A program made the translations under genes and the position numbers. From a virus: a stretch of DNA of 34,401 nt. The notes under the pieces were generated by a model. It saw only the letters and a program-made list of their open reading frames with translations. It did not search any database and was not told the origin of the DNA. The stretch's first letter is position 1. The number at the start of each line of letters is the position of its first letter. Shown in pieces: positions 1-34,401 of this stretch. Location: IMG/VR virus record IMGVR_UViG_3300040856_001660, positions 1-34,401 of that record; one strand, given 5' to 3'.

Positions 1-29
1 GTAGCAAAATTCCGCGCCGCTGCGTGACC
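1..29. repeat. Terminal direct repeat, left copy
   Basis: The first 29 bases are identical to the last 29 (34373-34401). An exact short end overlap in a contig with a full phage gene complement is what an assembler leaves on a circular or circularly permuted molecule. The unique length would then be about 34,372 bp. The repeat falls between the Z-like gene and TerS, so the contig break need not be the physical end of the packaged DNA. Confidence 0.9.
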
Positions 30-154
30 CGCAAGGGTAGGCCCAGGGAGTACCTTTGGCCCGGGGCACCCCCCATGGGCCTCTGTCGCCGCCTCTGCGC
101 CGCTCTGCGGGGCGTTCTCGCTCGACCCTGTGCACCCCTACCCCCTGCGCCGCG
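11..154. other. Candidate cos / terminase-binding region
   Basis: This GC-rich, largely non-coding stretch lies immediately upstream of terS on the circular map, where cos sits in lambda. It carries repeated copies of a GCGCCGC-(C)TCTGCG-like word (about 14-24, 86-99, 96-109 and a partial at 146-154). It also has an imperfect inverted repeat at 58-81 (GGCCC...GGGCC with an inner GGGG/CCCC stem). Lambda cosB contains several TerS-binding R sites and the terminase here is of the GpA family, so cos-type packaging is expected. The cut site cannot be read from the sequence and this call is inference. Confidence 0.3.
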
Positions 155-677
155 TGTAGTACTCGATGCCCTTCACGAGCCTCTCAGGGAACGTCCGCCG
201 GATGAGCTCCACGGCCCGCTGCTGAGTCGTCACGGCCTCGAACACCTTGAGCGGGATGGGGCCATGCAGCTTGTCGATCGGCAGCCGCTTGCCCGTCCGC
301 CGCTTGAACACATGGCGGCCGATGCTATTGACGATGAAGGCGCCCTCGGCCATTTGCTTCTTGCCCCATGCCTTGTGGCTCACGCCCACTGGAGTCTGCA
401 CTGGCTTGAAGTCCTTGAGCGGAATGGCGCCATAGCGGGATCGCACCTCGAACACCAAGTCTTTGATCCTAGCCCTGGCGGTGAAGTAGAACCCGCGACG
501 TTTCAAAGTTTTCTGAGGCACACCTGCCTCCTCTGCCGCTTCCTTCACCATCTGCCTTCCGACCTTCCCGCCTGTTTGATTCAACGCCCACCATGTTGCC
601 TTTGGCAGCTGCTTCTTTTGGAAAGCATTTAAATTATTCTCTAATTGTTTTAAATCATGTTTAACGCTTATTTGCAT
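138..677 (-). CDS. Minor tail protein Z-like (tail completion)
   Basis: The 179-residue protein resembles the lambda GpZ/minor tail protein Z family (lambda Z is about 190 aa), which helps finish the head-proximal end of the tail so it can join the head. Family-like features are a basic N-terminal helix-rich part, the central stretch around residues 84-95 (GAIPLKDFKPVQ), the later GAFIVNSIGRHVFKR segment and RLPIDKLHGP near residue 131. The ATG start lies in an unusually AT-rich patch. The gene overlaps a 38-residue upstream ORF and is followed by the candidate cos region and TerS. The position is odd: Z normally lies between the head-tail joining gene and the tail terminator gene, here 26159-25408, where no Z is present. 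Family call good, exact role inferred. Confidence 0.72.
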   Translation of the reverse strand: MQISVKHDLKQLENNLNAFQKKQLPKATWWALNQTGGKVGRQMVKEAAEEAGVPQKTLKRRGFYFTARARIKDLVFEVRSRYGAIPLKDFKPVQTPVGVSHKAWGKKQMAEGAFIVNSIGRHVFKRRTGKRLPIDKLHGPIPLKVFEAVTTQQRAVELIRRTFPERLVKGIEYYTRRRG

Positions 678-777
678 TATTTAGCACCTCCCTCGCCGTA
701 TATATCCTCGGGCTCGCCGGCCTGGTCCCGCCTGGCCACTCCTCGAAGTGCTTTCGCTCAAATATATAAACCAGCAT
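661..777 (-). CDS. Small hypothetical protein (38 aa)
   Basis: A 38-residue ORF begins at an ATG with a good Shine-Dalgarno sequence (GGAGG at 783-787, 5 bases upstream) and overlaps the start of the Z-like gene by 17 bases. The overlap suggests translational coupling. The peptide is mixed and charged (starts MLVYIFERKHFEEW, ends in NANKR) with no membrane segment or motif I recognise. It could be a genuine small protein or a leader peptide that sets Z translation. Support is the ribosome binding site and overlap only. Confidence 0.45.
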   Translation of the reverse strand: MLVYIFERKHFEEWPGGTRPASPRIYTAREVLNNANKR

Positions 778-791
778 ATAAGCCTCCAAAC

Positions 792-808
792 AAAAAGCCC
801 CGACGGGC
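792..808 (-). terminator. Weak intrinsic terminator-like hairpin
   Basis: Read on the minus strand, a 4-bp GCCC/GGGC stem with loop 801-804 is followed directly by five T residues (796-792). It lies downstream of the primase-polymerase and upstream of the 38-residue ORF. It could end or attenuate the early leftward transcript before the late genes. The stem is short, so this is a weak call. Confidence 0.3.
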
Positions 809-812
809 GACA

Positions 813-908
813 CGGGCGAAACATCACCCGCCGAGGCAAAACAGGTGCCCCGGTATCGACGGGGCCACTCGGCGACCATCTCCAGCGGGGGAGAGGGGAA
901 CGCTGGAG
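813..908. other. Structured intergenic segment with three inverted repeats
   Basis: Three stem-forming repeats occur in under 100 bases without a convincing gene. They are CGGGCGA/TCACCCG (813-819 and 824-830, one G-T pair on the minus strand), GCCCCG/CGGGGC (847-852 and 860-865) and a perfect 8-bp CTCCAGCG/CGCTGGAG (880-887 and 901-908). The segment sits between the iteron-like cluster and the start of the 38-residue ORF and Z. It could be part of an origin, a transcript leader or a regulator-binding area. I cannot assign the function. Confidence 0.4.
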
Positions 909-931
909 GGTCTGCCCCTCAAGCATAGCAT

Positions 932-1064
932 GGAACGAATTTGGCCCACGTCGGGGGGAACTACTGGAACACCCCATAGGGGTGTGTTCCGTTCCGTTCC
1001 CGTTCCCGTCCGTTTTGTCCACAGGAACGTGTTCCTTTTTGTTCCGTTCCGTTCCTTTTGTTCC
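932..1064. repeat. GTTCC/GGAAC iteron-like cluster, candidate replication origin
   Basis: GTTCC occurs nine times on the plus strand (at 986, 991, 996, 1002, 1031, 1041, 1046, 1051, 1060) and its reverse GGAAC four times (932, 957, 966, 1024) in 133 bases. A bulged hairpin at 966-990 pairs GGAACACCCC with GGGGTGT-GTTCC. A second inverted repeat at 1023-1036 has AGGAAC and GTTCCT arms. The cluster starts four bases past the stop of the primase-polymerase gene. AT-rich stretches, rare in this genome, lie on both sides (about 613-681 and 1213-1275). Iterons plus AT-rich DNA beside a replication initiator gene is the classic origin layout. The repeats are seen; the origin role is inferred. Confidence 0.5.
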
Positions 1065-1067
1065 ACC

Positions 1068-2984
1068 TCAGCCCCTTCCCATGAGCAGCTGGGAGACGGC
1101 GCTCGGCTCGACAATAACGAAGCCGTTTTGCGCCTCCTCGAGGAAACTTCCGTCAATAAGTAAGCCCACGAGTTTGCCCTTCTGAGAGGGCTGCACATAT
1201 TTGCTCGCAGAGCTCTCTTTTAAATCAAGGTTATTTATTAAAAACGATAATAACGCGCTCCTCGTTATATACGGCTTCCCCTCGAGCACCTCCTCGCCGC
1301 TACTGCGCCAAGCCTGCGTGATCTGCTCGATGGCCTTGGCCAGCGCCCTCGAGGGGCGGTCCTCATTATCATCCCCATCACACTCCGTTATAAATGGAAC
1401 TGCACTGCTTATTTGCTCCCCCTCATCATCAAACCATCCGGGGATGCTGATGCCATTGAGCTCGACGCAAACGTGCGGCGCGAGCTCCGCGTCTTTGCTC
1501 TTGCGCTGGATCACCTTGATGGCTCCGCCCTTCTTCTTCGGCGGCACCACGCTGATCTCGATGTCGAGAGCTCCGCGCCAGGCGCTGCTCCCTCGAGCTC
1601 GATGCTGCGCGTCCTCGCTGTTTCCGGTGTGGTGCACGAGCATCACCGTGGCGTTGAAGTGGCGAATCAGGGCATCGCAGGCGTCGATGAAGGTTTTGGT
1701 ATCCGCCGCGCTGTTTTCATCCCCCTCCATATGCCGATGCACGGTATCCACGGCGATGATGTCGGGGATGAAGCCGAGGGCCTCCACGGACTCGATGACG
1801 CGCTTCAGACCGTCGGGCCGGTTCAGGTCGATGGCGTCGGTGGAGAGGTAGAAGTCGACATCGGCCACCTGATGGTGGTGCTTCCAGGCGGCGATGCGAG
1901 CTCGAAGGCCTGCATGGCCCTCTCCAGCGAGATAGAGCACGGTGCCTTTGTTCACCTTCAGCCCGGCCCATTCTGGACGCCCGGCGGCAATGTGCAGGAG
2001 CCAGTCGAGGGTCACAAAGGTTTTCCCCCCGCCCGATGGCCCGTGGACCATCATCAGGGCCTGCTTTTGCACCCACATTTTGACCCACCAGTTGATCGCG
2101 GCAGGCTGGGCACTGAACTCATCGGCTTTGACGATCCAGTCATTCGCGGGAGGGGCGAGGGCCTTTGTACCGAGGAGCGCCTCCGCAACCTGCGAGCCCA
2201 GCGCCGCATCGGCTGCCGTGTCCTCCTCTGGCGCATAGCGGGCCACTGAGCGGGCGATTCGCGCCACATCCGAGGCGGGCAAGGGTGGGTCGCAGCGCGT
2301 CTCGTTCGATACCTCAAGGGCTGCCAATATCTCACGCTCGCCCATGCCGTGGTGGCGCATAGCGCCGGCGAGGGAGGTAAGGCCATCATTCCGGTTCCCC
2401 TTGATAAGCTCTGCATTCGTGCTGATCTTCTTTTTCGACCGATTCAGATACTGGTCGAGCCATGGCTGGGGGATGCGGAAAGGCGCAACGCCCTCGAGGG
2501 GATCGTCAGACCCCTCCCACTCATAGCGCTTGCCGTTGATGATCGAGGGATAGGCCACGAAGTATTTGCCGTCACTCAGGAGGTCCACCCCCTGCTCGAG
2601 TTTGCAGGATTTGATGGCGGGGTCATGGAGCGCGAGGTAGTGGTAGCCGCCCCCGGCCGTCAGCTGCGTGGCTCCGTCCTCGTGAGGGCCGGCCAGTTTC
2701 TTCCAGTCGTCCCAGCCATCGAGCCCGCCGTTGCGGGGGTCGACATCGAACACCACCAGGCCGGACTCTTTGCCGGCGGCGATGCCCACGTTATAGGCGG
2801 GGTTTTCGCCCCACCAGCCTTTGATCCTCTCGGGATCGGTCGTCGCATCGTGCACCCCATGCGCCGTTGCCGGCACCTTACGGTTGGGCACGAGCGGCAG
2901 CACTGGCCACCCCATGGCGGCGTAGCGCAGGGCCACCTTTAACGTGATGGGCACCACGTTAGACTGCTCTTTTGATGACGTCAT
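1068..2984 (-). CDS. Primase-polymerase (Prim-Pol) fused to RepA-like helicase
   Basis: This 638-residue replication protein would prime DNA synthesis and unwind the template. Residues about 18-180 match the bifunctional Prim-Pol domain, with the acidic pair in VVFDVDPRNGG (D80, D82) and the GGGYHY motif (111-116). Residues about 195-250 resemble a PriCT linker domain. Residues about 290-500 are a RepA/AAA_25-type helicase core: Walker A GPSGGGKTF (315-323), Walker B IIAVDT (409-414) and the VHHTGNS motif (450-456). The C-terminus is probably a winged-helix-like DNA-binding tail. It overlaps the cro-like gene by 26 bases. It is odd that this gene is on the opposite strand from the other replication and recombination genes. 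An origin-like repeat array follows its stop codon. Confidence 0.9.
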   Translation of the reverse strand: MTSSKEQSNVVPITLKVALRYAAMGWPVLPLVPNRKVPATAHGVHDATTDPERIKGWWGENPAYNVGIAAGKESGLVVFDVDPRNGGLDGWDDWKKLAGPHEDGATQLTAGGGYHYLALHDPAIKSCKLEQGVDLLSDGKYFVAYPSIINGKRYEWEGSDDPLEGVAPFRIPQPWLDQYLNRSKKKISTNAELIKGNRNDGLTSLAGAMRHHGMGEREILAALEVSNETRCDPPLPASDVARIARSVARYAPEEDTAADAALGSQVAEALLGTKALAPPANDWIVKADEFSAQPAAINWWVKMWVQKQALMMVHGPSGGGKTFVTLDWLLHIAAGRPEWAGLKVNKGTVLYLAGEGHAGLRARIAAWKHHHQVADVDFYLSTDAIDLNRPDGLKRVIESVEALGFIPDIIAVDTVHRHMEGDENSAADTKTFIDACDALIRHFNATVMLVHHTGNSEDAQHRARGSSAWRGALDIEISVVPPKKKGGAIKVIQRKSKDAELAPHVCVELNGISIPGWFDDEGEQISSAVPFITECDGDDNEDRPSRALAKAIEQITQAWRSSGEEVLEGKPYITRSALLSFLINNLDLKESSASKYVQPSQKGKLVGLLIDGSFLEEAQNGFVIVEPSAVSQLLMGRG

Positions 2985-3147
2985 CTCGATCTGCCTTCAG
3001 CTCCCCGTTAGTGATCACCTCGAGCTCGAACTGCCGAGCCATCGGTGGCTTTTCCCCCCAGCGGCCGATCGCGTGCGGCCAAACGTCGAGCGCTCGAGCG
3101 AGCGCTTTTTTGCCACCAAAGTGCTGGATGGCTTCCATAGTTGTCAT
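2959..3147 (-). CDS. Cro/YdaS-like transcription regulator
   Basis: The 62-residue protein has a helix-turn-helix over about residues 12-32 (GGKKALARALDVWPHAIGRW), followed by the PPMARQFELEVITNG segment typical of Cro/DicC/YdaS-like phage regulators. It is expected to dimerise and bind operators in the adjacent divergent control region, where repeated GTGTTGA half-sites occur. It is the first gene of the leftward unit and overlaps the Prim-Pol start, so both are probably cotranscribed. No CI partner is present. ATG 3147 is chosen; an internal ATG at 3138 is possible. Confidence 0.75.
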   Translation of the reverse strand: MTTMEAIQHFGGKKALARALDVWPHAIGRWGEKPPMARQFELEVITNGELKADRDDVIKRAV

Positions 3148-3163
3148 ATCTTCGATCCCTTCC

Positions 3164-3218
3164 GTGTTGATGTGAGGTGTTGACAGCCTACAGCGTTTGG
3201 GCTTAGGGTTTCAACACC
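3164..3218. promoter_or_regulatory. Candidate operator half-sites in the divergent control region
   Basis: GTGTTGA is repeated directly at 3164-3170 and 3177-3183. The second copy, extended to GGTGTTGA (3176-3183), forms a perfect inverted repeat with TCAACACC (3211-3218). The sites lie between the cro-like gene and the rightward operon and bracket the best rightward promoter. They are natural candidates for the Cro-like protein, which could then control both directions. The repeats are seen; the ligand is inferred. Confidence 0.5.
3180..3209 (+). promoter_or_regulatory. Candidate early rightward sigma-70 promoter
   Basis: A perfect TTGACA -35 box lies at 3180-3185, with TAGGGT at 3204-3209 as the best -10 match, 18 bases away. 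The -10 is poor (3 of 6), so activation or a variant sigma contact may be needed. The predicted start would be about 50 bases before the ATG at 3264. The -35 overlaps an operator half-site. Confidence 0.45.
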
Positions 3219-3263
3219 CCAGCCGGTAAGGTGCCAACCGGGGACAAAGCAAAGGAGGCCAAA

Positions 3264-3947
3264 ATGGCCATAACACTGAAACGCACGGGCGACGTGTCTG
3301 CCCTTCAAGTGCGGCTCCTCGTCTACGGGGCCGCTGGCGCGGGGAAAACCTCGCTGATCCCAACCCTGCCCGCTCCGCTGGTGCTCAGCGCTGAAGGTGG
3401 GCTGCTCTCGATCAAGGCGAATGATGTGCCCTTCATCGAGATCAAGAGCATGGACCATCTCAAGGAAGCCTACCAGTGGCTGACGGAGAGCGAGGAGGCG
3501 GCGCAGTTTCAGTCCGTCGCCCTCGACTCGATCTCCGAAATTGCCGAAGTGGTGCTGGCGGAGGAGAAGGCCACCGCCAAAGACCCCCGGCAAGCCTACG
3601 GCGCGCTCCAAGATCAGATGCAGATGATCATTCGCGCCTTCCGCGATTTGCCGGGAAAGCACGTCTACTTTTCCGCGAAGATGGAGAAGGCCCAGGACGA
3701 AACTGGCCGTATCCTGTACGCGCCCTCCATGCCCGGAAATAAGCTGGCCCAGCAGCTGCCCTATTTCTTCGATGAGGTGCTCGCCCTCCGGGTCGAGAAG
3801 GATGCCGAGGGCAACACTCAGCGCGCCCTGATGTGCGCATCGGACGGCCTCTGGTCCGCCAAGGATCGCTCCGGTTCGCTCGATGCCTGGGAGCCTGCCG
3901 ACCTCGGTGCAGTCATCGCCAAGATCATGCGAGGAGATGCGTCATGA
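3264..3947 (+). CDS. AAA_24/Sak4-like RecA-fold ATPase
   Basis: The 227-residue P-loop ATPase has Walker A GAAGAGKTS at residues 22-30 and a Walker-B-like strand in QSVALDSISE. It matches the phage nucleotide-binding AAA_24 group, which includes Sak4-type single-strand annealing/recombination proteins. The role is most likely RecA-like recombination or replication together with the DUF669 protein and the nuclease downstream. The ATG at 3264 is chosen because AAAGGAGG (3251-3258) lies 5 bases before it; an in-frame start at 3231 has no such site. It is the first gene of the rightward operon and overlaps the next gene in an ATGA. Confidence 0.82.
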   Translation: MAITLKRTGDVSALQVRLLVYGAAGAGKTSLIPTLPAPLVLSAEGGLLSIKANDVPFIEIKSMDHLKEAYQWLTESEEAAQFQSVALDSISEIAEVVLAEEKATAKDPRQAYGALQDQMQMIIRAFRDLPGKHVYFSAKMEKAQDETGRILYAPSMPGNKLAQQLPYFFDEVLALRVEKDAEGNTQRALMCASDGLWSAKDRSGSLDAWEPADLGAVIAKIMRGDAS

Positions 3948-4462
3948 CCTTTGAACTGAAGCCTTTGGCCGCGAGCGTTCACGCGGCAGCGATCGAGGCG
4001 CCGAAGCCGGTGCCGACCAAAGTGTGCGCAAAATGCAAAGAGCAGAAAGCGGAGGGCGCCTTCTACAAAGCCTCCCGCTCTAGCGATGGGCTCCAAAGCT
4101 ATTGCGTCGAGTGCACCAAGAAAGTCTCGGCCGAGAGCAGCGCCAAGCGCGCCGAGAAGCGTCGTCGCTCTGAGGCGGCTCGGCGTGGAGCTCTAAAGCG
4201 CTGGGGGAAGGCCAAGGAGCAGGCTGCACCCGATCCCGTGAACAACCCGAGCCACTACCAGCAAGGCGGCATCGAGTGCATCGACGCCATGGTGCAGGTG
4301 TTCGGGGAAGAGGCCGTGCGGACCTATGCGCGGATAAACGCCTTCAAGTATCAGTGGCGCGCGCCCTACAAAGGCAAGACCGCCGAGGATTACGAGAAGG
4401 CGCTCTGGTATCTGCGCTTCGCAGCTGGGGATGATCCCCGCAAGGATCGGTGCCATGGTTGA
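3944..4462 (+). CDS. Zinc-ribbon plus DUF3310 protein
   Basis: The 172-residue protein has two parts. Residues about 28-60 hold two CxxC knuckles (CAKCKEQK and CVECTKK) that would bind one zinc, followed by a very basic linker. The C-terminal part, from NNPSHYQQGGIECIDAM onward, is a DUF3310 domain, the family that includes the T7 gp1.7 nucleotide kinase. A role in nucleotide metabolism or DNA binding is plausible but unproven. It starts in the ATGA overlap with the ATPase gene and overlaps the next gene by 8 bases. Confidence 0.78.
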   Translation: MTFELKPLAASVHAAAIEAPKPVPTKVCAKCKEQKAEGAFYKASRSSDGLQSYCVECTKKVSAESSAKRAEKRRRSEAARRGALKRWGKAKEQAAPDPVNNPSHYQQGGIECIDAMVQVFGEEAVRTYARINAFKYQWRAPYKGKTAEDYEKALWYLRFAAGDDPRKDRCHG

Positions 4463-4640
4463 TCGCAATGCCTTCGCAGCGTTTGCCATGCAGGCGCTAA
4501 TCAAGCATCAGCCCGAGCTCGTGAACAGCGGCGTTAATGATGACCACCAGCTGGGCCTCATCGCCTGGCAGGCGTTCCGCATCGCCGACGCGATGGTGAA
4601 AGAAGCCCGAGTGCAGGAGGTGAAGCATGGCGACCGCTAA
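4455..4640 (+). CDS. Small hypothetical phage protein (61 aa)
   Basis: The short alpha-helical protein has no membrane segment and no motif I recognise. The ATG at 4455 is preferred over an upstream in-frame ATG (4431) because it has an AAGGA-like site about 8 bases upstream and gives the 8-base overlap typical of this operon. It overlaps the next gene by 14 bases, so the two are likely coupled. Function unknown; its position suggests an accessory role in recombination or replication. Confidence 0.65.
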   Translation: MVDRNAFAAFAMQALIKHQPELVNSGVNDDHQLGLIAWQAFRIADAMVKEARVQEVKHGDR

Positions 4641-5025
4641 AATCGCCGAGATGATCAACGCCTGGAACGAAGCGAAGCAGGCGGAGAAGGCGTGGCAAGA
4701 CCGACGCCGGATAATCGAGGATGAGATCGCCGAGCACCTGATCCTTGGTGAGCTCGACTCCACTCAAACCATCACCGCTGGGCCTTGGAGGATGCGGGTC
4801 ACCCAGCGCGTCAATCGCCGCATCGACACCGATGCACTGCAAGAGCTCGCGGCGGAGCACGGGCTGCAAGCCCACCTCGCCGACCTTTTCCGCTGGAAGC
4901 CGGAGCTCAACCTCCGCCAGTGGAATGACGCGGATGAATCCATCCGCAAAGCCCTCGAGGGGGCAATCACCTCGAAACCCGGGCGGCCTTCTTTCGCCCT
5001 CGTCAATGATGAAAAGGAGCAGTAA
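4627..5025 (+). CDS. Conserved-type phage protein of recombination operon (132 aa)
   Basis: This soluble protein is predicted to begin with a charged helical, possibly coiled-coil stretch (residues about 1-40, rich in E, K, R). A more compact domain with a strand-like TITAGPWRMRVTQRVNR segment follows. Proteins of this shape often sit between the Sak4-like ATPase and DUF669 genes in phages, but I know no assigned function. The start has a very strong GGAGGTGA ribosome binding site inside the preceding gene. Two bases separate it from the DUF669 gene. Confidence 0.7.
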   Translation: MATAKIAEMINAWNEAKQAEKAWQDRRRIIEDEIAEHLILGELDSTQTITAGPWRMRVTQRVNRRIDTDALQELAAEHGLQAHLADLFRWKPELNLRQWNDADESIRKALEGAITSKPGRPSFALVNDEKEQ

Positions 5026-5027
5026 AA

Positions 5028-5486
5028 ATGGCACAGCTAGGACAAACCTTCAGCGCTTCCGAAGCACCGACTCAAACCGACTACTCGCCGATCCCGGCGG
5101 GCTGGTACAACGCTCGGATCACCGAGGCCGATCTCAAAGACACCAAGGCCGGCACCGGGAAATATATCAAGGTGCGATATGACGTGACGGCCGGAGCTCA
5201 CGCTGGCCGCGTGGTTTTCGGGATGGTCACGGTTCGCAACCCCAACGCCAAGGCGGAGGAGATCGGCCGCCAGCAGATCGGCAAGATGTGCCGAGCTCTG
5301 GGCCTTGAGACAGTCTCCGACACTGACCAGCTGGTGGGCGGCGAGATGCTCATCAAGGTCACGATCCGCCAGTCCGAGGAGTACGGGGACTCGAATGAAG
5401 TGCGCGATTGGAAGGCGGCAGGACCGTCCTCCGCACCGTCCGCTCCTCCGGCCCCGCCCTCCGGCGGCCTGCCCTGGAGCAAGTGA
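5028..5486 (+). CDS. DUF669 protein, putative ssDNA-binding protein
   Basis: The 152-residue protein matches the DUF669 pattern. It has an N-terminal YSPIPAGWYNARI motif, a beta-rich core ending around residue 120, then a flexible Ser/Ala/Pro tail finishing in GLPWSK. The low-complexity tail with an aromatic tip recalls the protein-interaction tail of SSB, so ssDNA binding in recombination is a reasonable inference. It is translated from AAAGGAGCAG just upstream and overlaps the nuclease gene by one base (TGATG). Confidence 0.78.
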   Translation: MAQLGQTFSASEAPTQTDYSPIPAGWYNARITEADLKDTKAGTGKYIKVRYDVTAGAHAGRVVFGMVTVRNPNAKAEEIGRQQIGKMCRALGLETVSDTDQLVGGEMLIKVTIRQSEEYGDSNEVRDWKAAGPSSAPSAPPAPPSGGLPWSK

Positions 5487-6322
5487 TGGCCAGTCTGCCT
5501 CAACCCATCAACACCCTCGGGGCGTTGATCGACCAGCACCATGAGGCAGTGAGCGAGCGCCCCCGATTCCACATGGGGGCGTCAGCTCTTGGCCATCATT
5601 GCGATCGCTGGCTCTGGATAAATTTTCGATGGATCGTGGTTCAGGAGTTTCCCGGTCGGATGCGTCGACTCTTTCGGCGCGGGCACATGGAGGAGGATGT
5701 GCTCATGGCCGACATGAAGGCGGTGGGCATTGTGTTCAGCGAGGCGCAGGCGAGCGTCGACTTTGGCGGCTTTGTTCGAGGCTCGGCTGACGCCGTTATC
5801 GAGAGCGGGGTGCCCGAGTCTCCGCGTCGACGCCACGTTGCTGAATTCAAGACCCACAACCGGGCCAGCTTCAAGTCGCTGGTCAAGGATGGGGTGAAGA
5901 AGAGCAAGCCCCAGCACTGGGCCCAGATGCAAGTTTATATGCTCGGCCTCGACATCGACCGCGCGCTTTACGTTGCGATCTGCAAGGACGACGACACCCT
6001 CTACAGCGAGCGGGTGAAGCTAGACATCGAGGCGGCGGAGTCGCTCGTGGAAAGGGGTGCACGTTTGTCCCTTGACGACCGCCTGCCGCCCCCGCTATCG
6101 ATGGACGCCACTCACTGGCGCTGCAAGATGTGCCCGGCCCATGGTTTCTGCCACGGAGGCGTCGAACCGAATCGGTCTTGCCGATCCTGTCGCTTTGCTC
6201 GAGCGAAGGACGACGCCACTTTTTATTGCGAACGCCACGGCGGGACGATCCCGCGATCCTTCGAGCCGAAGGGCTGCGAGCAGTGGGAGATGATCGAGGA
6301 TTTGGAGGTTCAGCACCGATGA
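5486..6322 (+). CDS. PD-(D/E)XK exonuclease-like protein with cysteine-rich tail
   Basis: The 278-residue protein carries the PD-(D/E)XK nuclease signature: D102 in GSADAV, then E120-F-K122 in AEFKTHN, then Q147 in WAQMQVYM. This matches the RecB/Cas4-like phage exonuclease group. The C-terminal third has many cysteines (C213, C216, C222, C232, C235, C248, C264) that could hold an iron-sulfur cluster or zinc. It probably resects DNA ends for the neighbouring recombination proteins. The start at 5486 follows the preceding stop in a TGATG; an upstream in-frame start at 5408 would overlap the DUF669 gene more deeply. Confidence 0.82.
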   Translation: MASLPQPINTLGALIDQHHEAVSERPRFHMGASALGHHCDRWLWINFRWIVVQEFPGRMRRLFRRGHMEEDVLMADMKAVGIVFSEAQASVDFGGFVRGSADAVIESGVPESPRRRHVAEFKTHNRASFKSLVKDGVKKSKPQHWAQMQVYMLGLDIDRALYVAICKDDDTLYSERVKLDIEAAESLVERGARLSLDDRLPPPLSMDATHWRCKMCPAHGFCHGGVEPNRSCRSCRFARAKDDATFYCERHGGTIPRSFEPKGCEQWEMIEDLEVQHR

Positions 6323-6531
6323 GAATGGAAACCGAACTGCGCCGCTACCTTGAGCGCGGCATCGATTTGCAGCACCGACGGCTTGAGCGGATTCGCTACT
6401 TAAAGAACGGCGAGCCGTATCAGAATCAATATGAAGAGCGGGTGAAGTGGCGCCAGGAGGTGCCTTATAACGTAAGGCTGGACGCGCCGGTACTCCCGGC
6501 AACGTGGGAGATTTTGCCGGTGTATTTTTGA
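6319..6531 (+). CDS. Small basic hypothetical protein (70 aa)
   Basis: The protein is rich in Arg, Glu and Tyr, with a helical N-terminal half (METELRRYLERG) and a hydrophobic end (VLPATWEILPVYF). I recognise no family. The start lies in an ATGA overlap with the nuclease gene and is preceded by GGAGGT at 6304-6309, which decides against upstream starts. It is the last gene before a 143-base gap ahead of the helicase. Confidence 0.65.
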   Translation: MRMETELRRYLERGIDLQHRRLERIRYLKNGEPYQNQYEERVKWRQEVPYNVRLDAPVLPATWEILPVYF

Positions 6532-6674
6532 TGGCGCGGGAAAGTGCAACCAGTAAGGATTTCTTACACGTTGGAAAGGGAGAGTGAGTGATTCGATCCA
6601 GCACTGTTTTTACAGCATCGCTGGAAATTCGTGGCATCAGGCAATCAAAAAAACAAATGGAGACCTAGCAATCA
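6532..6674 (+). promoter_or_regulatory. Intergenic gap with small hairpin before helicase
   Basis: This is the longest gap within the rightward operon. It holds a GTAAG/CTTAC inverted repeat (6553-6557 and 6563-6567, loop of 5) and a purine-rich AAAGGGAGAG followed by GTG. Only very short reading frames (18 and 27 codons) occur, and I do not call them. A secondary promoter or RNA-processing site for the helicase half is possible, but I see no convincing -35/-10 pair. Confidence 0.3.
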
Positions 6675-8258
6675 ATGCTCCGAGACTATCAAAAACGCGC
6701 CATTGATAGCCTTTATCAATGGTTCCGAAACAATGAGAGCGGAAACCCCGTGCTCGAGCTCCCGACTGGCGCTGGCAAAAGCCACATCGTGGCCGAGCTC
6801 TGCCGCGACATCATGGCCGAGAATCCTGCGGCGAGGGTGCTCATGCTCACGCACGTCAAAGAGCTCATCGAGCAGAATGCCCTGAAGCTCCGCGAAGCCT
6901 GGCCAAACGCGCCCATGGGTATCTTCTCGGCGGGGCTGAAGCGCAAAGACATCGATGCCATCACTTTCGCTGGCATCCAGAGCATCCATCGGCACTCCAA
7001 GAGCCTCGGCCACGTTCACCTCGTGGTGATCGATGAATGCCACCTCGTGAACAATAAGAAGGACGGCCGATACCGAGAGCTCCTCGAGGGCCTCACCGAG
7101 ATCAACCCTCGCCTTCGGGTGGTGGGTCTCACGGCCACGCCCTACCGGCTCGGGCAGGGGATGCTCGATGACGGAGACGATGCTCTCTTCTCCGACATCA
7201 TCTCTCCGGTTAGCGTGAGCGAGCTCGTGGCCAAGGGCTACCTCGCGCCCCTCTCCTCGAAGCTGCCGCCCGAAGGCCGGATCGACGTGAGCGGTGTGCG
7301 CAAGGTGGCCGGCGAATATAACCAGCGCGACCTCGAGGCGGCCGTGCGCCTCTCCGAAGATGAGGCCGTGCGCACCATCGTCGATCTCGGCCGCGAGCGG
7401 CGCTCCTGGCTGATCTTTTGCACCGGCGTCGATCACTCGCAAACAGTGGCCAAGGCCCTAAACGATGCCGGCATCAGCGCTGCCTCGATCACGCAAAAGA
7501 CGCCATCGAAGGAACGGGCCCAAATCATCGCCGACTTCAAGGCCGGGCGCCTGCGAGCTCTCACAAACGCGAACGTACTGACCACCGGCTTCGACCACCC
7601 CGCCACCGACCTCGTGGCCTTCCTGCGGCCGACGCTTTCCCCCGGCCTATATATGCAGATGGCCGGTCGCGGGATGCGAATCGCCCCGGGGAAGGAAAAC
7701 TGCCTCGTGCTCGATTTCGCGGGCAACATCATGGCCCACGGCCCGGTCACAAACGTGCGGCCCCCGAAGGGCCCGAAGGACAAGCGAGGCCCCTCCGAGC
7801 CGCCGGTGAAGGCGTGCCCGGAGTGCCACGAGCTCGTGCAGATCAGCATCATGGATTGCCCAGCCTGCGGGCATAAGTGGGAGCGCCCCGAGCGCGAGTG
7901 GGAGCTCGCCGACGACGACATCATGGGCGCGAGCTCTGTCCGATCCCTCGAGGTGGATGATTGGGTGTGGCGCGAGCACGTCGCCAAGAAGTCCGGCAAT
8001 CACATGATAAAGGTCACCTATTACCCCGCCGCGCTCAGCGAGGCGCCGGTGACGGAGTATCTTGCGATCCTGAATCAGGGCTATGCCGGCGATAAAGCCA
8101 AGCAGCGCCTGCTCGATCTCTTCGAGAAGTCCGGCGCGGCGCGCTGGAGCAATGCGCTGCCCGAGCTCTGCGAGGTGCTGAACCAGGCCCAGCCGCCAGC
8201 AGCCATCAGGTGCGAGAAGCAGGGCCGCTGGGATCGAGTGGTTGGGATGGAGTGGTGA
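6675..8258 (+). CDS. SF2 DEAD/DEAH-box helicase with zinc knuckle
   Basis: The 527-residue helicase has all the core motifs: N-terminal LRDYQKRAID, Walker A PTGAGKS (30-36), DECH box (120-123), TATPYR (153-158) and motif VI QMAGRGMRI (328-336). A four-cysteine zinc knuckle follows (C381, C384, C395, C398), then a C-terminal domain of the kind found in phage and prophage UvsW/RadD-like helicases. It would unwind or remodel DNA during replication and recombination. Its stop overlaps the start region of the next gene. The reading frame is unusually rich in GAGCTC (10 copies). Confidence 0.92.
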   Translation: MLRDYQKRAIDSLYQWFRNNESGNPVLELPTGAGKSHIVAELCRDIMAENPAARVLMLTHVKELIEQNALKLREAWPNAPMGIFSAGLKRKDIDAITFAGIQSIHRHSKSLGHVHLVVIDECHLVNNKKDGRYRELLEGLTEINPRLRVVGLTATPYRLGQGMLDDGDDALFSDIISPVSVSELVAKGYLAPLSSKLPPEGRIDVSGVRKVAGEYNQRDLEAAVRLSEDEAVRTIVDLGRERRSWLIFCTGVDHSQTVAKALNDAGISAASITQKTPSKERAQIIADFKAGRLRALTNANVLTTGFDHPATDLVAFLRPTLSPGLYMQMAGRGMRIAPGKENCLVLDFAGNIMAHGPVTNVRPPKGPKDKRGPSEPPVKACPECHELVQISIMDCPACGHKWERPEREWELADDDIMGASSVRSLEVDDWVWREHVAKKSGNHMIKVTYYPAALSEAPVTEYLAILNQGYAGDKAKQRLLDLFEKSGAARWSNALPELCEVLNQAQPPAAIRCEKQGRWDRVVGMEW

Positions 8259-8629
8259 AGCTGCTCCGCGATGACAGGCGCTTCTTGGCTCGAGTCCTCG
8301 GGCCACTGAGTCGAGATGCCCAGGGCCGCGTGATGTGGGCCTATCGGGCTGCCTGGGACGACGGGGAGGCAGCTGAGCCTGCGCCCCATCGTAAAGAAAA
8401 CGCCGGCCGAAGGGCCGCCAATATTTGGGTGAGAGAGATGATGGAAACGCCAAATAAGGTTTTGCGGTATCGTGAGCTCATCGAGCAAGGGCCGCCGCGC
8501 TTTTGCCACACTTGCGACCACTTTGATCAGGAGAGCGGATACTGTGCCCACTTCGACGCGACGCCCCCGGCCGACTTCACGGCGACGGAAAACGCCTGCG
8601 AGCAGTGGATTGCCGAGGTGCCCTTCTGA
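8255..8629 (+). CDS. Hypothetical protein with Cys/His cluster
   Basis: The protein is about 124 residues. It has an N-terminal helical region containing the phage-typical HRKENAGRRAANIWVRE stretch, and a C-terminal cysteine-rich part (CHTCDHFDQESGYCAHF, then CEQW) that could bind metal. The cysteine pattern echoes the tail of the PD-(D/E)XK protein, which ends in a similar CEQW. The start is uncertain: GTG 8255 or 8252 overlapping the helicase stop, or ATG 8210 with a 49-base overlap. It probably works with the helicase and VRR-NUC genes that flank it. Confidence 0.68.
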   Translation: MKLLRDDRRFLARVLGPLSRDAQGRVMWAYRAAWDDGEAAEPAPHRKENAGRRAANIWVREMMETPNKVLRYRELIEQGPPRFCHTCDHFDQESGYCAHFDATPPADFTATENACEQWIAEVPF

Positions 8630-8963
8630 ACACTGGGAGCAGCGCGAGCTCGTCAAATGGTTCCGCAAGACCTATCCGCACACTCGGATTTTCTCCGTGC
8701 CAAACGGTGCGGCCGTGAGCAAGGCGCAGGCGGCTCGCCTGGTGGTCGAGGGCTTGAGCGCGGGCGTGCCCGATCTCTGCGTGCCCGAATGGTCCCTCTG
8801 GATCGAGATGAAGCGCCAGGAGGGCGGGCGCCTGAGTGCGAAGCAGAAAGACTGGATCGAGTATCTCGAGGAGATCGGCCACACCGTGATCGTGGGGAAG
8901 GGGTGGGAGGATGCGCGGGAGCAGGTTCTAAGCCTGCCGTTTTTATGCAAAAAGGGTCTATAG
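8610..8963 (+). CDS. VRR-NUC domain nuclease
   Basis: The 117-residue protein matches the VRR-NUC (PD-(D/E)XK superfamily) fold. It has SEHWEQRELVKWF at the N-terminus, PNGAAVSK, then the catalytic GVPDLCVPE, IEMKRQEGG and the helix AKQKDWIEYLEEIGHTVIV. Members are single-domain phage nucleases thought to act on branched DNA. The start is not obvious. TTG 8610 is used because the family typically begins just before the SEH motif; a GTG at 8472 would add 46 low-quality residues out of frame with the previous gene. The SF2 helicase and this nuclease are a common phage pair. Confidence 0.85.
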   Translation: MPRCPSEHWEQRELVKWFRKTYPHTRIFSVPNGAAVSKAQAARLVVEGLSAGVPDLCVPEWSLWIEMKRQEGGRLSAKQKDWIEYLEEIGHTVIVGKGWEDAREQVLSLPFLCKKGL

Positions 8964-9030
8964 ATTTGCTTCACATCGGCAGGGCGCCGAGAGTATTGTC
9001 AGGGCTCCAAAACAAAGAGGAAGCACCACC

Positions 9031-9225
9031 ATGAACCGCATCGCATTCATCGCCCTCATCGCCCTCTTCGGCGCAGCCATCGCCACCGATCAATCCTATG
9101 AAGATGCGCAGGCCGAGCAAGACCACACGGAGGAGATGGTCTGCATGGGCTACTGGCCGCCCTCAGTTGCGGAGTTTGAGCTCGACTGCTCCGCCTATGG
9201 AGGCCGCCATGAGTTTCGCCGATGA
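9031..9225 (+). CDS. Small protein with N-terminal signal/anchor segment (64 aa)
   Basis: A hydrophobic stretch at residues about 4-18 (IAFIALIALFGAAIA) follows a single Arg, suggesting a cleavable signal peptide or an anchor. The rest is acidic, with two cysteines (in MVCMGYW and LDCSAYG) that could pair in the periplasm. The AGAGGAAG site lies upstream of the ATG. It resembles small envelope-directed phage proteins of unknown function, possibly superinfection exclusion or host modulation. It overlaps the next gene in an ATGA. Confidence 0.6.
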   Translation: MNRIAFIALIALFGAAIATDQSYEDAQAEQDHTEEMVCMGYWPPSVAEFELDCSAYGGRHEFRR

Positions 9226-9461
9226 GCTCCTCCAAGCGCTCGACCGTGGTCACCATCTCCAATTCGAGGAGCCGCCCCGCTCCTCGCGACAATCCGCGCC
9301 GGCCCACCTACGCGCGCGAAATTCAGCTCGGTCGGAAGGCGAGACTGATGGATCGCTGGCGGGACAGCTGCCCCTTCGGGATGGATCAGATCGGCCGCCG
9401 CATGGCGTGGCTCGCGGGATGGGAGGATGCTCACAATGAGCTTGGCTTCGAGAGAGTCTAG
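9222..9461 (+). CDS. Rmf/CrpP-like small protein
   Basis: The 79-residue basic protein has a C-terminal part (about residues 31-75) that fits the ribosome modulation factor/CrpP pattern: a Gly-containing helix, then CPF, then RRMAWLAGWEDAHNE. Rmf binds 100S ribosome dimers in bacteria, and phage or plasmid relatives are of mostly unknown role. A hand in host translation control is possible. The N-terminal 30 residues are Arg/Ser/Pro-rich and look disordered. It starts in an ATGA overlap and overlaps the following gene by about 26 bases. Confidence 0.5.
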   Translation: MSSSKRSTVVTISNSRSRPAPRDNPRRPTYAREIQLGRKARLMDRWRDSCPFGMDQIGRRMAWLAGWEDAHNELGFERV

Positions 9462-9624
9462 GTTGAATGCTTTGATTAAGGCCATGAGCGACGAAGAGCT
9501 CATCGAATTCATGGGGGCCGAATTCTGGCTCGATCTGGTGCGAAAGCACTTGAGCGAGAGCGATTGGCTGCCGGACGTGAGGGGGGAAATGCGTGAATAT
9601 CTCTTGGGCGTGCAAGTGGATTAG
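9436..9624 (+). CDS. Small acidic helical protein (62 aa)
   Basis: This short alpha-helical protein (LNALIKAMSDEELIEFMGAE...) has no recognised family. ATG 9436 is chosen because GGGAGG (9421-9426) gives a workable spacing; ATG 9427 touches the site directly. It overlaps the following small zinc-ribbon ORF by 32 bases. Such helical proteins at the end of early operons often target host proteins, but nothing in the sequence says which. Confidence 0.55.
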   Translation: MSLASRESRLNALIKAMSDEELIEFMGAEFWLDLVRKHLSESDWLPDVRGEMREYLLGVQVD

Positions 9625-9772
9625 CTGCGGGCACCGTCAGGCATCGAGCGTTGATGCCTACGGCCCCGCGATAGTCGAGTGCCGCAAGTGCCGGAAGTCC
9701 ACCCGGCTCTTAATATCGAAGCGGGCCGATGGCAAAGCCGTCGCCATCGACTCGAGGCCGATGCCGGATTAG
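9593..9772 (+). CDS. Small zinc-ribbon-like protein (59 aa)
   Basis: A GTG-initiated frame follows a strong AGGGGGGA purine stretch. It encodes four suitably placed cysteines: C7 and C12 in the N-terminal part, and CRKC at residues 30-33. This is a treble-clef or zinc-ribbon spacing, somewhat like Mu Com-type small zinc proteins. The C-terminal half is basic (STRLLISKRADGK). It is the last gene of the rightward operon. Its TAG stop overlaps the stop codon of the opposing minus-strand gene. Coding is supported by the cysteine pattern and start context. Confidence 0.55.
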   Translation: MNISWACKWISCGHRQASSVDAYGPAIVECRKCRKSTRLLISKRADGKAVAIDSRPMPD

Positions 9773-9906
9773 CCGAGCCGATCCATGATGGTCAGCGCCG
9801 CCCAGATGAATGGCGCCGCCAGCCCCAGAGCCGGCAGCAATATCAGCGCGGCGATCAGGGCGCACGCCACCACCGCCCAGCCCGCGATCTTTTCACTCGT
9901 CTCCAT
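9769..9906 (-). CDS. Small single-span membrane protein (45 aa)
   Basis: A 45-residue frame starts at an ATG preceded by GAGGAGAG. After a short polar start (METSEK) it has one long hydrophobic stretch over residues about 9-42 (e.g. VVACALIAALILLPALGLAA), then a short charged end. It overlaps the preceding minus-strand gene by 14 bases and is the promoter-distal end of the late transcript. It could be an extra holin-like or envelope protein; there is no family evidence. Confidence 0.5.
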   Translation of the reverse strand: METSEKIAGWAVVACALIAALILLPALGLAAPFIWAALTIMDRLG

Positions 9907-10072
9907 CGTCTCTCCTCGGCACGGCCGCAAGGCTCGGTGCATCACTCACCAGCTGGCGAAGCAGGCGCTTTGCCTTGGCGAGCATGGCTGGGTCGTCCGT
10001 CACCACCGTGAGGTTGATCGACGCCCAGTGGTCGTCGGTCTCCGTGTCCTCCTCCCACTCGATGCGGGTCAT
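9893..10072 (-). CDS. Small acidic hypothetical protein (59 aa)
   Basis: The 59-residue frame begins MTRIEWEEDTETDDHW and has a likely beta strand (ASINLTVVTDD) followed by a helix (MLAKAKRLLRQL). It starts in an ATGA overlap with the upstream 79-residue gene and overlaps the downstream membrane protein gene by 14 bases, which supports real coupled translation. No family recognised. Confidence 0.55.
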   Translation of the reverse strand: MTRIEWEEDTETDDHWASINLTVVTDDPAMLAKAKRLLRQLVSDAPSLAAVPRRDDGDE

Positions 10073-10308
10073 GCGTGCGCCGCCTTGTATCCTTCCCGAG
10101 GCCGGTAGGCGCGGCCGACGATGCTGTTGAGAGCCCGGTTGAGATCAACATCGGTCTTGATGTCGAACACGTCCCCGACGCCCTCTGCGATGATCCGGTG
10201 CGCATCAGGCCCGTGGCCCGGCATATGGAATATCTGCGCGCCCTGGCGCTCTGCGACGCGCTTCACGCTGTCCTTGATGGTCGGTGCATAGGTGTTATTT
10301 GTGATCAT
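10069..10308 (-). CDS. Hypothetical protein (79 aa)
   Basis: This soluble protein begins MITNNTYAPTIKDSVKRVA. The start is fixed by GAGAGGGAGAG just upstream and by the ATGA overlap with the phosphoesterase gene; upstream in-frame codons to 10770 are antisense-like and low in quality. The motif HMPGHGPDAHRI in the middle contains several histidines. No family is recognised. Coupling to the phosphoesterase gene suggests expression at the same time. Confidence 0.6.
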   Translation of the reverse strand: MITNNTYAPTIKDSVKRVAERQGAQIFHMPGHGPDAHRIIAEGVGDVFDIKTDVDLNRALNSIVGRAYRPREGYKAAHA

Positions 10309-11498
10309 TGCTCTCCCTCTCGAATCATTTCTGGCGTGATGATGACACGGCCGCACTCGCCGTGCTTCCGATGGTAGGTGATGACCTGCGCCTCGCGGCC
10401 GGACATATAACCGCCCCTTGATGCGTAGGCGTCGGAGGCCGCCAGCGTCCGGTGCTGCTGAATCACCATGAGGTTTCCTTCGAGCTCGTGCCGGTGATGG
10501 AAGTGCCCCATGTGCCCATAGCTGTGCCGCGTCCGCCCGAACACCTCTCGAAACTTTGCCACAAAAACGTCGTCGACGGCCGTGATCTTGCGCTTGTGGC
10601 CATGGTGGAAGAAGAGGGACGTGTCTCCCCACTCGAAGCAATAGTAAGGGTCCGGCGACTGATCCACCGTCACTCGAGGCTCGTCCTCGTAGAGCGCCGC
10701 CAGCCACTCGCGCATCCAGATCGAGCTCGTGGGGTTGTGATTGCCCTCGGCCTCGATGACGTGCACCCACGGATACTTATCGAGCAGCATCTGCATGATC
10801 TGCCGCCGCACGCGAATCCAGAGCCGGACGATCCGGCTGAATCGGTCGGAGGCATCGAGGAGGTGCTTGGAAGCCGGCGTGAGCGGCTCCATTCCGTCGA
10901 AGTGCAGATCATCGCCCAGGAAACAGAGTATCGCTCCAGCGGCGCCTGGGGCCTGCTCGATGGCCCTCTCGAACCACCCCACGAGCAAGCGCTCAGCGAT
11001 GGCCGTGTCCCAGTCGTCGCCCCGCGTCTCCTCGCCCCACGCCAGCATCCCGAAATGGAAATCGGTGATGACGTGCAGATTCACGAGCTCTGGATCGGTG
11101 GCAACCGGCTTCGATTTGTTTCGCGGCTCCCGGGGAATCTCTTCCTTGCACGCCTCGATGAAGTCGAGCGCCACCTGGCGGAGCGCCTCTTGATCGGTGG
11201 CGGTCTTGACCCATTGCAGTTTTGGCTGCCCGTCGTCGCCGTAGAGCGTGCTCACGCCTTTGACGGCGAAGGGCGTAGTGGTGGGGTGCCTCATGTCCGC
11301 CTCGGGCGCGTAGCCCATCTTGGCGGCTCTGAGGCGTACACGCTCGACGGCCTGGCGGCCGTTGTTTCGATGCTCCCCCAGAGCTCGGGCGGCTGCCTGC
11401 ATCGAGCCGTGCTCGATGGTCGCGCTGATCCACTTTCGCTCCGTGGAGCTCACGCAATAGCTGAGCAGCTCGGGATCAAGTTTCATGGGTGCAACCAT
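10305..11498 (-). CDS. Calcineurin-like metallophosphoesterase with N-terminal HTH
   Basis: The 397-residue protein has the full metallophosphoesterase signature: D146-x-H148 in TDFHFG, GDD (195-197), GNHN (252-255), HHGHK (298-302) and GHFHHRH (331-337). These residues would hold two metal ions. The N-terminal 65 residues contain a helix-turn-helix-like segment (SMQAAARALGEHRNNGRQAV) often joined to this enzyme in phages. The substrate is unknown: DNA, a nucleotide or another phosphodiester. The start at 11498 sits in a TGATG overlap; ATG 11522 and 11486 are alternatives. It is unusual for an enzyme to lie beyond the lysis genes at the end of the late unit. Confidence 0.85.
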   Translation of the reverse strand: MVAPMKLDPELLSYCVSSTERKWISATIEHGSMQAAARALGEHRNNGRQAVERVRLRAAKMGYAPEADMRHPTTTPFAVKGVSTLYGDDGQPKLQWVKTATDQEALRQVALDFIEACKEEIPREPRNKSKPVATDPELVNLHVITDFHFGMLAWGEETRGDDWDTAIAERLLVGWFERAIEQAPGAAGAILCFLGDDLHFDGMEPLTPASKHLLDASDRFSRIVRLWIRVRRQIMQMLLDKYPWVHVIEAEGNHNPTSSIWMREWLAALYEDEPRVTVDQSPDPYYCFEWGDTSLFFHHGHKRKITAVDDVFVAKFREVFGRTRHSYGHMGHFHHRHELEGNLMVIQQHRTLAASDAYASRGGYMSGREAQVITYHRKHGECGRVIITPEMIREGEQ

Positions 11499-11689
11499 CA
11501 GCAGTCCACCTCGATGCCGCACATGGCCTCAAAGGCGGCGTTGTGGCCGATGATCTGCTTGATGGTATCTTCGGTGTCGGCTCTGCTGGCGCAGATGGGC
11601 TCGAACACGGTGCAGGCAGGATCAGTCCCTAAAGGAGCGCTTGCGCAGCCCCCCAGGATCATCACCGCCGCGAGCATTGCGACGCGCAT
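11498..11689 (-). CDS. Putative outer-membrane spanin-like lipoprotein (Rz1-like)
   Basis: The 63-residue protein has a short signal sequence and lipobox (MILGGCAS, Cys at about 15), so it should be a lipoprotein. The mature part contains FEPICASRADTEDTIKQIIGHNAAFE, a pattern common in small phage lipoproteins of lysis regions. Its first 68 bases overlap the 3' part of the upstream membrane protein gene in another frame, the arrangement of Rz/Rz1. It is not proline-rich as classic Rz1 is. The outer-membrane spanin role is inferred from lipobox and nesting. Confidence 0.65.
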   Translation of the reverse strand: MRVAMLAAVMILGGCASAPLGTDPACTVFEPICASRADTEDTIKQIIGHNAAFEAMCGIEVDC

Positions 11690-11825
11690 CGATTCCCCTC
11701 CTCACGCTTTCAGCCATCTCCCGTAGGCTCTCCGATTCCACGTCCGCCTTGCCGTGCCTGGCGCCTACGCTGTAAGCCTTCCAGAGCGCGGCCAGGACGG
11801 CCGTGATGATTAGAAATTCAAGCAT
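11622..11825 (-). CDS. Putative inner-membrane spanin-like protein (Rz-like)
   Basis: The 67-residue protein has an N-terminal transmembrane helix ([20 protein letters not shown]) followed by a charged, probably helical periplasmic part. This is i-spanin topology, though shorter than lambda Rz (153 aa). Its 3' end overlaps the lipoprotein gene by 68 bases and its start overlaps the upstream gene by 8. Together the pair would disrupt the outer membrane at the last lysis step. The shortness leaves doubt. Confidence 0.55.
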
Positions 11826-12015
11826 CGTCGTCCGCGTTCTTGTTCTTGCCTACGTTGCCGGCGAGCAGGTTGAGAACGCGCAGGATGGTGTTGATGATCG
11901 CATCGTCAGCCTTGGTCGGCGTCAGCGCGGTGATGGCCGTGGCGGCCGTGACGACGCCCGTGATGGCCGTGAGCCATGTGGGTGCTGCGTCGAGTGCGTT
12001 GAGTAGTGCGTCCAT
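11818..12015 (-). CDS. Small phage protein of lysis module, possible holin accessory (65 aa)
   Basis: The start at 12015 has a strong AGGAGG 8 bases upstream. The protein has a weakly hydrophobic central stretch ([20 protein letters not shown]) followed by a helical part with Lys/Asp at the end ([13 protein letters not shown]). Similar small proteins occur in many phages next to lysis genes, without a proven role. It could be a weak membrane protein or a holin regulator. Confidence 0.55.
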
Positions 12016-12044
12016 GGGATCGCCTCCTAGGCTGTGCTCGTGGC

Positions 12045-12485
12045 TCAAGGCCACTGATAGGTGGGCCAGAGGATCGTCAGGGCCCATTCGTCATGCTGAG
12101 AAAGCACGGCCATGAGCTCGTCGAACGCCTTCCTCGAGCTCACGATGCCGGGCTTGTTTTGGGTCACGAAGTAGTCGGTGCCGACGAGGATGCAGCCTTC
12201 GCTGTGCTCGATCCAGTTGCCGGGGTGGAAAAGGATGTGGCTCCGCTCGGGCACATCACACACCTCCCACGCCTCCTGATATTGCTCCTTCGTCAGGCGC
12301 GAGATCAGAGGAGAGGGCCGGCGCTTGAGGTCATAGCGCCCGGCAGGGATGCAGCTGATGTTTCGAGCGTTGCCCTCCCAGGGCCGCTCGAGGGTTTTGC
12401 AGGACCATTCACCGATCCAAAGCGTGCCGAAAACGCCCCAGGGCGAATTCCCCATGCGGAAAAGGGTGACGTTATTGCTTGTCAT
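12045..12485 (-). CDS. DUF5675 protein, candidate murein-active lysis protein
   Basis: The 146-residue protein matches the DUF5675 pattern: [19 protein letters not shown], then ILFHPGN...HSEGCILVG. The His...GC arrangement recalls L,D-transpeptidase-like catalytic centres, although activity has not been shown for this family as far as I know. It sits among holin-like and spanin-like genes and no other endolysin is visible. It is therefore the best endolysin candidate. It overlaps the upstream small membrane protein gene by 14 bases. Confidence 0.68.
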
Positions 12486-12663
12486 CGTCCAGCGCCTTCG
12501 TTCGCTTGAGGTAAAAGCGCAGCGCGGCGAGACCGGAGCAGATACCGATGAGGGCGGCGACCAGCTGAAGCCATTCGGTGATCAGGGGAAGGTTGGCAGT
12601 GATGGCGCTGACGACGGAAGTGGCAGCGAGCCCATCGGCGACTTTGTGCGCTTGGTCTTGCAT
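12472..12663 (-). CDS. Putative holin (63 aa)
   Basis: The start at 12663 is preceded by GGTGGAG at suitable spacing. The protein has one clear transmembrane helix (residues about 32-52, WLQLVAALIGICSGLAALRFY), a possible weaker hydrophobic stretch before it (VVSAITANLPLI), and a charged C-terminus ([11 protein letters not shown]). Size, topology and adjacency to the DUF5675 gene fit a small class II or III holin. There is no family-level match. Confidence 0.6.
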   Translation of the reverse strand: MQDQAHKVADGLAATSVVSAITANLPLITEWLQLVAALIGICSGLAALRFYLKRTKALDDDKQ

Positions 12664-12696
12664 GGCTCGCTCCACCTCTCGTGCCCTCCTATTCTA

Positions 12697-12852
12697 TCAC
12701 TTATCTCGGCCGTTCCATAAATCAAACAAAACGCGCACTTTCTCTTTCAGCGTTTCCACGTCGGAATGCTGTTTCGCGAGCACGATGATCAGACTGATGA
12801 AGCCAGCAAAGACAGGCCATAGGCTCACCAGAATATCTAGCCGATCGTCCAT
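12697..12852 (-). CDS. Small membrane protein with C-terminal helix (51 aa)
   Basis: The protein has a transmembrane stretch (residues about 6-25, ILVSLWPVFAGFISLIIVLA) followed by KQHSDVETLKEKVRVLFDLWN, probably an amphipathic or coiled helix. Such an XhlA-like shape, with orientation reversed, suggests a holin partner or antiholin. The start at 12852 overlaps the upstream structural gene by 16 bases; upstream in-frame codons are not supported by a ribosome binding site. Confidence 0.5.
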   Translation of the reverse strand: MDDRLDILVSLWPVFAGFISLIIVLAKQHSDVETLKEKVRVLFDLWNGRDK

Positions 12853-13151
12853 GGCAGGCCCGTGGCGGTGGAGGGGCTGAGCATTTCTTGCAGCTTCTCT
12901 CCGAGCTCCGCCTCGACTGCGATTTTGTGCGCATCGTTCGGTCCGTGCACCCATCCCATCATGAGCTCACGAGTCAGCGCCTCATAGGCCACAAACCCGG
13001 AATCGGAGGGATTAGGGCTGAAGGTTGCCACGCCGTCCTTTTCCACGCCCACCGTGCCCTCGAAGGCAAGGCAGGACCACCACACTTTTTTGACGCCGCC
13101 GGTTGCCTTATCTCGCTCGGCGTTGCTGATCTTCCATTCAAAGGTTGCCAT
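12837..13151 (-). CDS. DUF7936-like virion-associated protein
   Basis: The 104-residue protein begins MATFEWKISNAERD, contains VKKVWWSCLAFEG and FVAYEALTRELMMGWVHG, and ends in a helical part. This matches a small protein family commonly found beside tail fibre genes in siphoviruses and podoviruses. The start at 13151 has TAGGAGATT upstream. It probably decorates or helps assemble the tailspike encoded just upstream. The specific role is unknown. Confidence 0.6.
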   Translation of the reverse strand: MATFEWKISNAERDKATGGVKKVWWSCLAFEGTVGVEKDGVATFSPNPSDSGFVAYEALTRELMMGWVHGPNDAHKIAVEAELGEKLQEMLSPSTATGLPWTIG

Positions 13152-13161
13152 GCTCAATCTC

Positions 13162-15426
13162 CTAGAGCGTGTTAGACAGGGCCGAGCTCGTCGTCGGCGA
13201 GGTGGTCGCCGTCTCGATAAAGGTCGGGATGATTACGTCGATTCCGTTCGAGGTGTTGACCACCGTCTTCATGTGCAAGCGCTGGACAGTGGTCGAGGTG
13301 CCGTTGTTAAACGTCAGAAATGGCAGGTGCACCACATCGCCCACGATCTGCGGCTCGCAGGGCGTGATTGATGCGGACTCGAAACGCGCCAGCCGCGCCG
13401 TGGCGGTCACCACTCCCGCCGGGCTCTTGCGCAGCGTATAGGCCACCACGCCGCCGCCATTTGCCGCCACGGCGCTGCCAGAGCCTGCCGAGAAATTGAT
13501 CTCGACGGTGGCGCTCTGCTGGTTAGCCGTGAATTCAACCTGCACCGCGTCATAGTAGGTGTTCTCGGCCATGGAGCGAATCGAGTGATAACGCTCCTCG
13601 GCGAAAGCCTTGTCCCGCTGATCGCTGAGCTCGCGCCCCCGGGTGTTGCTGATTACTGGATCGGGAGCGGTGCCGCCGAAGGTGGTGGCCGAGGTGGTCG
13701 GCGTGAAGGTGCTGGTGCTCTTGGTGTTGCTGCGATTGATGCGAGCAAAAATGTGCACCTCGTGGGATGCCGTCCCCGTGCCGTTGTTATAGCTGCGCAT
13801 CATCAGTTTGGCTTGGGTGCCCGTGCCGGAGGCGATGTAGGGCTTCAGGGGAATGAAATCATTCGAGAAGCCATTTCCCTCGGTGCCGTTAAAGTTGGCA
13901 CTCAGGACGTTTGCGGTAAGGTTGCCGGCCTCATCCTTCTTGATGAAGTAAGACACCTTCCCGCCAGCGTCAGCTGCGACGCCGGTGAAGCCGGCCACGG
14001 CGAAGTTTAGATCGACGACCATGGATTCGTTATTGCCGGTGAAATCGATGGTAGCGACCTCATAGACGGCGCCGGATGAGGTAGCGTCGGCGAGGTTTGC
14101 GATCGACCAGTAGGTTTCATCGAAGAAAACGCCGTCATTTTGGTCGACCAGCTGGCGGGTCTGGAGCCCGCTGCCTGCCACAAAGTCCCGAAATCCGTTG
14201 GTCGAGCCGGTCGCGCCGGAGCCAGTAAAGAGCCAGTTTCGATCGGTGAAGGCGCCATCGAGCGTGCTGCCGCCGAAGGTGTTATCGCGAATCTCAAAGA
14301 AAGATTGCGTCACCGTGCCATCGGTGGCCACGATTGCCGGGGTCGGCGAACTGTCCAAATATAGCCAGTCGACGCCGCCGTCGCTCACGGTGCCCGTGAG
14401 GTGCGTGGGAGGCGTGGCACCCGTGGTGCCTGCGCCCTGCGCCTCATAGAAGGAAATCACGCCGCCGTTGTTATAGCGAAGGATTTGACCATCGGTCACC
14501 ACAAATCCCGCCGACCACTGGCCATGCTCGCCCGGCTCGAACACCATCCCCCGATAGGAGGTGTGCGTGGTCGTGTGCACCTGCCCGCCGTTCGAGGTGT
14601 TGTCTAGCTGCTCCATTAGGATGCCAGGCGTGCCCTCGGATTTGTGCAGAAAGCAATCGTGAATGGCGTTATCAAGGGAGGCGTTATCGTGGATAAACGC
14701 GCCGCCGTTGATGCGGTTCCCGATAAGGAAGCCTTGGATGTGTCCGATGGTCCAGGCGTTAGCGTAGCCATGGAGCCAAATGCCCGTGTTCACGTCAGTG
14801 ATGCGGAGGCCGTGCACGTTGTTGAAGTAGACAGCCCAGGTATCGCCGATCTGAGGCGCCTGGCAATGCAGGCCGATGTCGCGATCACCCGTGGTCTGGC
14901 CGTAAGCCTGCGGGCCGCTGATGTTGAAATCTTGAATGGTGTTATAGCTGACGTCAGCCGAGCCGACCGAGGACATCGAAAACATCCCCACCAGCACCAC
15001 GCCGTTGGGGCAGCGATTCTGAGAGGCGATGGTGGAGGTGGTCTGGCCCTGGCCTTTGAGGGTGCTGTATTGCCCCTTCACCCAAACCACCGGGTCGGTG
15101 TTCGCCGAGCTCGCGCTGTAGCGGGTGAGGGAGGTGTCAGCTGCGAGCTCTAAGCACTTCCGGTTCCCGATTTCGATCATGGTGTCGCAGCGATAGGTGC
15201 CCGGAGGAACAAAAACGTGGGCGTTCGCATCCAACGCGGCTTGGATCGCGGCGCTCGAGTCATTGGTTCCGGTCGGGTCGGCCCCATAAGACCGAGCGTC
15301 AGTGACCGGCATCAGCGTCGAATAGGCGACGTTTTTGGTGACGGTGCCGTCATTGATGATTAGCTTGTCAGTGGAGGCGGGGCCTTCCGCCAGCGTCGGC
15401 AGTGCTGAAATTTTAACGGTTGGCAT
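13162..15426 (-). CDS. Tailspike with pectate-lyase-fold beta-helix
   Basis: The 754-residue receptor-binding protein begins with a short anchor (MPTVKISALPTLAEGPASTD) typical of phage fibres that plug into the virion. A pectate-lyase-3 type N-cap follows (DARSYGADPTGTNDSSAAIQAALDA, then VFVPPGTYR at about 70-80). Next is a right-handed beta-helix region rich in Gly, Asn and Thr to roughly residue 430, then two related C-terminal beta domains (the YE/YDAVQVEFTAN-type segment appears twice). Such spikes often bind or cut surface polysaccharide, so depolymerase activity is possible. No catalytic residues can be named with confidence. Confidence 0.82.
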   Translation of the reverse strand: MPTVKISALPTLAEGPASTDKLIINDGTVTKNVAYSTLMPVTDARSYGADPTGTNDSSAAIQAALDANAHVFVPPGTYRCDTMIEIGNRKCLELAADTSLTRYSASSANTDPVVWVKGQYSTLKGQGQTTSTIASQNRCPNGVVLVGMFSMSSVGSADVSYNTIQDFNISGPQAYGQTTGDRDIGLHCQAPQIGDTWAVYFNNVHGLRITDVNTGIWLHGYANAWTIGHIQGFLIGNRINGGAFIHDNASLDNAIHDCFLHKSEGTPGILMEQLDNTSNGGQVHTTTHTSYRGMVFEPGEHGQWSAGFVVTDGQILRYNNGGVISFYEAQGAGTTGATPPTHLTGTVSDGGVDWLYLDSSPTPAIVATDGTVTQSFFEIRDNTFGGSTLDGAFTDRNWLFTGSGATGSTNGFRDFVAGSGLQTRQLVDQNDGVFFDETYWSIANLADATSSGAVYEVATIDFTGNNESMVVDLNFAVAGFTGVAADAGGKVSYFIKKDEAGNLTANVLSANFNGTEGNGFSNDFIPLKPYIASGTGTQAKLMMRSYNNGTGTASHEVHIFARINRSNTKSTSTFTPTTSATTFGGTAPDPVISNTRGRELSDQRDKAFAEERYHSIRSMAENTYYDAVQVEFTANQQSATVEINFSAGSGSAVAANGGGVVAYTLRKSPAGVVTATARLARFESASITPCEPQIVGDVVHLPFLTFNNGTSTTVQRLHMKTVVNTSNGIDVIIPTFIETATTSPTTSSALSNTL

Positions 15427-15429
15427 TTG

Positions 15430-15657
15430 TCACCCCATGATGATGATCGAACCCGACTCCGCTGCAATCAAATCGCCGGCCTCGGTGATGAGCTCAACCG
15501 GGGCCACGGCTTCGCCGCGCAGCGCAGAGTAGGGATCGGTATTGATGTCGATGCTGAAGTTGGTGGCACTGGTCACTGCGATGGCTGTGGTCACGATCCA
15601 GCCATAGCGTACATTCACGCGGTAATTGCCGTAACTCGGAAAACCCACGTCAATCAT
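15430..15657 (-). CDS. Small virion-associated protein (75 aa)
   Basis: The short beta-rich protein (FPSYGNYRVNVRYGWIVTTAIAV...) lacks a membrane signature of export and sits between the tailspike and an Ig-like accessory protein, overlapping the latter by 8 bases. It probably belongs to the tail tip or fibre complex. No family recognised. Confidence 0.5.
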   Translation of the reverse strand: MIDVGFPSYGNYRVNVRYGWIVTTAIAVTSATNFSIDINTDPYSALRGEAVAPVELITEAGDLIAAESGSIIIMG

Positions 15658-15967
15658 GGCTGATGTCCTCGAGGATGTTCACCTCGAAGGTGTTGGTGGA
15701 TAGCACCACGCTGTTATCATCCGTGAATTCGATGTCGCAGCGATGGCTGCCTGCCGTCCATGTGTCAGTCTGAGCCGCCGTTGCCGAAGCGGTAAAAACG
15801 CCATTCGTCGGATCAGTTTTTGTGATCGTTAGGGTCGCGATCAGCGTGTCATTGTTCCGAACCTGCGCGCGGATTCCCCAGCTGGTGATGTCAACCGGCA
15901 GCTGGTCATCCGTTAGAGTGACGACCCACTCAAAGGTGTCGCCTTGCTTGTGTGTCACGCTGCTCAT
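15650..15967 (-). CDS. BppU/Ig-like tail accessory protein
   Basis: The 105-residue protein begins HKQGDTFEWVVTL and alternates strand-like segments ending in VVLSTNTFEVNILED. This is the pattern of small baseplate-upper/fibre N-terminal domains that connect fibres to the tail tip. The same fold appears to form the N-terminal part of the protein at 31588-32181. It lies between the tailspike and glycine-rich fibres, supporting an adaptor role. Family call is by shape. Confidence 0.55.
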   Translation of the reverse strand: MSSVTHKQGDTFEWVVTLTDDQLPVDITSWGIRAQVRNNDTLIATLTITKTDPTNGVFTASATAAQTDTWTAGSHRCDIEFTDDNSVVLSTNTFEVNILEDISHD

Positions 15968-15994
15968 GGCGCCCTCCTGTCTGGATCGATTTTA

Positions 15995-17329
15995 TCATGA
16001 AAAGGTGACGGTATCGGATGCACCGGCTGCGGTGATTGTGTAGACGGTGTCTGTTCCAACCGTGGCAGAGGTTTGGGTGACGCCTGCGGTGAAAGACGCG
16101 GAGTAGCCAGTGGGAACCTTTAGGATAACCACGCCGGAGCCGCCTGCGCCCGACGCGCCACTGCCGCCCCCTGCCCCGCCGCCGCCGCCTGTATTGGCGG
16201 TCCCGGCAGAAGCTGGGGAATTGAATGCGCCAGTACCGCCCCCGTGAACAGCTATGCCGGTCGTCCCTCCAGTGCCGCTTCCGCCACCAGCTCGGCCAAC
16301 CGGAGAACCCGTAACGCTAGAAACGATCCCTAAGCCGCCGTCACCGCCGTCAGAACCTCCAGAAACATTCCCGTTATCACCAGGGCCGCCAGCACCGCCA
16401 CCGCCGCCCGAGCCGCTGGATGAGCCATAAACAATTCTGCCGGTGCCTCCAGCATAACCCTGGCCAGCGGTTCCGGTGCCGCCGGGAGACGTTAGCCCAG
16501 AGGTTCCTCCAGTGCCTGCGCCGCCGCCACCTGAGCCGCCAGTAGCGCCAGCGATAAGATTGAAGTCTCCACCTGATCCGCCGCCTGTGGAAGTTATCGA
16601 CGCAAAAACCGAGTCAGCGCCATCCCCCCCGCGATTGCCGCGAACAGCAGGAACACCATTCCCTCCTGCGCCAATAATTACGGAATACGGCGTGCCGAGA
16701 GCAAAAGTAAACGCCGACTCTGTAACCGCTCCACCGCCAGACGATTCACCAGTGACAGAGGATCGATACCCTCCGGCTCCGCCAGCACCACCAGACCCAC
16801 CGCCATTGGTATCTACGCTTCCCCCGCCGCCTCCAGCGATAACAATATATTCAAGCTCTTGCGGTATCGGCCCGTCGCTCAGGAATTGCCAATCGGTGCC
16901 GTCGTAGCCCTCATATCGGCTCTCGGTCGTGTTAAACCGCAAGCTCCCAGTCGAAGGCGAAGCGGGCCTCTGCGCCGTCGTACCCCTCGGCACGATCAGC
17001 TCGCCGTTGAAGATGATGGGGCCACTAAACGTGCCGCCCGTCACGGGGACGGCGGAGGCGATGGAGAAAACATCATAGACCACGATTTCGACGACATCCC
17101 CGGCACTGAGGGCCGTGAGGTTGCCGATGGTGTTCGCCGTGGCGGTGTCGTAGTCGGTGCCGGCCACGAGGATGACGCCATTGAGGGCGACATCGACATA
17201 GTTGCCATCGGAAAAGGCCAGGGTGTTGCTCGCATCGTCAGCGCCGGAGAGCGAAGTCTCGCCCCCAGTCGCCGTGAAATAGTATCGATTGCGAACGCCT
17301 ACCCCAGGCGCTTTCCCGATGTAGCTCAC
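15995..17329 (-). CDS. Glycine-rich tail fibre/adhesin, copy 1
   Basis: The 444-residue protein has three parts. Residues about 1-90 are a beta domain common in phage fibres (RNRYYFTATGGETSLSGADD...). A linker repeat follows (TTAQRPASPSTGSLRFNTTE, then YEGYDGTDWQFLSD at about 138-151). A long Gly-rich region from IVIAGGGGGS to about 400 comes next. The end is a conserved cap (SASFTAGVTQTSATVG...AAGASDTVTF). Gly-rich stretches of this kind form polyglycine-II helix sandwiches in adhesins such as phage S16 gp38, so a tip adhesin is likely. The cap and linker are shared with 17703-18785, and the cap also with 28891-29811. Confidence 0.72.
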   Translation of the reverse strand: MSYIGKAPGVGVRNRYYFTATGGETSLSGADDASNTLAFSDGNYVDVALNGVILVAGTDYDTATANTIGNLTALSAGDVVEIVVYDVFSIASAVPVTGGTFSGPIIFNGELIVPRGTTAQRPASPSTGSLRFNTTESRYEGYDGTDWQFLSDGPIPQELEYIVIAGGGGGSVDTNGGGSGGAGGAGGYRSSVTGESSGGGAVTESAFTFALGTPYSVIIGAGGNGVPAVRGNRGGDGADSVFASITSTGGGSGGDFNLIAGATGGSGGGGAGTGGTSGLTSPGGTGTAGQGYAGGTGRIVYGSSSGSGGGGGAGGPGDNGNVSGGSDGGDGGLGIVSSVTGSPVGRAGGGSGTGGTTGIAVHGGGTGAFNSPASAGTANTGGGGGAGGGSGASGAGGSGVVILKVPTGYSASFTAGVTQTSATVGTDTVYTITAAGASDTVTFS

Positions 17330-17700
17330 GGAGTGGGCTCCTCGACCACCACCCAGCTGGTGGTGTCCTCATCCCATCGATAAATCTGATCATCCTCCGG
17401 CATCGGCACGGGCGCCTCCCAGAGGCAGCTGTCCTCGTTCAGGGTCCAGCTGGCGAAGGGGCGCGGCGGGATGAAGGCATCGCGCACGCTGTCCCAGGTG
17501 TAGCCGATCCCGGGATAGTTTTTTCGGAAAGGCGTGCCGCCATTCGCGTGAACGCCGCCATAGGTGTTATAGGAGCACCGAATAGCGCCGTAATACTCCT
17601 CCCAGGAGCTCACGCCCTCGGGCAGCGGATCGTCATCATTCTTACCGACGACCACCTGGGTCACGATATTTCGTCCATCGACGTAAGCATAATGTGCCAT
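17326..17700 (-). CDS. Virion-associated protein between fibre genes (124 aa)
   Basis: The protein begins MAHYAYVDGRNIVTQVVVGKND and contains AIRCSYNTYGGVHANGGTPF and a Trp-rich end (YRWDEDTTSWVVVEE). This pattern occurs in structural proteins of many marine and T4-like phages near fibres. It starts after GGAG a short distance upstream and overlaps the next gene in an ATGA. A role as fibre adaptor or attachment factor is inferred; biochemical function unknown. Confidence 0.62.
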   Translation of the reverse strand: MAHYAYVDGRNIVTQVVVGKNDDDPLPEGVSSWEEYYGAIRCSYNTYGGVHANGGTPFRKNYPGIGYTWDSVRDAFIPPRPFASWTLNEDSCLWEAPVPMPEDDQIYRWDEDTTSWVVVEEPTP

Positions 17701-17702
17701 TT

Positions 17703-18785
17703 TTAAGCCACTCCAAAAGTCACTGTGTCACTCGCCCCAGCGGCGGTAATAGTATAAACGGTGTCCGATCCAACGGTGGAGGAGGTTTGCGTCACCCCTG
17801 CGGAGAATGTTGCGGAGTAGGCCGAGGGGATGCGGAGAATGACTACGCCGGAACCGCCGGAAGCACCTCGTGCAGGATCAGCGCCGTCAAGATTTCTTAC
17901 GCCGCCACCACCGCCGCCGCCCAAATTTGCCGTTCCTGCCGTGGCGTTTCCTGTTGGGTTGGTATAGTTTCCATTGTAACCGCCACCAGTGCCCCCTCCG
18001 CCTGCTCCTCCAACCCCGACTGTCCCATAGATGCCAGTGCCATACCCAAGCCCGCCACCGCCGCCACCACCAGCATAAAAAACGCTAGCCCCCGTGATGG
18101 AGGAGGACAGACCGTCGCCACCGTTCCCCGAGGCGTAATTTCCGCCATTCAGACTTCCCGGGTCACCTGCCGCACCCGCTCCACCACCGCCACCGGCTCC
18201 CTGCTCGGTACTTCCGGCAGGGCCTCCATCATTTCCTTGCCCTGCGATCCCTGCACCGCCCGACAGAATTCGGTATCCAGAACCGCCGCCAGAACCGCCA
18301 GCCGAGCCAATCCCAGCCCCAGTGCCGCCACCACCACCACCCGATGAGACGATAGTGCTAAAGGCGGAAGAAGCGCCGTTCAACCCGCCGCCATTGTTTC
18401 CGCCAGCAGAGCCTCCGGCGCCAACGGTCAGGGCGTAGGCGACAGAAAGGGCAAAGTCTTGCGTGCTGGCCAACATCCCACCAGCGCCACCCCCGCCTCC
18501 ACCGACGTAACCGCCGGTATTGGAATACCCCCCTCCGCCACCACCGCCAGCGATCACAAGATATTGGGCGGAAACGCTGGGCGCATCGCTCAGAGACGCC
18601 CACTGGAGCCCGTTGTATCCCTCATACCGCTGCTCGGTGGTGTTGAATCGAACACTCCCCGTCGCAGGCGAAGCAGGGCGCTCAGCGGTGGTGCCAGCAG
18701 GGAGCACCATGCGGCTGGTCACCGTGAGCTCATCGGTCGAGGCGATCGCTAGAGAGACTGCTGGCGGCTGTCCGAGATAGGCCAT
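17703..18785 (-). CDS. Glycine-rich tail fibre/adhesin, copy 2
   Basis: The 360-residue paralogue of 15995-17329 lacks that protein's first beta domain. A short anchor (AYLGQPPAVSLAIASTDELT) leads into the same linker (GTTAERPASPATGSVRFNTT, YEGYNGLQWASLSD), the YLVIAGGGGGGG stretch, about 230 residues of Gly-rich repeats, and the cap YSATFSAGVTQTSSTVG...AAGASDTVTFGVA. Two adhesins with the same architecture but different Gly-rich cores suggest alternative receptors or a heteromeric tip. It overlaps the next gene by one base. Confidence 0.72.
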   Translation of the reverse strand: MAYLGQPPAVSLAIASTDELTVTSRMVLPAGTTAERPASPATGSVRFNTTEQRYEGYNGLQWASLSDAPSVSAQYLVIAGGGGGGGYSNTGGYVGGGGGGAGGMLASTQDFALSVAYALTVGAGGSAGGNNGGGLNGASSAFSTIVSSGGGGGGTGAGIGSAGGSGGGSGYRILSGGAGIAGQGNDGGPAGSTEQGAGGGGGAGAAGDPGSLNGGNYASGNGGDGLSSSITGASVFYAGGGGGGGLGYGTGIYGTVGVGGAGGGGTGGGYNGNYTNPTGNATAGTANLGGGGGGGVRNLDGADPARGASGGSGVVILRIPSAYSATFSAGVTQTSSTVGSDTVYTITAAGASDTVTFGVA

Positions 18786-19129
18786 CAGACAATATCCAAA
18801 TGGCTGAGCACAACGTCAGCGCTCGAGGCCGCGCTGCTCGTCACCTTGATCGCATCACCCGGCTCGAGAACCACCTTTTGATCGCCGCCGATCACGATGA
18901 TCGAGCCCCCTACGGGCACCGGCGCAGCCTTCACGATGTAAACGCTGTCCTCTGCCCCAGAGGTGCGCCCGCTCGCGTCCAGCTGCACGTCGATGGTGAT
19001 CTGGCTGGTGTCGATGTTGGCGACGGACAGGCCAATGATGGTCACCTCGGTCGCGCTCGGGCAGGTCAGGATCGTCGAAGGGCTTGTGCCGACGCCGGTG
19101 CTGGTTTCGCTCAGAAAGAAATTGGCCAT
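18785..19129 (-). CDS. Small beta-rich virion protein (114 aa)
   Basis: The protein is mostly beta strand and Ser/Thr-rich (MANFFLSETSTGVGTSPSTI, IIVIGGDQKVVLEPGDAIKV near residue 80). Similar proteins are found next to fibre or host-recognition genes of phages infecting marine bacteria. It is placed between the J-like tip protein and the glycine-rich fibre, so it may connect them. Function not established. Confidence 0.58.
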   Translation of the reverse strand: MANFFLSETSTGVGTSPSTILTCPSATEVTIIGLSVANIDTSQITIDVQLDASGRTSGAEDSVYIVKAAPVPVGGSIIVIGGDQKVVLEPGDAIKVTSSAASSADVVLSHLDIV

Positions 19130-19132
19130 GGT

Positions 19133-21043
19133 TTACCCCAGAGCGATGGCGAAGGCGAGGCCGGCATCGCCGCCAAAAACCCCCGCGTCATCATTAAGCT
19201 GGCTAGTGTTGATCTGCCCCGCCGTCGCCGTAACCGTCGAGGTGTCGGAGTCGGGATTTCGCCGCGACTCTTCGCCCTCGATGTCGACCGCGCGGACCCA
19301 ATAAAAGCGCGTGGTGCCGCTAGCGAGCTCGTGGCGGAAGCGCGTGCCGCGCACCTGCCCCACCTCTACCGCGTTTGCCCATTGATCATCGGCCGAAGCA
19401 TAGATCGCGATTTCATCATAGGCCGAAGGGATCGTGGGCGCCGTCCACTCAAGCAGGATACCCTCCTCCTCCGGCGTTGCCGTGAGGCTGGAGGGTGCAG
19501 GGACCACGGTGGTGCCGAAAACAATGGTGCCAGCTGCCGTGCGCGTGCTGTATTCCGCGAGCTCCGGGTCGGCGTAGGCTTCCGGCGCGTCCTCTTTGAT
19601 CGTGAGCACAAAGCCTTTTTCTGGATCAAAGGACCACGCCTCGACCACGAAAACCTTCGCCGACCAGCCGAGCTCACTGATCGTCAGCGTGATTCGATCC
19701 CCTACGCCCACCTTCAGCGCCTGCCAGTTAAGCGGGATCACCGCCGTGATTTGCTGATTGTTTAGGTTCAGGGTGCGATAGCCCAGCCGCTGCGCCATGT
19801 GCTCATCATCTGTCATGGGCAGAACGAGGTTGGTGGTGAGCTCCTGCCCACCGTCCCGCGTGTTCAAATAGGTCGCATCCTGCACGCGCAAAAACTGCGT
19901 CGCCGCATAGTCCTGATCGGGGTCGACGAAGGTGCCTCTGATGGTGTTGAAGCGCTGAGCTCGAGGACGCTCGGGCTGCACCTGCACCTCGCCCACGATG
20001 TCATCCTCAGTGAAGGCGAAGGAGGGCGCTTCATAGGCGGCCGCTCGGATGCGGTATTTGCCGCCGGACCATGTGAGCGTGCCCGCCATCGAGGAAAGCA
20101 GGCTGCGGATATTGTCGGCGTACTCGGTGCCGGTGTCGAGGACGCCGTTGCAGCTGAAGCGCTTGGTCACGGCGCCAGCTGGCACCGTCACGGTGGCGTC
20201 GCAATAGTCAGCGGCGGTCGCCACCATGGCCCAGTCGATCTCGTCGTAGGTGATGCCTTCCGCACCCATCCCGAGATCGGCGTCGAAAAGGTAGTCGGCA
20301 AGGCAAAGGGCAGGATTATCTGACCATTCCCAAGTGCTAGGGTCAGCTAAACGGTGCGCTCCTGATCCGCCATTGGTGGAATCGAGGCGAGGATCGTAAA
20401 CCTTCTTTCCCTTGACCACGGCGCGGATGTTCTGCGGCGCGCCATTCGACCAAACGCCTTCGCCGGTAGCCGTCCCGAGCTCGAAGGCGGAGACGATGTA
20501 GCAAACGCCTCGGCCATCATGCGCGCCGGTCCAGTCGGAAAACTCGGAAGATAGCTGCGTAATCTCGCCCTGGATGTCAGCCCCAAGGCGCCGATAAAAG
20601 TTGGTGACCTCATTGGACCCGATGGGACCATAGGTGCCGCTGGTGACGCCCCCGGTCCCCTCCCAGTCGATGATCGAGGAGGGAATCTCATCGCCGTCGA
20701 GCCAGATCGCCTCGATGTCCTCGCACTCATGAGAGACCAGGCTCACCACCGTCCATAGGGTGTTATTGTCGCTCGTGCCCGTGGTGGCCTTGGTGTTTGT
20801 GTAGACCACCGGGCCGGAAACCCTAGCGCGTCCGTAGACGATCTTGCAGGGCTCGACGGCCGATCGAATCATGGCATCGCGAGGCGCTGCGGCAGCTGCC
20901 TTGCGGGCGTCGGATTCTTGTTTCTTCTGATAGCTCGCCATGAGGGCGATGTCGGTGACGGCTGCGACGGCCGTGATGGTCGCCGCCGTTGCGCCACTAA
21001 CGCCGGTTGCTGCGATGATGATTTGGGCAACCGCCTGAGCCAT
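19133..21043 (-). CDS. Tail tip protein J-like (central hub/host specificity)
   Basis: The 636-residue protein has an N-terminal hydrophobic segment (QIIIAATGVSGATAATITAVAAV), then the J-like core with IVYGRARVSGPVVYTNT, WTVVSLVSHECEDIEAIWLDGD and the LCLADYLFDADLGMGAEG and YCDATVTVP motifs. A fibronectin-III-like domain lies at about residues 515-605, and a short C-terminal tail follows. J-type proteins cap the tail, contact the receptor and carry side fibres. It is shorter than lambda J (1,132 aa), and receptor binding is probably taken over by the fibre genes downstream. Confidence 0.82.
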   Translation of the reverse strand: MAQAVAQIIIAATGVSGATAATITAVAAVTDIALMASYQKKQESDARKAAAAAPRDAMIRSAVEPCKIVYGRARVSGPVVYTNTKATTGTSDNNTLWTVVSLVSHECEDIEAIWLDGDEIPSSIIDWEGTGGVTSGTYGPIGSNEVTNFYRRLGADIQGEITQLSSEFSDWTGAHDGRGVCYIVSAFELGTATGEGVWSNGAPQNIRAVVKGKKVYDPRLDSTNGGSGAHRLADPSTWEWSDNPALCLADYLFDADLGMGAEGITYDEIDWAMVATAADYCDATVTVPAGAVTKRFSCNGVLDTGTEYADNIRSLLSSMAGTLTWSGGKYRIRAAAYEAPSFAFTEDDIVGEVQVQPERPRAQRFNTIRGTFVDPDQDYAATQFLRVQDATYLNTRDGGQELTTNLVLPMTDDEHMAQRLGYRTLNLNNQQITAVIPLNWQALKVGVGDRITLTISELGWSAKVFVVEAWSFDPEKGFVLTIKEDAPEAYADPELAEYSTRTAAGTIVFGTTVVPAPSSLTATPEEEGILLEWTAPTIPSAYDEIAIYASADDQWANAVEVGQVRGTRFRHELASGTTRFYWVRAVDIEGEESRRNPDSDTSTVTATAGQINTSQLNDDAGVFGGDAGLAFAIALG

Positions 21044-21432
21044 CAGATTCTCCAGCCCTCGAGGGCGTAGCGCAGAGGCGCGCGATAGAGCCCGACCTTG
21101 AGCGGGACCAGGGCGCCGTCAGGGACGCGAACGCCAGCGATCTCGCCCACACCTGGCAATTTTAGCAAAAGCACGTCCGCCGTGCTGGTCTGCTCCACCG
21201 AGACCGACGGGCCGAGAATGTGGCTTAGGAGGCCCACTAGCCCGCCATGTCGGGCCATGATGGCCTCAGCCTCCTCCTGGCTTGAGTAGGCGAGCTCCGG
21301 CGCTGGATCGATGCCCCTGAAAGCCTCAAATACGGCCCTAGCCAGCTGACAGCAGTCGAGGCGCCCCCATGCAAAGGGCTGGTCGCCAAAAGCCCGCGTG
21401 ACGCTCCTGACGGCCTCCTCGCGGGTGCTCAT
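21043..21432 (-). CDS. NlpC/P60-like (DUF6950) tail tip protein
   Basis: The 129-residue protein begins with MSTREEAVRSVTRAFGDQPFAW and has the cysteine motif WGRLDCCQLARAVFEAFRGIDPA near residues 22-42, typical of the NlpC/P60-like DUF6950 tail protein. In lambda-like phages the K/I-type protein at this position assists tail tip assembly or local peptidoglycan opening. The Cys is in place, but whether it is catalytic is not known. It overlaps both neighbours by 1-4 bases. Confidence 0.78.
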   Translation of the reverse strand: MSTREEAVRSVTRAFGDQPFAWGRLDCCQLARAVFEAFRGIDPAPELAYSSQEEAEAIMARHGGLVGLLSHILGPSVSVEQTSTADVLLLKLPGVGEIAGVRVPDGALVPLKVGLYRAPLRYALEGWRI

Positions 21433-22085
21433 CGCATCTTGAAATAGGTGGGGCCGCCGATGCCCCCAGCGCCAAAGGCGGTCGCGGATTGGCCGCTAAA
21501 ACTTTGCGTGCGCCCGCCCCAACGGAATTTGGCATCGAGCATTTGGGGCAAATACTCATAAAACTGATCACCAGAGAATTCGGCCTGGTGGTCCGCGTCA
21601 TTCTGGAGCCGACCGTTAATCTTCTCGAAGGCTGCCAGCTGGCTCTCGCAGGTCACCCGGATCACGCTCTCGGCGCCAATAGCCACTTGCAGGTCGTCAA
21701 CATAGCCCGCCCACATAGGATGCGGGTCATCGATCAAGGTGCGGTCGGCATCGAGCAAGCCCACGAGGATGCGCACGGTGCGAAGCACGCTATTATCCGT
21801 CAGAACCTGCGATGCGATGGTGGTGTCGATGCCGCTCAGCATGAGCTCTACCGAATAGGGCGAAACATCACGCCCCTCGTCGATCTTGCTAATCCCGCCG
21901 AAGTCGCCAACGCCATCGAAGGTGCGGATGACGCCATCCCAGTCGTTTGCTGTTATCGACCCAATGTCATCGTGCAAATAGAGCGTGCCGGTAGGCGCAT
22001 CAAAGGCTAGCTCCACAAAGACCACTGGGCGAATAACGACGCCATCGAGCGCCGTCGCGTTGGCGGAGCTCAGGCCACGGGTCAT
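21429..22085 (-). CDS. Tail hub protein, DUF2163/BR0599-like
   Basis: The 218-residue protein opens with MTRGLSSANATALDGVVIRPVV and has FVELAFDAPTGTLYLHDD and VSPYSVELMLSGI, then a region ending in ADHQAEFSGDQFYEYLPQMLD. This is the pattern of the phage BR0599/DUF2163 hub family that joins the distal tail protein to the tip. It fits the order tape measure, distal tail, hub, NlpC, J. Confidence 0.75.
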   Translation of the reverse strand: MTRGLSSANATALDGVVIRPVVFVELAFDAPTGTLYLHDDIGSITANDWDGVIRTFDGVGDFGGISKIDEGRDVSPYSVELMLSGIDTTIASQVLTDNSVLRTVRILVGLLDADRTLIDDPHPMWAGYVDDLQVAIGAESVIRVTCESQLAAFEKINGRLQNDADHQAEFSGDQFYEYLPQMLDAKFRWGGRTQSFSGQSATAFGAGGIGGPTYFKMR

Positions 22086-22687
22086 GCGATCACGTCCTCA
22101 ATGGCTTCGATGGTGAAGGTGCTGAAAAGCCCCGGAGAGGTGGACCAGCCACTGACAGGAGAGGCTAGGCGAAAAATACCTTTTGGCTGGATAAAGGTTA
22201 TCGCAGAATCGTCTACCGGCGACGATCGGAGCTCGGGCACAAAAGAAAGCGTCGACTCATTGATCGGGCCAATGATGAAGGCATCGGCGGTGGCCATTTT
22301 GAGCTCGCCATTCACCTCGAAATAATCACCAGCCCGCACCGAAGAACTGTTTTCATCTCCCCCGGTCCAGTTGTAGGTGTCGAGGGAGTTTCCGGTCTGA
22401 GACGCACCGCGCACTTTCGGCGATCCCACTGCGTCGCCTCTGCGCACAAACCCGTGGTCGTATAGATAGAAATTGGCGGCCGTGCCCTGAACCTTCGCCA
22501 AAAAAGCTTGCATCACTGCCCGTTCTGCGCCACTGAGATTTTGAAAGGTCAGCGTAGCTCGCCAGCGCGTTCCGCCTCGCTGCGCAGTCTGGATTGCCCC
22601 AGTCAACGGCGACACAAACTGCCGAGCGTTGGAGACAATCTCCCAGGAGGAGCTCGTGGGCACGATCGAAGGAAAATCAAGCGGCAT
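22082..22687 (-). CDS. Distal tail protein (Dit/minor tail L-like)
   Basis: The 201-residue protein starts MPLDFPSIVPTSSSWEIVSN and has the galectin-like distal tail pattern, including GGTRWRATLTFQNLSGAERAV and FYLYDHGF. Dit-type proteins form the ring that links the tail tube to the tip. Position directly after the tape measure gene supports the call. It overlaps both neighbours. Confidence 0.72.
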   Translation of the reverse strand: MPLDFPSIVPTSSSWEIVSNARQFVSPLTGAIQTAQRGGTRWRATLTFQNLSGAERAVMQAFLAKVQGTAANFYLYDHGFVRRGDAVGSPKVRGASQTGNSLDTYNWTGGDENSSSVRAGDYFEVNGELKMATADAFIIGPINESTLSFVPELRSSPVDDSAITFIQPKGIFRLASPVSGWSTSPGLFSTFTIEAIEDVIA

Positions 22688-24381
22688 CAGAATCTTCTCC
22701 GCGCAAGCATATCGGCGATCTCGGCTTTCTGCCGGCGGAGCTCAGCCGAGAAAATGACGCGATCCTGCTCTGATGCGCCGCCCGAGATGTTCACCACGGG
22801 CGCATAGCTCAGCCCGCCGCCGCCCAGCTGGTCATTGGGCACCACGGTGCCGGCGCGGCCTGGCACCATGAGCTCAGGTCCACGCTCGCCCACGATGTAG
22901 GGGCGCCCACCCATCACGGTGCCGCCGTCAGCCTTGAACCCGAGAGCGGCGCCGATGCTGCCGAAGATTCCGCCAAGGCCACCGCCAGCCGCACCGCCGC
23001 CAGGGAAAATGCTCTTGAAGGCGTTCATCAGCTGGCTCTTCAGCACCTGCGACGCCATCTCCGTGAGGATATTGGAGAAGGAGCGCATCATGCCCTCCTT
23101 CCCATCCGTGACGCCGCTGATCAGGGCATCGGAAAGATCAGATTGCAGGTCGGCGACTTTGTCCTTTGTGCTCGTCACCACGTCATTGGCTGCGGCAACG
23201 GCTGCGGGCGTATTCTTGGCGATCTCCTCTGCGGTCTTTCTGGCCGCTGCATTGATCTCCTCGAAAGTTTCCATGATCCGCTCAGAGGGCAGGGGAGCCT
23301 CGAGCATTTGAGTGATCTGCTCTCGAATGCGATCAGCCTGGCGGCCGAAGGCGTCACCAAGGCCAGTCATCGCATCAGCTGCGCCACTGATCTCCTCGAA
23401 GCCGAGCACCTTAGCGATGGAATTATATTTCTCGATGAAGAAATCTAGCGTCTTAACGATGCCGGAGGAGCTCCCCATATTTTTGAGGATCATGCTCATG
23501 AGCTCGGCGAAGGCCAGCTGCACGTTTTTCACCACCAAGCGAAGGCCGAGGATCATGTCGCCAAGGAAGCCAAAGGAGCGCGCAACGGCTTGCGCGACTT
23601 TCTGGCCGATGCTGCCAAACTCCTCAGAGTCGAGGGCGGACTGGCGAATCAAGTTGGCGACGCGCTCGATGGACGGGGCCAGGGCCACCGCCAGCTGATT
23701 TCCTAAGCCTTGAAAAACGCCTTTGGTTCGCTCGATGGCGTCGTTTGCTTGCTCAACCTGCGCGGTGTCGACTCGATCCAGGGCCAGGCCCAGTGCCTGC
23801 GCCTCCTCCATCATCTCCTTCAGCGCAGCGGAGCCACCCCCCAGGGTGTTCACCAAAGCCACGCCCTCGGAATCAAAAAGCTTCATTGCGAGACGCACGC
23901 GGTCGGCCTGCGTGCCAACGCCCTGCATAGCGTCGGCCACGATGGCCATTTGCTGATCAAGCGGCAGCTTCACCAGCTGCTTGGCGTCGATGTTGAGCTC
24001 TTCGAGGGCGCCCTTTGCTTCGCCGGTGCCGATGGCGGCTTCTGCCACCCGGCGCGTCATGCGTTGCAGGGCCATGTTCATAGTTTCAGTGCTGACGCCG
24101 GTGATGTTCGCGGCGTGCTGGAGGCCAGCCAGGGCTTCAGTGGTGGCGCCGATCTTGTCAGCAGTCTTGCCGAGGTTGTCGATGCTGTTCATCGACATTT
24201 TTGTGAATGCTGCGGCCGTTCCCGTCAGCGCGGCGACTGCGCCGATGCCGAACTTCCCAAAACGCATCCCGAGCTCATTGACGGATTTTCGCGTCCTGGC
24301 CGCGCTTTCTTGGATTTTTTTGAACGCACCTGCGGTCTTGTCTTTCGCCAGGATTGTCAGGACGGTCTTTTGGTCAGCCAT
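22687..24381 (-). CDS. Tail tape measure protein
   Basis: The 564-residue protein has a long helical, charged N-terminus with TMP motifs (GMRFGKFGIGAVAALTGTAA at about 38-57, TEALAGLQHAANITGVSTET at about 82-101), central hydrophobic segments, and a Gly-rich region near 470-500 typical of TMP C-termini. Length sets tail length; at about 0.15 nm per residue this predicts roughly 85 nm. The start overlaps the stop of the GT reading frame by 8 bases, a coupling seen in lambda-like tail operons. Confidence 0.9.
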   Translation of the reverse strand: MADQKTVLTILAKDKTAGAFKKIQESAARTRKSVNELGMRFGKFGIGAVAALTGTAAAFTKMSMNSIDNLGKTADKIGATTEALAGLQHAANITGVSTETMNMALQRMTRRVAEAAIGTGEAKGALEELNIDAKQLVKLPLDQQMAIVADAMQGVGTQADRVRLAMKLFDSEGVALVNTLGGGSAALKEMMEEAQALGLALDRVDTAQVEQANDAIERTKGVFQGLGNQLAVALAPSIERVANLIRQSALDSEEFGSIGQKVAQAVARSFGFLGDMILGLRLVVKNVQLAFAELMSMILKNMGSSSGIVKTLDFFIEKYNSIAKVLGFEEISGAADAMTGLGDAFGRQADRIREQITQMLEAPLPSERIMETFEEINAAARKTAEEIAKNTPAAVAAANDVVTSTKDKVADLQSDLSDALISGVTDGKEGMMRSFSNILTEMASQVLKSQLMNAFKSIFPGGGAAGGGLGGIFGSIGAALGFKADGGTVMGGRPYIVGERGPELMVPGRAGTVVPNDQLGGGGLSYAPVVNISGGASEQDRVIFSAELRRQKAEIADMLARRRF

Positions 24382-24855
24382 TCTTTTCCCGCCTCATCTC
24401 AAACCAAGCCGCCCAGCCAAGAAACTCCCTGTAGTCCATCTGGCGAATCTCCCCGACCGTTTTGTGCAAATGCTCAGCCAGGGCAAACTGCATTTGCAGG
24501 TCGGGGTCGCCCCTTAGTTTCCCGCCACGTCCTCCGCGCTGGCATCGTCGGCGTTGATCTCGCCCACGATACGCGCCAGCACGTCAGGGTCGACGCTTCG
24601 GAGCAGCTCGGTCTTTTCGATCTTGCGAAAGACCGGCCGCCCCTCCCCGTCGATCAGGCGGTGCACCAGCGTCATCACCATGGCCTCGGCGCTCTTGCCG
24701 GCGTTCGCGAGCTCCATGATCTCCCCGAGATTGTGGAGGCTGATACCCGGTCGAATGTAGACCGTCGCCTCCCACTCGGGGATTTGGAGCTCACGCGGCT
24801 CGGCGCTGAGTTTGGCCTTGTAATGGCTCTTTGCCCTCTCCAGCAAAGTGCTCAT
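24374..24855 (-). CDS. Tail assembly chaperone G-T fusion by -1 ribosomal frameshift
   Basis: The G frame (24855 to 24517) is continued after a -1 shift on the GGGAAAC heptamer at 24523-24517. This adds 47 codons (L-R-G-D-P-D..., ending in MRREKNG at a TGA at 24376-24374), giving about 160 residues. The added part has no good start codon of its own near its beginning, and resembles the T-domain family (LAEHLHKTVGEIRQMDYREF). G and GT chaperones ratio-control tail tube assembly on the tape measure protein. The slip site and in-frame continuation are seen; use of the shift in vivo is inferred. Confidence 0.85.
24514..24855 (-). CDS. Tail assembly chaperone G
   Basis: The 113-residue zero-frame product begins MSTLLERAKSHYKAKLSAEP and has the typical EWEATVYIRPGISL segment and acidic helical C-terminus. 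It ends at a TAA that sits directly after the slip heptamer. G-type chaperones bind the tape measure with GT so that tail tube subunits can polymerise. It overlaps the tail tube gene by one base (TGATG). Confidence 0.82.
   Translation of the reverse strand: MSTLLERAKSHYKAKLSAEPRELQIPEWEATVYIRPGISLHNLGEIMELANAGKSAEAMVMTLVHRLIDGEGRPVFRKIEKTELLRSVDPDVLARIVGEINADDASAEDVAGN
24517..24523 (-). other. Programmed -1 frameshift slippery heptamer GGGAAAC
   Basis: Read on the minus strand the codons are GCG GGA AAC TAA, giving the canonical heptamer G GGA AAC in correct phase for -1 slippage. Three bases later a short GGGG-CGA-CCCC hairpin begins, followed by CTGCA/TGCAG. These could stimulate slippage. 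After the shift the frame stays open to the TGA at 24376-24374. Confidence 0.85.
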
Positions 24856-25247
24856 CAGGCCACCGTGGACTCAGACAGTGCGCCGGTGCCTTGCAGGCTG
24901 ATGGAAGCCTCGACCAGGCCATCAAAGGCTGCCGTGCGGCTCACCTCGGTGACGATCGCGGTGCCGGTGTAATAGGTGTCGCCAGAGGTGTCGCCCTCGG
25001 GATACACGTTAAAGGTCACCTCGGCGCCGATGGTCAGTGCACCCTGGCCGGTGGCGTCCGTCTCGTCCCAGAAAACGTCCATGCTACCCGTGAACGTGGT
25101 GAGGCTAGATTTGTAGGTGCGCGCCGTGTCGCCCATTGCCGTGTCCTCGAGCGTGTCAGCGCTCTCGGCGATGGTCCAAGTGCGAACCTCGGAAACGGTG
25201 TTGGCGCCGACCTTGACGACGCCTTCGCTGCCCTTGTGAGTTGCCAT
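24855..25247 (-). CDS. Major tail (tube) protein
   Basis: The 130-residue beta-rich protein begins MATHKGSEGVVKVGANTVSE and has repeating strand-loop units (TAMGDTARTYKSSLTTFTGS, EVTFNVYPEGDTSGDTYYTG). This is the size of a tail tube core without an added Ig domain; lambda V has an extra C-terminal domain and is 246 aa. It lies directly upstream of the G/GT chaperone genes, which handle it. Confidence 0.82.
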   Translation of the reverse strand: MATHKGSEGVVKVGANTVSEVRTWTIAESADTLEDTAMGDTARTYKSSLTTFTGSMDVFWDETDATGQGALTIGAEVTFNVYPEGDTSGDTYYTGTAIVTEVSRTAAFDGLVEASISLQGTGALSESTVA

Positions 25248-25249
25248 GC

Positions 25250-25411
25250 TTATTCCTCCAGTGCCACGGGGGCGTCATCGTCAGCCGGGGGTTCCGGCAC
25301 TTCAGCGGGCTCGGCCACCACGGCCCAGCCCTTCGATTCCATCAATTCTACCTTATCTGCGCGAACGCGGATAACAGTCGCCGCGCCATCACTCATCTCG
25401 ATCAGGGTCAT
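25250..25411 (-). CDS. Small acidic tail-module protein (53 aa)
   Basis: A 53-codon frame starts after GAGGTGGGAG and overlaps the tail terminator stop in an ATGA. The protein has a short beta part (MTLIEMSDGAATVIRVRADK), then SKGWAVVAEPAEVP and an acidic, proline-rich tail (PADDDAPVALEE). Position between the tail terminator and tail tube genes is reminiscent of small connector or chaperone proteins. The coupled start argues that it is real; no family recognised. Confidence 0.6.
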   Translation of the reverse strand: MTLIEMSDGAATVIRVRADKVELMESKGWAVVAEPAEVPEPPADDDAPVALEE

Positions 25412-25851
25412 GCTCCCACCTCCACGTCATTTTCGAGCGTCACATAGTCGACCTCGACGGTGAGCGTTGCTCGAGCCACCGGCTGGTCGCCGTCGCCACT
25501 GAAGTCGCTATCGAAGGCGGTGATGCGCGTATCTTTCGCGTTGCCGCCTCGAGTGCGGTCAGCGTAGAGCGCCTCCTCAATTTCCACACAAATGGCGTCG
25601 AGGGTGTCGTCATAGCCGGTGACGGCCTTTGCGTACACGTCCACGCTCACGCTCAGCGTCCTGATCTGAGTGCGCGGGGGATTGATCGTCGCGTAGTCGG
25701 TCGCCTCAGAGCTCGTGTATATAGCAAGGCCGGGCAAGCGATCCTCGGCGATGGGATAGACGCGGGTTTGATAGACGTTGGCGCCGGTGGTCGCCAGCCC
25801 CGTCAGCGTCGTCTCGATGTCATCGCGGATCAGTTTGCGGACGTGTGCCAT
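25408..25851 (-). CDS. Tail terminator protein (GpU-like)
   Basis: The 147-residue protein begins MAHVRKLIRDDIETTLTG and has the U-like core pattern (LPGLAIYTSSEATDY, TLSVSVDVYAKAVTGYDDTLDAICVEIEEAL). GpU-type proteins stop tail tube growth and help head joining. The gene sits between the head-tail joining and tail tube genes as in lambda, but without Z beside it. It overlaps both neighbours. Confidence 0.75.
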   Translation of the reverse strand: MAHVRKLIRDDIETTLTGLATTGANVYQTRVYPIAEDRLPGLAIYTSSEATDYATINPPRTQIRTLSVSVDVYAKAVTGYDDTLDAICVEIEEALYADRTRGGNAKDTRITAFDSDFSGDGDQPVARATLTVEVDYVTLENDVEVGA

Positions 25852-26159
25852 CAGGGCGCCTCGAGCATCATCTCGGTGATCCCCGTGCCGTCAGGCATCA
25901 CCACGCGGATCGTATAGGTCACGCCGTCGATGGCCAGGGTGGCGCCCTCGGTGGCGCCGCTTACGTCGGCGGTGCGTGCGGTGACTCGGGGCTGCGTGAC
26001 AGCAAATGTTGAACCACCCCCAACGTCAACGGCCTCATAGGCATTATCGAAGATGACGGTGACAGCAGTCGACGCCCCTCCTCCAGCAGGAGTGAAAGTC
26101 GCAGCCACTCCAAAGTCAGCGAGGAGGAGCGCTCGGTCATCAGCAGTCTCGACGGCCAT
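25851..26159 (-). CDS. Head-tail joining protein (FII-like)
   Basis: The 102-residue beta-rich protein begins MAVETADDRALLLADFGVAATFTP. Its sequence pattern (DFGVAATF...IFDNAYEAVDVGGG, TYTIRVVMPDGTG) matches GpFII-like head-tail joining proteins, which seal the connector. It overlaps the flanking genes by one base each. Confidence 0.72.
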   Translation of the reverse strand: MAVETADDRALLLADFGVAATFTPAGGGASTAVTVIFDNAYEAVDVGGGSTFAVTQPRVTARTADVSGATEGATLAIDGVTYTIRVVMPDGTGITEMMLEAP

Positions 26160-26377
26160 CAGCCATCCTCGGTTTTACGCGGACGCCCACGGCGTCGCGG
26201 CTTCGTTTCTTCGCTGAGGCCCAGTGCGCGATCTGCCACCGGCGCCTCCTCGGCGTGCGGCGCCACGCGCCCCATCGCCATCAATTCTCTGGCTTCGACA
26301 TCATCGAGCTCGACCAGTGCGCCCATCTTGCGGACCCGGCCAGCTGCTACGGTGTTGCGGAGCACTTTATATTGCAT
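26159..26377 (-). CDS. Small head-tail module protein with AT-hook-like end (72 aa)
   Basis: The N-terminal half (MQYKVLRNTVAAGRVRKMGALVEL) fits the small SH3-like/DUF7302-type proteins found after capsid genes. The C-terminus is RRRGRPRKTEDG, a near-perfect AT-hook (GRP core with flanking Arg/Lys). TerS also ends in a GRPRK motif. This suggests DNA contact during packaging or head completion; the domain name is inference. GGAGG is just upstream of the start. Confidence 0.55.
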   Translation of the reverse strand: MQYKVLRNTVAAGRVRKMGALVELDDVEARELMAMGRVAPHAEEAPVADRALGLSEETKPRRRGRPRKTEDG

Positions 26378-26395
26378 CTTTCCTCCAGAGGATCA

Positions 26396-26413
26396 GGCCC
26401 CCCGGAGGGGGCC
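26396..26413 (-). terminator. Strong GC hairpin after the capsid gene
   Basis: A perfect 7-bp GGCCCCC/GGGGGCC stem with a 4-base TCCG loop (minus strand) lies 20 bases after the capsid stop. It lacks a T tract, so it may be an inefficient terminator or an mRNA end-stabilising or processing structure that lifts capsid over downstream expression. Stem seen; role inferred. Confidence 0.5.
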
Positions 26414-26432
26414 GTCACCTTAGTGCTTAGGC

Positions 26433-28883
26433 TTAGCTGCCGCCGTCGTTGCCGAGGCAGAAGCTCACAGCGTTGCGCACTGCCACGTCGCAGCTCTGGA
26501 GAGCCACCACGCGCACGGTGCCGCTGGTGCTGGCGGTGTAGGGGTCGACCACGATGTCGAGGCCGCCGAACATACCGACCAGAAGGTCGCTGAAGTTGCC
26601 GAAGTAGGCGTCGCCGGAGGCTGCCTGGTTGGACACGATGGCGCGGTAGCCATTGATCGTGCCGCCGGGCTCGACCACAAACTGAGCCGTATTGCTGGCC
26701 TTCTCGGTGGTCTTGAGTGCGCCGTACATAGCCGCGCCCATGATGTAGGCCAGATTGCCGAGGAGCGCGTTGTCCTCTGCGACCTTGGTTTCCATATCAA
26801 CCACCTGAGCGAAGGTCGGCACGAGATCAGGAGCGGTTCCGAAGTCAACGGTGTTGATGCCGGAGGTGTTCTTGATCCCGGTGGGCTGGCCGCTGGAGCC
26901 GCTGCCGGCGAGCGCGCCAAGGTCGATTGCGAGAGCAATGGCCTGTGCGAGATCGTCGCGGATCAGGGCCTCAACGTCGAGGCTCGACTGGATGAGCAGC
27001 TGACGGGTGACGTCCGTGTGAGCACCGAGGGTTTTCGGCGTCATGGACACGGACCCCACGGTCATCTCGGACTCAGCAGAAGCCCCACCTTCCGTTGCAA
27101 TCCACCCTGCGGCAGCTGCTGCGGTTTTCTTGGGGATCTTCACGTCGCCGGAGAGGCCGTTGAGCATCCGGGCGCCGGCTTGCATGACAGAGCTCGAGTT
27201 GCGGAGCACGTCGATGAAGTCGCCACCACGGAAGTCGTCGGTGAACAGAGCAGCCTCGTCGGCGCTGTTCAGATCACGCTTCCAAGTGCGGAGCACTTCG
27301 GCCGGGAGCAGGATGCCCTGAGCGGCGCGGCCATACTGCTCGGCAGCGGCGCGGGAGCACTCAAACTCGAACGCAGCGGCTTCTTGAGCGCGGCGGTCGG
27401 TCGGGTTAGCGAGAGCGTGAATGGCACGGATGATGGAGAAGCGCTGCTGCTCCTTCTTGGTCATGCCAATCTCTTGGGCCTCGAGGGCGCGCTCGGAGCC
27501 GATCACTTCGAGAAGCTCACCACGGAACTCTTCGACGCTCTTGCCCTCTGCGATTGCCTTGCGAGCCATCTCGCCTTGATTGTGCCGAGCACCGAGCTCG
27601 ACGATTTGCGCAGCACTGCGCTGTGCGGCTTTGCGGGCTTCCGCCTCGACTGCCGCGATGTCCACTTGATCGGTCATGATGACCTCCTTGGGATTATTGG
27701 ACTCTACGGTGATTTGAGGAACGTGCCCGCTGCGACCAACGCCGACTGTCACGTCAGCGGGGATCGAAACGATGCTTGCCTCGACGGGGCGCCAGGACTT
27801 GGCCACATAGGTGTCCTTGTCCTTGCGCTCCAGCTTGTTGATGGCGTAGCCGATTGAGACATTCGCACGGATACCGTCCACCACATCATCGAAGACCTCG
27901 CGGGCCAGTGGGCCTTTTCCAAAGCGCACCGTCGCACGGAGTCGCCGTGCCGAGCCATCAAGGTCAACCGATTCAATAACGCCAATTTGCTGCTCGGGGT
28001 CGTGATCGAGCAGAAGCGGGGCGCGTCCGCTGTTCAGAAAACTTAGGTCAATCGCGTCTTCGGAATGCTCCAGCACCTCGATGCCGAAGCTGCGCTCGAC
28101 CGGCTCCTCGGAGGAAACAGCCATGCGCACCCGGCGCTCGTCAGCGTTGACGGCGCCAGCCTCGAGCTCCATAGCCCGATGCACCACCTCGGGCGCTGCC
28201 TTGCGCTCCTCCTCCATGTTGCCGCGATCCTCCGCCGGCTCGATGGGGTCGATCTTCGTCAGGGTCGAGAAGCGATGACCCACCATCACGTCGGAGGGCT
28301 GGCCTTCGCTGTCGAAGATGCGAATCAGGGCAGCGGGATCATCGGGCTCTCCGTTGATCACCACGTCAGTGTCGGGCACCTCGATCTGGCCATCGCGCAC
28401 GATTTCCTCGATCTGGCCCCGGGCCGTTCCGCCAGCACTGTCCCAGCGAACGAAATCGCCGATGCTGAGCTCGTCAGGTTCTGCGCGTTCCATGGCAGAT
28501 GCCTCCTCAGTATTTTCGTCATTATAACCGCGATCCGCATCATCTGCGGCATCCATACGCTCGACAATGTTATCGGCCCAGGTCTTGCCCGCGTCGCCGC
28601 CCCAGAGGGCCCACGCGATGCGCCCAGCGCTCGGATAGCCCTCCTCGCCGGGGCTGAAGCCTTCGCCCTGCTTATCCACCTCATGACGCGCAAAAAACGA
28701 TTTCATGCGCTTCACGGTGTCTAGGCTGAGGCTCTCGCGGTTGCTGATGTCTCGAGCTCGAGCCACGCCCACCTCGGTGCCGCCGCGCCCGTACTCCTCG
28801 CGCCACTCCAGGCCTCGCCTTGCCTCGGCCACCATCCCATCGGTGGGGGTGGTGCTTATCTCGACGCCTTTATAAGTGGCCAT
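26433..28883 (-). CDS. Prohead protease-major capsid protein fusion (HK97 fold)
   Basis: The 816-residue protein joins up to four modules. Residues 5-110 are a phage N-terminal domain (RRGLEWREEYGRGGT, RIAWALWGGDAGKTW). Residues 135-212 are an HVA1/DUF2945-like domain. Residues 255-390 are an HK97-type prohead protease with H294 in LLLDHD and S343 in NVSIGY, probably with E368. From about 403 onward it is a delta domain plus HK97 capsid (LLPAEVLRTWKRDL, then GWIATEGG, QPTGIKNTSG). The protease should mature its own chain. Strong ribosome binding sites precede two internal ATGs (M131 and M403), so separate shorter products are likely. Confidence 0.9.
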   Translation of the reverse strand: MATYKGVEISTTPTDGMVAEARRGLEWREEYGRGGTEVGVARARDISNRESLSLDTVKRMKSFFARHEVDKQGEGFSPGEEGYPSAGRIAWALWGGDAGKTWADNIVERMDAADDADRGYNDENTEEASAMERAEPDELSIGDFVRWDSAGGTARGQIEEIVRDGQIEVPDTDVVINGEPDDPAALIRIFDSEGQPSDVMVGHRFSTLTKIDPIEPAEDRGNMEEERKAAPEVVHRAMELEAGAVNADERRVRMAVSSEEPVERSFGIEVLEHSEDAIDLSFLNSGRAPLLLDHDPEQQIGVIESVDLDGSARRLRATVRFGKGPLAREVFDDVVDGIRANVSIGYAINKLERKDKDTYVAKSWRPVEASIVSIPADVTVGVGRSGHVPQITVESNNPKEVIMTDQVDIAAVEAEARKAAQRSAAQIVELGARHNQGEMARKAIAEGKSVEEFRGELLEVIGSERALEAQEIGMTKKEQQRFSIIRAIHALANPTDRRAQEAAAFEFECSRAAAEQYGRAAQGILLPAEVLRTWKRDLNSADEAALFTDDFRGGDFIDVLRNSSSVMQAGARMLNGLSGDVKIPKKTAAAAAGWIATEGGASAESEMTVGSVSMTPKTLGAHTDVTRQLLIQSSLDVEALIRDDLAQAIALAIDLGALAGSGSSGQPTGIKNTSGINTVDFGTAPDLVPTFAQVVDMETKVAEDNALLGNLAYIMGAAMYGALKTTEKASNTAQFVVEPGGTINGYRAIVSNQAASGDAYFGNFSDLLVGMFGGLDIVVDPYTASTSGTVRVVALQSCDVAVRNAVSFCLGNDGGS
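27675..27689 (-). promoter_or_regulatory. Internal ribosome binding site for the capsid domain
   Basis: Inside the fusion gene AAGGAGG (27689-27683) lies 5 bases before an in-frame ATG (27677-27675), encoding M403 of the fusion. This is as strong as any ribosome binding site in the window. It would yield a 414-residue protein starting MTDQVDIAAVEAEARK, the usual beginning of a capsid delta domain. Confidence 0.75.
28491..28506 (-). promoter_or_regulatory. Internal ribosome binding site before protease half
   Basis: GGAGG (28506-28502) lies 8 bases before an in-frame ATG (28493-28491), M131 of the fusion, within GAGGAGGC. It could start a product lacking the first domain and comprising HVA1-like, protease and capsid regions. 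Weaker support than the M403 site. Confidence 0.5.
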
Positions 28884-28890
28884 AAATCAC

Positions 28891-29811
28891 CTATGCGAAG
28901 GTCACGGTATCGGACGCGCCGGCGGCAGTCACTTCATACACGTTATAGCCGGCGGGGGTGTGAAGAGTGTGAGTAACTCCAGCGCTAAAGGTGGCCGTCA
29001 CGGTGTCAGGGACGCGGATGATGACGACGCCAGAGCCGCCTGCGGCACCAGTGCCAGAGATCCCACCCCCTGCTCCACCACCGCCTCCGGTATTTGCAGT
29101 ACCAGCCGTGCCAGAAACCACGGCACCACCAGCTCCCCCACCGCCAAGGCCGCCAGCGCCGCCAGCATGGGAAAAAGAGCTACCGCCCCCACCGCCTGCA
29201 CGGTAAATACCAACACCAGTGATGTAGGACTGAACGCCGTCACCGCCATTACCAGCTCGGACGCTGGTGACCGAATTTCCGCCAACTTGAGCGGCACCGC
29301 CACCACCACCACCGTGATAGGTATAGCCGCCAGCATTGCTGCCTGCGCCACCGTTAAAGCCTTGATCCGCAGTGCCCGTACCAATGTTTGTTCCGCCAGC
29401 GTCTCCACCACCACCAGAACCACCGTTGTTGTCTCCGACCGGCGTTCCAGCACCTGCACCACCTCCGCCACCGCCGATAGAGACAATGGTGTCGAAGGTT
29501 GAATCGCTTCCAGGGTTGCCGTAAGGCGCAGGGCTCGTGGTATGAGGTTCAGCCGCGCCGCCAGCACCAACCGTGATGGTGTACGCTGTGCCTAAAGCAA
29601 TGCTTAGCGCAGATTCAGCAGCCGCGCCGCCGCCAGAAGATTCACCCGTGACAGACGAGCGGTAGCCACCAGCACCGCCGCCACCGTTGTGGCGCGTTGA
29701 ACCGCCACCTGCGCCAGCGATAACAAGGTACTCGGCGACAAAATCAGGAACACCCCGAGCCCGCCTCACCGGCCCCCGAAGCCCTCGAATTGGCGAGAGG
29801 CCGTTAAGCAT
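28891..29811 (-). CDS. Glycine-rich adhesin paralogue in the head module
   Basis: The 306-residue protein begins MLNGLSPIRGLRGPVRRARG, then has YLVIAGAGGGS, the GGYRSSVTGESSGGGA segment shared with the fibre at 15995-17329, about 180 residues of Gly-rich repeats, and the cap VTATFSAGVTHTLHTPAG...AAGASDTVTFA. By family it is a polyglycine-II-type surface adhesin. It is out of place: it lies between the portal and capsid genes instead of with the tail fibres. A head fibre or capsid-attached adhesin is a reasonable inference. It overlaps the upstream gene by 8 bases. Confidence 0.68.
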   Translation of the reverse strand: MLNGLSPIRGLRGPVRRARGVPDFVAEYLVIAGAGGGSTRHNGGGGAGGYRSSVTGESSGGGAAAESALSIALGTAYTITVGAGGAAEPHTTSPAPYGNPGSDSTFDTIVSIGGGGGGAGAGTPVGDNNGGSGGGGDAGGTNIGTGTADQGFNGGAGSNAGGYTYHGGGGGGAAQVGGNSVTSVRAGNGGDGVQSYITGVGIYRAGGGGGSSFSHAGGAGGLGGGGAGGAVVSGTAGTANTGGGGGAGGGISGTGAAGGSGVVIIRVPDTVTATFSAGVTHTLHTPAGYNVYEVTAAGASDTVTFA

Positions 29812-30100
29812 GGCTGACCATCACCCGAGCAGCGCCGCCGGACTCGTTCCCGGGGTAGGCGTAGACGCGATTGGCCCCCGCGACGCCCGGAAAGAGATCG
29901 GACAGGGAAGCATTGGCCTCGCCCTCGGCGAAGTCATAGATGATCGAGCCCGTGGTATCGGTCGGAGCCGAGGCACCCACGGTGGCCTTGATATAGACGA
30001 AGTTTTGGCTCAGCACCTGAAAGGTCAGCGAGCTCACGTCGGAGTTGGTGAGCAGCGTCCAAGTGTCCGCCGCGATGTCGATGTTGGTGTTTTGGGCCAT
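29804..30100 (-). CDS. Virion surface protein, adaptor for the adhesin (98 aa)
   Basis: This beta-rich protein begins MAQNTNIDIAADTWTLLTNS and contains VYIKATVGASAPTDTTGSI and LFPGVAGANRVYAY. Proteins with this sequence pattern occur near fibres of many phages. Its coupling to the glycine-rich adhesin gene suggests it attaches that adhesin to the virion. It lies 3 bases downstream of the portal stop. Confidence 0.58.
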   Translation of the reverse strand: MAQNTNIDIAADTWTLLTNSDVSSLTFQVLSQNFVYIKATVGASAPTDTTGSIIYDFAEGEANASLSDLFPGVAGANRVYAYPGNESGGAARVMVSHA

Positions 30101-30103
30101 GAA

Positions 30104-31585
30104 TCAATCCTCGGTCACGTCGGGGACGACTGGCATTTGCTGCGCCCCATAGGGTTCAAGTGCAAATTTTACCCCAAACTGAGCCATGAGCTCTTTGTCG
30201 CGGGCAATCTGGGAGAGGAGCTCCTCAACATCTCGGCCATACTGCGCCGCCACGTCCTGAAGGCTCAAAATGCCAGCCTTCATGCCGTTCACGGCTGCGG
30301 TCATCTCTTTCTGCGGGTCCACCCAATTCCAGGCCCGGCCTCGGAACTCTGCGGCATCAGAGAAGCGCTCAAACTGCCGGACGGGGATGCCGAAGCTATC
30401 CACCTCCATCGCTGCCTCGAGCCAGGCGTCGAAGGTCGGCCGCACAAAGTGGTCGAGCATGAATTGCTGGAGCGTGCGGTAGTAGTCCCGCTCCTCGAGG
30501 GCGCCCTGGCGGATGCTCGAATAGCTCGTGGCCTCGAGATCGTTAGAGAGTGAGGTGTAGGACACCCCGAGCCCCGAGGCGATGCCCTTGAGCACACTGG
30601 TGTGGAAGGCGTCGAACTCGGAGGACGGATAGTCGGGGTCGAAGCTCTTGAAGTCGACGCCCTGCGGCAGCTGGTGGAAGGTGCCGGGCTGCGCGTCCAT
30701 GATCGGCACATTGCCATCCATGTCATCAGCCACAAAACCGTCGCCGCTGGGGGACGTGAAAAAGCCCATCTTGCTCGCGCCCACCCGGGCGTTGACGATG
30801 GCCGCCTCGCGCAGCGCGCCCAGCTGCTTCATGGCAGACAGAGCCGGCGCCATCCACGGCTCGCCTCGAGTCTGCCCAGCGCGGAGCGGGCGGAAAATGT
30901 GGATCACCCGATCAGCGGGGATGCGCTTATGCTTGGGCGAGCGCGTCTGCGTGGTGAAATCGTAGTCGCCGGGGTGCCCCGTCAGGATGTGATAGGCCAC
31001 CGGCTTGCGGAAGCGGTCGAGCTCCACGCCCATGCGAATCTCGTTCCCGTTGGGTAAGCGCTCCGACTTTTCCTCGTCGATCTGGTCAGGCTCGATGAAC
31101 TCGAGGGCAAAAGAATCGTGAAAAGAGGCGCCCCGGTGCTTGATGATGAACACCTCGCCGTCCCTCGCGAGGCCCTCCATGACCATTTTCTGCACGTCAT
31201 TCCAGCTCATCTTGCCGTCGACGGTGCAGTTGCCGAGCCGTCCCCAGCGCCGAAAGGCCATCTCCACGGCATTATTCCCGCCCTGATCGAGGCGGCCAAC
31301 GCTATCGAGCGCCTTCACCTGAAGGGTGAAGCCCCGATCGCCGATCACGTTGGTCTTCAGGAGCTCGAGGTAGCGCTTCGCGTACTCGTTATTTCGAGCC
31401 AGATCGCGGGTCCGCGCCCGCATCCTTGAAATTACGGGGTATAGCTCCGAATCTGCGCTGCGCTCACTGCCGGGGAAGTCAGCAAAAAGCCGCCCAGTAT
31501 TGGCGGCTGCGTAGGATCGCTTGAAGGTCCGGCCCCGCGTCGGCTCTGGGGCAGGCTTCTTTTTGAACCAGTCAGCGATCCCCAT
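30104..31585 (-). CDS. Portal protein (lambda B family)
   Basis: The 493-residue protein has the phage portal 2 pattern: YPVISRMRARTRDLARNNEYAKRYL near residue 50-75, EFIEPDQIDEE, VIHIFRPLRAGQTRGEPWMA and SYSSIRQGALEERDYYRTLQ. Twelve copies form the DNA entry vertex and bind terminase. Order TerS, TerL, connector, portal and capsid agrees with lambda-like heads, except that the connector-like gene precedes portal as W does in lambda. Start MGIADWFKKK is typical. Confidence 0.9.
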   Translation of the reverse strand: MGIADWFKKKPAPEPTRGRTFKRSYAAANTGRLFADFPGSERSADSELYPVISRMRARTRDLARNNEYAKRYLELLKTNVIGDRGFTLQVKALDSVGRLDQGGNNAVEMAFRRWGRLGNCTVDGKMSWNDVQKMVMEGLARDGEVFIIKHRGASFHDSFALEFIEPDQIDEEKSERLPNGNEIRMGVELDRFRKPVAYHILTGHPGDYDFTTQTRSPKHKRIPADRVIHIFRPLRAGQTRGEPWMAPALSAMKQLGALREAAIVNARVGASKMGFFTSPSGDGFVADDMDGNVPIMDAQPGTFHQLPQGVDFKSFDPDYPSSEFDAFHTSVLKGIASGLGVSYTSLSNDLEATSYSSIRQGALEERDYYRTLQQFMLDHFVRPTFDAWLEAAMEVDSFGIPVRQFERFSDAAEFRGRAWNWVDPQKEMTAAVNGMKAGILSLQDVAAQYGRDVEELLSQIARDKELMAQFGVKFALEPYGAQQMPVVPDVTED

Positions 31586-31587
31586 GC

Positions 31588-32181
31588 TTAAAACCTCACT
31601 TGAATGGTCGAGCCGTTCTTCTTCCCGCGCTTCACGAGCTCTTTGTTATTGTGCTGGACAACCTCGCGGCGGTAGTGATCACGCGCATCGAGGAGCTCTT
31701 GAAAACTCAGCTTCGTCAAGCTACGGCCGGCGATGGAGTAGGATGCCACGTCGGAGTCGGCCTTGCCTTGCAAAATGGTCTCGATCTTATCAACCATGAT
31801 CTCGGCATGAATCCGAGGATCGGCTTGGTTCGAGTCCATGTCGGGGATGGCATCGAAGTCCCCGATGTCGACCACGATGCGATTGCCGCTCGCCGTCTCC
31901 GTGATCTCCAGCTGCCAATGATAGCGGCCGGGCAGGAAGGCGGCGCTCGTCTCACTCGATACCGTGAAAAGATAATAATCATCCGTCGAACCCGCCGCCT
32001 GGGGCAGTTTGATCTCGGTGGAGCCACCACCCGTGATGCGGGCCACATATTCGGCGGTGAATCCATCGCCGGTGGGGTAATCGTCCGCCACGTCCGAGCG
32101 CTTCCATTGCAGGAAGTCACCGACCACGATCTCGGTGGGTTCACCTTCCGGGGCGTTCGCTGCGTCGAAAAGATTGGCCAT
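31588..32181 (-). CDS. gpW-like connector with Ig/BppU-like N-terminal domain
   Basis: The 197-residue protein appears composite. The C-terminal part (ASYSIAGRSLTKLSFQELLD, then RREVVQHNN) resembles the lambda gpW head-completion protein, and it lies between terL and portal as gpW does. The N-terminal ~115 residues are beta-rich (EIVVGDFLQWKRSD, FLPGRYHWQLEITETASGNR) and look like the BppU/Ig-like protein at 15650-15967. Such an addition is unusual for a connector of about 70 aa and may place the domain on the neck or head. ATG 32181 is preferred over GTG 32187. It overlaps none. Confidence 0.62.
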   Translation of the reverse strand: MANLFDAANAPEGEPTEIVVGDFLQWKRSDVADDYPTGDGFTAEYVARITGGGSTEIKLPQAAGSTDDYYLFTVSSETSAAFLPGRYHWQLEITETASGNRIVVDIGDFDAIPDMDSNQADPRIHAEIMVDKIETILQGKADSDVASYSIAGRSLTKLSFQELLDARDHYRREVVQHNNKELVKRGKKNGSTIQVRF

Positions 32182-32183
32182 CG

Positions 32184-34034
32184 TCACCGCCAGCTATTAA
32201 CGAAGCCGCCCGCCCGGGCCGGCCGTGGCACAAAGGCTTGGCGCTTGGGCTCGGGCGCCGCCTCCTGCTTTGTCTCTGCCGGAGCCGCATCCAAACGGGC
32301 AGCTAAGGCATTGACGTTCACGCCAATGATAGCATGAGCCGCCAAAGCGTACACAAAGCAGTCAAGCGCCTCATTTCGAGGCCGAGTCTTGATGAACTCC
32401 CGCCGCTGGAAGCCCTTATGGTATCGGGTCACGATCTTCTCGGCGGTCAGCTGCTTGAAATACTCGTCGGGCAAAGTGTCGGAAAAATGGACATAGGCCG
32501 GCCCCTGATCCGTCACCTTGAGCCGACCGAAGAGCGTGTCCTTCACCGTGTGCACGCCCACCGGGAATAAGGGGCACTTGCCCACGTTGTTCTTAGATGG
32601 CCGCCCCACCATGGCCTTGCCTTCGCCGCCCACGCCCTTGATGGCGAACACTCTCCGCCCCGCGTTGCGCTTGCAGTAGGCATAGACCGCGTTGGTGTAG
32701 TGACCACCCGAGTCCACGCAGGTCGAGCGGATCATCAGCTGGCGGCCACTCTCCGTTTCATACTGGGCAAACAGTTTAGAGTCGAGCGCCGTCCATAGCT
32801 GCGGCGTCGAAGGGTCGCCCCATAGGGTGTCGTGGGAAAGCACCCACGTCTCGTCGTCGCGGCCATGGCCCAGCAGCGTCACCTCGAGGCGGTTGTCCTG
32901 CACGTCGACGCCCGCCGTCAGCACGATCACCTCATCGGGGATTGCCGGCAGCGGCTCGCGCCTTTCCGCCAGCGCCCAGTCGTCGACCGTCTCGCCCTGG
33001 TCCTCCCAGGTCTCGCCGAGATAAGTGTTCGTCCACACCCGGAGCATCTCGGGGTTCTTTTTGACGGAAAGAAAGTCTCTCACCCCATCACTGAGCGGCG
33101 TCCAAGGTGAATACATCCCATTAATCGCAAATCCAGCCACCCCCGTGAAGGGTTTCGAGGCCCTCCACTCGCCATTTCGGATGGCCCAAATGCGGTCAGC
33201 GTCGCTCCACAAGGCGCCACACCCTTCGCAGGCGTAGCGTGCGGTCTCGGGATCGCCGTCGATCCATTGCACATTGCTCCATTTCAGCACCTGAAACTGC
33301 TCGCAGTGGCGGCACGGGACGTGGTAGTGACGCTGATCCGACGCCTCGAAAGCCTCCTCGATGCGGCTCGCGCCCTTGTTAGTGGGCGTAGAGACCATTA
33401 TCACCTTGCGATTCCAGAAAGTCGCCGTCCGTTTCCGGCCTAGAGAGATTGGATCGCCCTCCGTGCCGGCGCTCGAGGGGAACCTATCGACCTCATCTGC
33501 GAGGAGGATTCTGACGGGGCGGCTCGCGAGACCAGCTGCCGAGTTGGCTCCTACTAGTGTGATGGCCCCGCCCGGGAAGACTTTGTGGAGCGTGGTGTTG
33601 CCAGAATCCCTCGCCCTCGGGTCTTTGATCTTGCCCCGCAGGGCCGGCGTCGAGCGCACGAGGCCAGCGGCCACCCGGTCCTTTGAAAAGGCGTGGGCCA
33701 TCTCGAGGGTTGGCTGCATCACGAGGATCGGGCAGGGATCGTGGGCAATGTGAAATCCCAAAATGTTGAGGATCGCCTCGGTCTTGCCCAGCTGAGCTCC
33801 GGCCATGACCACCACCTCGGGGGTCGCCGGGTCGGAGCAGGCGTCCATGATGCCGCGCTGATATTCGGCGCGAGAGGTATACCAGCGGCCGGGCTCACTA
33901 CTGCTTTGCGAGTCGAGTCGTCTTTCGCGGTCGGCCCACTCGCTGACGCTTAGCCGGGGCGGCGGCTTCATCACCTTCAGCGCCGTCCTCGCTGCTTTCC
34001 ACATTCGCTGTCGTTGGATTGACCTTTGGGTCAT
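32184..34034 (-). CDS. Terminase large subunit (GpA family)
   Basis: The 616-residue DNA packaging motor has an ATPase with Walker A MAGAQLGKTE (77-86) and Walker B ILLADEVD (176-183). A zinc site follows (C241, C244, C269, C272). The C-terminal nuclease domain begins around TAGVDVQDNRLE, D377. It is close to the lambda GpA size of 641 aa, and the family usually cuts cos ends. ATG 34034 is chosen for GAGGAG about 10 bases upstream and because homologues have about 20 residues before the SEWAD motif. It overlaps TerS by 137 bases, which is large. Confidence 0.92.
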   Translation of the reverse strand: MTQRSIQRQRMWKAARTALKVMKPPPRLSVSEWADRERRLDSQSSSEPGRWYTSRAEYQRGIMDACSDPATPEVVVMAGAQLGKTEAILNILGFHIAHDPCPILVMQPTLEMAHAFSKDRVAAGLVRSTPALRGKIKDPRARDSGNTTLHKVFPGGAITLVGANSAAGLASRPVRILLADEVDRFPSSAGTEGDPISLGRKRTATFWNRKVIMVSTPTNKGASRIEEAFEASDQRHYHVPCRHCEQFQVLKWSNVQWIDGDPETARYACEGCGALWSDADRIWAIRNGEWRASKPFTGVAGFAINGMYSPWTPLSDGVRDFLSVKKNPEMLRVWTNTYLGETWEDQGETVDDWALAERREPLPAIPDEVIVLTAGVDVQDNRLEVTLLGHGRDDETWVLSHDTLWGDPSTPQLWTALDSKLFAQYETESGRQLMIRSTCVDSGGHYTNAVYAYCKRNAGRRVFAIKGVGGEGKAMVGRPSKNNVGKCPLFPVGVHTVKDTLFGRLKVTDQGPAYVHFSDTLPDEYFKQLTAEKIVTRYHKGFQRREFIKTRPRNEALDCFVYALAAHAIIGVNVNALAARLDAAPAETKQEAAPEPKRQAFVPRPARAGGFVNSWR

Positions 34035-34326
34035 AGCTTTCGAGCTCCTCGAGTGCTTCCCTCACCAGATCCTCGATCACGGCCTGGCACTTCCCCGCCT
34101 CACCTTCACTGGCGACCACCGGGGCCGCCTTTGTGGGCACGCTCATCATCTTGGCCTTCACGGCCATGAGCACCGACTCCCACGCCTTGATCACGTCATC
34201 GACCACCACGAGCTCACCGCGCACCTTCGCGAGCTCGAGCTCCGCGATCTCCGCCTCGGCGTTGACCTTGCGCGTGCGCGCCTCGTCATAGGTTCCGCCG
34301 ATCTTCACTCCACCAGTGCTTGGCAT
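33898..34326 (-). CDS. Terminase small subunit-like protein (Nu1-like, no N-terminal HTH)
   Basis: The 142-residue protein has the Nu1-type helical segment (TYDEARTRKVNAEAEIAELELAKVRGELVVVDDV, residues about 12-45, in pieces) and an acidic linker. Its C-terminus RQRVGRPRKTTRL resembles an AT-hook. The usual N-terminal winged helix of Nu1 is not present: the frame is closed by a TAG 12 bases before the ATG, which has AGGCGGA as its ribosome binding site. DNA binding may then rely on the AT-hook-like tail. It should recognise cos and activate TerL, encoded just downstream in overlap. Confidence 0.75.
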   Translation of the reverse strand: MPSTGGVKIGGTYDEARTRKVNAEAEIAELELAKVRGELVVVDDVIKAWESVLMAVKAKMMSVPTKAAPVVASEGEAGKCQAVIEDLVREALEELESYDPKVNPTTANVESSEDGAEGDEAAAPAKRQRVGRPRKTTRLAKQ

Positions 34327-34372
34327 AGGTTCCGCCTATCGTTTCTTGAATTAGGTTAGCCAAAGTCTATCG

Positions 34373-34401
34373 GTAGCAAAATTCCGCGCCGCTGCGTGAC
34401 C
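34373..34401. repeat. Terminal direct repeat, right copy
   Basis: Identical to bases 1-29, as described for the left copy. Joined, the two ends give a continuous minus-strand run from the Z-like gene through the candidate cos region into TerS without a broken gene, as expected of a circular map. Confidence 0.9.

Follow-up and report, generated by a model that had tools for sequence, protein, structure and literature searches.

A conserved in-frame start codon at the protease-capsid junction of a fused phage head gene points to nested translation initiation

Results

Gene and domain layout

The window analysed here is a 34,401-nucleotide stretch of viral DNA (IMG/VR record IMGVR_UViG_3300040856_001660), the minus strand of which carries, at 26433..28883, a protease-capsid fusion gene of 816 codons that runs from ATG1 to its stop without an internal stop codon and specifies a full-length product of 87.4 kDa. 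The genes of the neighbourhood are ordered as small and large terminase, head-tail joining protein, portal, two small genes, the fusion gene, connectors and tail. A reading of the sequence alone had divided the frame into an N-terminal phage domain, an HVA1/DUF2945-like domain, an HK97 protease with H294 and S343, and an HK97 capsid, and Pfam, PHROG and NCBIfam searches bore this division out. In all of the 80 closest IMG/VR relatives the matching region forms one frame, cut in some by contig ends; a sequencing error or frameshift as the origin of the fusion was ruled out by the identical single frame in independent contigs.

Module 1 (residues 1-118; 28530..28883, minus) is an all-helical phage domain, matched by PHROG 2859 over residues 11-116 and modelled by AlphaFold2 (AF2) with a pLDDT of 90.6. 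Foldseek found no fold match for it in the PDB with E<=0.001, and hits in BFVD show it fused in other phages to prohead proteases, portals and XkdF-like proteins. A linker predicted to be disordered (residues 119-134; 28482..28529, minus; pLDDT <50) leads to an Hva1_TUDOR domain (formerly DUF2945; residues 142-211; 28251..28460, minus), which was delimited by Pfam PF11160 (E 1.4e-6 over 142-188), an AF2 beta domain and the relatives' alignment, and which is missing from some relatives. The HK97/U35-type prohead protease follows (residues 245-372; 27768..28151, minus), with a match to PF04586 (Peptidase_S78) above cut-off over residues 277-377 and with the catalytic H294 and S343 invariant in an alignment of 24 relatives. 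A Foldseek search with the whole model gave weak E-values only (best 0.009); the top hit of the protease was the T4 gp21 capsid protease 5jbl (probability 1.00, E 0.009), and herpes assemblins were also among the weak hits.

A second linker predicted to be disordered (residues 373-409; 27657..27767, minus; pLDDT <50) overlaps the beginning of a scaffold-like delta region (residues 403-542; 27258..27677, minus), for which AF2 predicts helices at 410-468 and the end of which was placed by homology to the R4C structure 8gta. The remainder, approximately residues 543-816 (26436..27257, minus), is the mature HK97-fold capsid, matched by PF05065 (E 2.3e-42 over 555-812) and by PDB 8gta (E 1.8e-48 over 546-808). 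Since the capsid half of the whole-protein AlphaFold model, built with 24 sequences, was poor, the cryo-EM chain of R4C was used for the capsid.

The protease and capsid together (residues 235-812) match PHROG 617, named major head protein, with an E-value of 1.4e-147; PHROG 4523 is named major head and protease protein. NCBIfam matches comprised a prohead protease/MCP fusion model, a proheadase model and an HK97 capsid model, the last being the only one above its curated cut-off. The cut-off of NF045541 (525 bits) was not reached by the window protein, which scored 144 bits over residues 245-503 only. Judged by these profiles, the protein is inside PHROG 617 but outside the narrow NF045541 model. 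Protease-capsid fusions are thus already a known family (NF045541, PHROG 617/4523; PPpW-3, Murka, ep3, VP882, S-CBS3 and R4C), which has the same order of protease, delta region and capsid and is homologous over residues 235-812. The family descriptions consulted speak of a single product; the clade of the window adds module 1 and often the Tudor domain.

Elsewhere in the window, three proteins encoded on the minus strand (28891-29811, 17703-18785 and 15995-17329) have in common a C-terminal domain of the PHROG 2295 type, with 59-63% identity over the last ~80 residues (GSGVVI..., TAAGASDTVTF). One of these copies separates the portal gene from the capsid gene; in most annotated relatives those two genes lie directly next to each other or overlap. 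A 754-aa frame at 13162-15426 (minus) and a 424-aa frame at 10452-11726 (plus) had no PHROG match.

Internal start sites in the fusion gene

An AAGGAGG Shine-Dalgarno (SD) site (27683..27689, minus; predicted energy -12.6 kcal/mol) lies 5 nt before ATG403 (27675..27677, minus), the predicted internal start of a free delta-capsid protein of 414 aa and 43.3 kDa. The sequence-only reading had put this site at the very beginning of the delta region, and both its position and the AF2 layout agree: M403 sits 7 residues ahead of the first delta helix, inside the disordered linker. A GGAGG site (28502..28506, minus; -12.1 kcal/mol) precedes ATG131 (28491..28493, minus) by 8 nt, and ATG131 is the probable internal start of a Tudor-protease-capsid product of 686 aa and 73.1 kDa. 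Both methionines thus fall between folded modules, in stretches predicted by AF2 to be disordered. The predicted SD:anti-SD energy of M1 is -6.7 kcal/mol, and the strongest SD among the 26 listed gene starts of the window is -10.8, so that all are weaker than those of M131 and M403. An SD of -12 is reached by 1.2% of the 1029 ATGs in the window; that the AAGGAGG-ATG403 pair is more than such a chance occurrence follows from the conservation of the M403 site.

Conservation of the M403 start in the window clade

The junction codon is ATG at 51/51 unique sites of the window clade, with a median SD of -8.8 and with 98% of the sites at or below -4.5. At the sole exception (L025) an upstream Met had been wrongly picked, and the true site has GGAGG at -9.3. 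The linker peptide differs from sub-group to sub-group (NPKEVI, PQEGQK, DFKEDK, YVEDSK, SNGEKT and KIEVNL, for example), and its length is not fixed either; even so, a GGAG, GAGG or AAGG motif reappears 5-10 nt ahead of the start. Loss of the internal site in relatives that keep the fusion would have told against the sequence-only reading; instead, an M403 start was found in every close relative and in most distant ones. Of all Met columns in the protein, those of M131 and M403 alone show an SD of -4.5 or below wherever the ATG is kept; other conserved Met columns have SD medians of +1.4 to -5.3.

When each site was recoded synonymously for the same peptide, using the gene's own codon usage, the real SD was stronger than the recoded one in the pooled set (-8.27 vs -5.52), with a p-value of 7e-9 that is nominal because shared ancestry is ignored. 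Single genes gave p-values of 0.02-0.65 each, much of the SD strength following from the Lys/Glu linker peptide, and single-gene recoding was rejected as too weak to serve as proof by itself. At the level of these nominal p-values, the comparison supports an M403 start kept beyond the demand of the linker amino acids. Moreover, glutamate just upstream of the junction is encoded by GAG in 73% of cases, vs 45% elsewhere in the gene (stratified z 4.3).

In every clade the mRNA at the junction has far less structure than the remainder of the gene (window clade, -8.0 vs -11.4; other clades, -4 to -6 vs -13 to -15). Compared with recoded versions, it is less structured outside the window clade but slightly more structured within it, which counts against a nested start.

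The M131 start

Of 40 unique linkers that join module 1 to the protease, 39 contain an ATG with a GAGG-type SD of -5 or below (median -6.2). The position of this ATG shifts with inserted domains, and an apparent lack of conservation of M131 was rejected as an alignment artefact once the search was extended over the entire linker. Control stretches of equal length match the linker result 15% of the time, and M223, in the linker between Tudor and protease, has a fair SD yet is kept in only 12%, showing that acidic linkers readily yield SD-like sequence. The proposal that GGAGG and M131 form a further internal start is therefore supported less strongly than that for M403, chance being a bigger factor; from these comparisons, M131 is probably an internal start.

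Distant relatives and cyanophages

The distant set consisted of four further viral scans, one genome scan, which gave 3 prophages only, and isolated phages. An SD and ATG occur at the protease/delta junction of CRP-406 (-9.3), CRP-823 (-8.8), VP882 (-9.4), R4C (-9.5) and CRP-811, and with weaker energies in RcCronus (-6.0), phiHAP-1 (-5.9), ep3 (-6.0) and PPpW-3 (-6.1). Mica, Alexa and Murka keep the junction Met with a weaker SD, and the weak SD of Murka and its relatives counts against a nested start. A minority of the distant fusions, L102, L116 and L123 for example, had no clear junction start. In no locus, close or distant, that extends beyond the protease was the capsid split from it, the short fragments stopping at contig ends. 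The annotation of roseophage CRP-823 (L086) gives the N-terminal module a gene of its own (1998-2714), which overlaps the protease-capsid frame (2674-4926); in CRP-821 (L097), a relative of CRP-823, everything lies in one 974-aa frame.

In the cyanophage-like clades, with 52 and 35 unique sites, the junction Met is retained with no SD before it, also in members whose linker is extended by 20-30 residues. Four cyanophages lack the Met (L171, L179, L196 and L199), and all 4/4 have GTG at exactly that codon, for which the chance is ~0.006 given their own valine codon usage. In S-CBS3 an SD is found at 43% of starts and at 29% of all ATGs, little above background; a junction without an SD fits a phage that uses the SD so little. 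The junctions of the cyanophages avoid SD-like sequence relative to recoded versions (-0.09 vs -0.67 for L136-L214; -0.03 vs -1.04 for L220-L294). The cyanophages seem to start at the junction without an SD, and, going by these sequences, the family may offer a natural comparison of SD and non-SD initiation.

Discussion

A proposed model of nested initiation

Conservation of the junction start across relatives supports the original proposal of nested initiation from one gene, and we consider it very probable that M403 gives a free delta-capsid protein beside protease-bearing subunits made from M1 and probably M131. One late mRNA with one long frame would contain nested translation starts. Initiation at M1, and probably at M131, would yield capsid subunits in which protease and accessory modules precede the delta region, and initiation at M403 an ordinary HK97-type subunit composed of delta region and capsid, free of protease. 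The delta-capsid part, identical in long and short subunits, would let them assemble together, and the tether would thereby bring the protease into the procapsid, where it would trim the delta regions and itself to leave a shell of ~274-residue subunits.

The last step is consistent with the structure of R4C, whose virion shell has T=7 and 415 copies of the subunit (PMC10276861). The shell chain in 8gta corresponds to residues 362-629 of a fused frame of 629 aa, whose own internal start is M189 (SD -9.5). Because the R4C shell consists of the capsid part only, the mature shell of the fusion family appears to be without protease and delta region, like that of HK97. By homology, the mature subunit of the window phage would comprise about residues 543-816 (27.9 kDa), and the delta region is expected to be removed at maturation.

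Protease-bearing subunits would presumably be few and free subunits many. The SD of M403 is stronger than that of M1 in the window; this was rejected as proof of the ratio, as it holds for only 66% of 38 relatives, and SD strength alone does not set the ratio. In a prohead interior with an assumed radius of 20-22 nm, residues 1-402, at 44.1 kDa per subunit, would occupy ~50-66% of the volume if all 415 subunits carried them, and the delta regions a further 17-23%. On this estimate a shell of full-length subunits only is unlikely, though possible. It can be suggested more tentatively, at somewhat less than even likelihood, that the gene is three-tiered, with M1, M131 and M403 giving three subunit classes with one capsid C-terminus. 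The start sites would then grade the copy numbers of the portal/protease-associated helical module, the Tudor-protease and the bare capsid, in an SD-dependent manner in proteobacterial phages and an SD-independent manner in cyanophages.

Alternative explanations

The closest competitor is a propeptide with a single start, in which every subunit is full-length, carries a protease and releases itself by linker cleavage. The homologue in Murka was indeed called a single 684-aa propeptide of protease, scaffold and capsid by its authors (PMC10892653), and the phage records examined have one full-length capsid gene annotated, except for CRP-823 with two. A single start, however, leaves unexplained why ATG or GTG is fixed at one point of a hypervariable linker and why the SD is kept across different peptides, and it has to accommodate the interior filling estimated above with its assumed radius; we regard it as improbable. 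Less probable still is that the site is a by-product of linker chemistry, with GAG and AAG codons of an acidic, Lys-rich linker giving an SD by chance and the Met being structural. Recodings of the same peptide are often still SD-like, and M223 illustrates the same tendency. Nonetheless, the real sites beat their recodings in the pooled test, the other conserved Mets have a weak SD whereas that of M403 is present in 100% of the contexts that keep the ATG, and cyanophages, whose Pro/Thr-rich linker is very unlike the others, have retained the start codon.

Two further explanations deny the site a present role in initiation, and both seem to us very improbable. The junction might be a relic of separate protease and capsid genes that were fused by loss of a stop codon, leaving the old ribosome-binding site and start unused. 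The site does lie where, from the domain layout, a separate capsid gene would begin, and the CRP-823 annotation has module 1 as a gene of its own, upstream. A relic would be expected to decay, yet start and SD persist despite replacement of the peptide, down to ~30-40% protein identity to the window; the exchange in the four cyanophages that lack the ATG is to GTG only; and none of the relatives was found with separate protease and capsid genes. Alternatively, a strong internal SD might pause the ribosome, giving the protease time to fold ahead of capsid synthesis, with no initiation at all, for which its location exactly between folded domains would be apt. A pause requires no start codon, whereas the start codon is the best-conserved element of the junction, even where there is no SD.

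Comparison with known systems

Nested initiation at M403 would have a precedent in the C/Nu3 region of lambda, where one frame gives a large protease-bearing product and a smaller product of an in-frame internal start, both for head assembly (Shaw and Murialdo 1980, as cited in PMC8508860). In lambda the internal product, Nu3, is a scaffold and the capsid protein E has a separate gene, whereas in the window the internal product would be the delta-capsid itself. The C protease of lambda belongs to the S49 family; no homology of the window protease to S49 gpC was encountered, and Pfam assigns it to S78. Lambda C/Nu3 is therefore a functional analogue, not a homologue, of the window gene. What would be expected of a lambda-like arrangement, an internal start codon and ribosome-binding site conserved in relatives, was found here.

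In herpesviruses, the assemblin protease-scaffold (UL26) and the scaffold alone (UL26.5) have the same C-terminus and assemble together in the procapsid; the short form is made from a separate transcript and is a scaffold, not a capsid shell protein. If the nested start is true, the window gene would parallel both systems. HK97 itself, with gp4 (protease) and gp5 (delta-capsid), has the same protease and capsid families and the same maturation logic, but there the two are separate genes, while in the window gene the protease is tethered, and which start is used would govern the ratio.

Nested starts are unannotated in the fusion-family phage records examined, and no description of nested initiation in protease-capsid fusions was found in the open-access papers searched; within that literature, a conserved nested start that frees the capsid from the fusion is undescribed. 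If every one of ~415 subunits bore a protease, the interior of the procapsid would be crowded and the dose of protease uncontrolled. A nested start, conserved over hundreds of phage contigs, would be a simple answer to the problem of the protease:capsid ratio in fused genes. Thus, the single "major capsid protein" annotation of the fusion family is predicted to hide at least two products.
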